A stretch of 64,000 nt of DNA from Promethearchaeota archaeon. GTDB taxonomy: Archaea > Asgardarchaeota > Lokiarchaeia > Sigyniarchaeales > SOKP01. The stretch is taken from positions 1-64,000 of the forward strand of contig JAFGOA010000187.1 of the NCBI GenBank assembly GCA_016926735.1. Direction: 5' to 3'. Every line of letters begins with the position of its first letter. Position 1 is the stretch's first letter. Made by a program: the position numbers and the translations under genes. Below, piece by piece: positions 1-64,000 of the stretch. A model generated the notes under the pieces. That model was not told the origin of the DNA and did no database searches. It worked only from the letters and a program-made list of their open reading frames with translations.

Positions 1-163
1 ATATTAAAATAAAATAGTCATTGAGATGATACAAGCGTTTAAATACAGTCCAGATTTGTCAAGAAATCCCTCAACTATGAATTTACACTTTATTTTTTTG
101 AATCAATTATATAAATTTTGCTGATAATTATACTATCTATAAAAAAAAGATTATTTAAGAAAC

Positions 164-1297
164 ATGAAAGAAGATCAAGAAAAAAAAAAATATATCAAAG
201 ATCTTATTCCTGATTCTAAATTTGGAAAGATAACATTAAATGAAATTTGGCAAATACCAAAATCAATACGAAAAACACTAGATATAGAGAAAGACAAAAT
301 TTTTTCAATAGCTCAAAAAATAATAGAACTTAATTGTGTTTCTTTTTATATATTAGGAAGTGGAACATCATATCATGCGGGATTAGTCTCAACATATTGG
401 TTTTCACAATTATGTAAAATGCCCGCTCATTGTGAATTAGCTCCTGAATTTTCATATTTAGTTGAGCCTATTATTGCTCCTAAGCATTGTGTTATTTGTA
501 TATCGCAATCCGGTGAATCTAAGCTCACGATTCAAGCTGCTAAAGTGTCAAAAGAACAAAATGCTTTTGTAATTGCTATAACCAATACTGAAAAGAGTCA
601 AATTACCCAATATGCAGATTATACAATATTAATGAAAGCAGGAATTGAAAAAAGTGTGTTAGCAACTAAAACATATATAACAGAATTAGTTGTTTTAACA
701 GCCTTAGCTTTAGATCTTGCATTTTTAAAAAAAAAAATAGGAAAAGACAATTATGAGAATCTATGGAATGAGTTGATTTCAATGCCAAAACTTATTGAAG
801 ACATATTACCTATTTATCAAAAGGATATCCAAAAAATTGCACCTTATTTTAAATTTGCTAAGCATTGTTTTGTTATCTCAGCAGGTCCTGATTATGCAAA
901 TTGTTTAGAAATTGCCCTAAAACTTAAGGAAGGAGCTAGAATTTTTGCCCAAGCATATAGTACAGCGGAATTCCCTCATGGTCCTATTACACTTGCTGAA
1001 AGTCATTCTGCTTTTGTATTAGTTATTATTCCTAGAAAAGAAGCTTTAAATCGGCATAAAGATGTGTTAAAACTTATATCTCGTTTGAAGGAACGTGGAA
1101 TTACAATTTTAGCTATTAAGGAATCAACTGATAATATTGAAGAAATAGATATTAACATTGATATGCCAAAATGTTCAGAATTTTTTCAACCAATTCTTTC
1201 AATAATTCCTGTTCAATTATTAGTTGTCGAAATTGCTATAATTCAAAATATAAATCCAGATAATCCTAAATATCTATCAAAAGTTGCTCAATTATAA
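164..1297 (+). CDS. Double SIS-domain sugar-phosphate isomerase/deaminase (GlmS isomerase-like)
   Basis: Predicted cytoplasmic enzyme acting on a phosphorylated amino sugar, as the isomerase half of GlmS and the AgaS/FrlB group do. The first SIS domain shows GSGTSYHAG near residues 65-73 and SQSGES near 114-119, the phosphate-binding serine-rich loop. The second SIS domain carries EFPHGP near 269-274, typical of this group. At 377 residues it matches the family, and no glutaminase domain is present, so it is not a full GlmS. It is first in a cluster with a GH4 glycosidase and a BadF-type sugar kinase, which supports amino-sugar catabolism. Substrate is inference. Confidence 0.85.
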   Translation: MKEDQEKKKYIKDLIPDSKFGKITLNEIWQIPKSIRKTLDIEKDKIFSIAQKIIELNCVSFYILGSGTSYHAGLVSTYWFSQLCKMPAHCELAPEFSYLVEPIIAPKHCVICISQSGESKLTIQAAKVSKEQNAFVIAITNTEKSQITQYADYTILMKAGIEKSVLATKTYITELVVLTALALDLAFLKKKIGKDNYENLWNELISMPKLIEDILPIYQKDIQKIAPYFKFAKHCFVISAGPDYANCLEIALKLKEGARIFAQAYSTAEFPHGPITLAESHSAFVLVIIPRKEALNRHKDVLKLISRLKERGITILAIKESTDNIEEIDINIDMPKCSEFFQPILSIIPVQLLVVEIAIIQNINPDNPKYLSKVAQL

Positions 1298-1362
1298 ATA
1301 CTAAAAAAATTTTTTATATAAAAATGGGTTTAAAAAAGAAAAAGAAAGAGTAAATAAATTTA

Positions 1363-2673
1363 ATGAAATTAAAAATCGTAATAATAGGTGCGGGGAGTAG
1401 TTATACTCCAGAATTAATCGAAGGATTTATTAATAAAAAAAAATCTTTACCAATTGATGAGATTATCTTTGTAGATATTGAATCTGGTAAGGAGAAATTA
1501 AAAATTATTGAAGATCTAACTAGAAGGATGTTAGAAAAAGAAAATTATTCTATTAATCTCTCTTCTTCTTATAATTTAAGAGAATCATTACAAAATACAT
1601 CTTATATTATAAACCAGATCAGAGTAGGAGGACTAAATGCAAGGTCTTTAGATGAAAAAATTCCTATGAAGTACAATCTAATTGGTCAAGAAACAACTGG
1701 TGTGGGGGGGTTTGCAATGGCTCTTCGTTCGATCCCTATTATTTTAGAGATTGCAAAAGACATTGAGGATATTTGTCCAAATGCATGGTTAATTAATTTT
1801 TCAAATCCAACGGGGATAATTACTGAAACCCTTAATAATCACTCTAATGTTAGATGTCTTGGTTTATGTAATGTCCCAATTAATATGCAAATGGCTATTG
1901 CAAATAAATTAAAAATTAATTCTAATAAGCTATACTGTGAATTTATTGGATTAAATCACCTTAGCTGGATAAAGAATGTTTTTATTGATGGAATTAACAA
2001 AATTGATGAATTTTTGAACCAAAATATCTTTGAAGAAGGATTAATGAGTAATATTCCGGAAGTAAAAGGAAATAAGGAATTAATTCAATCTATAAGATTA
2101 ATTCCATCTCCTTATTTGGATTACTATTATTTTGAAAATGAAATGCTTCAGAAAGAATTAATATCATACCAAAATAATAAAACTACAAGAGCAGATGAGG
2201 TTAAAGAAATTGAAAAAAATTTATTTGAAATATATAAAGATAAGGAACTAAAAGAAAAACCAAAACAATTATCTAAACGTGGTGGCTCTTTATACTCAAA
2301 AGTAGCAATTTCAGTTATAGATAATATTCATAATAATTTAGGACGTATTCAAGTTCTAAATGTTCAAAATAATGGTGCTATATCTGATATAGCTAATAGA
2401 TCCGTGATTGAAACTAATTGTATTGTAAATAAGACAGGAGCCCACCCAATCGCAATGGGAAGATGTCCTAAATCAATATTATCATTAATTAGACGAGTTA
2501 AAACATATGAAGAATATACTATTAAAGCAGCAATTAGCGGTAATTATGAAGATGCATTTTTAGCATTATTAAATCATCCTTTAGTTCATGGAGCTAACAA
2601 TGCAAAAATGATATTAGATGAAATTTTATCTGCACATAAACAATATCTACCGCAATTTCGAAGAGGTGGATAA
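1363..2673 (+). CDS. Family 4 glycoside hydrolase (6-phospho-beta-glucosidase-like)
   Basis: Predicted NAD- and metal-dependent glycosidase that opens phosphorylated or acidic disaccharides by the oxidative GH4 mechanism. The N-terminus IIGAGSSYTPELIEGF is the Rossmann dinucleotide loop. NFSNPTG (about 145), LCNVP (about 168) and GLNHLSW (about 196) are GH4 signatures; the Cys and His are the usual metal ligands. Length 436 is normal. Its stop codon overlaps the ATG of the next gene (TAATG), showing tight coupling. With an SIS isomerase before it and a sugar kinase after it, a chitobiose-like or other amino-sugar substrate is likely but not proven. Confidence 0.9.
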   Translation: MKLKIVIIGAGSSYTPELIEGFINKKKSLPIDEIIFVDIESGKEKLKIIEDLTRRMLEKENYSINLSSSYNLRESLQNTSYIINQIRVGGLNARSLDEKIPMKYNLIGQETTGVGGFAMALRSIPIILEIAKDIEDICPNAWLINFSNPTGIITETLNNHSNVRCLGLCNVPINMQMAIANKLKINSNKLYCEFIGLNHLSWIKNVFIDGINKIDEFLNQNIFEEGLMSNIPEVKGNKELIQSIRLIPSPYLDYYYFENEMLQKELISYQNNKTTRADEVKEIEKNLFEIYKDKELKEKPKQLSKRGGSLYSKVAISVIDNIHNNLGRIQVLNVQNNGAISDIANRSVIETNCIVNKTGAHPIAMGRCPKSILSLIRRVKTYEEYTIKAAISGNYEDAFLALLNHPLVHGANNAKMILDEILSAHKQYLPQFRRGG

Positions 2674-3656
2674 TGATTAAAAATTATGTTATGGGTATAG
2701 ATGGTGGTGCTTCGAAAACCCAATGTATTATTGGTAATAAAAAGGGAAATATATTAGCAAATTATGTTGGAAAAGGCTCTTCTCATCAGTTATATGGGAT
2801 CGTAAAGGTTCAACAAATATTGAAAAAGATTATTGAAAGAACATTAAGCATTGCTAATATTACTATGGAGCAACTTGATTTTATTTTGATCGGATTGACA
2901 GGTGTAGATACTCTATATGATTTAGACCTATTAAATTCAAAATTTCATAACATATTTCATCCAATTAAATATAAAATAATAAATGATGTTTGGATCGCTA
3001 TGAGAAGTGGCTTATCTAAATCTTGGGGGGCAGTATCTATATGTGGTACAGGATCAAATGCTGCCGCGCGCCATCCCAATGGAAAATCTTTTCAATTAAG
3101 ATCAATTAATTATGAATTGGGTAATTATGGCGGTGGAACAGATTTAACAATAGAAGCTTTACACTATGCTTTTCGTGCTGATGAGGGAACAGGTCAAAAA
3201 ACTTTATTAGTTGAGTATCTGCCTCCTTTATTTAATTTAAATAATATGGAAGAATTTTTTAATTTCATGTATCCAAAACCTCCAGATCGAAAAGATCTTA
3301 TCTCAAAAATACCTATTTTAATTTTTAATTTAGCTAATAAAGGAGATAGGGTTTGTCAAAAAATCTTAATTAAATTAGGAAATATTTTAGGGAAGATGGT
3401 AGCTGGGGCAATCAAAAATCTTAATATGGAAAAAATGAAGGTTCCAATAGTTATGGGAGGAAGTATTTATAAAGGGAACAATCCATTATTAATTGATGAA
3501 TTTACGAAAATTGTCCATAAAACCGCCCCGAATGCTTTTCTTATATTTCCAGAGTACCCTCCGGTTATAGGTGCTTATTTATATGCTTTAGATGCATTGA
3601 ATATTATTCAAACTAAAGAAATAAATAATAATATGAATAATTCTTTAGCGAAATAA
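2673..3656 (+). CDS. BadF/BadG-family N-acetylglucosamine kinase-like ATPase
   Basis: Actin/hexokinase-fold kinase predicted to phosphorylate an amino sugar with ATP. The phosphate-1 loop GIDGGASKTQC lies at residues 9-19. GLTGVD near 75, ICGTGSNAAAR near 126-136 and the adenosine loop VMGGSIYKG near 264 follow in the order expected for N-acetylglucosamine kinases. It starts inside the stop of the GH4 gene, so the two are translationally coupled. Together the three genes give uptake-derived disaccharide cleavage, phosphorylation and isomerisation. No dedicated transporter is visible in the window. The glucosamine kinase branch of the same family is an alternative. Confidence 0.85.
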   Translation: MIKNYVMGIDGGASKTQCIIGNKKGNILANYVGKGSSHQLYGIVKVQQILKKIIERTLSIANITMEQLDFILIGLTGVDTLYDLDLLNSKFHNIFHPIKYKIINDVWIAMRSGLSKSWGAVSICGTGSNAAARHPNGKSFQLRSINYELGNYGGGTDLTIEALHYAFRADEGTGQKTLLVEYLPPLFNLNNMEEFFNFMYPKPPDRKDLISKIPILIFNLANKGDRVCQKILIKLGNILGKMVAGAIKNLNMEKMKVPIVMGGSIYKGNNPLLIDEFTKIVHKTAPNAFLIFPEYPPVIGAYLYALDALNIIQTKEINNNMNNSLAK

Positions 3657-3680
3657 TATATCATGTTATTAAAATTAATT

Positions 3681-3744
3681 TATCAATTACAGCAAAATTC
3701 ATCACCTCTCTAAAAGAGGGTGTTTTCTTTTGCTGTAATTGATA
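3681..3744. terminator. Long perfect hairpin with nested inner stem between convergent genes
   Basis: TATCAATTACAGCAAAA (3681-3697) is the exact reverse complement of 3728-3744, a 17-bp stem. Inside it a second stem pairs CACC and CTC (3703-3710) with GAG and GGTG (3716-3722) around a TAAAA loop. It sits between two convergent genes, so a bidirectional 3' end or processing signal is plausible. A similar two-tier hairpin lies at 43721-43770, also between convergent genes. A transposon-derived palindrome is an alternative. Confidence 0.6.
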
Positions 3745-3806
3745 GAAATAAGAATATTAGAATTTTTATAGATTTTTATTGGGGGATAAAACCAAATAGA
3801 ATGATA

Positions 3807-4964
3807 TTATTCATTTAATATTTCAAATATGATCTTTTGGTGCTTAAATTTTGAATTTAATAATTCTAATATTTTCTTAGAAAAATCTCTTAAATTTTCT
3901 GCATATTTTTTTCTCTCTTTTTTCTGTTCATTAAGATATTCATGTATCATTTTCCTTACTTTTTCGATATCATGACTCTCACAGAATTTCATCCAATGAA
4001 TTGAAATTTTGCAAATCAATCGTATTTCTTCATCGGAATATTCCTCTTTATCATATATCAATTCATGATATTTGTCAATAGAATTTTGTACTCTTTCCAA
4101 ATGATCTGCAATTGCTGACGAAAAACGACAAAGGCTTATAAAATTTGAAATAGTTCTTGTATTACGTGTATTAGCGGCTTCTTCAAACGCAGTCCAAGAA
4201 GAGGTCCACTCTTTTTTATGGATTGTATCCTCGCTCATATTAACCATAGCAACATTAATAATATCGCTTAAATCTACATTATGACCTCTTTTAATCTTTT
4301 TAGAAAAAATTTGTTTTAAACTTGAACCTTCTAAATAACTTCCTGCTCCAAAATCTAATAATTGATTCGTATCATTTGCCGCATATAATGTCTCTGTCTG
4401 ATCCTTATTGGTTTTTAAATTTGTCCATGATACCTTCTTTTCCCATTCTAAGGTTTTTTTATTCTTTATAAATCCATTTTCTAACAACGCTCTTCTTAAA
4501 ATATTTGTATGAAATGTCCAAAAATCAATATCGTCCGTAAATCTCTTTCTTCTCCAATCTCTGGTTGTATATTTTCCTAAATATAATTTTAATGTTCCTC
4601 TTACTAACGATTTTTTATTATTTTTTAACGCCTTTTTTGCTTCTTCATAACAAATATGATTTGGTTCTTTTGTATATTTTTCTATTGTTGCCAATATTTT
4701 TCTTGTTTCCTTTGCAACTATATCACATGGAATTTGCCCATCTGAAGGATAGCATCTTGCACCCCCATCTAAAAAATATCTAAACAATTTAATATCCGAT
4801 TTCGGAATTGTATACCATGGATTATCAAATAAAATTTTATTAAAGATAAAATGGATTCTTTCATTATCATCTTTTTCTATTTTTACAGGAGATACATCCC
4901 TTAAGTTATCTCCATTTTTTAAAGAGTCTGTTTTATTATCAAAAAATTCGTTTATATACCTCAA
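3807..4964 (-). CDS. Hypothetical protein with TDDIDFW motif (possible nucleotidyltransferase-like)
   Basis: No family is recognised. The 385-residue product is soluble and highly charged, with no signal peptide or membrane segment. Around residues 138-146 it reads RRKRFTDDIDFW, recalling the acidic D-x-D of nucleotidyltransferase folds such as AbiEii-type proteins, but the preceding GS motif is not evident, so this is only a hint. The C-terminal third is Lys/Glu-rich and probably helical. It is transcribed away from the next gene across a divergent AT-rich promoter region, and points toward the amino-sugar operon with the long hairpin between them. Confidence 0.5.
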   Translation of the reverse strand: MRYINEFFDNKTDSLKNGDNLRDVSPVKIEKDDNERIHFIFNKILFDNPWYTIPKSDIKLFRYFLDGGARCYPSDGQIPCDIVAKETRKILATIEKYTKEPNHICYEEAKKALKNNKKSLVRGTLKLYLGKYTTRDWRRKRFTDDIDFWTFHTNILRRALLENGFIKNKKTLEWEKKVSWTNLKTNKDQTETLYAANDTNQLLDFGAGSYLEGSSLKQIFSKKIKRGHNVDLSDIINVAMVNMSEDTIHKKEWTSSWTAFEEAANTRNTRTISNFISLCRFSSAIADHLERVQNSIDKYHELIYDKEEYSDEEIRLICKISIHWMKFCESHDIEKVRKMIHEYLNEQKKERKKYAENLRDFSKKILELLNSKFKHQKIIFEILNE

Positions 4965-5123
4965 AATTCTCTTCTTATATAATGCTCTATGTAATTTTAC
5001 GAAATTGCTTATTTAATATATAAATTAGAATTATCTAAAGATATATAAAGATAGGGTATATAAATAGATCATAAATATAGATTTATAGTTAAAAAATAAG
5101 TCAATTATTGAAGGTTTTTTATT
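4965..5123. promoter_or_regulatory. Divergent promoter region with TATA-like boxes
   Basis: This 159-bp gap separates two outward-facing genes. It contains TATA-like stretches (atatataaag near 5039-5048 and ggtatataaatag near 5055-5067), consistent with archaeal TBP sites. No operator-like repeat is obvious. Confidence 0.35.
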
Positions 5124-5546
5124 TTGACTGTAGAAAATGAGTTAAAAATTGAACAAGATGGAGAAATCTTAACAAAAAAATTTGAATATCGAAAAATAAA
5201 ATATTTTATTTTAGTAAAGGAGATACCTTCTGGCAATCGATTTATTCTGTTACAATATTTAATAAGAGATGATTTTACATCTAAATGCATTGAACTTTTT
5301 TATACTCTTATGAATGAATTTGATATTGATACTAATATTGAAAAAGGATCATTTTTATGGATATATAGAACTCTCCCTGAAGAAACATATAATTCATTAG
5401 ATGATGTTATAAATTCTTTAGAAGCTATAGCAACAGAACAAATTGATTTCTTTTACTCTATAAAAAATAATATAGATATTCTTTTAAAGGAAAAATTAAA
5501 AAAGCTAAAAAATACTGTTCAAGAGTTTAAAAAAATTTTAAAATAA
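5124..5546 (+). CDS. Hypothetical protein with C-terminal coiled coil
   Basis: Unrecognised 140-residue acidic/basic mixed protein with a TTG start; no ATG lies in frame nearby. The first 80 residues look like a mixed alpha/beta domain, and the last 35 (rich in Lys, Leu and Ile) should form an amphipathic helix or coiled coil. No membrane segment, metal ligands or enzymatic motif is visible. It is transcribed divergently from the TDDID protein and precedes the zinc-ribbon protein by 119 bp. Nothing in the sequence gives a function. Confidence 0.5.
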   Translation: MTVENELKIEQDGEILTKKFEYRKIKYFILVKEIPSGNRFILLQYLIRDDFTSKCIELFYTLMNEFDIDTNIEKGSFLWIYRTLPEETYNSLDDVINSLEAIATEQIDFFYSIKNNIDILLKEKLKKLKNTVQEFKKILK

Positions 5547-5665
5547 GTATTTTAGACTAATAAATATTTAAAATATTATATTTAAACAATTAGACTTAAT
5601 TAGAAGAATTTTTAGCTTTTTATAAATAATATTTTAACAATAAATCATTGAAAATTTGAATAATA

Positions 5666-6346
5666 TTGAGTCGATTTTTTAATATTTTTACTTATACGCC
5701 ATGGGATAATCCTCAAATAAATGAATTATCAGAAGTGAGACTATTATCCATTATGGATATATATAATAAATATCCTGTTATAGAAGCTGAGTTTTTTGAT
5801 GATTTAAAATCAAATATCAAAAATTTTAGTCATTATGAGTCTATTAGTACAATAAAGAGGATTATTGGACCAAATTTAGAGGATTATTCAATTCAAGATT
5901 GGATTTTTATTTGGGTTATTGATCTTGAAAATAGATTTTATCAATTTTTAATTCAAAAAACAAATAAAGATAACGATCTTCAAGGAATTCTTGTTGCTTT
6001 AGCTCCTCCTGAATTGGTTCAATTATTTTCTAAATTTAAGAAAGAAGCCATTCTAAAGACATTCTCTCTAATAAATAATCCTAAAGAGATTAAATTTCTC
6101 AAATTATTGACTTCTCAAGGTAAATCTATTGCAGAAGATAATAAAAAATTCCAGATTAAAAATAAAGATCTTCAAAAAATAAATCTTGTTAATTATTTAA
6201 AAAATACTCCTAATGTTTCAGGGCAATGGTTTCCAAATTATTCTCCTAAATGCCCAATTTGTAATGGTATTTTAACAGAATTAAAAGAATATAAAGTAGG
6301 ATTTGGTAAGTTAGTTTGTCCTCAGTGTGGATATCACAATAAATAG
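5666..6346 (+). CDS. Hypothetical protein with C-terminal zinc ribbon
   Basis: 226 residues with a TTG start. The C-terminus carries CPIC near residue 197 and CPQC near residue 219, a CxxC pair spaced as in zinc ribbons. The N-terminal 190 residues are helical in character and not recognised; there is no membrane segment. The zinc ribbon suggests nucleic acid or protein binding. It stands alone between an unknown gene and a sugar kinase on the same strand, and neither neighbour suggests a role. Confidence 0.55.
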   Translation: MSRFFNIFTYTPWDNPQINELSEVRLLSIMDIYNKYPVIEAEFFDDLKSNIKNFSHYESISTIKRIIGPNLEDYSIQDWIFIWVIDLENRFYQFLIQKTNKDNDLQGILVALAPPELVQLFSKFKKEAILKTFSLINNPKEIKFLKLLTSQGKSIAEDNKKFQIKNKDLQKINLVNYLKNTPNVSGQWFPNYSPKCPICNGILTELKEYKVGFGKLVCPQCGYHNK

Positions 6347-6443
6347 TATTTTTTTATTTTTTTCAATAATATAATAATGAAATTTATTAGTATTTCATGC
6401 ATAAATATAATTGATTAATTTATAGAGGTATACATTTCCATTT

Positions 6444-7985
6444 ATGTTTGTTATTACTCTTGATTTAAAAGATTTAGGCTGTCATGCTTATATTTTTGAT
6501 AATACTGGATCTATTATTTCTCATGATTTTCAAAAATGGGATAGTTATTCTCCTAGTCCTCTTTATATAGAGCAAGATCCAAATCAATGGTGGAACTCTA
6601 TAAAAATAGCAATAGAAAATACAATAAAGAAAAGTGGGATAGATACCACTCAAATTGTAAGTATATCATTTGCAAATGAGAGAGACATAATAGTACCTGT
6701 AGATAAAGCGGGAAATTCCTTATATAACGCGATTGTATCTGCAGATAGAAGAGCTTGTAAAGAAATTGATTATATAAATGAAAAAATAGGTATTGATCAG
6801 ATCTACAAAGTAACTGGATTAAATACAGAATTATGTTTTTCGCTAGCAAATATCCTATGGATAAAAAAGAATAAACCAAATATCTATAATGAAACTCACA
6901 AATTTTTACTTTTTTCCGATTTTATAATAAATAAATTAACAGGTAAGTTTATCACAGATTTTTCTAATGCAAGTAGAACTATGTTATTTAATATCAATAA
7001 TTTAAGATATTCAGATGAGATTGCTAATGATTTAGATTTAGATTTAGATAAAATGCCAGAACCTGTAGAAAGCGGACTTGATATTGGAGAAATTACTACA
7101 AATGAAACAACTCTTGATAAAAAAACATTAGTAATTACGGGAGCAGGAGATCAACAAGCAGCAGCTTTAGGTGTGGGAGTAATACACCCAGGAGATATAA
7201 AATTAACAACAGGAAAGAAAAGTTATCTTTTGGCCCATCTTGATGAACCTATATTTGATCCAAGAAAAAGAGTATTATGCAGTTGTCATGCAATTCCTGG
7301 AGCGTGGGTGCAAGAAGCAATAGTTCCTTCTACGGGATCCGTTTTAAGATGGTTTAGAAATGAGTTTGGAGCCTATAATATATATGAAATTAAAGATAAT
7401 TATGAGGAGCAAGAAGATCCTTATGATAAAATGACAGCATTAGCTGAAGAATCAACTATTGGAGCTGATGGGTTGTTATTAATACCCCATTTTGAAGGAT
7501 CAATCGGTCCCTATAGAAATCCTCATTCAAAGGGTGTGATATTTGGTTTTAATCTAAATCATACAATTAAGGATGTTTATAGGGCTATCCTTGAAGGTGT
7601 TGCTTTTGAAATTAGAAAAAATATTGAAATTTTTAAAAAAATTGGAATAATTCCAAAAGGACTTAAATTATCTGGGGGTGCTTCTAGATCTAATCTATGG
7701 AATCAAATAACTGCTGATATAATAAATATTACATGTTCACGAAATATAATTGAAGAAGCTTCACCGTTGGGTGCAGCAATTTTAGGGTTTTCAGGAGCAG
7801 GTGTTTTTAAAGATATTACTGAATCTGCTCAGTCTTTAAATAAAATTGATAAAAAGTATATCCCTGATGAAAAAAAAAATAACTTCTATAATCAACTTTA
7901 TGAATTTTCATTAGATCTTTATAATTCTATTAATGAAAATAATCTATATCAAAAATTTGATGAAATAAAAACCATTAATGAATAA
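6444..7985 (+). CDS. FGGY-family carbohydrate kinase (glycerol kinase/xylulokinase-like)
   Basis: Predicted ATP-dependent kinase for a polyol or ketose. The domain order fits FGGY kinases: an N-terminal phosphate loop in degenerate form (LDLKDLGCHAYIFD), a substrate region with NERD near 74 and DRRA near 97, GAGDQQAAALGVG near 233-245 and the second signature LSGGASRSNLWNQITAD near 411-427. Length 513 is normal. The usual D-x-G-T/S of phosphate loop 1 is replaced by DLKDLG, which may alter ATP handling or mark a divergent substrate. Gene context does not reveal the sugar. Confidence 0.85.
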   Translation: MFVITLDLKDLGCHAYIFDNTGSIISHDFQKWDSYSPSPLYIEQDPNQWWNSIKIAIENTIKKSGIDTTQIVSISFANERDIIVPVDKAGNSLYNAIVSADRRACKEIDYINEKIGIDQIYKVTGLNTELCFSLANILWIKKNKPNIYNETHKFLLFSDFIINKLTGKFITDFSNASRTMLFNINNLRYSDEIANDLDLDLDKMPEPVESGLDIGEITTNETTLDKKTLVITGAGDQQAAALGVGVIHPGDIKLTTGKKSYLLAHLDEPIFDPRKRVLCSCHAIPGAWVQEAIVPSTGSVLRWFRNEFGAYNIYEIKDNYEEQEDPYDKMTALAEESTIGADGLLLIPHFEGSIGPYRNPHSKGVIFGFNLNHTIKDVYRAILEGVAFEIRKNIEIFKKIGIIPKGLKLSGGASRSNLWNQITADIINITCSRNIIEEASPLGAAILGFSGAGVFKDITESAQSLNKIDKKYIPDEKKNNFYNQLYEFSLDLYNSINENNLYQKFDEIKTINE

Positions 7986-8080
7986 AATATAGAGTTATTA
8001 AATTATTATTTGATAAGATTAAGATTAAATATTTAAAAATTATATTAATATTAAAATTTAAATTATATTGTGAAGAAAGA

Positions 8081-8668
8081 ATGAATGAACAATATTCTAA
8101 TTATTCAAAAACACAAGTAAATGCTGCTAAGGGTTTTTATATTGCAATAGTGATTTCATTGATTATTATTATTGCAGGAACTGTATGGTGGGTTGCTGAT
8201 TTAATAAATCCTTCGGGAAAACTTTCAACGTTCATAGACTTAAATATATTCTACCAAATTGTAATCGTAGCTGGTTTTTTAGCAGGGTTTTTCTTTTTAC
8301 TTGTTATTTTTATAGGGATATCGAAAAGAGGTACAAAATCCTTATTACATGTCTTTTTCAATAAAATTGAAATAGAAGAACAATTAAAAAATAAGATCCA
8401 CATAAAATTAGCTGCTGGAGGATTCTTAATCTGCGTTATCGCTATTTTTGTAAGTATTATTTTGGCAGTGATATACGATATTGTTGATGGAGCTGGAGCA
8501 ACTTCAACATCTATAATTGAATACTTAAGCAACATTTCTGTTGGACTTTTAATTTTAAGTAGCGGTATTGGATTATTGATATGTATCGCAATTTGCCTTT
8601 TTATCATATACTTTTTAAAAAACGGATATTATCTTATTCTCAAGATTTTTGGAGGATTAAATAAATAA
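8081..8668 (+). CDS. Hypothetical membrane protein, four predicted transmembrane helices
   Basis: 195-residue integral membrane protein of unknown role. Hydrophobic segments lie near residues 21-44, 60-84, 112-134 and 152-180, joined by charged loops. A short hydrophilic N-terminus rich in Asn, Tyr and Gln precedes the first helix. No transporter or enzyme motif is visible. It starts at ATG 95 bp after the FGGY kinase and is followed by the HerA-like ATPase, with no obvious functional tie to either. Confidence 0.6.
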   Translation: MNEQYSNYSKTQVNAAKGFYIAIVISLIIIIAGTVWWVADLINPSGKLSTFIDLNIFYQIVIVAGFLAGFFFLLVIFIGISKRGTKSLLHVFFNKIEIEEQLKNKIHIKLAAGGFLICVIAIFVSIILAVIYDIVDGAGATSTSIIEYLSNISVGLLILSSGIGLLICIAICLFIIYFLKNGYYLILKIFGGLNK

Positions 8669-8804
8669 CTAATCTAATTTCTTCTTTTCTTTTATTAAAA
8701 TTTCTTTAAATTAGAAAATCATAACAGTTCCTTTATTTTTATTAAAGATCATTTTCATATAATATTAAGTTAAAAAGCTCATCATCTTTAATAAGAAGAA
8801 GGAT

Positions 8805-10322
8805 ATGGATATTCAAATTGGCACAATTTTTAATTATAATCAATTACCAGATGTGTCTTATTTTCCCTTTATTATTAATAAAAATAAAAAGACTATTGGT
8901 GTAAAAAAAGGTTTATTCGTTTGTACTGAATCTAAAGAAGGATTTTTAATAGGTATAATTGAAAAAATAATTCTTTTAAATGAATATTATTCAGATGCAT
9001 TAACCATTAAGACTTATAATGATGATAAAAATACAGATGTCCTAAAAGGATTATTTCCCAGTGAAGATTTTGAATTTGCATTAGCAATTGTTAAATGTTT
9101 AGGGATAATTGAATTTAATGATTCCACAAACAAAATAAGAAAAATTCATAGAATGACATATCCTGCTAATCCTGGAGGAAGTGTCTATTTTGTTGATGAC
9201 AATATTATAAATGAATTTATTGGTATTGATATTAAAAATGGATTAAATTTAGGTGTTATTAAAGGATCTCATCTAAAAGCAATGGTTAATATTGATCGAT
9301 TATTAAATAAACATTTCGCAATTCTTTCAATATCTGGAGGTGGAAAAAGTTATCTTACTTCTATTTTAATAGAAGAATTATTATCAAAAAAGGATATGGT
9401 TCCATGTACAATATTAATTGATGTTCATGGAGAATATTCTTATTTAAAAAAAATTAAAGATTTTACAAATTATATTGATATTCAAAATATAAGTTACTTT
9501 CAAATTGCTACTTCAAAAATATCTTCTTGGGCTTTTAAAAAATATCAACAACAAATTTCTCATGCTCAAGTAAGAGAATTATCAAAATATATCCAAAAAT
9601 TAAATAAAAATGAGGATAAAAAAGGTAAATTTTCTTTATCAGATATTATTGAGCTTATTGAATCAGATACAGAAGGAAGTAAAAATACAAAACAAGCTCT
9701 AATTGGATGGCTCTCTGAGTTAGAACACTTACATCTTTTTGGTCATATAGAAAATCCTAATTTAAAGAATTTAATAAAAAAAGGGAAATTGATTATATTT
9801 TCACTAGAGAATGAGACAAGTTTAAGAAAGAAGCAAATAATCATCGATTATTTATTTAATCGTTTATTTTCTCTTCGTAGAACAAATAAAATCCCTCCAA
9901 TATTGTTAATTGTTGAAGAAGCTCATCAATTATGCCCTGAAGCTTCTCAATCATCTGCAATTTCAAAAAGAATTATTGAAACAATAGCAAGAGAGGGGAG
10001 AAAATTTATGACCTGTCTTTGTTTAATAAGTCAACGACCAAAAAAATTAAGTACAACAGCCCTATCACAAATGAATTCAAAAATGGTTTTAAATATTAAA
10101 AATCCTTATGATTTAAAACATTTAATGGATAGTTCAGAAGCAATTACAAAAGAAAATGCTAATATGATTTCCAGTTTAGGAGTAGGTGAAATGGTTTTAA
10201 TGGGTAATGCTGTAAATTATCCAATCTTTATTGATGTTAGAGAAAGAAACTTCAAATCAAATAATGAAAATTTATCACTTACAAATATATGTTTAAATTG
10301 GCAAGATAAAGATTTAAGTTGA
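8805..10322 (+). CDS. HerA-type FtsK/HerA-superfamily ATPase (DUF87)
   Basis: Predicted hexameric DNA translocase or helicase related to HerA, which with NurA works in archaeal double-strand break end resection. The N-terminal HAS-barrel-like region (about 1-150) is followed by Walker A SISGGGKSY (about 177-185), the HerA-typical DVHGEYSY (about 204-211) and Walker B LLIVEEAHQLCPEA (about 366-379). IAREGRKF and SQRP further on are the sensor region. Length 505 fits. No NurA gene is adjacent; the only neighbour is a small convergent gene overlapping its 3' end by 9 bp. Confidence 0.88.
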   Translation: MDIQIGTIFNYNQLPDVSYFPFIINKNKKTIGVKKGLFVCTESKEGFLIGIIEKIILLNEYYSDALTIKTYNDDKNTDVLKGLFPSEDFEFALAIVKCLGIIEFNDSTNKIRKIHRMTYPANPGGSVYFVDDNIINEFIGIDIKNGLNLGVIKGSHLKAMVNIDRLLNKHFAILSISGGGKSYLTSILIEELLSKKDMVPCTILIDVHGEYSYLKKIKDFTNYIDIQNISYFQIATSKISSWAFKKYQQQISHAQVRELSKYIQKLNKNEDKKGKFSLSDIIELIESDTEGSKNTKQALIGWLSELEHLHLFGHIENPNLKNLIKKGKLIIFSLENETSLRKKQIIIDYLFNRLFSLRRTNKIPPILLIVEEAHQLCPEASQSSAISKRIIETIAREGRKFMTCLCLISQRPKKLSTTALSQMNSKMVLNIKNPYDLKHLMDSSEAITKENANMISSLGVGEMVLMGNAVNYPIFIDVRERNFKSNNENLSLTNICLNWQDKDLS

Positions 10323-10580
10323 ATCAGAACCTTCTTTTTGATTAATAATTGAATTATCTTTATTAAATACAATCATATTTTTGCTTTTTGATACTCGAAA
10401 AACAGTTATAATATTATTGCTTTCCATCTTCATAAAAATTTCTTCTAGATTATATGAATTAATGTATGGATATTCTTTTCTTAATAATTCTTCTATTCTT
10501 TTATCAAGGGCTTCTCCTTTATTATCAATTAGTATATCTATAATTGAATTGATAATTGGTCTTTTATTCCATCTATCCAA
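10314..10580 (-). CDS. Small winged-helix-like protein
   Basis: 88-residue hydrophilic protein with the pattern of a winged helix: three predicted helices (about 7-20, 24-35, 44-53) followed by a beta hairpin around IITVFRVSKSKNMIVF (about 56-71). No family is assigned. Its 3' end overlaps that of the HerA-like gene by 9 bp in a tail-to-tail arrangement. It lies about 100 bp downstream of cdc48 on the same strand, so it could be transcribed with cdc48. Confidence 0.5.
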   Translation of the reverse strand: MDRWNKRPIINSIIDILIDNKGEALDKRIEELLRKEYPYINSYNLEEIFMKMESNNIITVFRVSKSKNMIVFNKDNSIINQKEGSDST

Positions 10581-10677
10581 GTTTTTTACCTCGATTATAA
10601 TAAATAAATTTTTTTTTTATATTTGAAAAATAAGGGATATTTTAATTCATGTTTGAAAATTAATTAATTTTTTGTAA

Positions 10678-12915
10678 CTAAACAAATAATCCTTCTTGTT
10701 TTTCATCTTTAATTTTTCTACGTTTTAGTTTAGTAGCAAATTCTTCATACCATTTCAAAATTTCTGGTGTTATTGCAGGATGTACTTCTTCTTTTGATTC
10801 TTTAAAATGTTCAATAGAGACTTTACGAGCTCTTACATTCTCCCTAAGTGCTGTCATAGCGGCTTCTCGACACCAAGTTTCTAAATCTGCTCCAGAAAAC
10901 CCTTCTGTCATCTCTACTAATTCTCTTAACTCTACATTCGTAGCTAATGGCATATCTTTACTAAAAATCCTTAAAATTTCTAATCTTTCATCCTTATTTG
11001 GAGGTGGAACAAATAAAATACGATCGATTCTTCCAGGTCTAATTAAGGCAGGATCCAGAATATCTGGTCTATTTGTAGCAGCTATTACTACTATATCTTT
11101 CATAACCTCAAGCCCATCTAATTCTGTTAAAAATTGCGATAATACTTTTTCAGTTACTCCTGAATCAGATGTATATCGTCCTCTGGTTGGAGCAATGGAA
11201 TCAAATTCATCAAAAAATATAATACATGGAGCCGCCATTTTTGCTTTTCTAAATACTTCTCGAATTGCTTTTTCACTTTCTCCAACCCATTTCGATAATA
11301 ATTCTGGTCCTTTTATTGAAATAAAATTTGCTTTACTTTCAGTAGCAATTGCTCTAGCTAATAAGGTTTTACCGCAGCCTGGAGGACCATATAATAGAAC
11401 TCCCTTAGGAGGATCAATTCCCATACGTTTAAAGATATTAGGGTGAGATAATGGCCAATCTACAGCTTCTAATAATTTTTGTTTTAGGTCTTCTAATCCT
11501 CCAACACGAGACCAGTTTACATTTGGTATTTCAACAAACACCTCTCTAATCCCTGAAGGAAGTACTTCTTTAAGAGCTTGTTCGAAATCCTCTCTTGTTA
11601 CTTGAATTTGTTCTAAGAGTTCTGGATCGATAATTTCAGATTCTAAATCTATACTTGGTAAATATCTTCTTAAAGCGGACATCGCAGCTTCCCTGCACAC
11701 AGCAGAAATATCTGCTCCTACAAATCCATGTGTGATTTGTGAAAAGTCTTTTATTAATAATATTTTATTGTCAAGTGGCATATTTCTGGTGTGAATTTGA
11801 AAGATCTCTCTTCTTCCTTTTTCATTTGGAACTTTAATTTCAATTTCTCTATCAAATCTTCCTGGTCTTCTTAAAGCAGAATCTAAGCTATTAGGCCTAT
11901 TTGTAGCTCCAATAACTATAACTCTTCCACGACTATGTAATCCATCCATTAATGCTAATAATTGAGCAACAACTCTTCTTTCTACTTCTCCTGTAACTGT
12001 CTCTCTTTTAGGTGCTATAGCATCGATTTCATCAATAAATATTATAGATGGGCTTTTTTCTTCTGCTTCTATAAATATTTTTCTTAATTTCTTTTCTGAT
12101 TCCCCATAAAATTTGCTCATTATTTCTGGACCATTTATAGAAATAAAATTAGCTTCACTTTCATTTGCAACAACTCTTGCGAGTAGTGTTTTACCGCATC
12201 CTGGTGGACCACGTAGCAAGACACCCTTTGGTGGATCAATTCCTAAGCGCTTAAATAATGATGGATGTCTGAGTGGTAACTCTACCATTTCTCGAACTCT
12301 TTGTATTTCACGATCTAATCCTCCTACATCTTCATAAGTGATATAACTTGCACTTTTTTCTTCCTCCTCAGTTATATGTTCACTAATACTAAGGGTTGTC
12401 TCTTGTTTTATAATACATACTCCTTTAGGTCTAAGATTAATAACCTTGAATGTTATTTCTCTACTAATTCCAATAGAAATTAAAATAATATCATCTAAAG
12501 TTACTGGGTAATTGCTGAGTTTTCTTTTAACAAATGTTTCAAATCGAGGATTACTTCTTATTCTTACACTTGCAGGGGCTAATACCACATTCTGGGCAAT
12601 TATTGCTTCTACTTTCTGTATTTCTACAGTATCATCTATACTTGTTCCAGTATTTTTTCTTAAACGAGAATCTACTCGAACAATTCCTAAACCATTATCT
12701 TGTGGATAACTAGGCCAAGCAATACCTGCACTTTCTTTTTTACCTCTAAGGGCGATAACATCACCTGTCTGAATATTTAATTCTTCCATTGTTTTTGGAT
12801 CTATTCTTATGATATTCCGTCCTATATCTCTTTTCTTCGCTTTTTGAATTCGAAGAGTTACTTTTGGAAGCTCCTCGTTATCTTTCTTATTATCTTTACT
12901 ATCAGAACTAGTCAT
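10678..12915 (-). CDS. cdc48: Cdc48/p97-type AAA ATPase
   Basis: Predicted hexameric unfoldase that extracts or remodels ubiquitin-like-tagged or damaged proteins, often feeding the proteasome. The 745 residues show an N domain (about 15-200), D1 with GPPGCGKT near 237 and a DEID Walker B near 294, then D2 with GPPGCGKT near 512 and DEFD near 570. Both second regions of homology (ATNRP) are present. D1 and D2 are each complete, so both rings should hydrolyse ATP. A PAN-type proteasomal ATPase is also encoded in the window (43793-44908). A 9-bp hairpin lies about 90 bp upstream of its start. Confidence 0.97.
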
Positions 12916-13000
12916 AAAAATTCTATTTATAGAAATATTTCTTTATAATTATTTAAAAACAATATTTTTGTAAAAATTTTTGTATTTTAATATAAAAATC

Positions 13001-13025
13001 AACCATCATTAAAATTATGATGGTT
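13001..13025. terminator. Intergenic 9-bp perfect hairpin
   Basis: AACCATCAT (13001-13009) and ATGATGGTT (13017-13025) pair perfectly around a 7-nt loop. The hairpin is 131 bp after the fen1 stop and 86 bp before the cdc48 start, both on the minus strand. It could end the fen1 message or sit in the cdc48 leader. No long U-tract follows directly on the minus strand. Confidence 0.4.
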
Positions 13026-13155
13026 CTATAAATTGAAAGATAAAACCTATTTTAAAATCTATTTTTATCTTTATTTAATTTAATTCTATTAATTATTGAC
13101 AATTAATAATTTTTAACTTATTTTTTATAAAATTAAATCACTAAAATTATTTAAT

Positions 13156-14205
13156 TTAATGAAAAAATGAATCTAAAGATACTTGTTTTGATTTATCATC
13201 AAATTTCTTCAATCTTTCTAATGCATTTTCTATTCTATTTTTAGAAAAATTATGTTGTTCAATCAGTAATTCTTCTATTTTATCATATAAAATTTTTTCC
13301 CATTTTAAAGCTGGATAATCTTTATTGATTTTTGGATATAGAAATATCTTTTTTACTTGGTCTATTAATTCAAGGTTTAAATTCTCTTTATTTTTAAGGA
13401 TTACGTCCTTATTATTAAGGATATTCTCCAATGAATTATATTTTTTGATTAATTCTAGAGCTTTGTGTTGTCCAATTCCTTTTATACCTGGAAAAAAGTC
13501 ATTCCCTATTAAAATTCCCATTTCAATCATTTGCTCTTTTGAAATACCAAAATGTTCTAAAACTTTTATAAGTGAGATATATTCGATATCTAAGGAAATT
13601 GTAGTATTTTTTATTTTCTTACTTCGACTAACTGCGAAATTTCGTAATAATCTTTTTCCACCAAATAAAAGAGTATCATAATCTTGGGAAGCACACGCCC
13701 AAGCATCACCATTTTGCACCATATATGCAGATTGAGCTTCTCCTTCTGATAATGCATCTATAATTGGAATTCCCATATATTTTATTAATTTTTTACTTTC
13801 TTCAATCATATTAGTATCTAATTTCGAGGTCATCTGAGCAAATTTTTTTGCTTCTCTCATATCCCCTTTTTCCTGTGCTTCGACCATTTTGATTTGAGCT
13901 TCTTTCTTTATTTTTCTCCGTTCTTCTATAGTTTCCATTTTTAATATTGATGGCTTTCCGTCAAATACATAAATAGGTTTGATATTATGTTCTAAGAAAT
14001 TGATAGATCTATAGAACAAGCCTGATAAATGAGAAGTTACATTTCCTTCAAAATCTTTTAGAGGAGTTCCATCTCTTTGTCTAATAATTGCTAAAAATTG
14101 ATATATTGTATTAAATGCGTCAATTGCTATTTTTTTATTCAAAAGATTTTCAAAAGTAATTTTTCTTTTTACATCCTTAACTAAATCATTTATTTTTACT
14201 CCCAT
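13156..14205 (-). CDS. fen: Flap endonuclease 1
   Basis: Structure-specific 5' flap nuclease that removes RNA primers during Okazaki fragment maturation and acts in repair. The N-terminal XPG region starts MGVKINDLV with the metal ligand Asp in IDAFN (about 29). IYVFDGKPS (about 78-86), EGEAQSAYM and ASQDYDTLLFG (about 171-181) are the XPG-I acidic residues, and GNDFFPGIKGIG (about 235) is the helix-hairpin-helix region. The extreme C-terminus QVSLDSFF is a canonical PIP box for PCNA. Length 349 is standard. It lies downstream of nob1-like and nadK genes on the same strand. Confidence 0.97.
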   Translation of the reverse strand: MGVKINDLVKDVKRKITFENLLNKKIAIDAFNTIYQFLAIIRQRDGTPLKDFEGNVTSHLSGLFYRSINFLEHNIKPIYVFDGKPSILKMETIEERRKIKKEAQIKMVEAQEKGDMREAKKFAQMTSKLDTNMIEESKKLIKYMGIPIIDALSEGEAQSAYMVQNGDAWACASQDYDTLLFGGKRLLRNFAVSRSKKIKNTTISLDIEYISLIKVLEHFGISKEQMIEMGILIGNDFFPGIKGIGQHKALELIKKYNSLENILNNKDVILKNKENLNLELIDQVKKIFLYPKINKDYPALKWEKILYDKIEELLIEQHNFSKNRIENALERLKKFDDKSKQVSLDSFFH

Positions 14206-14272
14206 TTAGAACACTTCAGATTAATATAATAATAATAATAAATTCCTTTCTATTTATTTTAATGGATATCAA

Positions 14273-14830
14273 TTAATTTTTCTTTTCTCTTCTTTCTAAT
14301 TTAGAACCACAAATCTCACAAATAAATTCTTTTGAGTTCACGACATTTCTGCATAGAGGACAAAAAATCTCAAAAATCTTTTTTTTCTTTATACCCTCTT
14401 TTATCAATGAAGAGAACGACAATCCTAATTCCATGCATAAATTCTCCATTGTATAATCGTTAGTATATATGATAACTTTTGAATCAATGGTTTCCTTAAT
14501 TTCTAAGGTTAAAGCTATTAATTTTAGATCTACATCAGATAATGATCTTAAAATATTTGTCTTTAAAGCAAGGTTTTTGATCTGATTAATATATTTTTCA
14601 TTAGGTGTTTTTAATATCAGCTGATTTGAAGCTATTGCACATTTAATTCTCTCAATAATATTTCTATTTTTGATAATATATCTATCCACTTCAATTTCAT
14701 CTAATACTTCTTGAATTGTGTAAATATGACTTTTTATTACACTAAAATCAAACCCAGTTAAGAAAATATTTGTATCAAAAACCATTGAATTTTTTTTATC
14801 CTTCTCTGGGACTTTTATTGATTTATTCAT
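14273..14830 (-). CDS. nob1: Nob1-like PIN-domain endoribonuclease with zinc ribbon
   Basis: Predicted single-strand RNase that cuts the 3' end of pre-16S rRNA (site D) during small-subunit maturation. The PIN domain opens with MVFDTNIFLTG (about 16-26), the DxN catalytic motif. EVDRYI (about 47) and TNDYT (about 124) supply further acidic residues. The C-terminal zinc ribbon has CPLC (about 157-160) and CEIC (about 172-175). PIN plus ribbon in about 185 residues is the archaeal Nob1 layout. It sits between nadK and fen1 in a minus-strand block with aIF5A. Confidence 0.85.
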   Translation of the reverse strand: MNKSIKVPEKDKKNSMVFDTNIFLTGFDFSVIKSHIYTIQEVLDEIEVDRYIIKNRNIIERIKCAIASNQLILKTPNEKYINQIKNLALKTNILRSLSDVDLKLIALTLEIKETIDSKVIIYTNDYTMENLCMELGLSFSSLIKEGIKKKKIFEIFCPLCRNVVNSKEFICEICGSKLERREKKN

Positions 14831-14877
14831 ATTAATTTGGATTAATAACGTTTTATCTATAAGTTTTGATACAAATG

Positions 14878-15792
14878 TTATTCTTCAGGTGAATCATCTA
14901 AAGGGAATCTTAGATTACCAATAATTTTCTTTCTTAATCGCTTATAATAATTCAAAGAAAGTGATGTCGAAAGACGTATAAATTTTGTGTAACATTTTGC
15001 TTCTCTTATTCTAATTTTTGAATTTGGTTGGATTTCCCTAATTGTTGTTTGACCATCAATTACTATTTTTCCATTTAATCTTGGTCTTAATAACCTTATT
15101 TCTACTTCACTATTAATAGGTATAATTATAGGTTTTAATCCCGTACGAGCATATGGATTTAATTCTGTTATTTGCATAATATCTAATTTAGGAGACACAA
15201 TTGATCCCCCAGCACTGAGATTATATGCCGTTGATCCTGTAGACGTTGAAATGATCACTCCATCAAGATAACTTCTACTTATAAAAACACCATCAATTTT
15301 AATTGAAATTTGTAAAACTTTCGAAAATTTGGACGAAATTATTAGGATCTCATTTAAAGCATTACCTAATCTTAATTCCTCCGAATTATTTTTAATTAAA
15401 TAAGCTGTCAACTTAGAAACATTTTCTATTAGATAATCACCTTTTAGTACTTTTTCTAAATCATTATATATCCTTTTTTCGAAAGTTTCATCAAGAAATC
15501 CTATAGATCCTATATTTACTCCTAAAATAGGAGGGGGATTTTTTTGAGATAATCCATTTACAACTCTGAGAACACTACCATCTCCTCCAATAATAATTAT
15601 GAATTCTGAGTTATCTGCTGTTATATCTTCCAAATCAATACTACTATGCGGCATTATTTTGGGAGCAATCCTTGTCTCCAGAAGAACTTCTTTACTTTTC
15701 TTTTTAGTTAAAAAATTAAAGATATTTCTTGCTAAATTCAAGGCACGCTCGGAATCCATCCTACATGCTATTGTGATAGGTTTTTTTTCCAT
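14878..15792 (-). CDS. nadK: NAD kinase
   Basis: Predicted ATP- or polyphosphate-dependent NAD kinase, the source of NADP. The glycine-rich motif IIIIGGDGSVLRVVNG (about 66-81) replaces the common GGDGT with GGDGS, which is tolerated. GVNIGSIGFLDE (about 93-104) and STGSTAYNLSAGGSIV (about 186-201) are the two other signature blocks for NAD and phosphate binding. Length 304 is typical. It follows aIF5A by about 100 bp and precedes nob1 by about 50 bp on the same strand. Confidence 0.95.
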   Translation of the reverse strand: MEKKPITIACRMDSERALNLARNIFNFLTKKKSKEVLLETRIAPKIMPHSSIDLEDITADNSEFIIIIGGDGSVLRVVNGLSQKNPPPILGVNIGSIGFLDETFEKRIYNDLEKVLKGDYLIENVSKLTAYLIKNNSEELRLGNALNEILIISSKFSKVLQISIKIDGVFISRSYLDGVIISTSTGSTAYNLSAGGSIVSPKLDIMQITELNPYARTGLKPIIIPINSEVEIRLLRPRLNGKIVIDGQTTIREIQPNSKIRIREAKCYTKFIRLSTSLSLNYYKRLRKKIIGNLRFPLDDSPEE

Positions 15793-15889
15793 TCATCTCA
15801 AATATTTATTTTTAATCTTCCTTAAAAAATAGTAATTTAAAATAAAAATAAAATTTATGTTTTCGAAAAAACAGAAAAAGAAAATAACT

Positions 15890-16321
15890 CTATTTAGCTG
15901 CAAAAATTCTATTGATTAATGTTTTACCCGCTAGATTCCAATATTCTACTTGAGTTTGTGCCATTTCTGAAGGATTTTGCTGTAAATCTGATAATTTATT
16001 TTTCATTTCTTCATCTTTTGGCCAAGCTACATCAAAAGATTCATATGTTTCTAAATCCATAATATTAATAGTTACATCTTCAATAAAATTAATTTGAGCA
16101 TTTCCTTTTATAATTTCTGGAACTTCTACCATATGACCACTTGGAATGGTTAAAGAACGCTTATTATCATCAAAAACACCGACACATACAACACGAACTT
16201 TAGCATGTCCATGTTTTCCGGATTTACTCCGTTCTGTGCTCTTAATTATGCAAGCCTCATCTTCAACCATAATATAATTTCCAGTTTTTAACTTTTGTAT
16301 TTCTTCTCTTCTGATTGAAAT
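15890..16321 (-). CDS. eif5A: Translation initiation factor aIF5A, apparent AUU start
   Basis: Ribosome-binding factor that relieves stalling, notably at proline-rich stretches. The hypusine loop SKSGKHGHAK is intact, with Lys16 modified in the equivalent human SGKHG motif (Lys19 if counted from the first ATG). The first in-frame ATG (16270) would delete the first conserved strand. Upstream codons read R-R-E-E-I-Q-K-L-K-T-G-N-Y-I, exactly the missing aIF5A N-terminus. That stretch has no ATG, GTG or TTG before a TGA at 16328-16330. The SD AGGTGA (16328-16333) is followed after 6 nt by ATT (16319-16321), the same spacing as the roadblock gene's ATG. An AUU start, or a sequence error, is inferred. 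Confidence 0.9.
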   Translation of the reverse strand: MSIRREEIQKLKTGNYIMVEDEACIIKSTERSKSGKHGHAKVRVVCVGVFDDNKRSLTIPSGHMVEVPEIIKGNAQINFIEDVTINIMDLETYESFDVAWPKDEEMKNKLSDLQQNPSEMAQTQVEYWNLAGKTLINRIFAAK

Positions 16322-16327
16322 AATAAT

Positions 16328-16580
16328 TCACCTATCTTAAAATAAAAAAATTCCTTGATTTTATTTGAAAAATCCAATATTTTTTCTTTTTATTATAATC
16401 AAAATTAATAGTTATTCATATATTTTTTTAAAAAACATTTGAATTTTTCTCTCTGAAAAAAAATAATCCTTGCTTTTTTTGATTTGAATTTTTTAAAAAT
16501 AATTTAAATAAATCTCCAAAAAAAGATTTATTTTAAAGAATTAATTAAATTAATTTAAAAATTAAATAACGCTGAATTTT
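16328..16580. promoter_or_regulatory. Divergent intergenic region between aIF5A and SRP54
   Basis: A 253-bp extremely AT-rich gap feeding two outward-facing translation-related genes. It contains the strong AGGTGA SD of aIF5A at its left edge. Several TATA-like stretches are present, but base composition makes individual assignments unreliable. No repeat or RNA gene is seen. Confidence 0.3.
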
Positions 16581-17945
16581 ATGGTTTTAGAAAATCTTGG
16601 TAAATCATTAGACAATGCTATTCGTAAAATACGTAGATTACCTAAAATAGATAAGGATGCTATTAACGCACTCATTCAAGACTTACAGAGATCACTTCTA
16701 CAAAGTGATGTAAAAGTTGAACTAGTGCTTGAAATGACAGAAAATATAAAAAAAGAAGCAATGAATACAACACTTCAGAAAGCAAGCAGAAAAGAATTCA
16801 TAATAAAGCTTGTTCATGATGAATTAATAAAAGTATTAGGAGGAAAGCCCGCTCCAATTAGAATTAATCCTAAAAAAAAAAATGTGATTTTATTAGTTGG
16901 AATTCAAGGTTCTGGAAAAACTACATCAATTGGTAAATTAGCACAATATTATAAAAGCAAAGGATTTAAAGTAGCAACATTAACGACAGATACGTGGAGA
17001 CCTGGAGCTTATGAACAATTAATGCAATTAACCAAACAAATAGATGTAAAATGTTTTGGAGATCCAAATGAAAAAAATCCTCTAAAAATTGCAGTAAAAG
17101 AAACAAAAAAAGCATTGAATGAAGGTTTTGATGTTTTAATTGTTGATACCGCAGGTAGACATAAACAAGAAACGGAATTAATGGAAGAAATGATAAAAAT
17201 TGAGAAAGTTCTTAAACCAAATGAAGTAATTTTGGTAATTGATGGGACATTAGGACAACAAGCATATTCACAAGCAAAAGAATTTTCAAAAGCAACAAAT
17301 CTTGGAAGTATAATTGTAACTAAACTTGATGGTACTGCAAAAGGAGGAGGAGCGCTTTCTGCATGTGCTGCAACCAACGTACCTATAAGATTTATCGGTG
17401 TTGGAGAAAAGATTGACGAATTAGAACAATTCAATCCAACAACCTTTGTTGGAAGTTTATTAGGAGTTCCAGATATGGAAGGTCTTTTAGAAAGAGTTCA
17501 AGAGGCAGAAATTATGCCCGATTCTGAAGCAGTTAAACGCATGTTGAAAGGAAAATTTACCTTAGATGATCTTTGCACACAACTAAAATCTTTTAAAAAA
17601 ATTGGAAAATTCAAACAAGTTATTGCTATGATGGGTGGGGGCAATATTCCAGATATAATGAAAGAGGATGCTGAGAAAAATATAGAAAAATGGGAAATTG
17701 TTTTAAATTCCATCACTCCTGAAGAAAAATTACAGCCGGAAATTATCAAAAGATCAAGAAAGAAAAGAATTGCTATAGGTTCAGGTCAACCTTATTCTGT
17801 AATAAATAAAATGCTTGATCAATATCGTCAAATGAAAAAAGTAATGAAAAATATGGCTCAAATGAGAAAAAAAGCAGGTAAAGGTAATTTACCTCCTGGA
17901 TTTGATAAAATAATGAAGTCATTTGGTGGATTTGGTGGATTTTAA
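16581..17945 (+). CDS. srp54: Signal recognition particle GTPase SRP54
   Basis: Binds signal peptides of nascent membrane and secreted proteins on SRP RNA and delivers ribosomes to FtsY. The N domain (about 1-90) is followed by the G domain: GIQGSGKTTS near 107-116, DTWRPGA near 135, DTAGRH near 189-194 and TKLDGTAKGGG near 247-257. The M domain from about 300 is Met- and Gly-rich with the RKKRIAIGSG RNA-binding motif near 393. At 454 residues it is full length. SRP RNA itself was not found in the window. Confidence 0.97.
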   Translation: MVLENLGKSLDNAIRKIRRLPKIDKDAINALIQDLQRSLLQSDVKVELVLEMTENIKKEAMNTTLQKASRKEFIIKLVHDELIKVLGGKPAPIRINPKKKNVILLVGIQGSGKTTSIGKLAQYYKSKGFKVATLTTDTWRPGAYEQLMQLTKQIDVKCFGDPNEKNPLKIAVKETKKALNEGFDVLIVDTAGRHKQETELMEEMIKIEKVLKPNEVILVIDGTLGQQAYSQAKEFSKATNLGSIIVTKLDGTAKGGGALSACAATNVPIRFIGVGEKIDELEQFNPTTFVGSLLGVPDMEGLLERVQEAEIMPDSEAVKRMLKGKFTLDDLCTQLKSFKKIGKFKQVIAMMGGGNIPDIMKEDAEKNIEKWEIVLNSITPEEKLQPEIIKRSRKKRIAIGSGQPYSVINKMLDQYRQMKKVMKNMAQMRKKAGKGNLPPGFDKIMKSFGGFGGF

Positions 17946-18020
17946 ATTAAATAGAATTTATGTATAGTAAATTAAAAAAAGAAGATATTTAGAACTATTT
18001 ATTTCATTATATTTTTAAAA

Positions 18021-18356
18021 TTATCTTGGACCGCCACCCATAGAAGTAAAGTATTCAGAAGATTGAAATACATCTGCTGTTATTACATTATCACAATTTT
18101 TGCATGATAATAATGTTACTGGAAAAGCTCCAATTTTATCAAAATACCTATTTGCAAATTTCAAAACCATTTTTGATCCCATTTTTGCAAAACTTTTTCC
18201 AAAAGGCATACATTCTGCTTGAATTTCTAAAAAAGTTCCAATTGCTTGTAATACTTTTTCTTTAAACTCTTGATCAAACTCTACTGGTTTTAAACTCAAT
18301 TTTACATCAAGTTCATTATTACAATAAGGACATAAGGGCATTATTTCTTCATTCAT
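18021..18356 (-). CDS. Hypothetical zinc-ribbon protein
   Basis: 111-residue protein with two CxxC pairs: CPYCNNE at residues 9-15 and CKNCDN near 86-91, a split treble-clef or ribbon. The region between is helical and carries many Phe, Met and Lys residues. The C-terminus ends in GGGPR. No catalytic motif or signal peptide is present. It is convergent with srp54 (75 bp apart) and divergent from trmY. It probably has a structural or nucleic-acid/protein-binding role, which cannot be named from sequence. Confidence 0.55.
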   Translation of the reverse strand: MNEEIMPLCPYCNNELDVKLSLKPVEFDQEFKEKVLQAIGTFLEIQAECMPFGKSFAKMGSKMVLKFANRYFDKIGAFPVTLLSCKNCDNVITADVFQSSEYFTSMGGGPR

Positions 18357-18463
18357 TTTATTATTTATTTTAAATATAAATATATCTAATTATACAGAAT
18401 TGAATAAAATACTTATGCAATTATATCTTATTTTTTTAAAACTACTCTTTTTTTTGATGAAAA

Positions 18464-19147
18464 TTGACTGAGTTCTTATTAATAATTAATAAAATCATAA
18501 ATTATACAAAAAAAGATATAGACAATGGAAATACCCCTTCAAAAATCTATAAAATATGTTCTTGTATCCGAGAATCTTTTTGCCTTTCATACGCTATAAG
18601 AAAAAATAACAGATTATGGATATATTTTCATAAAGAAAATTATTTAATTGAATTAAATGGAGAAAAATTAAGATTTCTTGGTTCTGATGAAAGAAGTCAA
18701 GCATTATTGTTAATAAAAGCAATAAATATGAGTAATATTATAGTTTTAGATAAATGGAAACAGTCTACACCGGGTATATTCGTTAGAAAATTTGAAAATG
18801 AAATACAATACTATTCATATCTATGTAATAACATGAATAAAGAGGTAACAATAATTCCTTTTAAAAAATCATTAGATCCTTTTTACTTTGAAGAAAAGAA
18901 AAATAAAATAGAAATTAAATCAAATAATATAATAGACCTAGAGAAATTTGAAGATAAATTGCATATTTTATCTTTTAACAAAAAATCTGATGATATATTG
19001 ATATCATTTATCTCCTATCTCTATTATTTAAATAAAGAACTATTGAATAATATTATTATTCTAAAAACCAATAAAATAGTTGGAATAGTAGATAAAATAT
19101 TATATATAAATTATTTAACTGATACACACAAAAAAAAAAAAGATTAA
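18464..19147 (+). CDS. trmY: TrmY-like tRNA (pseudouridine-54 N1) methyltransferase, divergent C-terminus
   Basis: SPOUT-class methyltransferase predicted to make m1-pseudouridine at tRNA position 54. The first 120 residues follow TrmY closely: EFLLIINK start, then SCIRESFCLSYAIRKN, LRFLGSDERSQALLLIKAI and TPGIFVRKF. A TTG start is used; it aligns with the usual N-terminus. The C-terminal knot region is degenerate: the SLGP-type SAM loop seen in TrmY appears replaced by ILKTNKIVG. It may have drifted in activity or be a TrmY-like paralogue. The pyrC TTG follows one base after its stop. Confidence 0.75.
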   Translation: MTEFLLIINKIINYTKKDIDNGNTPSKIYKICSCIRESFCLSYAIRKNNRLWIYFHKENYLIELNGEKLRFLGSDERSQALLLIKAINMSNIIVLDKWKQSTPGIFVRKFENEIQYYSYLCNNMNKEVTIIPFKKSLDPFYFEEKKNKIEIKSNNIIDLEKFEDKLHILSFNKKSDDILISFISYLYYLNKELLNNIIILKTNKIVGIVDKILYINYLTDTHKKKKD

Positions 19148-19148
19148 T

Positions 19149-20528
19149 TTGATATTACAGAATTTAAAAATTTTTTCTGAAGGAATTCTTAGAAAAGGAG
19201 CCCTTGTTATACATAATGGGAAAATCAAATCAATCTATTACAATGAGAGTTCTGATGATCAAAAAGAAAATCATGATAAAATAATTGATTGTAAAGAAAA
19301 ACTTGTAATTCCTGGTATTATTGATATCCATTCTCACTTACGGGATCTTGGTCAAAGTGAGAAAGAAACATTTTTAACAGCAACAAAAGCAGCAGCAGTT
19401 TCTGGTATAACAACTGTTTTTAATATGCCAAATACCATTCCTCCAGCTATTACCGCAGAACAAGTTAAATCGTGGATGTATAAAGCAGAGAAAAAAATCT
19501 TTGTTAATGTTGGATTTATCTCTGGTATTCCAAAAAACATTGATTTAGAGGAAATTTCAAAAATTATTAATTTAGGTGTAATTGGATTTAAAATCTATCC
19601 CCTAGGATCAATAAATGAAATAGATTGGACAAATCCTCTTAATATTCAAAAAATACTCAGAATATCTTCAGATTATCAAATTCCTATCTTTATTCATCCA
19701 GACTTCTCTTTAACTAAGAATGAAAAAGATCTTATTTTAAAAAAGCATCAAAATAAAGAAATAAATATTTTGAAATTGCATAATGAACTTTATCCTCCCA
19801 AAAAAGAAGTAGAATATGTAGAATTCATTTTGAATAATTATTATAATTTTATAAATGATAACAATACTCTTTTAGAAAATTATCCAACAATACATTTCTG
19901 TCATATCAGCTGCAAAGATAGTTACTTAGCTATTAAAAATGCTTTGAAAAAAAATGAGAGATTAAAAATATCTTTTGAAATAACTCCCCATCATTTGTTT
20001 TTAACCAATGATATAAAATTGAAAAATCCTAATTATGGAAAGGTATTACCACCATTAAGAGATAAACATGATTCACAATTCCTTTTTAATGAATTAAAAA
20101 AAGGAAATATCCAATTAATTGGTACGGACCATGCACCTCATACAATAAAGGAAAAAAATCAAAATTATATAAAAGCTCCTTCTGGATTTCCTGGTTTTGA
20201 AACGTATCCATTGATTTTGTTAGACAAGGTGTGTAATTTTGAATTATCACTCGATCTTTTTATCAGTATTACCTCTCAAAACCCTGCAAAAACTTTTAAT
20301 ATTAAAAATAAAGGATTTATAAAAGAAGGTTATGATGCTGATTTGGTGATCATCGATAAAATTCAAGAATATCCTATCAATTCTGAAAAATTTGAATCAA
20401 AAGCTAAATTTTCACCTTTTGAAAATATTTTTTCAAGGATACAAATTTGGAAGGTATTCTTAAAGGGAATTGAAATTAATAAAAATGATTCTCATCCCAA
20501 AGGACAAATCATAAAAAGAAATGAATAA
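19149..20528 (+). CDS. pyrC: Dihydroorotase
   Basis: Zinc amidohydrolase that closes carbamoyl aspartate to dihydroorotate in pyrimidine synthesis. Metal ligands are seen in DIHSHLRD (about 58-65), the strand GFKIYP (about 147-152) with the candidate carbamylated Lys, FCHIS (about 252) and GTDHAPHT (about 326-333). Length 459 fits class I enzymes. TTG start one base after the trmY stop indicates one transcript with trmY. Allantoinase or hydantoinase in the same superfamily is the alternative, but the HxHLRD motif favours dihydroorotase. Confidence 0.9.
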   Translation: MILQNLKIFSEGILRKGALVIHNGKIKSIYYNESSDDQKENHDKIIDCKEKLVIPGIIDIHSHLRDLGQSEKETFLTATKAAAVSGITTVFNMPNTIPPAITAEQVKSWMYKAEKKIFVNVGFISGIPKNIDLEEISKIINLGVIGFKIYPLGSINEIDWTNPLNIQKILRISSDYQIPIFIHPDFSLTKNEKDLILKKHQNKEINILKLHNELYPPKKEVEYVEFILNNYYNFINDNNTLLENYPTIHFCHISCKDSYLAIKNALKKNERLKISFEITPHHLFLTNDIKLKNPNYGKVLPPLRDKHDSQFLFNELKKGNIQLIGTDHAPHTIKEKNQNYIKAPSGFPGFETYPLILLDKVCNFELSLDLFISITSQNPAKTFNIKNKGFIKEGYDADLVIIDKIQEYPINSEKFESKAKFSPFENIFSRIQIWKVFLKGIEINKNDSHPKGQIIKRNE

Positions 20529-20585
20529 TATTTATATCTATTAGTATAATGTCTAAATATATAATTAAAAATCATTCATATAAAC

Positions 20586-21215
20586 ATGTCAGAAGAAGAA
20601 CAATTTTCTTTGGAAGATGGGAAGTTGCTTGTGAAATTTGCTAGAGAGAATATTGAATATTATCTTAAAAATGATAGAAAAATCATAATTCCAGATATTG
20701 TAAAAGAAAAATTCAAAGATAAGTATGGATGTTTTGTAACTTTAAATAAAACAACTAACAATGGAAATCCTCTAAGAGGTTGTATTGGGTATATTGAACC
20801 TAAATATTCTCTATATGAAGTAATACATAGAGTATCTATAAGTTCAGCAGTGGAAGATCCAAGATTTCCTTCAGTATCTATTGAAGAAATGGATGAGATT
20901 ACGATTGAAATCTCGATATTAACTCCACCAGTTTTACTGGATGTTAATGATCCTAAAGAATATTTAGATAAAATAGTTATTGGGAGAGATGGACTGATTG
21001 CTGAAAAAGGTTTTCGACGTGGATTGCTTTTACCTCAAGTACCTGTTGATCATGAAAGAAACTGGGATGTTCCTACTTTTCTATCCCATACATGCCAAAA
21101 AGCATGGCTTTCCGCTGATGAGTGGAAAGATAAAACAACAAAAATATTTACATTTCAAGCTATATTATTTGAAGAAAAAATCCCAAGAGGAGATATAGTA
21201 AGAAAATATCTTTAG
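20586..21215 (+). CDS. AMMECR1 family protein
   Basis: Conserved archaeal/eukaryotic protein of uncertain function; in other genomes it is linked with MEMO1-like and radical SAM proteins. The family signature LRGCIGYIEP lies near residues 61-70, followed by SAVEDPRFPSVSIEEM near 88-103 and ISILTPP near 112-118. Length 209 is normal. It follows pyrC by 57 bp on the same strand and probably shares its transcript. No enzymatic residues can be assigned with confidence. Confidence 0.92.
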   Translation: MSEEEQFSLEDGKLLVKFARENIEYYLKNDRKIIIPDIVKEKFKDKYGCFVTLNKTTNNGNPLRGCIGYIEPKYSLYEVIHRVSISSAVEDPRFPSVSIEEMDEITIEISILTPPVLLDVNDPKEYLDKIVIGRDGLIAEKGFRRGLLLPQVPVDHERNWDVPTFLSHTCQKAWLSADEWKDKTTKIFTFQAILFEEKIPRGDIVRKYL

Positions 21216-21291
21216 GTTTTGGTATTAGAACTAAAAAAAATATTAATAATATTTTATAACATATAAAAAAAAAAATAAAAAAAAAACTATT

Positions 21292-22479
21292 TTACAATTT
21301 CTTTCTCTTATAAATTCCTATCCCAAATATACTAATGCCAATAACCAAAATCATCATGAAGAGATCATATCCTGGAACACTATTTGGACCTTCTGGAGGA
21401 GCAGTTACTTCAACAGTAACCGTATCAGAAACAATATTTCCGGCCTTATCTCTAACTTCAATAACAATAGTATACGTTCCAACTAATAAATGATCTACAT
21501 TGTATGTTATTGGGCCTCCAGATGTCCATTCACCACTATCTACGTTAGAATTTCCTATTTTAACAGTATAAGTATTAGGAAATGAATCAGTAGCCGTCCA
21601 TGTTATTGTATTTCCAGTTTCTCCAAGTTCAAATTTAATGTTAGGGGCATCAGATAGTACTGGATCAATTGATGGTAATACATTAACAGAAACTACGTCA
21701 GAATTACTATTCCCTACATCATCATCTACTTCTAACGAATAAGAATAAGTATTAGTTGATAATCCATCGATATTTATGGATATTGGAGCAGTAGATGTAT
21801 AGAATCCACTATCAACAGGAGTGCCGTCTCTCTTAATTGTATAATTCTTAGGACTAGCATCTATGACGTTCCAAGAGATGCTATTACCGCTCGAACCGAA
21901 TTCATAACTAATAGTACTGGGAGAAGTTATTTCTGGAGCGGCAGATTCAGCAACTATAAATTCACTATCAACACCTTCTGGTGTTCCTATAGTAGTAAGA
22001 TCAGCATTAATTAGAGTCTCCGCTGTAATATCAATAGGACAGTCACCCTCACCAATGCAAATCCAAGATATTATTACTAAATGTAATTCTGGACTAGGAC
22101 CTTTTCCTGTAGCATCAAATCCAGAAATCATTAGATCTCCAATTATGTTATCTACATTTCCAGCAGCAAAGAAACCATCTGGACTCGCTATTACATCAAC
22201 AGAATCATCTTCTTTTAATTTCACTTGCACTATAGTCGGATCAAATAATATATTGATTCCATATGCTGCACATTTCTCATATCCTGTGTTGGTATATACA
22301 TTAGTCGTAAATTCTTCACCGATTTCTAAATCCCCGGGATCATTCATCCAAACATCACCGGGACCATCAGCCGTCATAATCATATTTGAAGAATTAGTGA
22401 TATTTATATTTGGAATTAAAAAAAATATAAAGAAAACTATAAGAGTATTTATAGCTAATAATATATGTTTATTTTTCAT
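21292..22479 (-). CDS. Secreted cohesin-like and Ig-like domain protein with C-terminal PGYD-type membrane anchor
   Basis: Predicted cell-surface protein. The ATG at 22479 places a signal peptide directly at the start (MKNKHILLAINTLIVFF); a TTG 51 bp upstream is possible but would put a charged tail before it. A cohesin-like beta domain spans roughly residues 40-185. Two Ig-like repeats (about 190-275 and 280-365) follow, each with a TxxDSGxxTS-like strand and NTY. The C-terminus has VPGYDLFMM, a hydrophobic helix and KRKKL, resembling archaeosortase-type PGF-CTERM anchors. Low cysteine content fits an exported protein. Surface adhesion or matrix assembly is inference. Confidence 0.75.
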   Translation of the reverse strand: MKNKHILLAINTLIVFFIFFLIPNINITNSSNMIMTADGPGDVWMNDPGDLEIGEEFTTNVYTNTGYEKCAAYGINILFDPTIVQVKLKEDDSVDVIASPDGFFAAGNVDNIIGDLMISGFDATGKGPSPELHLVIISWICIGEGDCPIDITAETLINADLTTIGTPEGVDSEFIVAESAAPEITSPSTISYEFGSSGNSISWNVIDASPKNYTIKRDGTPVDSGFYTSTAPISINIDGLSTNTYSYSLEVDDDVGNSNSDVVSVNVLPSIDPVLSDAPNIKFELGETGNTITWTATDSFPNTYTVKIGNSNVDSGEWTSGGPITYNVDHLLVGTYTIVIEVRDKAGNIVSDTVTVEVTAPPEGPNSVPGYDLFMMILVIGISIFGIGIYKRKKL

Positions 22480-22566
22480 TATAATGCGCTCAATGCTATT
22501 TTTTTGAGTTAATATCTTTGAAAAACTCAATAAAGGGGTTTTATTAAGATAAAAAAGGTATTTTAA

Positions 22567-22945
22567 CCTATATTAAAAAAAAAGAAGGTATTATTTAAAA
22601 TAATATGGAGAAATATAGAATCATCTTTTTGTGAAAAACCTGAAAAATTAAAATTTCTTCATAAAATAAAAAAATTGAGATATAATCTCTACAGATATCA
22701 GAAAATTATTCAAGAATTTAATAGAATCTGCATTATACTCGATTTTAATTTAAATGTAATTTTAAACGAAGTGATGGAGGATAAAAAAAACTTGATATTG
22801 TAAAAGTTGTAGTAGTTCACTCAGATATAGGAATTCATATATTAGAAGGGATTATTTAAAAAAAATTCCACAAAAATCTGTTTTTAACAAAATAATCTGT
22901 TTAATTAGGGAAAATATATTTATAAAATTTAACCTCAGGATTTGA
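22567..22945 (+). pseudogene. Possible decayed coding remnant in two frames
   Basis: This gap contains 78 open codons (22567-22803) with no ATG until the last few codons. An overlapping open stretch in another frame (22796-22945) begins Y-C-K-S-C and is rich in Arg and Lys. Read together they resemble a basic protein with a zinc-ribbon CxxC, as transposases or small nucleic-acid-binding proteins have. No family can be named. Base composition alone can produce such runs, so this is a weak call. Confidence 0.25.
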
Positions 22946-23333
22946 GATTGTTTTTTTTTAACGAATCTTGAATATCCACTTTAAAATCAGAAAAGGTTGA
23001 GACATCCCCATACCAACAATCTAAAATATCATTGTATTTATCGAAGAATTTTCTGGATATTTTATAAAGTTCATCGAAAATCTTCTTTTCACTTGTCTTT
23101 ATAGAAGTATTAGCTACAAATAAGAAGTTTTTTCGTTTAATTATTCCACATCTTTTTTTTGATAATTCAAAACTTGAAAGACCTTCGTTTGCTAATATTT
23201 CTGCAAATGTGTTAAGAGCACTCATCAATCCTCCAAAAAGTTGAGAATCAAATTCTTTTTGAAAAGTCCTATTAAATAAGACAATACCAGAAGTTGATTC
23301 TAATATCCAAAGATCTTGAAGAATTTTAGCCAA
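22935..23333 (-). CDS. Probable longin/roadblock-like domain protein
   Basis: 132 residues with the strand pattern of a longin or profilin-like fold: LWILESTSGIVLFNR (about 7-21), FGGLMSALNTFAEIL (about 33-47), SSFELSKK (about 53-60) and NFLFVANTS (about 68-76). A C-terminal helical region follows. Many Asgard genomes encode similar small proteins thought to work with Ras-like GTPases. No catalytic motif or membrane segment is visible. Assignment rests on pattern recognition rather than a strict motif. Confidence 0.6.
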   Translation of the reverse strand: MAKILQDLWILESTSGIVLFNRTFQKEFDSQLFGGLMSALNTFAEILANEGLSSFELSKKRCGIIKRKNFLFVANTSIKTSEKKIFDELYKISRKFFDKYNDILDCWYGDVSTFSDFKVDIQDSLKKNNLKS

Positions 23334-23693
23334 CTTGATTTCCTTTAACCGATTTCTTTTTTTAGATCTAATAAATTAGAAATTTAAAAAATTATACAAT
23401 TTATTTATTTTTAATTCTTAAAAAAATTTTAAGGAAAAATAAGCATACATAATTAGATATTTAGGTTATGATAAAAATAAGAATAAATAATTCATTTTAA
23501 AGAAAAATCTTAGAATTAGAAATATCTCTTAATTATTTTAAAAATTTATAAATATTTTCTAAAATTAGTTAAATTCAGATATATTATATATTCTTGCGAT
23601 TCTAAAATTCAATTAATTTTTTAGAAAAACTTTATATATTGTCCTTAATTTTTACCTAAATAATTTACATCAATAATAAGGTATCCTCTCAAA
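23334..23693. promoter_or_regulatory. AT-rich divergent intergenic region
   Basis: 360 bp between the longin-like gene and the acetyltransferase, which diverge. A TATA-like box (actttatatattg, about 23627-23639) lies about 55 bp before the acetyltransferase start. No ORF, RNA gene or repeat is seen. Confidence 0.35.
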
Positions 23694-24164
23694 ATGAAGG
23701 ATATAATAATCATAAAACAACCTTGTTGTAAAGAAGAATTTGATGAGATGTATAATTTAAGATGGAGTCTTCTTTATCATCCTTGGAATCAGCCAAAAGG
23801 TTCTGAGAAAGAGTGTGATAAATTTTTTTTCAATGAACGAGTTTTCCAATTCATTACTATTCTTAAAGAGAAAATTATTGGCACCGCACAATTCCATATC
23901 AATAATGAATATGAAGGACAAATTGAATACTTAGCTGTTCATGATGATTATCAATGTCAAGGAATAGGAAAAAAACTAATTGAACATATAGAGTGGTTTG
24001 CTAAAGGATTGGGAATTCCTTATATATCTTTAAATGTTATAAAGAAATCAAAACATCTCTTTGAGAAATTGGATTATCATATTATTGGGGAAGGTCCATT
24101 ATTATTTAATGAAAAAAAACAATATAAAATGGGTAAAAATATCATACCAATCCTTATTTGTTAA
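23694..24164 (+). CDS. GNAT-family N-acetyltransferase
   Basis: Predicted acetyl-CoA-dependent acyltransferase of 156 residues. The N-terminus has the YNLRWSLLYHPW pattern of the ElaA-like subgroup. IEYLAVHDDYQCQGIGKKLIEHI (written as motif: V..Y.GxGIGxxL, about 80-103) is the acetyl-CoA pyrophosphate loop. The C-terminal LFEKLDYHIIGEGP strand completes the fold. Substrate unknown. It lies 83 bp before the class II aldolase on the same strand. Confidence 0.85.
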   Translation: MKDIIIIKQPCCKEEFDEMYNLRWSLLYHPWNQPKGSEKECDKFFFNERVFQFITILKEKIIGTAQFHINNEYEGQIEYLAVHDDYQCQGIGKKLIEHIEWFAKGLGIPYISLNVIKKSKHLFEKLDYHIIGEGPLLFNEKKQYKMGKNIIPILIC

Positions 24165-24247
24165 AATTAATAGATAGATTATAACCTTTTGAATACCTTA
24201 TTAAAATAAGAATAATCTATTTTGAAAAATTATAAATTATATAAAAA

Positions 24248-24895
24248 ATGAAAAGGGAAACAGATCTCCGTTTTGAAGTGATTAGCGTTGCAAAAACCAT
24301 CTTCAAGAAAGGATTAGTTGATAATTGGGAAGGAAATGTGAGTATTAGAAGTGATTTAAAACAAGAATTCTATATAACACCAACTTTAAATAATTATCTC
24401 GATTTAACCGAAGAAAAAGTTGTACATATGGATTTTAATGGAAAAATTCTTAGTAATGGAACAAAACCTTCTACAGAAGCAAAAATGCATTCATTACTAT
24501 ATAGCAATAGAAAAAAGGTCCGCTGTATTATTCATACTCATTCTTTATATGCTACAATTCTATCAATTAATCATACAAATATACCAATTATTATGGAAGA
24601 GCAAGTTATTTTGTTAGGGGGGTCTATTGAAATTTCTGAATATAAAGTAGCTCATACGGAAGAAATTGGGAGGGCTGCTCTAATTGCCTTAAATAATAAA
24701 AATGCTGCTTTATTAGCTAATCATGGTGCAATTATTTGCGGAAAAACAGTTGAACATGCTATTAAATTTGCAGAATTTCTAGAAAAACTATCAAAAATAT
24801 ATTGGGGAGCATTACAAATTGGAAATCCACAAATTCTTTCAGATAAAGATTATGGGGGCTTTCTTGGAGATTTCGAAAATATGTTTTCATGTTGA
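24248..24895 (+). CDS. Class II aldolase/adducin-family protein (fuculose-phosphate aldolase-like)
   Basis: Zinc-dependent aldolase predicted to cleave a sugar phosphate such as fuculose- or ribulose-phosphate. GNVSIR near 29-34 and PSTEAKMH near 77-84 contact the phosphate; Glu in STE is the catalytic acid/base position. Zinc ligands appear in HTHSLYAT (about 97-104) and LLANHGAIICG (about 157-167). Length 215 is typical. The same fold includes methylthioribulose-phosphate dehydratase, so the reaction is not certain. A TIM-barrel isomerase-like gene follows 100 bp downstream. Confidence 0.88.
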   Translation: MKRETDLRFEVISVAKTIFKKGLVDNWEGNVSIRSDLKQEFYITPTLNNYLDLTEEKVVHMDFNGKILSNGTKPSTEAKMHSLLYSNRKKVRCIIHTHSLYATILSINHTNIPIIMEEQVILLGGSIEISEYKVAHTEEIGRAALIALNNKNAALLANHGAIICGKTVEHAIKFAEFLEKLSKIYWGALQIGNPQILSDKDYGGFLGDFENMFSC

Positions 24896-24995
24896 GATAA
24901 AATTAAGATATATAATATATAATTATTCTCTCCAGAGCTTTTATTTATTATTTTGAAAATATAATAAAAATTTAGTTAATAAAAAGTTGATATGA

Positions 24996-25826
24996 TTGAA
25001 ATTAGGTATAAGTTCACTTGGTTATATTATTAATTGTGGAAATAACAATTCTTATCCTTCATTAATAGAATTAGTTTTAGATTCAACTCAAAAATGTTTG
25101 ATTGATGCTGAGAAGTATGATTTAGATGTATGTGAAATTGTGTTTGAGCCCTCAATAATGTTATCAGGAGAAAATAAGCTTTCTCTTGTTGATTTATGCA
25201 ATTCTTTCTCGATTGAAAAACAGATTCATGCTCCTTTTATAGATGTATCCTTATGTTCTTTAAACTCGGAAATAAATAATGCTTCTTTAAAACTTTATAT
25301 AGAATCGGGAAGAATAGCTAAAGAGATTAGATCAAAAATAATTACAATTCATCCAGGATTTGGAAATATCCTAATTAAATCCCTTCGTAAAAATAATATT
25401 GAAATTTTGGATAAAAATATAAAATTTCTTTTAGAATCAACAGAAAAAATGGATTTAACATATTGCTTGGAGAATATGCCTAAAATGTTACATATTTTTT
25501 TAGATGTAGATGAAATAGAAAGGTTCTTCTTTATTAATAACAATAATAATCTCTATATGACTTATGATACCTCTCACTTCTGGACTTGTCATGGCGATAT
25601 CTCCAAATTATGGAAAAAACTCTCTAAAAAAATAAAAAATATTCATCTAGTTGATAATTTTGAAAGAGATAGTGATCCTCACCCAGGATTAGGAAATGGT
25701 AAAATCAACTTTAATGAAATTTTTCAATTAATTAAAGAATATCAATATAACGATTCTTTAATAATAGAATTATCCAATTCGGACGATATTCCAAAAAGTA
25801 TTGAATATATCAGACAATATTTTTAG
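24996..25826 (+). CDS. TIM-barrel sugar isomerase/AP endonuclease 2-like protein
   Basis: 276 residues with a TTG start (an out-of-frame ATG lies 4 bases earlier). The barrel motifs are present: QIHAPF near 74-79, ITIHPGFG near 112-119, LENMP near 149-153, YDTSHFWTCHGD near 191-202 and IHLVDN near 218. DPHPGLGNGKI near 228 and a final IIEL complete the metal-binding set of the xylose isomerase-like family. An epimerase or endonuclease IV-like role are both possible. The aldolase upstream favours sugar metabolism. Confidence 0.8.
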   Translation: MKLGISSLGYIINCGNNNSYPSLIELVLDSTQKCLIDAEKYDLDVCEIVFEPSIMLSGENKLSLVDLCNSFSIEKQIHAPFIDVSLCSLNSEINNASLKLYIESGRIAKEIRSKIITIHPGFGNILIKSLRKNNIEILDKNIKFLLESTEKMDLTYCLENMPKMLHIFLDVDEIERFFFINNNNNLYMTYDTSHFWTCHGDISKLWKKLSKKIKNIHLVDNFERDSDPHPGLGNGKINFNEIFQLIKEYQYNDSLIIELSNSDDIPKSIEYIRQYF

Positions 25827-25889
25827 ATTTTTTGTTCAAATCTTTAAAAAAAAAAAGTTTTATATTTATTTCGGTTTTATTATAACATA

Positions 25890-26285
25890 ATGTCACCTAT
25901 TATATCGCTTCAAATTTCTAATGAATTACTCGAGAAATTTGAAAATATCCGAAAAATAAGTGGGTTTGATTCAAAAAGTCAAGCTTTAAGAGAATCTATA
26001 GTTAATTTTATAGAGAATTATGAAAAATATGAAAATTTAGAAGATTATAAAATAATAACTATAACATTAACTTATCCTTTTCGAGAGATAATAATAAATG
26101 AAATAACAGAAATCTTTTCTCAATTTAGTAATATTATTAAAACCGCTACAGATTGGAGAATTGCTGATAAAAAAATAGAAATCATTGTTGTTGTTAGTAA
26201 ACTAAGTTTGATAAAGGAATTGAAAAATAAATTATCAAATATCAAAGATGTTCTTTGTTCAATGCATAAAGTTATAATTGATTAG
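25890..26285 (+). CDS. Ribbon-helix-helix regulator with ACT-like C-terminal domain (NikR/CopG-like)
   Basis: 131-residue DNA-binding regulator. The N-terminal ISLQISNELLEKFENIRK strand and helices (about 4-45) form a ribbon-helix-helix of the NikR/CopG type, with SKSQALRESIVNFI as the second helix. Residues 55-131 form a beta-alpha-beta-beta-alpha-beta pattern like the NikR ACT domain. Metal-binding histidines of true NikR are not visible, so nickel sensing is doubtful. It follows the TIM-barrel gene and converges on nadC with 12 bp between them. Its target is unknown. Confidence 0.8.
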   Translation: MSPIISLQISNELLEKFENIRKISGFDSKSQALRESIVNFIENYEKYENLEDYKIITITLTYPFREIIINEITEIFSQFSNIIKTATDWRIADKKIEIIVVVSKLSLIKELKNKLSNIKDVLCSMHKVIID

Positions 26286-26297
26286 TTAATCATTTTT

Positions 26298-27182
26298 TCA
26301 TTCAAAACGAAGAGAAAGATCTACTTTCATTGCAGGAAATGATGTTAAGTCTCCTATACTAATTATATCTGGTTCTGAATCCAAATAATCTGAAATATTA
26401 TCAAGAGTTATACCGCCAGATACTTCTACCAGAATATTTTTATTTTTCCTTAGATTTGATTGGTTTAGCAAATAAATTGCTTTTTTAACATTTTCAGGGC
26501 TCATGTTGTCACACATAATTATATCTGCTCCATTTTTAGCAGCCACAAGAATATCCTCAACCTTTTCTATTTCTATTTCAATTTTTTTTGAATAACTTAC
26601 TTTATTTCTAATTTTTTTCAGTAGATTTTCAATATTACCCATATAATATCTCAAATGTGTGTCTTTTAGAAGAACCATATCATCTAAAGAAAATCTATGA
26701 GTATCTCCTCCTCCTAAATAAACTGCTTTTTTTTGGAAAATTCTGAGTCCTGGAAGAGTTTTTCTTGTACAAGAGAGTATTATCTTTTTTCCTGAGTTAC
26801 GAATAATATTTATAAATTCTTTTGTTGTTGTGGTAATAGAACTCATATTTATAAGTAGATTAAGTGCAATTCTTTCACATAATAAAATATTTCGCGTATT
26901 CCCTTTTAATTTTAAAATATTATCCCCCGATTTAATTGCTTCTCCATCTTTTTTAGAAAGAAATACCTGTATATCCAATAAACCAAATAAAATTTTAATT
27001 TCTTCTAATCCAGCAATGTAACCATTACTTTTAGAAATAATATTTGCAGATGTTACAGAATCTTCTGGAATGATTTCAGAACTTACATCATTAAAATAAC
27101 AATCTTCTTTTAGAAATGCTTTAAATAATTCTTCTACTCGAATTTTATTTAAATTCATAATTCTGTAAAGTGATTTTTTCAA
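26298..27182 (-). CDS. nadC: Quinolinate phosphoribosyltransferase-like (NadC family)
   Basis: Predicted to convert quinolinate and PRPP to nicotinate mononucleotide in NAD synthesis. CTRKTLPGLR (about 139-148), GGGDTHRFSLDDMVLLKDTHL (motif GGG..HR..L.D..L.K..H, about 158-178) and IEIEKVEDILVA (about 199) are family hallmarks. The C-terminal EVSGGITLDNI and ISIGDLT complete the barrel. Length 294 is normal. A start at an internal ATG (MNLNKIRVEEL) nine residues in is equally plausible. No nadA or nadB is in the window; ModD-like relatives are the alternative. Confidence 0.87.
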   Translation of the reverse strand: MKKSLYRIMNLNKIRVEELFKAFLKEDCYFNDVSSEIIPEDSVTSANIISKSNGYIAGLEEIKILFGLLDIQVFLSKKDGEAIKSGDNILKLKGNTRNILLCERIALNLLINMSSITTTTKEFINIIRNSGKKIILSCTRKTLPGLRIFQKKAVYLGGGDTHRFSLDDMVLLKDTHLRYYMGNIENLLKKIRNKVSYSKKIEIEIEKVEDILVAAKNGADIIMCDNMSPENVKKAIYLLNQSNLRKNKNILVEVSGGITLDNISDYLDSEPDIISIGDLTSFPAMKVDLSLRFE

Positions 27183-27279
27183 ATTAATTCTTTGCTATAA
27201 GAATTTAAAAATTCAGAATTTAGAATGATTAATTTCTAACTTTATTTATTTATTATTAAAATTAAGAAAAGGAATGAAA

Positions 27280-27678
27280 TTAAATAGAAATAATTTTGAT
27301 AAGATCTTCTTTACAATTCTTAATCGCCCAATCAAGTAATTGATCATAATAATGTTCAACATCATCAGAATCAGGAACTTTTGTTAAAATTGCTAAACAA
27401 AAGCTTGTGTCTCCTTCTGGAATAATTATATTTCTCATTATTATGAGATCCTCTCGAAATTTTATTTTGACTGTATCTAGTGTAGATAAATTCAACTCTT
27501 CCCTTGCTTTATCAGCAGCATCGCTTAATAAAGAACTCATAGCAGCAATAGCTTTTTCATCTGTGTCATCAACTTTCTGTGATGCTAACACTAATCCTGT
27601 AGCAGTTGAAAATAAAGAAGCTTTAAAATTTCCATTTTCATTTAGTTCTTTAAGAACTAATTCTAATCTTGATACCAT
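27280..27678 (-). CDS. Roadblock/LC7-domain protein
   Basis: 132 residues matching the roadblock fold: an N-terminal amphipathic helix, FKASLFSTATGLVLASQ (about 18-34), a long helix with AAMSSLLSDAADKA (about 45-58) and VKIKFREDLIIMRNI (about 69-83). Roadblock proteins act as dimeric regulators of Ras-like and Arf-like GTPases and are abundant in Asgard archaea. A perfect SD AGGTGA stands 6 nt before the ATG, a useful reference for start selection in this genome. It lies between nadC and the phosphoesterase on the same strand. Confidence 0.87.
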   Translation of the reverse strand: MVSRLELVLKELNENGNFKASLFSTATGLVLASQKVDDTDEKAIAAMSSLLSDAADKAREELNLSTLDTVKIKFREDLIIMRNIIIPEGDTSFCLAILTKVPDSDDVEHYYDQLLDWAIKNCKEDLIKIISI

Positions 27679-27772
27679 AAATATTCACCTATTTTGAAAA
27701 ATATTATAGATAGTTATCTCGCATATTTTCTTAGTATTTATAATATATTTTAGATATTTAATTTTAACTTAT

Positions 27773-28303
27773 TTATTTTGAATGGAATTTAAGATTTATA
27801 ATAAAACTTGAAACAATACCCCTTTCGATATTTAGGATCATTACACTCGGTCTTGCAATAGGATTATCAAAACCTTTAATTTGATCTGGAGCTTTAGGTT
27901 TTGTAGGTGAACCTGGATTTAATAATAATGTATTAAAAACTGTTCCTTTGATTAATGGTTTATGTGTATGGCCAAAGACTAGTATTCCACCAATCAAATT
28001 CTTTTTTTTACAAAAAGCCTCTAGATTTTCTGGTAACTTATGAGTAATTCCAATAGTATATTGATCTACTTTTATTTCATTATAATCTTTTTTTTTTTCT
28101 AATTTATCATCATCTCCTGATACATAAATGGTTGGTGCTATCTTAATTAATTCTTTTAATAAATATTCATTATTAATATCTCCAGCATGTATTATTGTAT
28201 CAACATCTTTAAAGATTTGTTGTAATTCATTTAATAATTCGTTAATTTCTTTTTTTTCGAGACTATCAATATGAGTATCAGAAATTAATCCTATTTTTAC
28301 GAT
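27773..28303 (-). CDS. YfcE/MJ0936-type metallophosphoesterase, no conventional start codon
   Basis: Small calcineurin-like phosphodiesterase. Motifs run in order: KIGLISDTHID at the very N-terminus (metal site 1), IIHAGDI (about 39-45), YVSGDDD (about 63-69; usually GNCD), and FGHTHKPL near 111-118. LLNPGSPTKP closes the metal site. An ATG/GTG/TTG-started reading would begin only at TTG 27997 and lose half the site. In frame back to a TAG there is no standard start; the codons before the first conserved strand are ATC-ATC-ATC-GTA. An AGGGTG SD (28311-28316) precedes the third ATC by 7 nt. Confidence 0.82.
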   Translation of the reverse strand: MVKIGLISDTHIDSLEKKEINELLNELQQIFKDVDTIIHAGDINNEYLLKELIKIAPTIYVSGDDDKLEKKKDYNEIKVDQYTIGITHKLPENLEAFCKKKNLIGGILVFGHTHKPLIKGTVFNTLLLNPGSPTKPKAPDQIKGFDNPIARPSVMILNIERGIVSSFIINLKFHSK

Positions 28304-28316
28304 GATGATACACCCT

Positions 28317-29348
28317 TCAAATAGCGATAATTCCTATAATAAATATCATTATAGCTAAAATGAAATCCAAGAATATTCTTAACCACTTATCTTTATTAGA
28401 TTCTTTTATTTTCTTATCGTTTCTAAAATACGTCCCAAAAAATTTTATTCCTGTTTTAATACTTGCTTTAATTCGAGGATATTGCCAAAAGAATAATATA
28501 GTACTAATTATTAATAAAGGACAATAGATATAAAGAGCTATATTTATAAAATCATTTGGATAGTTCCATATTGTATGTGAAGATATAATATTATTAAGAG
28601 CATGAGCAAATATTAAAGGGAATAACCATTTTTTCCTTAATAAAAAGATTCCAAATATAATTCCTACAATAAAAGTTTGCAAAAACCAGAGAATAGGGAT
28701 CCAAGATATAATTCTGAACATATAAGTAAAATGACCGAAACCAAAATATAATGAAGAAATCATGACCGCAGACATTTTATGAAAGTAATCATTACCTCTT
28801 TTTACCAGTAAACCTCTTGCAATCGTTTCTTCATATAAAGCAACAGATATATGTATTATTATCGTTGAAATTAAAAATATTAAATAATCCGAATTGATTA
28901 AATAAGCACTTAATTCCGAATTAGATTGCAGAACATTAGCACTATATTCAATTGTCTCTGGAAATAATCCATAGAATAAAAAATCAAAGGGAATAAAAAC
29001 AAGAAATAGTATCAATATTCCATATAATAATTGATATTTTGCATTTTTTTTTCCTATAGAATATAGTTTTAACTGACTTATTGCTGGATTTTTTTCTTCT
29101 TGGGATCTCCAATTAAAGATTTGATCTGTCAATAGAAGAAATAGAGGGATTATTATTATACTACCTAGGGCTCTTAATAAAAAGAAAAGTGGTGCATAAT
29201 ACTCAGATGTTGTTTCAATTAAATTTGGTAATAATAATTGTGGTATAAAATTGAAAATTAACAATCCTATAAAGATAATTATTATTTCTACGAGGAACCT
29301 TCCTCTTTGGGTCATAATAGTTTCTGAAGCAGTAGGTTGAGAAAACAA
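28317..29348 (-). CDS. CPBP-family (CAAX protease-like) intramembrane metalloprotease
   Basis: 343-residue polytopic membrane protein with about eight hydrophobic segments. The CPBP motifs are EETIARGLL near residues 167-175 (paired glutamates and Arg), FGFGHF near 195-200, and HALNN near 243-247. In the family these glutamates and histidines coordinate zinc in the membrane. CAAX-type Rce1 processing of prenylated proteins or an unrelated peptidase or immunity role are all possible. It lies between a PfkB kinase and the phosphoesterase on the same strand; its stop lies just before the SD of the latter. Confidence 0.85.
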   Translation of the reverse strand: MFSQPTASETIMTQRGRFLVEIIIIFIGLLIFNFIPQLLLPNLIETTSEYYAPLFFLLRALGSIIIIPLFLLLTDQIFNWRSQEEKNPAISQLKLYSIGKKNAKYQLLYGILILFLVFIPFDFLFYGLFPETIEYSANVLQSNSELSAYLINSDYLIFLISTIIIHISVALYEETIARGLLVKRGNDYFHKMSAVMISSLYFGFGHFTYMFRIISWIPILWFLQTFIVGIIFGIFLLRKKWLFPLIFAHALNNIISSHTIWNYPNDFINIALYIYCPLLIISTILFFWQYPRIKASIKTGIKFFGTYFRNDKKIKESNKDKWLRIFLDFILAIMIFIIGIIAI

Positions 29349-29402
29349 ATTATTTTTCCTTTAAATTTATAATAATTTAAAGTTTATTACAATTTAAAGA
29401 TT

Positions 29403-30374
29403 TTAAACTTTTTTATTTTTATTTCTTAAATAATGGGCAATATCTTCTTTTATAGGAATTCCCTTTCTGGCTCCTAATTCTTGAATACATTTTCCAGCAA
29501 TATAATTTCCTAATCTAACATTATTTACAAGATTATCAAATTCGAAGCTTAAATTTTGAAAAAAGCCATAAATAAAACCAGCAGAAAAAGCATCTCCTGC
29601 ACCAGTTGTATCTTTAACATTTTCGATTATGTTCGATTCTACTAAAGAGGATTTATTTTTTGACACTAATAAAGCACCCTTCTTACCTAAAGTGATAATA
29701 ATAGTTTTAAGACCAAGTTCCCAGAATTTTTCATTTTTTTCAATCAAATAATTTGTATTGTTAGGGATATTTTTAATATGTATTAATTTACAATATTCTT
29801 TTTCTGATAAAATTAAAATATCAATTTTTTCAAGTAAGAGTTCGATATTATCGAATCCTTGATCTATTATCAACATACCGGGGTTTAAAATTACAGGAAT
29901 CTTATTTTTCTTTCCTATTTTCCCTGCTTTAATAAAAGGTTTTAAATTTTTAAGACTACTTAAAAAAAGAACCTTTGATTTAATTAACTCATTTTCAATA
30001 ATATCTTCTTCTGATAAATAATTAGCAGCACCACTATAAGCATAAATTCTTCTGTCTGCATTCTTATCTAGAGCAATATATGTTGAACCTGTTTGATAAT
30101 CATTTGAATATTTAATTAAGTCTGTATTTACACTATTATTTTTAAAATCACTGAGAATCTTATTTCTATATTCATCATCAAATCCTAGTTTTCCAATAAA
30201 AGAGGTATTTAAACCTAATTTACTACATGCTACAGCAGTATTTGCAGCAGCTCCTCCAAATAACATTAGTAATTTGGAAACAAATACTTCATCATCTTCT
30301 AAAGGATGTCTATCTACTTGTGCTACTATATCAATTAATGCGGCACCAATACATATAACATCAAAATTATTCAT
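29403..30374 (-). CDS. PfkB-family carbohydrate or nucleoside kinase
   Basis: 323-residue ribokinase-fold enzyme. The N-terminal FGGAAANTAVACSKLG (about 39-54) is PfkB signature 1, YSGAANYLS near 113 contacts substrate, and DTTGAGDAFSAGFIYG (about 258-273) is signature 2 with the catalytic Asp. TLGKKGALLV near 228 binds ATP. It directly follows purM on the same strand (13 bp) and purB before that, so a nucleoside substrate (ribose, adenosine or inosine) is attractive but unproven. Confidence 0.88.
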   Translation of the reverse strand: MNNFDVICIGAALIDIVAQVDRHPLEDDEVFVSKLLMLFGGAAANTAVACSKLGLNTSFIGKLGFDDEYRNKILSDFKNNSVNTDLIKYSNDYQTGSTYIALDKNADRRIYAYSGAANYLSEEDIIENELIKSKVLFLSSLKNLKPFIKAGKIGKKNKIPVILNPGMLIIDQGFDNIELLLEKIDILILSEKEYCKLIHIKNIPNNTNYLIEKNEKFWELGLKTIIITLGKKGALLVSKNKSSLVESNIIENVKDTTGAGDAFSAGFIYGFFQNLSFEFDNLVNNVRLGNYIAGKCIQELGARKGIPIKEDIAHYLRNKNKKV

Positions 30375-30387
30375 ATTCTAAAAACCA

Positions 30388-31572
30388 TTAAATATATGTG
30401 AATTTTCCAAATTCTGACTGAATTTCTAAAGTATTTTTATTTTTCAATGGAGATTTCTCACAAAAACCAATAATTTTAGCTTCAATATCAAATTTACTTG
30501 CAATATTTATTATATCTTTAGAAATTGATCGATCGCAATATAATTCCATTCGATTTCCCATATTAAAAACCCTATACATTTCCTCCCAAACAGCTTTAGA
30601 AGATTCTTGAATAATTTTAAAGATTTTTGGAATTGGAAACAAATCATTTTTTATAAATTTTATATTTTTTCCAAAATTCAAGCATTTTGTCTGACCTCCT
30701 CCTGTATTATGTATGATGGCATTTATTTTTGATCTATATTTTTTTAGGATTTTTAGTAAAACAGGAGCATAAGTTCTTGTGGGAGATAGTAACGCTTTTC
30801 CTATGGTTGTATTTTTTTCATCAATAATATCTGATAATTTATAATTTCCATAGAAAACAAAACTTTCCTGCAACTTGTTATCATAACATTCTGGATATTT
30901 ATCGAAATATTGATGAGAGAGTACACCATGTCTTGCTAAAGTAAGACCATTGCTCCCAATTCCACTATTATATTCTTTTTCATAACTGGCTTTTCCAGTA
31001 CTAGATAACCCGATAATAACATCTTTTTCAGATATATTATCAGCATTTATAACCTCATCTCTTCTCATTGTAGTGAATACAGAGGCGAATACTGAAAGTG
31101 TTTTTATTATATCTCCCATATCTTCTGTTTCACCTCCACTGGTTTTGATATTTAATCCGTATTTTGTTAGAAACTCACAATAAGATTCATATTCATCAAT
31201 AATTTCATTTATTATAAATCCATCTATATAATAAGCATTTCTTGCGATTGTATTTGAAAGAAAAATATTTTCTGTGCAACCCACACACATTATATCATCA
31301 ATATTCATTACAATTGCATCTCTAACTATACCTCTAAAGAGAGATAAATCTCCGGATTCTTTATAATACATATAGGCTAAGGTGGCTTTAGTACCTGCAC
31401 CATCTTCATGAAATATTGAGCAATAGTCTTTTCTTCCTGCAACATCTTCAACAATTTTGCAAAATGCACCTGGAAAGAGACCTCTATCTCTATTCTCAAT
31501 TGCTTTATGTACATCTTCTTTTGTTGAAGAAACACCTAATTTTGAATATATATCATTTTTATTTTCTCTCAT
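30388..31572 (-). CDS. purM: PurM-like AIR synthase (phosphoribosylformylglycinamidine cyclo-ligase family)
   Basis: ATP-dependent enzyme of the PurM/PurL fold, predicted to close the imidazole ring in purine synthesis. FHEDGAGTKATLAY (about 54-67) matches the PurM VDGVGTK motif in divergent form. DAIVMNIDDIMCVGCT near 87-102 and SGGETEDMGD near 144-153 are also PurM-like, and IHNTGGGQTKCL near 287 corresponds to the HITGGG motif. Length 394 is longer than the common 340. It is flanked by purB and a PfkB kinase, which supports a purine role. Confidence 0.8.
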   Translation of the reverse strand: MRENKNDIYSKLGVSSTKEDVHKAIENRDRGLFPGAFCKIVEDVAGRKDYCSIFHEDGAGTKATLAYMYYKESGDLSLFRGIVRDAIVMNIDDIMCVGCTENIFLSNTIARNAYYIDGFIINEIIDEYESYCEFLTKYGLNIKTSGGETEDMGDIIKTLSVFASVFTTMRRDEVINADNISEKDVIIGLSSTGKASYEKEYNSGIGSNGLTLARHGVLSHQYFDKYPECYDNKLQESFVFYGNYKLSDIIDEKNTTIGKALLSPTRTYAPVLLKILKKYRSKINAIIHNTGGGQTKCLNFGKNIKFIKNDLFPIPKIFKIIQESSKAVWEEMYRVFNMGNRMELYCDRSISKDIINIASKFDIEAKIIGFCEKSPLKNKNTLEIQSEFGKFTYI

Positions 31573-31581
31573 AGTAAGACA

Positions 31582-32943
31582 TTATTTTAGGTTATATTTT
31601 GATTTAAAATAAGTTACTAGGTTTTCTATTTGTTCAACTGCTTTACCTATATAATTATATGGATTAAATAACTCATTGATTTCTTCCTTTGTAAATTTGT
31701 GATTAATCTCATCGTTTTTTATGATTATATCTTTCATATAAAGGTTATCATCTCGAGCTTTAATTGCTGTTTGTCGTAATAATTCATGAGCTTCTTGTCG
31801 ACCAATTCCTTTTTCAACTAGCTTAACCATAACTTTTTCCGCTAAACAAGCTCCTTTTGTTAAATTAAGATTTTTTTCAATATTTTCTTTATTAAACTCT
31901 AATCCTGTTAGATTTTGAATAAGTTGCTGAATCATGAAATCTAAAAAAACAAAATTTTCAGAAAAAATAACCCTCTCCGAAGCAGAGTTGGTTAAATCTC
32001 TCTCATCTTCAAGAACAATATTATCCATTGCCACTATCACATTTGATTTGAGAATTCTTGATAAACTACAGATTCTTTCTGATTTATGAGGATTTCTTTT
32101 ATGTGGCATAGTTGAGCTTCCTACTTGGTTCTTTTTAAAAGGTTCAAACATCTCAGCGATTTCATTTCGTTGTAGTATCCTATTTTCTTGAGCTATTTTA
32201 GCTAATGTTTGTCCTATAAGAGATGTGAGAAAGATAACTTCAGCATGACGATCTCTCTGAACAATTTGATTAGCTATAAGAACAGGATTAAGATCTAAAT
32301 CTTTCATGACTTCATTTTGGATAATAATACCTTGATCTCCAAAACTTGCCATTGTACCGACTGCTCCAGACATTTTTCCATAAGATATTCTTTCTTTTAT
32401 TTGATGCAGTCTCTCTATATGACGATCAACTTCATATGCCCATACTCCAAATCGCATACCGAATGTTGTAGGAACTGCTTGTTGTCCATGAGTACGACCA
32501 ATACAAACTAATTCTTTATTTTTTTCCGATAAAACAACTAATTCTTTTAATAGATTTATTAGTGATTTTTCTATAAGCATTAAACCTTCTTTTAACTGTA
32601 AAGCTATAGCAGTATCCTCAATATCATAACTAGTTGCCCCTAAATGGATATATTTTCCAGCATCTCCTTCACATTGTTCTGCTAATCCTTTCACCATTGC
32701 CATTAAATCATGATGAATCTCTCTATCTATTTCATTTACTCTGTCAATTGATACGAATTTTAAATTAGCTTTTTTATTAATTTCTTCAGCAGCTTCTTTT
32801 GGGATATTACCTAATTTAGCGTGAATTTTAGCTAAGACTGCTTCTATTTTTAACCAATTCTCCAATTTTTTTTCTTCGGTAAAAATTTTAGACATTAAAG
32901 TGCGATATCTAGTTTCAATTGGATGTATAAATTTATGACTCAT
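31582..32943 (-). CDS. purB: Adenylosuccinate lyase
   Basis: Fumarase-superfamily enzyme cleaving SAICAR and adenylosuccinate in purine synthesis. LGATSYDIEDTA (about 101-112), GRTHGQQAVPTTFG (about 148-161) and the superfamily signature SSTMPHKRNPHKSE (about 275-288) are present, including the catalytic His and the flexible-loop Ser. Length 453 is typical of the archaeal/Bacillus type. It leads a minus-strand run with purM and the PfkB kinase only 9-13 bp apart, clearly one operon. Confidence 0.96.
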   Translation of the reverse strand: MSHKFIHPIETRYRTLMSKIFTEEKKLENWLKIEAVLAKIHAKLGNIPKEAAEEINKKANLKFVSIDRVNEIDREIHHDLMAMVKGLAEQCEGDAGKYIHLGATSYDIEDTAIALQLKEGLMLIEKSLINLLKELVVLSEKNKELVCIGRTHGQQAVPTTFGMRFGVWAYEVDRHIERLHQIKERISYGKMSGAVGTMASFGDQGIIIQNEVMKDLDLNPVLIANQIVQRDRHAEVIFLTSLIGQTLAKIAQENRILQRNEIAEMFEPFKKNQVGSSTMPHKRNPHKSERICSLSRILKSNVIVAMDNIVLEDERDLTNSASERVIFSENFVFLDFMIQQLIQNLTGLEFNKENIEKNLNLTKGACLAEKVMVKLVEKGIGRQEAHELLRQTAIKARDDNLYMKDIIIKNDEINHKFTKEEINELFNPYNYIGKAVEQIENLVTYFKSKYNLK

Positions 32944-33160
32944 TTGTTTTCATTCTCTAATAATTAATCCAGAAAATATGAAAATTAAGAAATAAATAAA
33001 TGATACCTATGCTCTTAATCTCTAAGAAATTATAATGAATTGTTTTAAAATATATTTAATTATTATTATATAAACATTTTAAAAAATCAAATTATTTTTA
33101 AAAATTAGAAATCTATTGACCTATACTTTTTTTTGAATAATAGTTAGTATTATTTATAGT

Positions 33161-33379
33161 ATGACTATTATCTTTTTTTATCGATGCATTCATTGTGGGG
33201 AATGGTATTATTGTACCAAACAAATAAAAAGAAAAAAATGTTGGAAATGTAATCATTCTTTTGATTTTGCTCATTCATCTAAATTTAAAAAAAAGTGTTC
33301 CTTAAATGAGGCAATTATGATCATTAAAGAACTTAAGAAGAGAAAGAAAAATGAGGGAATAATACACTTTTTAGAATAA
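33161..33379 (+). CDS. Small zinc-ribbon protein (DUF1922-like)
   Basis: 72-residue protein resembling the archaeal DUF1922 group. CIHCG (residues 10-14) and CWKC (27-30) form the ribbon, followed by a helix SLNEAIMIIKELKKRKK (about 49-65), the characteristic layout. Role unknown; the fold suggests nucleic acid or protein binding. It is transcribed divergently from purB, with about 217 bp of AT-rich DNA between them. Confidence 0.7.
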   Translation: MTIIFFYRCIHCGEWYYCTKQIKRKKCWKCNHSFDFAHSSKFKKKCSLNEAIMIIKELKKRKKNEGIIHFLE

Positions 33380-33507
33380 TTTTGATAATGTAAGAAAGCT
33401 AATTTTATTTTATAAAAAACAAAGTTATTTAAACTAAGGTTCTAAAAAATCTTTAAAGAGTAGATTAATTCCTCTTCATTTTTAAAAACATTATCTGAAT
33501 ATATAAT

Positions 33508-34953
33508 ATGAAAATTAATGAAGATCTCAAAATATTTGATGATAAACTGATAAATAAATTCAATAATTTATCTAATCATAATATAGATTATTGGGATATT
33601 AGAGCAGGGTATAGTACAGGAAATTCAATCGAATTTACTGATAATAAAAGTAAAGAGATCTCTTCTTATGAGGTTATAAAATGTGGAATAAGAACTTTTA
33701 CACAAGGCGGATGGGGTTTTGTAGTTGTTGAAGATCTTTCCAGAGAATCTCTGATAAATAATTTTAAAAAAGCAATCAAATTAGCTCAATTATCTGGATC
33801 CTTGAATAAATTCAAATTTAATATTAAAGAATCTGATATATTGATAAAAAATTTTGAAATTAAAAATAAAATTCCATTAGAAAACATTGATATAACTGAG
33901 AAAATTAATTTAGTAAGAGATCATGAAAAAATTGCAAAAGAATTTAGTCCAAATATAAAAAATACTCTAACATTATATTTTGATGGAATTGGGAATGATA
34001 TTTTTTTAAATTCATTTGGTTCTAATATTATTCAAAAATTATCACTTCTGAGAATATTTAGTTCTGTTTATGCTAAAAAAAATGGCATAATTCAAAGAGG
34101 AGTAAACTCTGTTGGGGGTATTGGGGGATTTGAAATAGCAAAAACTAAAAAAGCAAAGGAAATAAGTTTACTTTCTGCAAAAGAAGCAGTTGATTTATTA
34201 GATGCCCAGTCTCCAATAGGAGGGACTTTTCCTATAATAATGGACCCTAAACTTACAGGAACATTTATTCATGAAGCATTTGGACATGCATGTGAAGCCG
34301 ATCTTGTACTAAACAAAGAAAGTATATTAGAAGGAAAAATTGGGGAAAAATTAGCTCATGAAAATGTGACTATTATGGATGATCCAAGATTTGGGAGGGG
34401 AGAAGCTTTAGATTTACCTTATGAACTTTATGGAAGTTATTTTATTGACGATGAAGGAATACCTGCACAAAAAACCATCATTATTGAAAATGGCATCTTC
34501 AAAAATTATCTTCATAATAGAGAAACTGCTTCTAGAATGAATTTTAAACCAAATGGTCATGGAAGAGCATCTTCAAATATTAATAATCCACAGGTGAGAA
34601 TGGGAATTACTATCCTTGAACCTAATGATTGGACCTTAGAAGAAATGATTGAAGATACAAAAGATGGAATTTTATGTGAAGATTTTCAATATGGATATAC
34701 AGATCCAACAACAGGAAATTTTCAATTTAAAGCAAGATTATCATATAGGATTGAGAATGGGGAAAAAAAAGAATTAATGAGAGATGTATCTCTTTCTGGG
34801 ATGACATTAGATGTATTAAATAATATTGATGCAATCGGAAATGAAATAGATTTCTCTGATGGAATGTGTGGAAAAGGAGGTCAAAGCGTTAGGGTTTGTG
34901 ATGGAGGACCTCATATTCGTGTTAAAAAAATTACAGTTGGAGGATTAAGGTAA
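33508..34953 (+). CDS. tldD: TldD metallopeptidase
   Basis: Catalytic half of the TldD/TldE heterodimer, a zinc protease that trims unfolded or modified peptides through a narrow channel. The HEAFGH motif (about 253-258) is the HExxxH zinc site, followed by the EGKIGEKLAHENV region. GHGRASSNINNPQVRMG (motif near 347-363) and FQYGYTDPTTGNFQ near 392 are conserved in the family. Length 481 is standard. Its partner tldE begins 4 bp after the stop. Confidence 0.95.
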   Translation: MKINEDLKIFDDKLINKFNNLSNHNIDYWDIRAGYSTGNSIEFTDNKSKEISSYEVIKCGIRTFTQGGWGFVVVEDLSRESLINNFKKAIKLAQLSGSLNKFKFNIKESDILIKNFEIKNKIPLENIDITEKINLVRDHEKIAKEFSPNIKNTLTLYFDGIGNDIFLNSFGSNIIQKLSLLRIFSSVYAKKNGIIQRGVNSVGGIGGFEIAKTKKAKEISLLSAKEAVDLLDAQSPIGGTFPIIMDPKLTGTFIHEAFGHACEADLVLNKESILEGKIGEKLAHENVTIMDDPRFGRGEALDLPYELYGSYFIDDEGIPAQKTIIIENGIFKNYLHNRETASRMNFKPNGHGRASSNINNPQVRMGITILEPNDWTLEEMIEDTKDGILCEDFQYGYTDPTTGNFQFKARLSYRIENGEKKELMRDVSLSGMTLDVLNNIDAIGNEIDFSDGMCGKGGQSVRVCDGGPHIRVKKITVGGLR

Positions 34954-34956
34954 AAA

Positions 34957-36330
34957 ATGTTGCAGGATCATGATATTTATAGTATATCTAATAAAATTCT
35001 CAATTCTCTTAATCAAAATAATGAAATTAAATGTTCTGAAGTTTTTTTTGATAAAACAAGCTATATAAATATTGAAATTGAAGAAAATTCAATTAAATAT
35101 AGTAAATTAGCTTCAGAAAGGGGGCTTTCCATTAGAATAATAGATAAAAGAGGGTCTTTAGGATTTTCATTTACTAATAAACTTGAAAATAAACCTATTG
35201 AATCAATTGTTAAAACGGCCATTTCTATGATGAATTGTGGTACTCCAGATCCGGATTTTAAGAATTTACCCCTTCTTTGCAATTCATATCCTGAAGTAAA
35301 GGGAATATATGATGAAAAAATTAAAGATTTAGATATAGAAGATTCTTCAAAATATATAGATAATTTGATACGAATTTGTGATGAAGATGAAAAAGCAATT
35401 TCACAATCAGCAAAATTTAAATCAAGTTATAATGAAACTTATATTTTTAATTCAAATGGTATTGAACTTTATGGAAAAGATACAATTTGTTCGATTTCTT
35501 CAAATATGATAGTTAAAGATAAGATTTCTAAACAGACCTCATTTGGATTTGATTGGCAATCTGTAAGGAATATTAGGGACTTGGATTCTGAAAGAATAGC
35601 ATCAAATGCATTAGAAAAAGCAAAACAACATTTAAATAGAAAAAATATTAAAAATATGAAAGCTCCAATTATTCTTACTCCAACTGGTACGATTAACTTA
35701 ATTATTAGTCCAATAATTTCTGCTATAAATGCTGAGAATTTTCAATATAAACGAAGTTTTCTTATAGGGAAAAGAGGGGAGAAAATCGGAACAGATATTT
35801 TAAATATTGAAGATAATGCTCTTATAAATGGTGCAACCGGGTCTTCTTGTTTTGATGATGAAGGTGTTCCATGCAAAAACAAAAAAATAATTGAAAAAGG
35901 CATATTTCTTAAACAGGGATTACTTCATAATAGTTATACAGCTGCTAAAGAAGGAATTGATCCTACAGGAAATTCCATACGTACTTCATATAGCTCTCTA
36001 CCTTCAATTGATTGTACTAATTTTATATTAAAATCAGGAAATGAGAACAAAGAGGATATCATAAGTGATATTAATCTGGGCATTCTTTTTGAATATTCAG
36101 GAGACTCTGCAAATTTATCAACAGGAGATTTTTCTGGATTGATCTTACAAGGAAATCTTATAGAAAATGGAGAAATTAAACATTCCTTAAATAATACAAT
36201 GTTTGGAATTAATCTCTTGGATTTATTTCAAAATATATCTCAAATTTCAAAAGAATATCAAATATATGGTCCTTATAGTGCTCCTTATGTATGTGTTGAT
36301 AATGTTCAAATAATAGGAAATAAGAATTAA
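34957..36330 (+). CDS. tldE: TldE/PmbA, non-catalytic partner of TldD
   Basis: Shares the TldD fold but lacks the HExxxH motif, as expected for the TldE subunit that forms the heterodimer. PIILTPTGTINLI (about 239-251) occupies the position of the zinc site. NGATGSSCFDDEGVPCKNKKII (motif region about 290-311) and the C-terminal LSTGDFSGLILQG near 388-400 are family features. Length 457 fits. It is 4 bp downstream of tldD and overlaps the convergent DUF1616 gene by 4 bp. Confidence 0.93.
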   Translation: MLQDHDIYSISNKILNSLNQNNEIKCSEVFFDKTSYINIEIEENSIKYSKLASERGLSIRIIDKRGSLGFSFTNKLENKPIESIVKTAISMMNCGTPDPDFKNLPLLCNSYPEVKGIYDEKIKDLDIEDSSKYIDNLIRICDEDEKAISQSAKFKSSYNETYIFNSNGIELYGKDTICSISSNMIVKDKISKQTSFGFDWQSVRNIRDLDSERIASNALEKAKQHLNRKNIKNMKAPIILTPTGTINLIISPIISAINAENFQYKRSFLIGKRGEKIGTDILNIEDNALINGATGSSCFDDEGVPCKNKKIIEKGIFLKQGLLHNSYTAAKEGIDPTGNSIRTSYSSLPSIDCTNFILKSGNENKEDIISDINLGILFEYSGDSANLSTGDFSGLILQGNLIENGEIKHSLNNTMFGINLLDLFQNISQISKEYQIYGPYSAPYVCVDNVQIIGNKN

Positions 36331-36833
36331 GATGTGATATTTAGATGAAGTGTTAGAACATCGTAAAAATTTTCAATACCAAATTGAGGGACTATATATA
36401 ATTCTAATATTATTATCCTTAAACCAATTGAATAAAAGGTAATTTTTAATTGCTCTGATATCCAAAATTGTTTATGATTAAGAGTATAGTTTCCAATTGT
36501 ACTGTTTAATAATGCATCATAACTTCCAGTCTCATTTATAATTGTGTTATTATCCCCTTTTAGAATTTTTACATTAAAAGTAAGATCTTTTCCTAAATGA
36601 TTATCAACAGCAGCATAAAAAGAAATATTTTCTCCTATTGTAGCATTTGTTGGGTAATTTTGCATTTTCTGTTCTTCATTTAATACACTAAAAGTTATAA
36701 ATCCCGGTTCTGGATTTATAATTAGGAATATAAGAAAAGATGAAATTACAATAATTCCTGCTAAAAGAGAGATTGTGACTATTTTATTGAATTGTTTATA
36801 TCTTTTTTTTAAATTATGTTTAGATTCATTCAT
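36327..36833 (-). CDS. DUF1616-like single-span membrane protein
   Basis: 168 residues. A charged N-terminus and one transmembrane segment (about 17-40) are followed by an extracytoplasmic beta domain. GFITFSVLNEEQKMQNYPTNATIGE (motif: GF..F.vL...g...nYP.n.t.Ge, about 49-73) and the repeated N-x-T/S sequons match archaeal DUF1616 proteins. Function unknown; a cell-surface role is likely. It starts 2 bp after the epimerase stop on the same strand and its 3' end overlaps tldE by 4 bp. Confidence 0.7.
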   Translation of the reverse strand: MNESKHNLKKRYKQFNKIVTISLLAGIIVISSFLIFLIINPEPGFITFSVLNEEQKMQNYPTNATIGENISFYAAVDNHLGKDLTFNVKILKGDNNTIINETGSYDALLNSTIGNYTLNHKQFWISEQLKITFYSIGLRIIILELYIVPQFGIENFYDVLTLHLNITS

Positions 36834-36835
36834 TT

Positions 36836-37906
36836 CTAATTTCCCTTATGTTGTTCTCTGAACCATTGAATCGTCTTTTTCAACCCCTCTTTTAACGGAG
36901 TTTTAGGTTCCCAATTGAGTATATTTCTTGCTTTTTTAATATCAGCACTCCTTCTTTTGGGATCATCAATAGGAAGACCTTTAAATATTACTTTGGAATT
37001 TGAATTAGTTAATTCGATTATAACATTAGCCAACTCTAAAATAGTATATTCTTTATCATTACCTATGTTGATTACTTCGCCAATTGCATTATCATTATAT
37101 ACCATTTTTAGAATTCCTTCTATTTGATCTGATACATATAAAAATGAACGAGTTTGAGAGCCATCTCCAAAAACAGTTATATCTAAATCATTTATTGCTT
37201 GATAAATAAAATTAGGAACAACTCTTCCAAACTCAGGACCATATCTAATTCTTGGCCCTGAAGTATTGAAAATTCTCACAATTTTTGTTTCTAAATTGTG
37301 TTGTAATTCATAAGCTTTAATAAAAGCTTCTCCTGCTCTCTTTGATTCATCATAACAGCTTCTAGGTCCTACAGGATTAACATGCCCAAAATATGATTCT
37401 GGAGTTGGAATTGCATCATCTGGAGGGTCACCATAAACCTCAGAAGTACTTGTATAGAAAAATAATGCATTATGTGTTTTTGCTATACCTAATGCATTCA
37501 TTGTCCCTAAGGTGTTACTTTTTAATATCGAAATTGGAAAATCTTTAAATTCAAAAGGAGAAGCTCTACTTGCCATATGCATTACAATATCAATCTTTTT
37601 GATATTACTCAAGCATATTCCATTTGGATGACTACTGATTCCAAAATATATTGGTTTGGAAATGTCATGGTAAATAAAGCGAAAATTATTTTTATTAATC
37701 AAGTGAATAATATTATCTTTTGATCCAGAGGCATAATTATCTAAACAAATACAGTTTGCTTTTTGTTTAACTAAAACATCACAAACCCATGAACCCAAAA
37801 ATCCTGTACCACCAGTAACAAGAATTGTCTTGTTTTCAAATGATACACCCTCATCTAATAATCTTTTATTAATATCATTGATGTCATTACTGATACTATA
37901 ATCCAT
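36836..37906 (-). CDS. NAD-dependent epimerase/dehydratase (UDP-glucuronate decarboxylase-like)
   Basis: Short-chain extended dehydrogenase acting on a nucleotide sugar for surface glycans. The Rossmann loop TGGTGFLGSWV lies near residues 31-41 and LDNYASGS near 55-62. The catalytic triad is in STSEVYGDP (about 152-160) and YDESKRAGE (about 184-192). RIFNTSGPR near 212 and SFLYVSDQIEG near 255 match UXS-type enzymes. Length 356 is slightly longer than usual because of an insertion around residues 75-105. It forms a unit with the DUF1616 surface protein downstream. Confidence 0.88.
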   Translation of the reverse strand: MDYSISNDINDINKRLLDEGVSFENKTILVTGGTGFLGSWVCDVLVKQKANCICLDNYASGSKDNIIHLINKNNFRFIYHDISKPIYFGISSHPNGICLSNIKKIDIVMHMASRASPFEFKDFPISILKSNTLGTMNALGIAKTHNALFFYTSTSEVYGDPPDDAIPTPESYFGHVNPVGPRSCYDESKRAGEAFIKAYELQHNLETKIVRIFNTSGPRIRYGPEFGRVVPNFIYQAINDLDITVFGDGSQTRSFLYVSDQIEGILKMVYNDNAIGEVINIGNDKEYTILELANVIIELTNSNSKVIFKGLPIDDPKRRSADIKKARNILNWEPKTPLKEGLKKTIQWFREQHKGN

Positions 37907-38167
37907 TTAATATCTTTTTTTTTTTAAATTCTCTTGTTCTTCTTAAATTTTCTTGATTTTATTAAATTTATGAATTTTCATTGCGAAGGAATATTGAAAT
38001 ACTATAACATTGTTATTAAGTTCCATATATATCTTAATACTATCTTTTCTCTATTCCATTAATAAAGATTTCTCTCTATATTTATGGATTTTCTAATAAT
38101 TAAACTTTTTTTTGAACTTCCTTTTGGAGATAACACATAAAATATTTAAAAATAAGATAATATCTGT

Positions 38168-38779
38168 TTATTGTGTTTTTCTTCCACAATATTGACAAAA
38201 TTTTTGTTCAACAGGATATAAATTGCCACAATTTGGACAATTATTTAAACTATTTTTTAAAATTTCTTTACTTAACATTTCAAAAGCATATTCTACATTT
38301 TCTCCGGTCTTAGCGGAAGTCCTAATTAATTCTCCTTGAAAATTAGCTTTCTTAAAGAATTCTTCACCCTCTTCTTTGCTTACTTCTCTTAAATCATCTA
38401 AATCATATTTTGTTTCTATTATCAATTTGGTTTTTGGACTATTTGGAACAGAAGATATAATCTTTACCCATTCCTCCAAGTCTTCAAGTGAATCTTTATT
38501 TGTACAATCATATAACATCAATGCACCTGATGCTCCAGAGACATATGAAGGTAACAAAATTCTGAATTTTTTTTCACCGGCAAAATCCCATATATTTAAT
38601 AAAATGTCGGTCTCCTCTGTAGATACTTTTTTAGTCTCAAAATCCACTCCTATGGTTGAAAGTAAATCTGCATGGAATTTGCCTGTTGCATAACGACGGA
38701 TTAAACTTGTTTTTCCCGCATCCTTAGCCCCTGCAACAACAACTTTGAATTTTAAAAGTCTTCTTGTATAATTTGACAT
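38168..38779 (-). CDS. Ras/Rab-like small GTPase with C-terminal zinc ribbon
   Basis: 203-residue Asgard eukaryotic-signature protein. P-loop GAKDAGKTS (about 17-25), switch I STIGVDF (about 41-47), switch II WDFAGEKKFR (about 63-72) and SAKTGEN (about 154-160) are intact. The G4 motif is TKYD rather than NKxD, a change also seen in archaeal GTPases. The last 25 residues are a zinc ribbon (CPNCG and CQYCG) instead of a prenylated tail, which suggests protein- or nucleic acid-mediated recruitment. Preceding gene on the same strand is hef, 140 bp upstream. Confidence 0.93.
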   Translation of the reverse strand: MSNYTRRLLKFKVVVAGAKDAGKTSLIRRYATGKFHADLLSTIGVDFETKKVSTEETDILLNIWDFAGEKKFRILLPSYVSGASGALMLYDCTNKDSLEDLEEWVKIISSVPNSPKTKLIIETKYDLDDLREVSKEEGEEFFKKANFQGELIRTSAKTGENVEYAFEMLSKEILKNSLNNCPNCGNLYPVEQKFCQYCGRKTQ

Positions 38780-38918
38780 GATATATTTTTATATGTTATT
38801 TTTCGAAAATTAAAGTATATATACATAATTAAGTTTATTGGTTAAAAATCTTTTTTTTACAACATTTTTTACAAACAAAAAATTTTTACAAATATTGATT
38901 TTTTCTTCTTTCTGAAAA

Positions 38919-41276
38919 TTATTCATTATTGTATTTAAATCGACTTATTTTATAGATCTCTTGAGCCAATTTTTTCCCAATATTCTCAGTTTTCATAAGT
39001 TCGCCAATATCTGCATTGAAAATATTCTGTATTGTTCGTATTTCTTTTAATAGGCTTTTAGCTCTTAATATATTAATTCCCGGAATACTAGAAACAACAT
39101 ATTCTAATAAATAAGCCATATCAGATGGAGCTTTTTCAAATCTCAATTTGATATTACCTTTTGATGTTGATTGTTCTTTTTTTACCAAATGATATAAGAA
39201 AGTTGTAGTTTCATTGACATCTTTGGTTTTATAAATTGTAACACCTATTTTAAGAATTATGGACGAAATTGCTCCAAATATTGCATTTTCATTTATTGTA
39301 GTGTTCTCTAAAGGATCTCCTTCTAAGACAAGAATTGCATTTTTGAAATTTTTTTTTAATTCAAAAAGCTCTTTAAATAATCTGCCATCTTTTATAGAAT
39401 CCGTAAAGTCTTGAGCACTTTTTCTTTCTATTCCTGTATTTTCAGAAATAATATAATCTGCTATTTCAAGTTGTTCCAACTTTATATTTAAATTCATAAG
39501 AGATAGATTTCTAACAACCGGAGATGCTGTCTCTCTAGTATCACAAATAATTGTATACATTTCTTTATTTTCAGTATCTTCAGAAATAAATTCTGTCTTA
39601 TTATGATTTATATTTCTGTTTTTAGGAATATTTTCTTTTTTTTTCTCTGATAAAAAACTCAAAAGGTCTTTTTGTTCCTTTTTCTGATTATTATTAATAT
39701 CTAGTTCTTTGATTTTTTTTAAATTATTATACATGTTTCTCTCTTTTTTTTTTTCTGCCCAATAATATCCTTCATCTCGAGTATTTTTCCCCATTAAAAT
39801 ATAAACTTTTCCTTCTTTCTTCCTTCCTGTCCGTCCTCTTCTTTGTATTGAGCGAATAGCACTAGGAACAACGTCGTAAAAAATGACCAAATCACATTCA
39901 GCTATATCTAAACCCTCTTCAGCTACACTTGTTCCTATGAGCGTGTTGTAAAAACCGTCTTTAAAATCTTTTAAGATATTTATTTGTTGCTTTTGTGTTA
40001 ATCCTTTATCAGTTCCTTTATTTGCTTGACCAATAAATTTATGAACTTTAATTACAGGATCATTTTTAAAAATTTTAACAATGTTATTTACAGAATCTCT
40101 ATAATGACAGAAAACTAATATTCGAGATTCTGGAATCTGTTTTATTTGTTTATGAATAAGGTCTTTTAGTTTATCAATTTTAGGGTGGACTAAACCTTCT
40201 GATTGAATTTTATTTGTTAAATTTATTGCATTTTGTATGCTTCTATCTAAGAATAATTCTTTGAGAGATTTATTAGCAGTATTTTTTTTCAACTTTTCAT
40301 TATTTTTTCCAAAATAATCTTTTAAAGCATTTATTCCTTGAGTTTCCAATAATTCGATCATATGTGATAATCTTATAGCATTAGCCTGCAATTTTTTTGC
40401 TTTAAATAATTGAAATTTTTCTCCCTCATCATAAGTAGAATTAATTTGACGGCTAATTTGATTATTCAGATCCAATAAATCTTTACGAGTTATTTTATTT
40501 ATATCCACGGAATTTATTAAATCAATATTTTTGAGGAATTTATATATAGATCTTAATTTATCAGTTAAAATCTTTAATATCTCCAAAAATTCTTCTGGAA
40601 GATCAACCTTAATCCACTCTTGTTCAATATTATGAATATATGGCTTAACATCCGCATCCTTTTCTGTTCGAATTTCAATATTTTCAATAAATAAGTTTTC
40701 TTTTATTTCATTAATTTTTTCCTCAGTTGTCCCTGGACTTGCTGTAATACCAAGGATCTGGGAATTTTTTGATATATCTATATATTTTTTTGCAATGAAG
40801 CAATAAGCATAATCTCCTACTGCTCGATGGCATTCATCAAATATAATTAAAGAAACATCTTTCAGAGAGTAGTTATTCGAAATTATATCATTTTGGAGTA
40901 CTTGCGGGGTCATAAAAGATATTTTAATATCCTTCCAAATTTCTCTACGTTCTTCTGGAGAAATAGATCCTGTTATTGATTTTAAAGAATTTAAGTCAAG
41001 GGTAGTCAATTTCTGAAATGATTCATAATGTTGATTTACAAGAGGTTTAGTAGGGGCGAGAAAAATAACTTTTGAATCCGGAAATTCTGCTAATCTATGA
41101 ACTGCAAGCATAAGTGCTATTATTGTTTTACCTAAACCTGTTGGAATTATAACTAAAGAGTTATGATTTAAGCAATTGATAAAAATGTTTTCTTGATATA
41201 ATCTTCTTATAACAAGATCTTTTTGTATTAATGGATGTGAAACATATGGATATTTATTTAAAGTCATACTATTCAA
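38919..41276 (-). CDS. hef: Hef/FANCM-type helicase-nuclease
   Basis: Processes stalled replication forks and branched DNA. The SF2 helicase has PTGLGKTIIA (about 46-55), DECHR (about 146-150), ITASPGT (about 176) and the box VI QRRGRTGRKKEG near 483. The XPF/ERCC4 nuclease motif IERKSAQDF lies near 614-622, with the upstream CDTRE near 580-584. A tandem helix-hairpin-helix ends the protein (about 715-785). At 785 residues all three domains are present, as in euryarchaeal Hef. Many archaea outside Euryarchaeota have only the XPF-like nuclease, so the fused form is notable. Confidence 0.95.
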   Translation of the reverse strand: MNSMTLNKYPYVSHPLIQKDLVIRRLYQENIFINCLNHNSLVIIPTGLGKTIIALMLAVHRLAEFPDSKVIFLAPTKPLVNQHYESFQKLTTLDLNSLKSITGSISPEERREIWKDIKISFMTPQVLQNDIISNNYSLKDVSLIIFDECHRAVGDYAYCFIAKKYIDISKNSQILGITASPGTTEEKINEIKENLFIENIEIRTEKDADVKPYIHNIEQEWIKVDLPEEFLEILKILTDKLRSIYKFLKNIDLINSVDINKITRKDLLDLNNQISRQINSTYDEGEKFQLFKAKKLQANAIRLSHMIELLETQGINALKDYFGKNNEKLKKNTANKSLKELFLDRSIQNAINLTNKIQSEGLVHPKIDKLKDLIHKQIKQIPESRILVFCHYRDSVNNIVKIFKNDPVIKVHKFIGQANKGTDKGLTQKQQINILKDFKDGFYNTLIGTSVAEEGLDIAECDLVIFYDVVPSAIRSIQRRGRTGRKKEGKVYILMGKNTRDEGYYWAEKKKERNMYNNLKKIKELDINNNQKKEQKDLLSFLSEKKKENIPKNRNINHNKTEFISEDTENKEMYTIICDTRETASPVVRNLSLMNLNIKLEQLEIADYIISENTGIERKSAQDFTDSIKDGRLFKELFELKKNFKNAILVLEGDPLENTTINENAIFGAISSIILKIGVTIYKTKDVNETTTFLYHLVKKEQSTSKGNIKLRFEKAPSDMAYLLEYVVSSIPGINILRAKSLLKEIRTIQNIFNADIGELMKTENIGKKLAQEIYKISRFKYNNE

Positions 41277-41512
41277 GATAAGAAATTATTATTAAATGGA
41301 ATATAGTTATTATACAGGATTAAAAACTATATAAAATATTAGAGTCCTATGGAACACTTAAATCAAATTAATATCTTTTTAATAAATTATTTTTATAATT
41401 TCAAAAAATATTATTTTTCTATCGAGGAAACCTTAAGGTAAAAGTTTATTTCAAATAGGCGATTCTAAATTAATAATATTAAGCGCGGATAGTTTAGCCC
41501 GGTTATAACGAC

Positions 41513-41545
41513 TTATTACTTTGGAGGACCATAGTAAAACGTTAA
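41513..41545 (+). other. tRNA-Val intron 1 (33 nt, anticodon stem, BHB)
   Basis: The central helix pairs AACG (41507-41510) with CGTT (41540-41543). The bulges are ACT (41511-41513) and AAA (41544-41546). Cutting after the second base of each gives the stated intron and joins AC to ACG to complete a perfect 5-bp anticodon stem (position 28/29). The intron folds on itself with TTACT/AGTAA and TGG/CCA around an AGGA loop. Confidence 0.88.
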
Positions 41546-41561
41546 ACGCTCACACCGTGTA

Positions 41562-41590
41562 AATAATTATTCTTTATTAATTATCACGAC
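41562..41590 (+). other. tRNA-Val intron 2 (29 nt, variable loop, BHB)
   Basis: The central helix CGTG (41556-41559) pairs with CACG (41585-41588). Bulges are TAA (41560-41562) and ACG (41589-41591), and the inner stem is ATAATTA/TAATTAT (41563-41569 with 41578-41584). Cutting after the second base of each bulge leaves variable loop AGGTC (position 44/45). This is a textbook strict bulge-helix-bulge. Confidence 0.9.
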
Positions 41591-41605
41591 GGTCGAGGGT
41601 TCAAC

Positions 41606-41635
41606 TTAGAAGTTCATCTCGAATTTCATTGGAAA
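41606..41635 (+). other. tRNA-Val intron 3 (about 30 nt, T loop)
   Basis: A 30-nt insert splits the T loop. The inner stem pairs GAAGTTC (41609-41615) with GAATTTC (41621-41627) around ATCTC. A 4-bp helix TTCA (41600-41603) with TGGA (41630-41633, one G-U pair) and bulges ACT/AAT predict the cut at 59/60 and a T loop TTCAACT. Cuts three bases earlier would give TTCAAAT, so boundaries are uncertain by up to 3 nt. Confidence 0.78.
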
Positions 41636-41776
41636 TCCCTCTCCGCGCATTATTTAATAACATATCAATCTAGAATGAACTTAACTTTAACTGATATATT
41701 CATTATTTTTAATAATAAAAATTAAATGAAATGTTATATTTCATAATATAACTACTCTTTCTAGGTATTATTAAAA

Positions 41777-42079
41777 GTGTCAAGTTTCTTAGAATCTCGA
41801 GAATTAAGAAAGAAATATAAAGAAGTAAGAGAATATGTAAAGATTGGTCCTATCTTCTTAACACGTTATGAAAAAGCCAGAATTGTTGGTGCAAGAGCAC
41901 TTCAAATTAGTTTTGGTGCACCAATTCTTGTTGAAAAACCAAATGATATGATTGATCCAATAAGAATCGCTCAATTAGAACTTAAGTCAGGAATTCTTCC
42001 TCTAACAATCAGAAGAGAAATGCCAAGTGAAGAATTTCAAGATGTTCCAATTAATAAATTAATACTAAAAAAGGATTAA
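41777..42079 (+). CDS. rpoK: DNA-directed RNA polymerase subunit K (Rpb6 homologue)
   Basis: Small RNA polymerase subunit that helps assemble the clamp and core. The 100-residue protein has the Rpb6/omega signature LTRYEKARIVGARALQIS (about 28-45), then GAPILV and DPIRIAQLELKSGILPLTIRRE near 58-79. Length is at the long end for archaeal RpoK because of an N-terminal charged extension and a C-terminal tail. GTG start. It follows the tRNA-Val gene by 127 bp on the same strand; no other polymerase genes are nearby. Confidence 0.93.
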   Translation: MSSFLESRELRKKYKEVREYVKIGPIFLTRYEKARIVGARALQISFGAPILVEKPNDMIDPIRIAQLELKSGILPLTIRREMPSEEFQDVPINKLILKKD

Positions 42080-42257
42080 TTGGATTTTTTCCTTAATTTA
42101 ATATTTTAATATATTCATCATTAATTCTTATGAAATTCTCAATATTTTTTTATTTTAAAAATCACATGGAAATTTATGTAATTATCAGAACTTTAAAAAA
42201 TTACAGAGACCAATAATAAAAATAAAGATATAAAATTACTTTGTTTCTCATATCTTT

Positions 42258-42689
42258 CTATTGAATTCTATATTTTCCTCTTTCAGTAAGATAATAAACC
42301 CTATTCTCACCAACAATCTCAGATGTAACATATCCTTTAGAGATTAAGGTTCCTAATATTTCTTCTAATTCTGCTTTTTTATATGGTTCATTTCCCATTG
42401 GAATTCTACTTTGGTTTGCGATAATTGCAATTCTATTTAGGAACATTCGTTTATTTTGTATTGATTCTATTATTGTCATTTCATCATTACTAAGTTTTTG
42501 AAAACTATCATGAGTAATAATTTGATCTTTTAATGTTTTAGCTAAGTTTAGCGTTTCAGGGCTTGCTTCTTGTTTTTGAGTTTCAACATGAGTTAACTCA
42601 ACCATATCTTTAGCTACTTTTTGTTCTTTCTTTTTAGCGGCTTCTTCAAAATGAGATAATAACTCATTCTTTTTTTCTTCATCATTCAT
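42258..42689 (-). CDS. Hypothetical protein with C-terminal winged helix
   Basis: 143 residues. The first 70 are a charged, probably helical segment rich in Lys, Glu and Gln. Residues 75-143 show helix-helix-helix-wing pattern ending GYVTSEIVGENRVYYLTERGKYRI, typical of archaeal winged helix modules. It diverges from the acetyltransferase gene 45 bp away. A DNA-binding or protein-complex role is plausible; no family is named. Confidence 0.6.
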   Translation of the reverse strand: MNDEEKKNELLSHFEEAAKKKEQKVAKDMVELTHVETQKQEASPETLNLAKTLKDQIITHDSFQKLSNDEMTIIESIQNKRMFLNRIAIIANQSRIPMGNEPYKKAELEEILGTLISKGYVTSEIVGENRVYYLTERGKYRIQ

Positions 42690-42734
42690 AGTAATACAAT
42701 AAACAAATTAATTATAAAAATTTATTATTCAATA

Positions 42735-43307
42735 ATGAAAGAATATTTCAAATTGAGTAATGGAGAAGAAATTCTAATTAGACATGTCAAAAGAGCAGAT
42801 ATTAATGGAATTTGGAAAAACTTTAATGAAGTAGTGAAAGAAGGTATATTTCTTCCTGTTCTTTTTACAATTGATTCTCAATTTGAAAAACAATCATGGT
42901 TTGACAATATTAAAAAATCAAATGAATTATGTATTGTGGCTGAAAACCTTAATTTACAACCCCCATCCAACAATATTATTGGACAATGTGAAATAACCAA
43001 TATAGAATGGGATGCTGCAATGCATGTTGGAAATCTAGGGATAATCGTAAATAAAAATTATAGAAATATGGGTATTGGAAAAAAATTAATCTTATCTGCA
43101 ATTGAAGAATCTAAAAAAATAAATAAAAAGAAACTAGTTTTAAGCTGTTTTTCAAATAATAGACGAGCTTTAAATTTATATGAAAATCTAGGATTTAAAA
43201 AAATTGGAATCAGAAGAAGACAATTTTTAATTGATTCTACTTATTATGATGAATTACTTATGGAATTGTTTATTAATGAAGATTTTGATGATATAAAAAA
43301 ACTATAA
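42735..43307 (+). CDS. GNAT-family N-acetyltransferase
   Basis: 190-residue acetyltransferase of the RimI/RimJ-like type. An N-terminal ILIRHVKRADINGIW segment is followed by the acetyl-CoA loop YRNMGIGKKLI (about 110-120) and ALNLYENLGFKKIGIRRR (about 154-171). Length is typical. The substrate (protein N-terminus, antibiotic-like amine or metabolite) cannot be told. It stands alone ahead of a large non-coding gap. Confidence 0.85.
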   Translation: MKEYFKLSNGEEILIRHVKRADINGIWKNFNEVVKEGIFLPVLFTIDSQFEKQSWFDNIKKSNELCIVAENLNLQPPSNNIIGQCEITNIEWDAAMHVGNLGIIVNKNYRNMGIGKKLILSAIEESKKINKKKLVLSCFSNNRRALNLYENLGFKKIGIRRRQFLIDSTYYDELLMELFINEDFDDIKKL

Positions 43308-43792
43308 CCTCCTCTGTAAAAGCAAGTAAATCTGATACTATAGGGAACTACTAAAACTAAAGGTTGAAGCTTCTTAGGAATGTACAATCATCTCTACTAT
43401 GGATTGGTCTGTATATTTTAAAAACCTATTCTATTGTGTTAGATATAATTCCTCATTCATAGAGGATTGATACGATAGGAAATCATATGTAATTTACATA
43501 TGCTTTTCTATTGGAAAATTATAATTTTCTTTCCAATTCTTCATTCGCTTAGCTAACGCAAAATTAAAAATAAGACAACATTTTTCAGAGAAAAACCATA
43601 GAAGATATTCTTATTCCTCTGATGAATATAATAGTCTTTTCGGGTTAGCAACATTATTATAAAAAGAATAGGAGAACCACTAAATACAGGAAGACTCCAA
43701 AGATTTACTATTATGAAAAGATACACTCAAATCATTTCCTCTTGAAAAAGAGGTGTCTTCTTGAGTGATAAAATAAAGGATAAAATTTTAGT
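43308..43792. ncRNA. Helix-rich non-coding region, candidate structured RNA
   Basis: 485 bp without a credible ORF and less AT-rich than neighbouring gaps. Complementary pairs include CATATGTA/TACATATG (43484-43491 with 43495-43502), TTGGAAA/TTTCCAA (43511-43517 with 43530-43536), GCTAAC/GTTAGC (43552-43557 with 43644-43649) enclosing TCAGAG/CTCTGA (43585-43590 with 43617-43622), and AGTCTT/AAGACT (43633-43638 with 43691-43696). It ends in a two-tier hairpin (43721-43770). No RNase P or SRP RNA core motif was found. A relic of an IS200/IS605-type element is the alternative. Strand is unknown. Confidence 0.4.
43721..43770. terminator. Two-tier hairpin with GAAA loop between convergent genes
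   Basis: CACTCAA (43724-43730) pairs with TTGAGTG (43761-43767), and inside it CCTCTT (43738-43743) pairs with AAGAGG (43748-43753) around a GAAA tetraloop. The inner part resembles the hairpin at 3681-3744 (shared TCAT..CCTCT and AGAGG..TGT..TTC). It lies 23 bp beyond the PAN stop codon, so a 3' end signal is plausible. Confidence 0.5.
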
Positions 43793-44908
43793 TTAGGTGT
43801 AAATATAATCTTTTACACTATGTTCTTTATCAATAATTTCCGCTAATGCATCATTAAAATCTTTTTGATCTATAAAAGATTTTAGTTGTCTTAATGCTTT
43901 TATACCTGCTTCAGTTACTAAAGCTTTAATATGAGCTCCACTAAATCCATCAGTTTTTTTTGCGATCTCTTCAAAGTTTACATTTTTTAAATTCATTTTT
44001 CTAGAGTGGATTTTTAAAATCATTAATCTTGCTTCTTCATTTGGTAAATTGAATTTAATAATACGATCAAATCGACCAGGACGTAATATTGCAGGATCCA
44101 AAACATCTACTCGATTTGTAGCAGCTAGGAACATAATATTATCCGTATTCGCAAAACCATCTAACTCTGATAATAATTGCATAAAAGTTCTCTGTACTTC
44201 TCTATCTCCTTTATATACTTCACTTGTACGCTTAATAGCAATTGCATCTATCTCATCAATAAAAATAATTGCTGGAGTGTTTTCTTTTGCTAAACTAAAT
44301 ACTTCTCTTACCATACGAGAACCTTCTCCAATGAATTTTTGAACTAAATCTGAACCAACCAAATGAATAAACCTTGCTTTGGTTGAATTAGCAATAGCTT
44401 TTGCTAATAAGGTTTTTCCTGTCCCAGGAGGTCCTGATAACAAAGCTCCAGAGGGAGGATCGATACCAATTTGTTCAAATAATTCTGGATGTAATAATGG
44501 TAATTCTATAACTTCTCTTATTGCTTGTATTTGCGCATCTAATCCTCCAATATCTTGAAATGTAGCATCTGGAATTTCTACTAACTCCATACCTGCTACA
44601 TGACCTCTAATTTTCCTTGATAATATCTCTAAAATTTGATAACTTTGTGGGTGAAGTGAAACTTGATCTCCTGCTTGAGGGTCAATTATTTCATTTGGAG
44701 GCAATATTATACGATTTCCAGGTGCATGAGATATGATGACTCTCTTGTCTTCTAGAACACGTTCAACAGAACCAATTATTAAAGGTCTTTTTTTTAAATT
44801 AGTTAGTAGATCTTTAAAACTCGAAACTTGATTTTTTAACTGTTCATTCTCTTTTTCTAAATAACTAAGTCTTTTCTGATACTTCTTAATATCTATTTCT
44901 GTCATCAT
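43793..44908 (-). CDS. pan: Proteasome-activating nucleotidase (PAN-like AAA ATPase)
   Basis: Hexameric ATPase that unfolds substrates and opens the 20S proteasome gate. An N-terminal coiled coil (about 5-40) and OB domain (about 45-100) precede one AAA module: GPPGTGKT near 161-168, IIFIDEID near 215-222 and AATNR near 265. Arginine-finger region RPGRFDR is intact. The last three residues IYT form an HbYX motif used to dock into the proteasome alpha ring. Length 371 is slightly shorter than the usual 400 because the coiled coil is short. No proteasome subunit gene is in the window. Confidence 0.92.
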   Translation of the reverse strand: MMTEIDIKKYQKRLSYLEKENEQLKNQVSSFKDLLTNLKKRPLIIGSVERVLEDKRVIISHAPGNRIILPPNEIIDPQAGDQVSLHPQSYQILEILSRKIRGHVAGMELVEIPDATFQDIGGLDAQIQAIREVIELPLLHPELFEQIGIDPPSGALLSGPPGTGKTLLAKAIANSTKARFIHLVGSDLVQKFIGEGSRMVREVFSLAKENTPAIIFIDEIDAIAIKRTSEVYKGDREVQRTFMQLLSELDGFANTDNIMFLAATNRVDVLDPAILRPGRFDRIIKFNLPNEEARLMILKIHSRKMNLKNVNFEEIAKKTDGFSGAHIKALVTEAGIKALRQLKSFIDQKDFNDALAEIIDKEHSVKDYIYT

Positions 44909-45328
44909 TTACAATATATATAAATTAAAAGTCCCAAAAATAATTATTTATTTTATTTCTATTTTTATTTACAATAATTATAATTAATTTTGTAATTATT
45001 CGGTTAAATTTTCCAAAATAGAAATAAATCTTTAGACATAATGAATTTAAGGTATTTATGGGAATTTGCTAATAGATAATTCTTAAATATCTTAAAATGA
45101 TTATTTTATCTCATGTATTTATAAAGGTTTAAGTTTTGTATTAAAAAAATTTATAAAGATCAAATATTATTATACATTTAATTTTAATTTATAACGATTT
45201 CAAAAATGAGTTATAAAGATAAAAATATATAAATGATATAAACTATATTATAAGGAGTAATACCAATTATTCCTAATTAAAACATAAATTAAATTAAAAA
45301 AAATCTTAAAAAACAAGGCTGAAAAAAA
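44909..45328. promoter_or_regulatory. Upstream region of the actin gene
   Basis: 420 bp between the divergent PAN and actin genes. TATA-like sequence aaatatataaatg lies near 45224-45236, about 95 bp before the actin ATG, which implies a leader of about 70 nt. Within that leader AGGAGTAA and TTATTCCT (about 45253-45275) can pair as a hairpin with one G-U pair. No ORF is seen. The length of the gap is unusual for this compact region. Confidence 0.4.
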
Positions 45329-46474
45329 ATGGCAGAAGAAGAAAGTTTTTTAAACGCAAAGGCCTTAGTTGTTGATAATGGTACTGGTATTTCTAAGAAT
45401 GGATTTGCAGGTGAAGATCAACCTAGATCTGTATTTCCTACTCTAATTGGGTATCCTAAATATGAATCCATCATGACTGATGTTGAACACTATACCCGTG
45501 AGTATTATATTGGGGAAGAGGCTATGCAACTAAAAGGTGTTCTTAAATTAATGTTCCCAGTCGAACATGGTATTATTGAGGATTGGACCGCTATGGAAAA
45601 GATATGGCATTATACATTCTATACAGATCTAAGAATTGATCCTTCCGAACATCCTGTACTCTTAACTGAAGCACCATTAAATCCAAGACCAAATAGAGAG
45701 AAAATGGCAGAAATAATGTTTGAAACATTTAACACTCCTGCTCTCTATGTAGCAATGCAAGCTGTATTATCTTTGTATGCTTCTGGTCGTACAACTGGGT
45801 GTGTTATTGATATTGGTGATGGTGTATCACACGTTGTCCCTATATTTGAAGGATTTGCTTTAAGTCATGCAATTCAAAGAATAGATTTAGCTGGAAGAGA
45901 TATTACAACCTATCTACAAAGATTACTTAGACAAAAAGGGTATTCTTTTACGACATCCGCAGAAAAGGAAATTGTACGCGATATTAAAGAGAAATTATGT
46001 TATGTAGCTATTGATCCTGAGAAAGAAATGATGCTTTCCAAGAAAGTTGCAGGAATGGAAAAGAGCTATATGTTACCTGATGGGGAAACGATTAATGTTG
46101 GTGTTGAACGATTCTTAGCACCAGAATGCTTCTTTAATCCATCTGTTATTGGAAAAGAATTAGAGCCTTTGGATGATGTAATTGTAAATGCTATATCCGA
46201 ATGTGATGTTGATCTTAGACGTGATTTATACAGCAACATAGTCTTATCTGGTGGATCTACAATGTTCCCAGGTATAAAAGAACGATTAACTAAAGAAATT
46301 AAAGAGCAAATTCCTGAATCAGTCGATGTTAAAATCATTGCTCCACCAGAAAGAATGTATTCTGTCTGGATTGGTGGATCAATTCTAAGTTCTCTTAAAA
46401 CATTCCATAGAATGTGGGTAACTAGGCGCGAATATAAAGAGATGGGGCCTCAAGTAATTCATAGATGCTTCTAA
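45329..46474 (+). CDS. Actin (lokiactin-type)
   Basis: 381-residue actin close in length and motif order to eukaryotic actin, the best single indicator of an Asgard source. Phosphate 1 loop [15 protein letters not shown] (about 14-28), [11 protein letters not shown] (about 162-172, phosphate 2) and [12 protein letters not shown] (about 304-315, adenosine) are intact. [13 protein letters not shown] and the C-terminal IHRCF echo canonical actin HRKCF. A polymerising cytoskeletal role is known for Asgard actins; regulators such as profilin are not in this window. A 6-bp hairpin follows the stop. Confidence 0.98.
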
Positions 46475-46491
46475 TTTCGCTTTAAGCGAAA
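46475..46491 (+). terminator. Hairpin and T-rich tail after actin
   Basis: TTTCGC (46475-46480) pairs with GCGAAA (46486-46491) around TTTAA, starting two bases after the actin stop. Several T-tracts follow by 46520. This is a plausible 3' end for the actin transcript, though archaeal termination needs mainly the T-tract. Confidence 0.5.
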
Positions 46492-46621
46492 AATTAAAAT
46501 TTTTGAATTTTTTTATTTTCTCTTTTTTTTATTATTTTTAAAAATTTGTAATATTTTTTACGATTATCAGATAAATTCTTGATATATCTATTAATTTCAA
46601 GAAATTTTGATTATTTATGAA

Positions 46622-47152
46622 TTAGTCCAATTCTAATGTATGTTCTTGAATTAATATTTTTATAACATTATTAAATATTTCTTCAATATTGTCTCCAGTC
46701 AAAGAGGATATTTCATAAAATCCATTCAGATTATAGGATTCTTGAATATCATTTCCCCTGTTGGAAGGAACTTCTCTATATTTCTCAAGATCCTTTTTTG
46801 TGCCAATTAATAGAATAGGTATATTATTTGTGTTCTCTTTTACAATATTGATCCATATAGGAAGATGATCATAAGAGTTATTATTTTTAATATCATATAG
46901 TATAAGTGCAACATCTGCTCCTGTACAATATTTTGGAAGAATTGATCTAAAACGCTCTTCCCCTCCAAAATCCCAAATTTGGAATTTAAATAATTTATCA
47001 CCGTATTCTATAAATTTTGAAAATATATCTATACCTATCGTCTGTTTTAGATTATCTCTAAATAACCCAGTAACATAACGATATGTTAAAGTAGTTTTTC
47101 CTACTCCCTTATCTCCTAAAATTATTAATTTAAAAACAAACTCTTGATTCAT
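46622..47152 (-). CDS. Ras/Rab-like small GTPase
   Basis: 176-residue GTPase. G1 GDKGVGKTT (about 13-21), TIGIDIF (about 38-44, switch I Thr), IWDFGGEERFR (about 59-69, switch II), G4 GTKKDL (about 117-122) and G5 SSLTGDN (about 149-155) are all present. No C-terminal Cys for prenylation and no extra domain are visible. It is convergent with the actin gene 147 bp away and diverges from a small ORF before iorA. Effectors cannot be predicted. Confidence 0.95.
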   Translation of the reverse strand: MNQEFVFKLIILGDKGVGKTTLTYRYVTGLFRDNLKQTIGIDIFSKFIEYGDKLFKFQIWDFGGEERFRSILPKYCTGADVALILYDIKNNNSYDHLPIWINIVKENTNNIPILLIGTKKDLEKYREVPSNRGNDIQESYNLNGFYEISSLTGDNIEEIFNNVIKILIQEHTLELD

Positions 47153-47351
47153 TTTTTTTTTTTAATTTTTAATCTCTAATATCATATATTTTTTATGTAT
47201 TAGTATTTAATATTTACGTCTATTTAAATTATAAAAATTATATATTGTAAATATATCACGTATATATTATACCGCAAAATTAATGTTAAGATAACTATAA
47301 ATTTAACCTATCAACCAGTTTTATCATCCTATTCAATATATAGAAATTATT

Positions 47352-47561
47352 TTGTCGAAACCATATGGAGATGATTATTTTAGATTTTATCTTCTGAAAG
47401 AGTACTTTTTAGGTCTATTGAATAAAGATTTTTTTAAATACTCCCTTTCAATTAACCTATCTACATCATATTATATTAAATTACAAATTATAAAAGAAAA
47501 TAAAAAAATTTTTTTGTTATTTGAATTTAGAAATATCAACAATAAAAATATTATCAGATGA
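47352..47561 (+). CDS. Small hypothetical protein before iorA
   Basis: Open frame of 69 codons with a TTG start ending 6 bp before iorA. The product is rich in Phe, Tyr, Leu, Lys and Asn, with alternating strands (YYIKLQIIKENKKIFLLFEFR) suggesting a small beta domain. No motif is recognised. Proximity to iorA suggests co-transcription, but the high AT content makes a chance frame possible. Confidence 0.35.
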   Translation: MSKPYGDDYFRFYLLKEYFLGLLNKDFFKYSLSINLSTSYYIKLQIIKENKKIFLLFEFRNINNKNIIR

Positions 47562-47567
47562 TTTAAT

Positions 47568-49508
47568 TTGCCTACTATGGATAGACGATTCATTGATGAG
47601 GAAGGTAAAGTATTAATGTTAGGAAATGAAGCAATTATAAGGGGATGTTTAGAAGTAGGTGTAAGCTTTGTTTCCCAATATCCTGGAACACCAACAAGTG
47701 ATATAGGTGAGACCTTTCAGAAATTACTGAGAGAACAACCGGAATTACAAAATTATTTAGTACATCATTGGGGTATCAATGAAGCTGTAGCCTCCTCTGA
47801 ATGTGCGGGAGCCGCCTGGACAGGTTGTAAATCATTAAATCCAATGAAACATGTAGGATTAAATGTTGCAAGTGATCCTTTAAGTGTTATTGCTCTTAAT
47901 GGACCCAACCCTGGGGCAATGGTAATATTAGTTGGTTCTGATCCTGGGAGTTTGGGATCTCATCAAGAACAAAATGAACGATTTTATACTTGGATGTTTC
48001 ATTTTCCTTGCTTTGAGCCTCATACACCTCAAGATTGTAAAGATTATATCAAACTAGCTTTCAAATTATCTGAACAATATGATACTGTTTTTGAAATAAG
48101 AACTTCAACAAGAAGTGCCCACTCTAGAGGTTTTGTTAATTTAGAGCCTATAATAAAAGGAAAGAAAAAAGGAGAATTTATAAGAAATATTCCAAAATAT
48201 AATTCTCTCCCTCCTCATGCAATTAATAATCACATAAGACTTTACGAAAGAATTGAAAAGCTAAGAGAAATTATACCAAAATTAGGAGTAAATAAAGTAA
48301 TAGAAGGAAATAATAAAATAGGGATTATAACTAGTGGAATGCCTTATGGATATACTTTGGAAGCATTAGATCAATTAGGATTAAATGATGTACCTATATT
48401 AAAATTAGGACTAATCTATCCATTAAATTATAATGAAATTTCAGATTTTCTTAAAGATTTAGATAAAGTTATAATAATAGAAGAATTAGAACCCTTTTTA
48501 GAAGTAAAAATATCAGAAATTGCACATAAAAAGGCAATTAATGTTGAAATAATCGGTGAAAAATATTTTCCTAAATCAAATGAATTTTCTACGGGATTAG
48601 TTGCATCATGTTTAGCAAAAATATTTAAAAAAGAACCAAGTAATCAAATGATAAAAGCTATTGATTATTTTAATTCATATAAAAACATAATTCCAAGTAG
48701 GTTTCCCTCTTTTTGTGCTGGATGTCCAGAAAGAGCAACGCTCTATACAATTCTTAAAGCAACTAATCAGTTAGAAAATACAGTAGTATGTGGTGATATT
48801 GGATGTTTTGTAATGAGTTTTTTTCCTCCTCAACAATGCAGTGATTTAGTAATTTGTATGTCAGGTGGACTAAGTGCGGCAATCGGTATGTCTACAAAAA
48901 CAGATCAAAAAGTTATTGCCTATATGGGAGACTCAACTTTTTTACACACTGGAATGAGTCCATTAGCTGAAGCGGCAAGTTATGATTCAAATATACTATT
49001 ATTTATCTTTGAAAATAGTTGGACAGCTATGACTGGCCATCAACCAGTACTAGGATTGATTGAAAAAAGAATATCTATTGAAAAAATCTGTAAAGCAATT
49101 GGAGTACAATGGCTCAGAGTTGAAGATTCTTATAACCCAAAAAAATTAATCTCAAGTATAGAGAAAGCATTTGAGACTAAGGGGCTTAAAGTAATTATAG
49201 TAAAAAGAGAATGTGCTCTACAGGCTCATAGATGGAGAATGAAACAAAGAAGAGAATTAAATAATCAAGGCAAAAGAACACAAGAGGTTATGTATCATAT
49301 TACGGGGTGTCAGATGTGTTATGAATGCGCTCGTATATTGAGTTGTCCTGCAATAAGAAAAATTGAAAAAGATGGATATGAAACCATGCAAATTGACGAT
49401 GATAGATGTGTAAAATGTGGTGTCTGTTATGAAGTTTGTCCTAATGGAGCCATTCATAAATCTATTATTAATGCTTTAGATGAAGAAGTTCCCTTTCGAG
49501 AACTCTGA
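47568..49508 (+). CDS. iorA: Indolepyruvate:ferredoxin oxidoreductase alpha subunit
   Basis: Catalytic subunit that oxidatively decarboxylates aryl-pyruvates from amino acid fermentation, passing electrons to ferredoxin. An N-terminal domain with YPGTPTSDIGE near 42-52 and a thiamine diphosphate domain with CGDIGCF near 410 and MGDSTFLHTG near 461-470 are present. Two C-terminal [4Fe-4S] motifs follow: CQMCYECARILSC near 581 and CVKCGVCYEVCP near 615. Start is TTG, or ATG three codons later. Length 646 is standard. The iorB partner lies 5 kb downstream, separated by mtdB genes. Confidence 0.95.
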   Translation: MPTMDRRFIDEEGKVLMLGNEAIIRGCLEVGVSFVSQYPGTPTSDIGETFQKLLREQPELQNYLVHHWGINEAVASSECAGAAWTGCKSLNPMKHVGLNVASDPLSVIALNGPNPGAMVILVGSDPGSLGSHQEQNERFYTWMFHFPCFEPHTPQDCKDYIKLAFKLSEQYDTVFEIRTSTRSAHSRGFVNLEPIIKGKKKGEFIRNIPKYNSLPPHAINNHIRLYERIEKLREIIPKLGVNKVIEGNNKIGIITSGMPYGYTLEALDQLGLNDVPILKLGLIYPLNYNEISDFLKDLDKVIIIEELEPFLEVKISEIAHKKAINVEIIGEKYFPKSNEFSTGLVASCLAKIFKKEPSNQMIKAIDYFNSYKNIIPSRFPSFCAGCPERATLYTILKATNQLENTVVCGDIGCFVMSFFPPQQCSDLVICMSGGLSAAIGMSTKTDQKVIAYMGDSTFLHTGMSPLAEAASYDSNILLFIFENSWTAMTGHQPVLGLIEKRISIEKICKAIGVQWLRVEDSYNPKKLISSIEKAFETKGLKVIIVKRECALQAHRWRMKQRRELNNQGKRTQEVMYHITGCQMCYECARILSCPAIRKIEKDGYETMQIDDDRCVKCGVCYEVCPNGAIHKSIINALDEEVPFREL

Positions 49509-49697
49509 ATTCATTTTAGAGGTAATATTATTTTTAATATCTATTTCATTTTTTGATAAGAACTACAAGTCTAAAATATTATTTGATATAATAAATCAAT
49601 GATTTCTAAATATCTAAAATTTGAAATCAAATATCCTAAAATTTTTATGAAATATCATATATAATTAATTTAAAAATTGATTAATTAGGATGTAATA

Positions 49698-50612
49698 ATG
49701 GATATACCGAATAAAAAACCTTCAAAAAAAATATGCTATTTCCTTGATACTGATGAAACTGCTTCTCCTTTTGACATCAATATGGCTTATGATGCGGGAT
49801 TTGATGTGGTTGTCCCGTTTAATAATATGACAGCCGATAAAGTCCCAAGACTGATACAAGACGCTATTTTTTCCAGAAAACCAAATGCTTCTACTGCCTT
49901 TTTTATTGGGGGAGAGGATACAAAAGAAGCAGATAAAATTGTTAATAAAGTCTTGGAATCATTTGTTCCTCCTTTTGAATGCCCTGTGATTGTTGATCCA
50001 CGAGGATCACATACTACTGCTTCAGCAATAATTGCTAAAATTATAAAGATAGCTAAAGAACACGGAATTGAAAATTTATCTGGGAAAAAAATGGTAATTT
50101 TAGGAGCAACTGGTCCAGTAGGAAAGATTGGAGCTCTTCTTTCGGCTAATCTTAATTGCAATACAGTCATTACCTCTAGAAGAGAACAATATATAATGAC
50201 ATTAGCGAAAGAACTTAATGAGAACACAAATAATGGTGCGTCTGAAATAATTGGAGCTGTTGGAGCTACAGATGATGATAAATATAATGTTTTAAAAGAT
50301 GCAGATTTAATTTGCTCAGTTGCGAAAGCTGGTATTGAAATGATCTCAAAAGAACTACTAGAAAAATTACCTCCTAAAAAAATAGTCGTAGATATTAATT
50401 TAGTCCCTCCCTATGGTATCTATGGTCTAAAACCTAATTATGATAATGAGGAACTAATATCAGGAATTTTTGGGATAGGTGCTCTAGCAATTGGGAATCT
50501 CAAATCTAAAATTGAAAAGGCTATGTTAATAGAAGCATCTAATACAACAGGGAGAAAAATATTTGATTATAAAAATGCATTTAATTCAGCTAAATTGTTA
50601 CTTAATATTTGA
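49698..50612 (+). CDS. mtdB: MtdB-like methylene-tetrahydromethanopterin dehydrogenase, copy 1
   Basis: Predicted NAD(P)-dependent oxidation of methylene-H4MPT in C1 metabolism. FLDTDETASPFDINMAYDAG (about 15-34), DPRGSHTTASA (about 100-110), NLVPPYGIYGLKP (about 235-247) and GIFGIGALAIGNLKSKI (about 255-271) follow the MtdA/MtdB pattern. The nucleotide loop is GATGPVGKIGA, as in bona fide MtdB (GTGPVG). Length 304 is typical. It is the first of three tandem paralogues and the one with the most canonical loop, so the likeliest true enzyme. Confidence 0.85.
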   Translation: MDIPNKKPSKKICYFLDTDETASPFDINMAYDAGFDVVVPFNNMTADKVPRLIQDAIFSRKPNASTAFFIGGEDTKEADKIVNKVLESFVPPFECPVIVDPRGSHTTASAIIAKIIKIAKEHGIENLSGKKMVILGATGPVGKIGALLSANLNCNTVITSRREQYIMTLAKELNENTNNGASEIIGAVGATDDDKYNVLKDADLICSVAKAGIEMISKELLEKLPPKKIVVDINLVPPYGIYGLKPNYDNEELISGIFGIGALAIGNLKSKIEKAMLIEASNTTGRKIFDYKNAFNSAKLLLNI

Positions 50613-51000
50613 TTAATTTCATTTTCTTATATATTTCTTTGCCAGCAATTTTTACTTTGTTGTCTATATATTACTTTTAAGATTAGTTTTTCCGTATGGT
50701 ATTAAATTTAGATACTTCTGTTTTAGGTGGAGATAATTTTTTTAATTGGTGTTTATTTTATAGAATATTTACTTTTTTAAAAAGTATATATTATATTTCA
50801 TAATCACTAAGAATTGTTACATTATACAAATATAATGCTAGATTTTAATATTAATAAGATTGATTTCCAAATAGTATAAGACTAAAAGAGAATATTAGAT
50901 GATCTATTATGATCAAAAGATTAATATACCCAAACATTATATTATAACTTGTGATAGTTACTTTTTTCTTTTTTTTCTCAAAATGAGGTAGATCATTAGG
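50613..51000. promoter_or_regulatory. Gap before mtdB copy 2 with duplicated promoter element
   Basis: 388 bp without an ORF. ATGATCAAAAGATTAATATA (50909-50928) recurs, with two changes, at 52143-52162 before copy 3. Distances to the start codons are 92 and 99 bp, and the AT core may be the TATA box. Just upstream GATCTATTATGATC contains two GATC sites. SD GAGGT is close to the copy 2 ATG. Confidence 0.4.
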
Positions 51001-51951
51001 ATGGAACTATTAAAATTAAAATCAAATGAAAAGACTATTAATATGATTAAAAAAGATAAAACAGCTAATATATGCTATTTTTTTGATACTGATGAATATG
51101 CTTCTCCTTTTGATATCAATATGGCTTATGATTCAGGTTATGATATTGTCATTCCTTTCAATCATATGAGTAGTAAAAAAGTTCCTAAGCTGGTTCAAGA
51201 TGCTATTTTTTCCAGACGGAAATATAATTCTTCAATTTTCTTTATCGGGGGAAGTGATACGCAGGAAGCAGATTTAATCGCTAAAAATATTTTTAATTCT
51301 CTGGTACCACCATTTGAATATCCTATTGTCTTAGATCCCCGAGGATCTCATTCTACAGCCTCGGCCATAGCTGCTAAAACTCTTAGTATTTTAGGAAATA
51401 TTAATAACAAAAAGATTGTAATTTTAGGAACGGGTCCAGTTGCTAGAATGGCTGCTTTATTAGGTGCTAAACTTAATGCTAAAATTAATATCGTGGAAAC
51501 ATGGAATAAAGTGGATTTAAAACAATTTAATGAAATTATAAAAAATCTAAAAAAGGAGTGTAAACAAGAAGAGAATAACCGAATTAATGGAAATTGTGCT
51601 TTTTCTGAAGAAGATCGTTTGGTAATAATAAAAGATGCAGATATTATTTGGTCACTGGCGGCACCTGGAATACAGATCCTTTCAGAGGAAATTATGAGTA
51701 ATTTAAACAACAGTCAATTAGTAATTGATGCAAATTTAGTACCTCCCTATGGAATTTATGGATTAAAACCTAAAGATGATAATAAAGAAATATATCCTGG
51801 AATTTTTGGAGTTGGAGCATTAGTAATTGGAAAATTAAAATATAAGATTGAGTCTTTGATATTAAAAAAAGCAATGAATTCTGCAACAAAAACACTTTAT
51901 GATTATAATTATGGATTTGAAATAGCATTGAAATTATTAAATTTAAATTAA
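51001..51951 (+). CDS. MtdB-like dehydrogenase, copy 2
   Basis: 316 residues, closest to copy 3. FFDTDEYASPFDINMAYDSG (about 25-44), DPRGSHSTASA (about 115-125), NLVPPYGIYGLKP and GIFGVGALVIGKLKYKI are conserved. The nucleotide loop is GTGPVARMAA instead of GxxGPVGxxGA, losing the last glycine of the motif. An N-terminal extension (MELLKLKSNEK) is shared with copy 3 but not copy 1. Loss of the loop glycine could change cofactor preference or activity. An SD GAGGT precedes the ATG. Confidence 0.8.
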   Translation: MELLKLKSNEKTINMIKKDKTANICYFFDTDEYASPFDINMAYDSGYDIVIPFNHMSSKKVPKLVQDAIFSRRKYNSSIFFIGGSDTQEADLIAKNIFNSLVPPFEYPIVLDPRGSHSTASAIAAKTLSILGNINNKKIVILGTGPVARMAALLGAKLNAKINIVETWNKVDLKQFNEIIKNLKKECKQEENNRINGNCAFSEEDRLVIIKDADIIWSLAAPGIQILSEEIMSNLNNSQLVIDANLVPPYGIYGLKPKDDNKEIYPGIFGVGALVIGKLKYKIESLILKKAMNSATKTLYDYNYGFEIALKLLNLN

Positions 51952-52241
51952 TTTTTTTTTAACCTTTTTAGTATATTATTTTTTATTATCTAATTATATA
52001 CAAATAATTGTATAATAATCAAAAATGAATTTTGAAATTAACAAATTATTACCTATTATAAATATATCCATGTTTGTTTATCAGCTTGATATGATTGATA
52101 ATAATAATAAAAAGCACATATCAGATCATAAAATATATGATAATGATCAAAACATTTATATATTAAAATCATTTCTACATCTTTTGGGGAATATATTTTA
52201 AAGAATTTAGCCTGTATTTTAAAAAGAGGTGAGCTTATAAA
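51952..52241. promoter_or_regulatory. Gap before mtdB copy 3 with duplicated promoter element
   Basis: 290 bp. ATGATCAAAACATTTATATA (52143-52162) matches the element before copy 2 at 18 of 20 positions. AGGTGA stands nine bases before the ATG. No ORF or RNA gene is seen. Confidence 0.4.
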
Positions 52242-53195
52242 ATGGAATTATTGGAAATAAAACCTGATAAAAGATTAATTAAAGTTATAGAAAAAGAAAA
52301 ACAAACTGATATTATATGCTATTTTTTTGATACAGATGAATATGCCTCTCCATTTGACATAAATATGGCTTATGATGCTGGAATAGATAATGTTTTACCT
52401 TATAGTAATGTGAAAGCTAATTATGTTCCAAAATTAATAAATCAACTTATTTTTTCTAGAAAAATATGTTCTAGAACAATCTTTTTTGTTGGAGGAAGCA
52501 AAACAAATGAAGCTGATTTGATTGCTAAAAATATTTATCATTCATTAGTAGCTCCTTTCAATTTTCCTATCATAATTGATCCTAGAGGGTCTCATACAAC
52601 TGCCTCAGCGATTATAGCAACAATGATTAAAGCTATAAAAAATTTAAAGAATAAAAATATTGTAATATTAGGAACCGGTCCTACAGCAAGAATATTAGCA
52701 ATATTAGCAGCCAGATTAAAAGCAAAAATAGTTATGTTCGAAACATTGAAAAACGTTAATCAAAATTATATAAACGATCTCAATTTTGAATTAAGTGAAA
52801 AATTAGCTCAAGATTTTAAAAATCTAACTATTTATTGCAATTCTAACGATATTATTGACCGATTTGACCTAATCAAAAATGCAGATATAATTTGTTCTCT
52901 TGTGGCACCTGGAGTAGAGATTTTACCTGTTCATATAATTAAAAAATTAAAGAGCCCAAAATTAATTATTGATGGAAATATGGTACCTCCTTATGGTGTG
53001 TGGGGATTAAATCCAAATGATAATAATAAAGAAATTTATCCAGGGATTTTTGGTATTGGCGCATTAATCATAGGTAATTTAAAGTATAAAATAGAATCTC
53101 TTATTTTGAAAGAAGCCATGAAATCTAGTATAAAAAGAATTTTTAATTATAATTACGCATTTAATATCGCTTTAAAATTACTTAATTTAAAATAA
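52242..53195 (+). CDS. MtdB-like dehydrogenase, copy 3
   Basis: 317 residues. The family blocks FFDTDEYASPFDINMAYDAG, DPRGSHTTASAIIA, NMVPPYGVWGLNP and GIFGIGALIIGNLKYKI are present. The nucleotide loop is GTGPTARILA, like copy 2 and unlike copy 1. It shares the MELLEIK N-terminal extension and C-terminal LKLLNL with copy 2, pointing to a more recent duplication. Whether it uses H4MPT, and which nicotinamide cofactor, cannot be told. It converges on the TauE gene. Confidence 0.8.
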   Translation: MELLEIKPDKRLIKVIEKEKQTDIICYFFDTDEYASPFDINMAYDAGIDNVLPYSNVKANYVPKLINQLIFSRKICSRTIFFVGGSKTNEADLIAKNIYHSLVAPFNFPIIIDPRGSHTTASAIIATMIKAIKNLKNKNIVILGTGPTARILAILAARLKAKIVMFETLKNVNQNYINDLNFELSEKLAQDFKNLTIYCNSNDIIDRFDLIKNADIICSLVAPGVEILPVHIIKKLKSPKLIIDGNMVPPYGVWGLNPNDNNKEIYPGIFGIGALIIGNLKYKIESLILKEAMKSSIKRIFNYNYAFNIALKLLNLK

Positions 53196-53312
53196 TTTTT
53201 TTTTCTTTTTTTTTTTTAAATAATTATCAATAATAATTATTATTAGTAGGAACAATAGTTATTTTCATCTGAAATAAATTATTCTTCTTTTTCTGTAAAA
53301 AAAAATAAAATA

Positions 53313-54101
53313 TTATATAAATAATTTTATAATTAAAAAGATTCCAATTCCTATACCATAAATAGGAATAACATATTTCCAGAATTTATTTGGTATAACT
53401 CTTACAAGATATGGAGATATTAAGGCAGCAAAAAACCCTCCTGTGAAAAGTGAAGGTAAAAGAATGAGATCAACAATTATTCCAAAATTTTGAATCAAAT
53501 AGAAACAAAAAATACCAACTATTGAAACAATACTTTCTGAAAAAGAAACAATAGCTGTAGCGCTTTTTTCATAAATACCTGAATGAATTTGTCCTAATGT
53601 AATTATTGGACCATAACCTCCTCCTCCAATTCCTTTATTAAAACCTGCTATTGCTGAAAAACCGATTAATAATTTACGATTTAATTTATTTTGTTGATCT
53701 TTTTTAATTATTAATTTTAGAATTGCAACTCCTCCCATAATAACTACTAAAATAGCTACATATGCTTTAATAAAAATGGTTGGCAAATGAAATGCAAGAT
53801 ATGTAATTATAATTGAAGCAAATATTGCAATACATCCACAAAATGCAAAAATTAATCCGAATTTTGTAGCCTCATTTAATGGTTTGAATGAATAACGAAC
53901 ATTTCCTAATTCATGATCAAAAAATGTATCAATTATTCCTGTTATTGTTTCAGAAATAAGTATTGTTGGTACTACTTGAAGAGGAGAAAATCCATATAAT
54001 AACAATAATGGGGATAATGCAGTTCCAAAACCCATACCTGCCATTGAGTCCATAGATTCAAAAATAAAAGCTAAAATTATAATATCCCAAAATAAATCCA
54101 T
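53313..54101 (-). CDS. TauE/SafE-family membrane transporter
   Basis: 262-residue protein with about eight hydrophobic segments. GFGTALSPLLLLYGFSPLQVVP (N-terminal half motif, about 23-44) and the internal GGGGYGPIITLGQ (about 158-170) are the paired repeats of the TauE/SafE anion exporters. These move sulfite, sulfonates or organic acids. The ATG is preceded by GAGGTAAT, which overlaps the stop of the 46-residue gene upstream, so the two are translationally linked. Substrate is unknown. Confidence 0.85.
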   Translation of the reverse strand: MDLFWDIIILAFIFESMDSMAGMGFGTALSPLLLLYGFSPLQVVPTILISETITGIIDTFFDHELGNVRYSFKPLNEATKFGLIFAFCGCIAIFASIIITYLAFHLPTIFIKAYVAILVVIMGGVAILKLIIKKDQQNKLNRKLLIGFSAIAGFNKGIGGGGYGPIITLGQIHSGIYEKSATAIVSFSESIVSIVGIFCFYLIQNFGIIVDLILLPSLFTGGFFAALISPYLVRVIPNKFWKYVIPIYGIGIGIFLIIKLFI

Positions 54102-54114
54102 TCTTATATTACCT

Positions 54115-54255
54115 CTAAATGGTAAAATGAAATATAAGCATTATTAGAATATAGAATAAAATAGCAAAAAGAATTTTCTTAATCGTATTTCTTTCTAATT
54201 TCATTCTTTCTCTAATATGGCGTTCATCCAATCTTTTAGCTTCTGATCCAATCAT
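54115..54255 (-). CDS. Small single-span membrane protein
   Basis: 46-residue ORF with an ATG start, ending 13 bp before the TauE gene. Its charged N-terminal half (MIGSEAKRLDERHIRERMKL) should be an amphipathic helix, followed by a hydrophobic span ILFAILFYILIMLIFHF. The stop overlaps the SD of the transporter, suggesting co-translation. It may be an accessory or regulatory subunit of that transporter. No homologous family is known to me. Confidence 0.5.
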   Translation of the reverse strand: MIGSEAKRLDERHIRERMKLERNTIKKILFAILFYILIMLIFHFTI

Positions 54256-54693
54256 AACTTTAAATATTTTATTAATTAGTAATCTAAATTTAATTTGAAA
54301 ATTATTATTTTAGATATAGTATTTAGGAGATTATCACTATTTAAGGTTTTTTACTTAATTGATCATCGAGATGATCAAAACCAATAAATTTAAATATAAT
54401 TCCATTGAAATAAAGAAAAATTACATAATTTTTACAGATTAAAAAAAATTAAAATTTGAATTGATTTTAAACATATTTATTTGTATTTTCTTTAACTTGC
54501 TTGGAACTTTTATTTCATAATTCTAAATCTTTTTAGATTAATTTTGTATAAACAAAAATAATGATATTAAAATATCCATTTCTTTCTTTTAGGGGGACAA
54601 AAAATAGAAGAATTTTTATATTTAAAATGATAAAATCTTTAATCATTTCTAAATTTTTTAATATAATCAAAGTATTTGTTGATATATTCAAAG
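54256..54693. other. AT-rich divergent gap upstream of iorB
   Basis: 438 bp between the small membrane-protein gene and iorB, which diverge. No ORF, RNA gene or strong hairpin is seen. Individual TATA boxes cannot be picked out from the uniform AT content. Confidence 0.3.
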
Positions 54694-55398
54694 ATGAGCT
54701 TTAAAGAAACTGATATTATTAATATTGTTGTAGCAGGAACTGCCGGACAGGGAGTTATTTCAGTTAAACGATTAATTGAATTTGCAGCTCAAAAAGCAGG
54801 CGCAGAGCGAATTCTTGGAAGTGAAATCTTTATTTAGTTAGAATAAAGACATTTAATGCATGGACTCGCTCAGAGAGAAGGTGCTATAACAAGTCATACA
54901 CGATATCAAAAGAAATTGTTCAATAATCCTCGTAAAGATTTGCAATCTTCATTAATCTGCTATGGAGATGCGGATATTTATATTTGTCTCGAACCAGTTG
55001 AAGCTTTGAGAAGAGGTATTTTTGCTTCGGAAAAGACAACTTTTGTAATAAATTCAAGAACAATTCCTGGTGTAATGATAACTGCTGGTCTGGAAAAATA
55101 CCCATCATTAGATAAAATTAAAGAAACTTTGATAGGTAATGCTAAAGATGTTTATTTTATAAATGCTACTGAAATATCTTTAGAATATTTCAAACAAAAT
55201 CAGCAAGTAAATATAATAATGTTAGGTTTTGCTATATCAACTAATAAATTACCTTTTATCGAAATAGATCATTATGAAGATGTAATTAAAGAATGGCTAA
55301 AAGATCCTGAAATAAATATTAAAGCATTGCATTTAGGTATCGAAAAAGGTAAAGAAATAATCGAAAAAATGAATTTAAATCCAGACAAGATAGAATAA
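54694..55398 (+). CDS. iorB: Indolepyruvate:ferredoxin oxidoreductase beta subunit, intron-interrupted
   Basis: Small subunit partner of IorA. Exon 1 (54694-54825, 44 codons) has the GTAGQGVIS nucleotide-fold loop and ends G-S-E. Exon 2 (54856-55398, 180 codons) begins M-H-G-L-A-Q-R-E-G-A, the family's invariant block. Joined, they read SEMHGLAQREGAITSH in one frame, 224 residues. The intervening 30 nt contain in-frame TAG and TAA. The insert forms a strict BHB, so splicing is the preferred explanation; a broken gene or restart at the exon 2 ATG remain possible. Without exon 1 the glycine-rich loop would be lost. Confidence 0.85.
54826..54855 (+). other. Predicted 30-nt BHB intron in iorB mRNA
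   Basis: The central helix pairs AGTG (54820-54823) with CATT (54850-54853, one G-U pair). The 3-nt bulges are AAA (54824-54826) and TAA (54854-54856). The inner stem TCTTTATT (54827-54834) pairs fully with AATAAAGA (54842-54849) around a 7-nt loop. An outer helix TGGA/TGCA pairs at 3 of 4 positions. Cutting after the second base of each bulge removes exactly ten codons including two stops and restores the conserved reading frame. Confidence 0.82.
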
Positions 55399-55440
55399 AT
55401 GATTGATAAAGAGAATGTCTAATAAAATTTAAAAAAATAA

Positions 55441-56361
55441 TTAGCTTATAGACACTATAATTGTTCCAATAATTATTATAATAATTCCTAGTATTTGATA
55501 CTTATTCAGATTTTCTTTTAGGATAATAATCCCTAAAATAACAGTAATTAAAGGATTTATGGCAGTAATTGGGCTTGCTCGAGAGATACCAATCAGACGA
55601 ATTGCTTCAAAATAAGCAACGCTTCCTATACCCCAAGCCATTATTCCTGCATATACTAAGAATATGAAATTTCGTTTTGAAATTGATTTTCTTTCTCTCT
55701 TTATTTTATTATTATTAGTATTTCCAATTGAAAATATCAACCATACTATTGTTGTGAATATAGTAGATACAAAAAATCTAAAAGCTGTTACTGAATATGT
55801 GTTAATATTAGGAAATTCAAAAACGAAATTTAACATAACCAAGGATATTGACCATGATAAAGCACCCAAAATAGCTAATAATATACTTGTATAATATAAT
55901 TTAGTATTAATCTCTTCTTTACTATCATTATATCCATTTTTCTGGGATACAAATCCTACTCCAATAACCGTTGTAATAGTTCCTATAATAGTCAAAATAG
56001 ATATGTTCTCAATATCACCTATAATTAATATAGTTGCTATAAAGATTGGTGTAATTGAAGACGCAACTTGAACAATTGATGCTTTTCCCATTTTGAGTGC
56101 TTTAAAATAAAGAATTTCACCCAAAGAGTTTAATAGACCTCCAATTATTAAAAGAAAAGATATATTCATTTGAAATAAAGATCTAAAAGAATATATTAGA
56201 CCAGAAGCTAATATAAATATGAGAAGAAAACAAACAGCTGAAAACCCACGAATAATTACTGAGACCAATGGAGATTGTTCTTTTAAAACTACTTTAACAA
56301 CAATAACTGTTGATCCCCAGCAGAATGCTGCCAATATTGATAGTATTATTCCTAAGAACAA
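55441..56361 (-). CDS. EamA/DMT-superfamily transporter
   Basis: 306-residue protein with ten hydrophobic helices in two EamA repeats. The first repeat opens ILAAFCWGSTVIVVKVVLKE and the second ILGALSWSISLVMLNFVF, each with the typical Trp-Ser/Gly pattern after the first helix. ASPITAINPLITVILGIIILKENL near 265 is the conserved end of the second repeat. Such transporters export amino acids, nucleotide sugars or other metabolites. It converges on iorB with 42 bp between them. Confidence 0.9.
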   Translation of the reverse strand: MFLGIILSILAAFCWGSTVIVVKVVLKEQSPLVSVIIRGFSAVCFLLIFILASGLIYSFRSLFQMNISFLLIIGGLLNSLGEILYFKALKMGKASIVQVASSITPIFIATILIIGDIENISILTIIGTITTVIGVGFVSQKNGYNDSKEEINTKLYYTSILLAILGALSWSISLVMLNFVFEFPNINTYSVTAFRFFVSTIFTTIVWLIFSIGNTNNNKIKRERKSISKRNFIFLVYAGIMAWGIGSVAYFEAIRLIGISRASPITAINPLITVILGIIILKENLNKYQILGIIIIIIGTIIVSIS

Positions 56362-56827
56362 TGCCTTTCACTAAATTCTTTTTTTTAATTTTTACAATTT
56401 ATTTGATTTTCCTTATTTTTTATTATATGCTCAAATAGAAAGATCTTGAGAAGATATAAAAAGAAGGATAATATATTTTTAGTTTTAAAACAACAAAATT
56501 AAGTAGTCTTAATACTATAAAAGATGGAATGTTAAAAATTATATAAACTTTGCGCTAATCTAATGGGAAAGATTTCCCTTATATTATTTTGGAGGATAAT
56601 TTAAAGGATATTCAATCTAGATACAATATAATTTAAGAAAACCTTTTTATCTTCGATTTTAGGAACTTAACTAAAATATAAATACCTCAAAATCTAAAAA
56701 TTAGAACACCATATAAAGATATTATTGCTTATGTTGCAATGATATTACCATCAAAAAAAATATTCTATTGCTTTGGGAATGATTTTTTTTTCAATTTAAG
56801 GTGATTCTTAGGATTATTAAAGATGAT
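56362..56827. other. Gap with no confident feature
   Basis: 466 bp. A GGGAAA/TTTCCC near-palindrome (56565-56578) and a 40-codon open stretch without a start (ending near 56800, reading R-T-P-Y-K-D-I-I-A-Y) are present. Neither is convincing as a gene. It may hold a decayed coding remnant. Confidence 0.25.
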
Positions 56828-57298
56828 TTATTTTAATTCTTTTTTTAACATTATCATATGCTTTAAAAGTATTCCATTCTCATAGATAGGTTCAGGGTAA
56901 TTATCACTGATAAAATTCTTTTTAATATCATAAATTTCAAAGCCTACTTTTTGATATAAATATAATTGTTTAATTCCTCCATTCGCGGTACCGATAATAA
57001 TTGTTTTAAAATTTTTTTCTCGTGCTCTTCTTATAGCGTCTAATAACAATGTTCTTCCTATTCCATGTCCTTGATATTCTTCATCCACAGCAATATTTTT
57101 AATTTCAACAATATTATTCCTTAAATCTTGAAGAACATAGACTGCTATAATTTTTTCATTATTTACTAAAATATAAATTTCTGAATCATTTATATATTTA
57201 TTAATCGCTTCTGTCGTCTCATCTGCTAAAAGTAATAAATCATAAGGTATATCCTCATTTCTCTGCAATTGTCTGATTTTACTATTTTCAAAATTCAT
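56828..57298 (-). CDS. GNAT-family N-acetyltransferase
   Basis: 156 residues with the YhbS/PA4534-like order: IYILVNNEKIIAVYVLQ (about 41-57), EIKNIAVDEEYQGHGIGRTLL (acetyl-CoA loop EYQGHGIG, about 74-81) and LYQKVGFEIYDIKKNFI near 114-130. NYPEPIYENGILLKHMIML is the C-terminal strand typical of this subgroup. Substrate is unknown. Long AT-rich gaps on both sides suggest a single-gene transcript. Confidence 0.86.
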   Translation of the reverse strand: MNFENSKIRQLQRNEDIPYDLLLLADETTEAINKYINDSEIYILVNNEKIIAVYVLQDLRNNIVEIKNIAVDEEYQGHGIGRTLLLDAIRRAREKNFKTIIIGTANGGIKQLYLYQKVGFEIYDIKKNFISDNYPEPIYENGILLKHMIMLKKELK

Positions 57299-57679
57299 AT
57301 TTCAATCTATGTTATCAAATTATTTGTTATTTTTTATATTTTCTAACAATTTCTAGCTAAAAAATAAATTGTAAATCATATTATTAATTTGTAAAAATAA
57401 TTGGATAAAAAATATAATAAATAAAATTAAAGATTCTATTTAATCCAATGGTTATAGAGATAATATTAAACGTAAATAATTTAAAGAAAATCTAAAATTT
57501 CATTGGTTCTTGTTATTTATTTTGCTTTTTTTTTCTAAAAAATCAATAATTCTCAAGTATGCATCTTTTCTGAGAATATACAATTAGAAGTAGATAATAA
57601 AAAAATATAATAGATGATTTTTTCAATTGACCGATGAATTACTGTAAAAATTACCAATTTTTTATAGATAGTTGTAAAG
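57299..57679. other. Gap with no visible feature
   Basis: 381 bp upstream of the acetyltransferase and downstream of the aldo/keto reductase, both on the minus strand. No ORF, repeat or RNA-like fold is apparent. Confidence 0.3.
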
Positions 57680-58699
57680 CTATTGCTTATCAGTATATAA
57701 AAAATTTCTCTCCCCAAGTATTTCATCTATTTCATCCATTTGATATTTATTTAATGGCCCAAATTCCAATGTTTTCACATTTTCCTCAACTTGATTTTTG
57801 GTTTTAAAACCAGGAATTGGAATTGTGTTATTACTGCGAGCTAAGATCCAAGAAAGAGCTCCTTGTACCATCGAACGCCCATCACTCATTAATATATCTT
57901 TTATGGAATCTAGTTTTCCTAACCACTCTGGATCAGGTCTTCCCCCTTTAAAATATTTTAACCATTCGGGGGCATTTTTTCCTCGAACATCATTTTCAGG
58001 AAGTAGTGATTTTGATGAATATTTACCCGTAAGTAACCCCATAGCTAGTACAGTTCTATTGATACTTGCTAAATTATTTTTTTCACATAACCCGATAATT
58101 TCTTTCATATCATGCAAAACATTAAGTTCATGCTGGATAGAAACACAATTTGAATTTTTTACAAAATATTCACTCAAATCAAATAAATCTGTACTCCATC
58201 CATATGCATTTATTTGTCCACTTGATTTTAAATCATCTAATGTATGTATTATTGGAATTAGATCATCTTTTGAGACATACCATAAATGTATCTGATATAA
58301 ATCGATATAATCTGTGCCTAATCTATTTAATGAAGCTTTACAAGCTTCTTTAATATATTCAGGAGTGATGTTTGTTCCTGTTCTTATTTTATTCTTTGAA
58401 TCAAAAGTATTGCCAAACTTGGTTGCAATTATAATATCATCTCTATAACCTTTAATTGCTTTACCTAAAATTTCTTCGCTATGACCTGCTCCATACACAT
58501 CTGCTGTATCAAAAAAATTAATTCCTAAATCAATAGCACATTGTATTGCTTTAATTGATTCCGCATCATCTATATTACCATAACCCGATGGAATTCCATT
58601 TTCATCCATAGTTACTCCTCCTATAGCCCAACAACCCATTCCCAAGGGACTCACTTTTATTTTTGATTTACCTAACGTTCTTTTTTCCAGTTTTACCAT
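57680..58699 (-). CDS. Aldo/keto reductase
   Basis: 339-residue TIM-barrel NADPH oxidoreductase. LGMGCWAIGG near 18-27, FFDTADVYGAGHSEEILGKAI (family signature with catalytic Asp and Tyr, about 61-81), IIATKFGN near 90-97 with the catalytic Lys and YIDLYQIHLW near 131-140 are all intact. IPIPGFKTKNQVEEN near 302 is the cofactor-binding C-terminal motif. Substrate not predictable. Its upstream region carries the interlocked stems at 58864-58944. Confidence 0.95.
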   Translation of the reverse strand: MVKLEKRTLGKSKIKVSPLGMGCWAIGGVTMDENGIPSGYGNIDDAESIKAIQCAIDLGINFFDTADVYGAGHSEEILGKAIKGYRDDIIIATKFGNTFDSKNKIRTGTNITPEYIKEACKASLNRLGTDYIDLYQIHLWYVSKDDLIPIIHTLDDLKSSGQINAYGWSTDLFDLSEYFVKNSNCVSIQHELNVLHDMKEIIGLCEKNNLASINRTVLAMGLLTGKYSSKSLLPENDVRGKNAPEWLKYFKGGRPDPEWLGKLDSIKDILMSDGRSMVQGALSWILARSNNTIPIPGFKTKNQVEENVKTLEFGPLNKYQMDEIDEILGERNFLYTDKQ

Positions 58700-59015
58700 G
58701 AGAATACACTAATATTTTTTAAACAACGATATAAGATTAATTAGAAAGAATAAATCTTAAATCTGTCTATTTTAAGTTACAAAATATTTTTCTAATTGTT
58801 AACTAAAACTCTATAAAAATCATTAACTTCTTTTCTAATTATATTCTTTTTAAAATAAAAAGCTAGTCCCTAAAAATATTAGGATATTTGCTTACTATGG
58901 GGACTAAAACATAACTCATTGATAAAAATTTAAGAGTAAGCAAAAGATTTTTTGAGTTTATTAAAGTATTTTATTAAATTGTGATCTTTTGTAAAAATAA
59001 AAATGAGAATTTTGA
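58700..59015. other. Gap between AKR and HTH protein genes
   Basis: 316 bp between two minus-strand genes. The only notable content is the pair of interlocking inverted repeats at 58864-58944, listed separately. The remainder is AT-rich with no ORF. Confidence 0.35.
58864..58944. ncRNA. Interlocking perfect stems, pseudoknot-type element
   Basis: TAGTCCC (58864-58870) pairs with GGGACTA (58900-58906). TTTGCTTAC (58887-58895), which lies inside that loop, pairs with GTAAGCAAA (58936-58944) outside it. The 7-bp and 9-bp stems therefore interlock as an H-type pseudoknot on either strand. On the minus strand it falls about 165 nt ahead of the aldo/keto reductase start and about 70 nt after the preceding gene, so a leader riboregulator or a 3' element is possible. 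Confidence 0.45.
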
Positions 59016-59540
59016 CTAAGTTCTTTTAATTATTCTAATTAATCCTTTTTTACGTAATTTCTCCATGATTATTTCAACGTTTTCTAAAGATATACTTGCG
59101 ATTTGAGCAACCTTTTCTACTGTATTCATTCCATCACAAATTTTCATTACTTTATATTCTTCAGCGGTTACCATACCAAGAGAGACACTCATTTTTGGTA
59201 CTTCTTTTACAATTATAGGAATGCGAACATCTCCTGTTTGTGTTCCCATTCTTAATTCAGGGAGACTTGGACTTGCACCAAAAAATGATTTTACTTCAGT
59301 AACACTATATTGATCATTAATATAAACGTAAATTGTATGTTCATTTATAGATGGATCATCCAGATCATCTGGGTCAGGACTGGGATTGGTATGCTTATAT
59401 TCTTTTGTATAGGGTCCCATAGATAAACCTTTCGCAATTTCATCCTTATCTACTTTAAGATCAATCATCTCTTTACAGATATCACACCATGCCCATATCT
59501 CGATAAAGGTAAAATATTTCTTGACTTTATTTTGAGCCAT
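59016..59540 (-). CDS. Hypothetical protein with C-terminal winged helix
   Basis: 174 residues. The N-terminal part has EIWAWCDICKEMIDLKVDKDEI (one CxxC, about 14-35), followed by a strand-rich middle with an acidic linker (PSPDPDDLDDPS). The C-terminal 65 residues, TAEEYKVMKICDGMNTVEKVAQIASISLENV.., form a winged-helix-like module. Such mixed proteins recur in Lokiarchaeia but have no named family that I recognise. No membrane segment. It diverges from the zinc-finger/aEF-1beta pair. Confidence 0.55.
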   Translation of the reverse strand: MAQNKVKKYFTFIEIWAWCDICKEMIDLKVDKDEIAKGLSMGPYTKEYKHTNPSPDPDDLDDPSINEHTIYVYINDQYSVTEVKSFFGASPSLPELRMGTQTGDVRIPIIVKEVPKMSVSLGMVTAEEYKVMKICDGMNTVEKVAQIASISLENVEIIMEKLRKKGLIRIIKRT

Positions 59541-59729
59541 TATTCTTCACAATTATAGTTTGATATAATTACTAATATAAGTTAGAATAAATAAAAGAAT
59601 TTAGCTTTAAATATATATAGATCAAAAAAAAAGTCACTATTTTCACAAGGATGAATAATAAAATAAAAAAAAATTAAAGTTATAGTTAATTTTCATTCCT
59701 AAGACTAATTATAATAAATATTCGAAACT

Positions 59730-59903
59730 ATGTCTATAAAACGTAATATATGTTCTTGTTGCGGACGTCCTATTACCCCTTATGAACCAGCAATCCATTT
59801 TCCATGTCCAAACTGTGGAGATGTAACCATCTGGAGATGTGAAGCGTGTCGAGATAGAGGAAAATCATATCGATGCTTAAAATGTGATTTTGTTGGACCA
59901 TAA
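59730..59903 (+). CDS. Small archaeal zinc-finger protein (HVO_2753-like)
   Basis: 57-residue protein with four CxxC pairs: CSCCG (8-12), CPNCG (26-30), CEAC (37-40) and CLKC (49-52), plus the ending DFVGP. This double zinc-finger layout is widely conserved in archaea directly upstream of elongation factor 1-beta, as here (72 bp). Probable RNA- or ribosome-associated role by context. ATG at 59730 is the only start that keeps the first CxxC. Confidence 0.85.
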   Translation: MSIKRNICSCCGRPITPYEPAIHFPCPNCGDVTIWRCEACRDRGKSYRCLKCDFVGP

Positions 59904-59975
59904 TTTTTATGTATATATTAGGATTAAAGAACCAACTTAAAAATAAGATTATTCGAAATTATGAGTGATTAAAAA

Positions 59976-60242
59976 ATGGGAGAATTTATTGCTTTAATAG
60001 ATATCATACCAGAAGATACAAATACAAATTTTGATGAACTCCTAGGAAAATTAGGTAGTGTTCTTCCTGAAACATGTACAATTGAACGACATGATATCAT
60101 GCCCGTAGCTTTTGGATTAAAAAAAGCTAGATTAAGAGTTAGATATCCAGAAGAATGGGGTGGTACTGATAAACTTGAGGAATTATTCGCTCAAGTTGAA
60201 GGAGTTCAAGGTATTGAAGGAATAGCATTTTCTAAAGCCTAA
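59976..60242 (+). CDS. ef1B: Elongation factor 1-beta (aEF-1beta)
   Basis: Guanine-nucleotide exchange factor for aEF-1alpha in elongation. The 88-residue ferredoxin-like fold starts GEFIALIDIIPED and carries IERHDIMPVAFGLKKARLRV (about 37-56) and the C-terminal VEGVQGIEGIAF (about 73-84), the family's nucleotide-exchange strands. Length is exactly typical. It follows the small zinc-finger protein, the usual archaeal pairing. Confidence 0.96.
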   Translation: MGEFIALIDIIPEDTNTNFDELLGKLGSVLPETCTIERHDIMPVAFGLKKARLRVRYPEEWGGTDKLEELFAQVEGVQGIEGIAFSKA

Positions 60243-60357
60243 TTCTGAAAATATAGATTTTTTGAATTCTGTTACTTTTTATTATTTTATTAAAACCAGA
60301 ATTAAATAATCTCAAATTTTTTTTATAACATATTAAATACTTAATTTCTTGGATATT

Positions 60358-62361
60358 TCATGCTGTTCTCCTAAAAAATTTATCCATCTCTTTAAATGAT
60401 ATAAATTTTAGAGTAGGACGTCCATGAGCACAATGAAAGGGATTTTCACAAGCCGCTAAATCTTCAATTAATTTTCTTATATCTTTTAAAGATAAATTAT
60501 CACCACCTCTAATACTTCTATGACATGATAGATAATTTATAATTTCCTCTTTAGCGTCTGAAAAACTTTTATCCCTTCCTATCTCCGCAATATCAGAGAT
60601 AATATCTCTTATTATTTCAGAGCTAATTGTTTTATGAAAAATTATAGGGATTTCTCGTAATAAATAAGTATTACCACCAAAATTTTCAAATTTGAATCCT
60701 AATTTTTCTATTTTTTTCAGGTTATTTTCTAAAAAGATTTTTTCAGTTGGAGATATTTCAATTTTTAATGGAGATATAAGTTTTTGAACCATTTTTTTTG
60801 TTCTATTATACATATTGTAGTAAAATTCTTTTGTAATTCGTTCAGAAGCAGCATGTTGATCTAAAATGAATAATCCCTCCTCATTATCCTTGCTTTTACC
60901 TTCTAAAACAATATAAATCTTGTTATTTAATTGTCCAGTATAAGACATTAAACGTATTTTTGGGAAATTCTTTTTGATGATATATTTATTTCTGATGATA
61001 GAATCTGAGGAATATGAATCTTCTTTTTTTAAATAATTATCATCTAAATCTAATTGAATTATTCTTAAGTCTTCATCTTTTCTGTCTTGTAAAGTATCAT
61101 AATTTAAGTTTTGATCTTCTAATTTCTTTATATTTGATTTTATCTCACAAGGATTACCGATTATCGGGATATCTTTAATTTTTTCACCAATATTTTTAGA
61201 TGTTATTTTTAATTCTTCTTTCTCTTTTTTATTATTCTGAATTGTTTTTTCCTTTATTTTTAGTTCTTTTTGAAAAGAATATCCATTGATTTTTTCATCA
61301 ATCTTAGAATATTTTTCAGTATATTTATTCAAATCTGTTAAAATATGTTCTTCTTCTGATTTTAAAAAATAGGAATTTATGAACCCTCTTAATATATTAT
61401 ATACTTTATTATAGATGAATATATCATCCTCAAATCTTATCTCAAGTTTTTTAGGATGGATATTAAAGTCAATAATCGAAGGATTTACCTCTAAATTTAA
61501 AATAAAAAAAGGATTTTTATTAATCATTAAGATTCCTTCATAAGCTTCTTTAATAGCTCTAAATAGCAAATCACTTTTAATATATCGCTGGTTTATAAAA
61601 ATACTTGATTGATCTCTACTTTTTCTAGATATTCGGGGATGACCAATAAGACCCGTTATTTTAAAAAGATATCCTTTTTCTTCATATTCTATTTCTTTCA
61701 TTTGGTTTATAATATTCTTCCCATAAATATGAAATACAGTTGTTTTAAGATCATTTTCTGAGGGACAATTCAGAATTTGTAATTCATTATGAGTATAAAT
61801 AAAATGTATATTTGGATAAGCTAAAGAATATCTTTGTATAATATCTGTAATATGGCCTAATTCTGTTGGATCAGATTTAAGGAATTTTTGACGAGCAGGA
61901 ATATTGTAGAATAGATCTTTAACCTGAATATTAACACCAACCGGAACAGATATTTTATTTTTTTTTTTTATTATTCCTCCTTCTATTATAAGTTGAAGTC
62001 CAATTTCCTCATCAGAAGTTCTTGATATAATCTCAACTTTACTAACAGCTATTATACTTGCTAGGGCTTCTCCTCGGAACCCAAGTGTAGAAAGCTTTTG
62101 TAGATCTTCAATACGTCTTATTTTACTACTTGTATGTCTTTTTAATGCAATTTCTAGTTCTTCTGAAGGAATACCAAATCCATTATCGATTACTTGAATT
62201 AATCTTTTACCAGCTTTTCTAATATTTACTTTAATCTCTGTTGAACCTGCATCAATACTATTTTCAATAAGTTCTTTTATAACATTTGCAGGTCGTTCAA
62301 CAACTTCTCCCGCAGCAATTTGTTCTGCATTCTGAATTTTTTGTATTTTCTTTCTAATCAT
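60358..62361 (-). CDS. mutL: DNA mismatch repair protein MutL with endonuclease motifs
   Basis: GHKL ATPase and nicking subunit of mismatch repair. ELIENSIDAGS (about 31-41) and DNGFGIP near 60 form the ATP site, followed by GFRGEALASI near 94. A long variable linker (about 330-455) leads to the C-terminal domain with DQHAASERITKEF (about 499-511), the DQHA(x)2E(x)4E nuclease motif. SCHRSIRGG near 610 and HCAHGRP near 646 are the companion metal motifs. Length 667 fits. It lies 29 bp after mutS. Bacterial-type mismatch repair is uncommon in archaea and suggests an old transfer. Confidence 0.96.
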   Translation of the reverse strand: MIRKKIQKIQNAEQIAAGEVVERPANVIKELIENSIDAGSTEIKVNIRKAGKRLIQVIDNGFGIPSEELEIALKRHTSSKIRRIEDLQKLSTLGFRGEALASIIAVSKVEIISRTSDEEIGLQLIIEGGIIKKKNKISVPVGVNIQVKDLFYNIPARQKFLKSDPTELGHITDIIQRYSLAYPNIHFIYTHNELQILNCPSENDLKTTVFHIYGKNIINQMKEIEYEEKGYLFKITGLIGHPRISRKSRDQSSIFINQRYIKSDLLFRAIKEAYEGILMINKNPFFILNLEVNPSIIDFNIHPKKLEIRFEDDIFIYNKVYNILRGFINSYFLKSEEEHILTDLNKYTEKYSKIDEKINGYSFQKELKIKEKTIQNNKKEKEELKITSKNIGEKIKDIPIIGNPCEIKSNIKKLEDQNLNYDTLQDRKDEDLRIIQLDLDDNYLKKEDSYSSDSIIRNKYIIKKNFPKIRLMSYTGQLNNKIYIVLEGKSKDNEEGLFILDQHAASERITKEFYYNMYNRTKKMVQKLISPLKIEISPTEKIFLENNLKKIEKLGFKFENFGGNTYLLREIPIIFHKTISSEIIRDIISDIAEIGRDKSFSDAKEEIINYLSCHRSIRGGDNLSLKDIRKLIEDLAACENPFHCAHGRPTLKFISFKEMDKFFRRTA

Positions 62362-62390
62362 AAAATTTAGTAGTTTCTATTTAATTAAAA

Positions 62391-64000
62391 TCAATACTCT
62401 TTATATTTCTCTAATTTCTCTTTTAATTCAATCAATTTTTTCATAGCATCTAAAGGTGTTAGATTCTCGATATTAAGTTGATTGATATCGTTTATTATTA
62501 TATTAAGATTTTTATCATAGCTCAATTCTTTTTTGACTATTGGTTTAAAAAAAGATGTCTGAACTGTTTTCTTTTTATTCGATTCTGAAATAGTTTTTTT
62601 TTTTCCTAAAATTTTTGGAAGTTCTTTATTAGTTTTTAAGTTAATATCTGTTAATTTAGAAATAAGATTTTGAAGATCCTTTCTTTTAATTTCTATTTCA
62701 TTATTAAGATTTTCAAGTTGCTTATTTTTATTATGAATTAATTTATCATGATATTTTGTGGTTCCATTACCCAGTTCATTATTATTTTTAATTGTTGTTT
62801 TTAAAGGATCATCTTTCTCGAGTTGCTCTAATATTTTAAATGCCTCTATTATAACATCATCAGGAATTCCTGCTAATTTGGCTATATGTATACCATAGGA
62901 TTTATCAGTACTCCCCTTTTTCAGTTTTCTTATAAAATTTATTGACCCATCATCATTTTCAATAATATCAAGATGATAATTCTTTACTCTTGGTAAATTA
63001 ATTTCAGTTAATTGATGATAGTGAGTACTAAATAAAGTTTTAACACTCATATCATGCAATTTTTCCAAAGTAGCAATTGCAATACTTTGACCATCACTTG
63101 TGCTTGTTCCTCTCCCAAGCTCATCTATAATAACCAAACTGTTTTTTGTAGCATAATTTAAGATTTTTGCAGTTTCTGTCATCTCGATCATAAAAGTTGA
63201 TAATTTTCTTGCTAAATCATCAGAAGCCCCAATTCGTGTAAATATTTGGTCAATTATTCCTATTTTAGCTGAACTTGCTGGAACGAAACAACCCATTTGA
63301 CCAATTAAACATATTAAAGCAACTTGACGTAAAAAAGTGGATTTTCCTGCCATGTTTGGACCAGTTATAATCAGGATTTGTTCATTATCTGTATCAATAT
63401 AACAATCATTAGGTATAAAGCTTTCACTAGTATTCATCTGTTCTATTACAGGATGTCGACCATCTTTAATTTCTATTTTTTTTTTCTTAGTTAATATTGG
63501 TCTACAATAATTATTTTTTTCAGCTAAATCAGCAAAACTACTATAAACATCAATATATGCTAAATTTTTCGAAGTTTCTAATATATCTAATGTATCGTTA
63601 ACGATTTTATCTCTAATCTTACAAAAGAGATTATATTCTAATTCATTTATCTTTTCTTGAGCCGATAATATTTTTTCTTCTAAAATTTTCAAATCTTTTG
63701 TTGTATATCTTTTTGCATTTTTAAGAGTTTGACGTTCTACATAATTTTCGGGAATATTTTTAATCAGTTCAAGGGTTCTATTTGTTATTTGTATGTAATA
63801 TCCTAAAATATTGTTATAACCGACTTTTAATCCTGAATTTAGATTGAAAATCTTTTTTTCTTTTTCCTCATATTCAAGAAGATATTTTTTTCCGTTATTG
63901 AGAATATCTCTAAGATTATCAACTTCCGAATTATATCCCTGTTTAATTATATTTCCATCCTTTATAGTTATTGGAGGATCATCCTTTATTGTATTTTCAA
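62391..64000 (-). CDS. mutS: DNA mismatch repair protein MutS (5' end beyond the window)
   Basis: Mismatch-recognition ATPase. The reading frame continues to the right edge, so about the first third (mismatch-binding and connector domains) is missing from view. Seen here are the core/clamp segment with VGYNNILGYYIQIT (about 63780-63825), the ATPase with GPNMAGKSTFLRQVAL (about 63317-63364), ERIGASDDLARKLSTF-like region written TRIGASDDLA, and Walker B VIIDELGRGTSTSDG near 63105-63150. The C-terminal helix-turn-helix follows. A TTG at 63692 is internal and not the start. mutL is immediately downstream. Confidence 0.96.
   Translation of the reverse strand, partial: ENTIKDDPPITIKDGNIIKQGYNSEVDNLRDILNNGKKYLLEYEEKEKKIFNLNSGLKVGYNNILGYYIQITNRTLELIKNIPENYVERQTLKNAKRYTTKDLKILEEKILSAQEKINELEYNLFCKIRDKIVNDTLDILETSKNLAYIDVYSSFADLAEKNNYCRPILTKKKKIEIKDGRHPVIEQMNTSESFIPNDCYIDTDNEQILIITGPNMAGKSTFLRQVALICLIGQMGCFVPASSAKIGIIDQIFTRIGASDDLARKLSTFMIEMTETAKILNYATKNSLVIIDELGRGTSTSDGQSIAIATLEKLHDMSVKTLFSTHYHQLTEINLPRVKNYHLDIIENDDGSINFIRKLKKGSTDKSYGIHIAKLAGIPDDVIIEAFKILEQLEKDDPLKTTIKNNNELGNGTTKYHDKLIHNKNKQLENLNNEIEIKRKDLQNLISKLTDINLKTNKELPKILGKKKTISESNKKKTVQTSFFKPIVKKELSYDKNLNIIINDINQLNIENLTPLDAMKKLIELKEKLEKYKEY

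What the first reader, a model, noticed from the sequence alone, without database searches (positions are those of the whole stretch)
41483..41649. tRNA-Val(CAC) with three introns at different sites
Removing 33, 29 and about 30 nt gives a perfect 75-nt tRNA with fully paired acceptor, anticodon and T stems. Introns fall in the anticodon stem (28/29), the variable loop (44/45) and the T loop (about 59/60); none is at the canonical 37/38. Multiple noncanonical introns are known mainly from Thermoproteales. Standard tRNA finders may miss this gene, so the CAC valine tRNA could look absent in annotations.
Basis: partly seen in the sequence, partly recalled or inferred. Interest (0 to 1): 0.85.

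Follow-up and report, generated by a model that had tools for sequence, protein, structure and literature searches.

The report
Three-intron valine tRNA in Lokiarchaeota
This is a real valine transfer-RNA gene of an Asgard (Lokiarchaeota) archaeon that is cut up by three short introns. The same gene in close relatives carries zero, one, two or three introns in changing combinations, so it is a known kind of gene that gives an unusually clear record of tRNA introns coming and going.

Summary
Window 41483-41649 (+) encodes a 75-nt tRNA-Val(CAC) once introns of 33, 29 and 30 nt are removed at 28/29, 44/45 and 59/60. Each intron carries a bulge-helix-bulge (BHB) site: a 4-of-4 pair central helix between two 3-nt bulges, exactly at the splice points the mature tRNA demands. 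ARAGORN and Rfam find no tRNA here. The genome is a Lokiarchaeota MAG. The gene lies upstream of rpoK in most relatives examined. 43 distinct versions splice to the same 72-75-nt tRNA, with 0 (5), 1 (13), 2 (12) or 3 (13) introns at four sites (28/29, 36/37, 44/45, T loop). At least 9, 7, 6 and 6 changes are needed on a tree. The genome encodes a two-subunit splicing endonuclease. RtcB is absent from this MAG but present in 70 of 77 genomes searched. No second Val(CAC) was found. T-loop introns are almost always 30 nt and recur in about ten other isoacceptors, suggesting spread between tRNA genes. The kind is known: Thermoproteales have up to three introns per tRNA, and Asgard multi-intron tRNAs were reported in 2024. 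Verdict: real, new member of a known kind. No transcript evidence was available.

The parts
41445..41452 (+). Promoter-like element (TTTATTTC; AAAAG just upstream) at -38 from tRNA position 1
   Evidence: A TTTAATTC/TTTATTTC-like match lies at exactly -38 in most of the 43 relatives; BRE/TATA role inferred
41483..41512 (+). Exon 1, tRNA positions 1-28
   Evidence: matches intronless orthologues
41513..41545 (+). Intron 1, site 28/29, 33 nt; central helix AACG:CGUU, bulges AC|U and AA|A
   Evidence: same site in 23 of 43 distinct orthologues
41546..41561 (+). Exon 2, positions 29-44, with anticodon CAC
   Evidence: only place in the genome matching ACGCTCACACCGTGT with up to 2 mismatches
41562..41590 (+). 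Intron 2, site 44/45, 29 nt; central helix CGUG:CACG, bulges UA|A and AC|G, 7-bp inner helix
   Evidence: same site in 21 of 43
41591..41605 (+). Exon 3, positions 45-59
41606..41635 (+). Intron 3, site 59/60, 30 nt; central helix UUCA:UGGA (one U.G), bulges AC|U and AA|U
   Evidence: T-loop intron in 25 of 43, 23 of the 24 at 58/59 or 59/60 exactly 30 nt
41636..41649 (+). Exon 4, positions 60-73 (A73 discriminator; CCA not encoded)
41777..42079 (+). rpoK (RNA polymerase Rpb6/K), syntenic neighbour
   Evidence: Pfam PF01192; used to find orthologous loci
38919..41276 (-). Hef-like helicase/nuclease, divergent neighbour
   Evidence: DEAD, Helicase_C, ERCC4, HHH; used for the tree

Best explanation
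The gene is transcribed as one precursor of about 170 nt. Each intron folds into its own local hairpin that presents a relaxed BHB site. Exon strands 23-26 (D stem plus 26), 39-42 (anticodon stem) and 54-57 (T loop) pair with the 3' ends of introns 1, 2 and 3. The two-subunit (alpha2beta2-like) splicing endonuclease cuts after the second nucleotide of each 3-nt bulge, and RtcB joins the exons. The three hairpins do not overlap, so all can form at once. The D and anticodon stems can form only after introns 1 and 2 are out, which makes splicing a precondition for the tRNA fold. The gene arose from an intron-free tRNA-Val(CAC) by repeated gain, loss and probably whole-gene swapping of introns within the Lokiarchaeota; the 30-nt T-loop intron is one of a set spread over many isoacceptors. 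Shown: exons, BHB sites, conservation with changes, and the endonuclease genes. Inferred: transcription, cleavage, ligation and route of gain.
For: Perfect spliced tRNA with 4 of 4 central helices at the three required points. Same-genus relative L034/L063 has the same three sites but changed intron sequences with helices kept. 43 distinct orthologues next to rpoK splice to one tRNA, five of them with no intron. Two-sided changes in BHB helices: AACG:CGUU to AACA:UGUU at 28/29 and GCUC:GAGU to GUUC:GAAU at 36/37. Conserved upstream element at -38. Two endonuclease genes; L031 aligns to the catalytic chain of solved enzymes with Y, H and K, and L032 lacks the His. RtcB in 70 of 77 genomes searched, including the same genus. 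T-loop introns of the same build in Lys(CTT) and Arg(CCT) of this genome and in about ten isoacceptors of relatives. No second Val(CAC).
Against: No RNA evidence. RNAfold's minimum-energy fold (-48.9 kcal/mol) does not contain all three BHB helices; that structure scores -32.6, although such programs handle 3-nt bulges poorly. Outer helices are weak or absent at sites 28/29 and 44/45, and 17 of 21 relatives have only 3 of 4 pairs at 44/45. RtcB was not found in this MAG itself, most likely a gap. Whole-gene swapping (L085 against L087) inflates the count of intron changes.
Confidence: 0.93

Rival explanations
1. Decaying pseudogene: the tRNA has been interrupted and is no longer made; another valine tRNA reads GUG.
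For: tRNA-Val(TAC) genes exist in the assembly and could read GUG by wobble.
Against: All stems are intact, the BHB sites are perfect, the exons are conserved while introns drift, the neighbourhood and upstream element are conserved, and the same-genus relative keeps all of it.
Confidence: 0.04
2. The insertions are something other than BHB introns (self-splicing introns, small mobile insertions, assembly errors).
For: They are inserts of similar size in an AT-rich MAG.
Against: 29-34 nt is far too short for group I or II introns. The BHB geometry is exact, and independent MAGs carry the same sites.
Confidence: 0.01
3. The different intron sets come mainly from exchange of whole tRNA-Val genes between lineages, not from gain or loss of single introns.
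For: L085 and L087 are close sisters with the same upstream sequence but very different exons and introns; L036 has an unrelated tRNA-Val(CAC) at the same spot.
Against: Elsewhere sister groups differ by one intron with the other two sites shared (L095/L097/L105 against L099-L106 at 28/29).
Confidence: 0.3

Closest known systems
Multi-intron tRNA genes of Thermoproteales, e.g. Pyrobaculum islandicum tRNA-Pro(UGG)
   Same: Three BHB introns in one tRNA gene, noncanonical sites, two-subunit endonuclease (PMC4090602, PMC4033280)
   Different: That tRNA-Pro has one intron at 37/38 besides 25/26 and 56/57; here all three are noncanonical (28/29, 44/45, 59/60), in an unrelated archaeal phylum
Asgard (Atabeyarchaeia, Freyarchaeia) tRNA introns, PMC11291895
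   Same: Asgard phylum, noncanonical sites, over half of tRNA genes with multiple introns
   Different: Different class; the passages read there give no locus-by-locus comparison of intron sets
Lokiarchaeota tRNA-Sec with T-arm intron (cited in PMC5330540)
   Same: Lokiarchaeota and T-arm intron
   Different: Different tRNA, single intron mentioned
Caldiarchaeum tRNA-Thr(GGU) locus heterogeneity, PMC3293823
   Same: One locus differs in intron number among close relatives (one or two introns, plus a fragment)
   Different: Two forms linked to a mobile element there; here 0-3 introns at four sites over about 40 genomes
[quoted passage not shown]
   Same: Similar introns in different tRNAs of one genome
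   Different: Here a mostly 30-nt T-loop intron ending in GAAUAA that pairs with the universal GUUC of the T arm

Membership tests
Archaeal BHB intron-containing tRNA gene | Exons join to a complete cloverleaf tRNA | tested here: met
   75-nt tRNA-Val(CAC); intronless orthologues at the same locus
Archaeal BHB intron-containing tRNA gene | 3-nt bulges and 4-bp central helix at each exon-intron junction | tested here: met
   4 of 4 pairs at all three sites; at most 1.6% at other offsets
Archaeal BHB intron-containing tRNA gene | Outer and inner helices flanking the bulges (strict hBHBh') | tested here: inconclusive
   Inner helices: intron 1 five of six pairs, intron 2 seven pairs, intron 3 a 7-bp helix set back by two mismatched positions. 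Outer helix full at 59/60, 2 bp at 44/45, none at 28/29: relaxed forms
Archaeal BHB intron-containing tRNA gene | tRNA splicing endonuclease able to cut relaxed BHB (alpha2beta2 type) | tested here: met
   Two PF01974 genes, one with Y/H/K, one without His; subunit assembly and activity not tested
Archaeal BHB intron-containing tRNA gene | RtcB ligase in the lineage | tested here: met
   70 of 77 genomes searched, including the same genus; not found in this MAG
Archaeal BHB intron-containing tRNA gene | Spliced transcript in the cell | not testable with these tools
   No RNA data available
[quoted passage not shown]
   Sites are 28/29, 44/45 and 59/60
Group I or II self-splicing intron | Catalytic core of hundreds of nt | tested here: not met
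   Introns of 29-33 nt; no Rfam match

The most novel reading that the evidence does not exclude
In Lokiarchaeota a uniform 30-nt T-loop intron, whose GAAUAA end pairs with the near-universal GUUC of the T arm and so fits any tRNA, has spread among isoacceptors by RNA-level transposition. With recurrent gain and loss at 28/29, 36/37 and 44/45 and swapping of whole tRNA alleles, this keeps intron number in flux between sister species outside the Thermoproteales.
Probability: 0.45. Interest if true: 0.55.

Novelty: new member of a known kind. Interest (0 to 1): 0.4.

Why it matters
The gene escapes two common tRNA searches, so valine CAC could look absent in annotations of this genome. More usefully, one syntenic locus in about 40 Lokiarchaeota genomes shows zero to three introns at four sites, with sister species differing. 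That makes the open question of how archaeal tRNA introns are gained and lost testable in the phylum nearest to eukaryotes.

Tried and rejected
RtcB seemed absent from the genome, which would have been remarkable; relatives including the same genus have it, so this is most likely a gap in the MAG. Bacterial contamination as the source of the intronless tRNA cluster on C157 was considered and judged unlikely: 26% GC like the host, tRNA-Tyr without a long variable arm, and the same array in the sister genome. RNAfold of the whole precursor did not recover all BHB sites and was not used as a test. The first genome-contig scan with the helicase protein found nothing; the rpoK alignment succeeded. 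A pairing of the D arm with the end of intron 1 in the minimum-energy fold was dropped because relatives with C at the matching D-arm position (GGTCTAG) cannot form it.

Full report
What was checked. Window 41483-41649 on the + strand holds a complete tRNA-Val(CAC) in four exons. Removing 33 nt at 28/29, 29 nt at 44/45 and 30 nt at 59/60 leaves a 75-nt tRNA with fully paired acceptor, anticodon and T stems, G18 G19, U33, the UUCAA T-loop motif and A73. ARAGORN finds no tRNA in the window. Rfam gives none at its gathering score and none even at E up to 5.

Splice sites. For each intron I asked whether the junctions fixed by the mature tRNA fit a bulge-helix-bulge site: two 3-nt bulges cut after their second base, separated by a 4-bp helix. 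All three do, with 4 of 4 pairs: AACG:CGUU, CGUG:CACG and UUCA:UGGA, the last with one U.G. At other offsets of the same introns 4 of 4 occurs in 0-1.6% of cases. This also settles the third intron at 59/60. Outer helices are strong only at 59/60, so the first two are relaxed sites of the kind handled by two-subunit endonucleases (PMC4090602, PMC4033280).

Organism. rpoK loci retrieved by name are Candidatus Lokiarchaeota, the nearest being MAG bin106. The genome is 3.88 Mb and 99% complete; the window is about 27% GC.

Relatives. tRNA-Val(CAC) lies upstream of rpoK in most family members. 43 distinct versions splice to a 72-75-nt tRNA with the same core. Intron sets: none 5; 28/29 only 9; 36/37 only 3; T loop only 1; two introns 12; three introns 13. 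The same-genus relative (L034/L063) has the same three sites with diverged intron sequences. On a tree of helicase plus rpoK (40 loci) at least 9, 7, 6 and 6 changes are needed at 28/29, 36/37, 44/45 and the T loop. Some changes are whole-gene swaps: sisters L085 and L087 share upstream sequence but not exons. Site 36/37 is assigned by its BHB; in most of these the sequence alone also allows 37/38. The T-loop introns of L049 (called 56/57) and L062 are weakly placed.

Covariation. At 28/29, 20 of 23 distinct introns keep all four pairs, with A-U, G-U and G-C alternatives and one two-sided change (G26-C to A26-U). At 36/37 all seven do, with one C-G to U-A change. At 44/45 only 4 of 21 do, the rest having 3 of 4.

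Machinery. There are two endonuclease genes. L031 aligns to catalytic chains with the Y, H and K residues; L032 lacks the His. RtcB is missing in this MAG but present in 70 of 77 genomes searched, including the same genus. A TTTAATTC/TTTATTTC-like element sits at -38 in most loci.

Is there another Val(CAC)? None was found among 62 Rfam tRNA matches or with a valine-specific covariance model, and the anticodon arm occurs once, at up to two mismatches. A copy with an intron inside the arm or a very different arm would escape these searches. Val(TAC) genes exist in the assembly, so GUG could also be read by wobble.

Spread of introns. 23 of 24 T-loop introns at 58/59 or 59/60 are exactly 30 nt. 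Lys(CTT) and Arg(CCT) of this genome carry T-loop introns that are 29 of 33 identical over the aligned stretch (counted by eye). A pattern for the 30-nt form finds 33 places in 23 genomes against 2 for the reversed control, in Glu, Lys, Arg, Ser, His, Asn, Gly, Pro, Cys and other tRNAs (some ARAGORN anticodons there are doubtful because further introns remain). The pattern itself fixes length and GAAT, so only the valine set is unbiased evidence for a constant length.

Known or new. Up to three introns per tRNA and intron transposition are established in Thermoproteales (PMC4090602, PMC4033280, PMC8450103, PMC3218864). Asgard Atabeyarchaeia and Freyarchaeia have introns in 92-95% of tRNA genes, over half with several (PMC11291895). 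The gene is therefore a new member of a known kind; the comparative series was not found in the papers searched.

Noticed in passing
G000:C157:7086-8393 and 12331-13605 (L147, L148); sister genome G001:C266: Two facing clusters of about 21 tRNA genes covering most amino acids, intronless except tRNA-Phe, in an otherwise intron-rich genome; part of the array is conserved at 72-79% in the same-genus relative. A second, nearly intron-free tRNA set of unknown origin.
   Followed up: partly
G000:C42:7266-7742: Array of five class II tRNAs (Ser, Leu), all intronless, about 700 bases from a further tRNA-like match (ARAGORN: Asp with a large insertion).
   Followed up: no
G000:C8:2881-2923 and G000:C227:884-926: Nearly identical 30-nt T-loop introns in tRNA-Lys(CTT) and tRNA-Arg(CCT), suggesting intron transfer between tRNA genes.
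   Followed up: yes
G000:C50:33312-33395 with flanks: tRNA-His(GTG) gene that appears to have at least two introns, one in the D arm.
   Followed up: no
L036, reverse complement, around 1280-1400: In one relative the rpoK locus holds an unrelated tRNA-Val(CAC) (GGGCCAAT...) with an intron near 26/27: a replacement at the same place.
   Followed up: no
window 41445-41452: Upstream element at exactly -38 of the tRNA in most relatives, a probable archaeal TATA box.
   Followed up: partly
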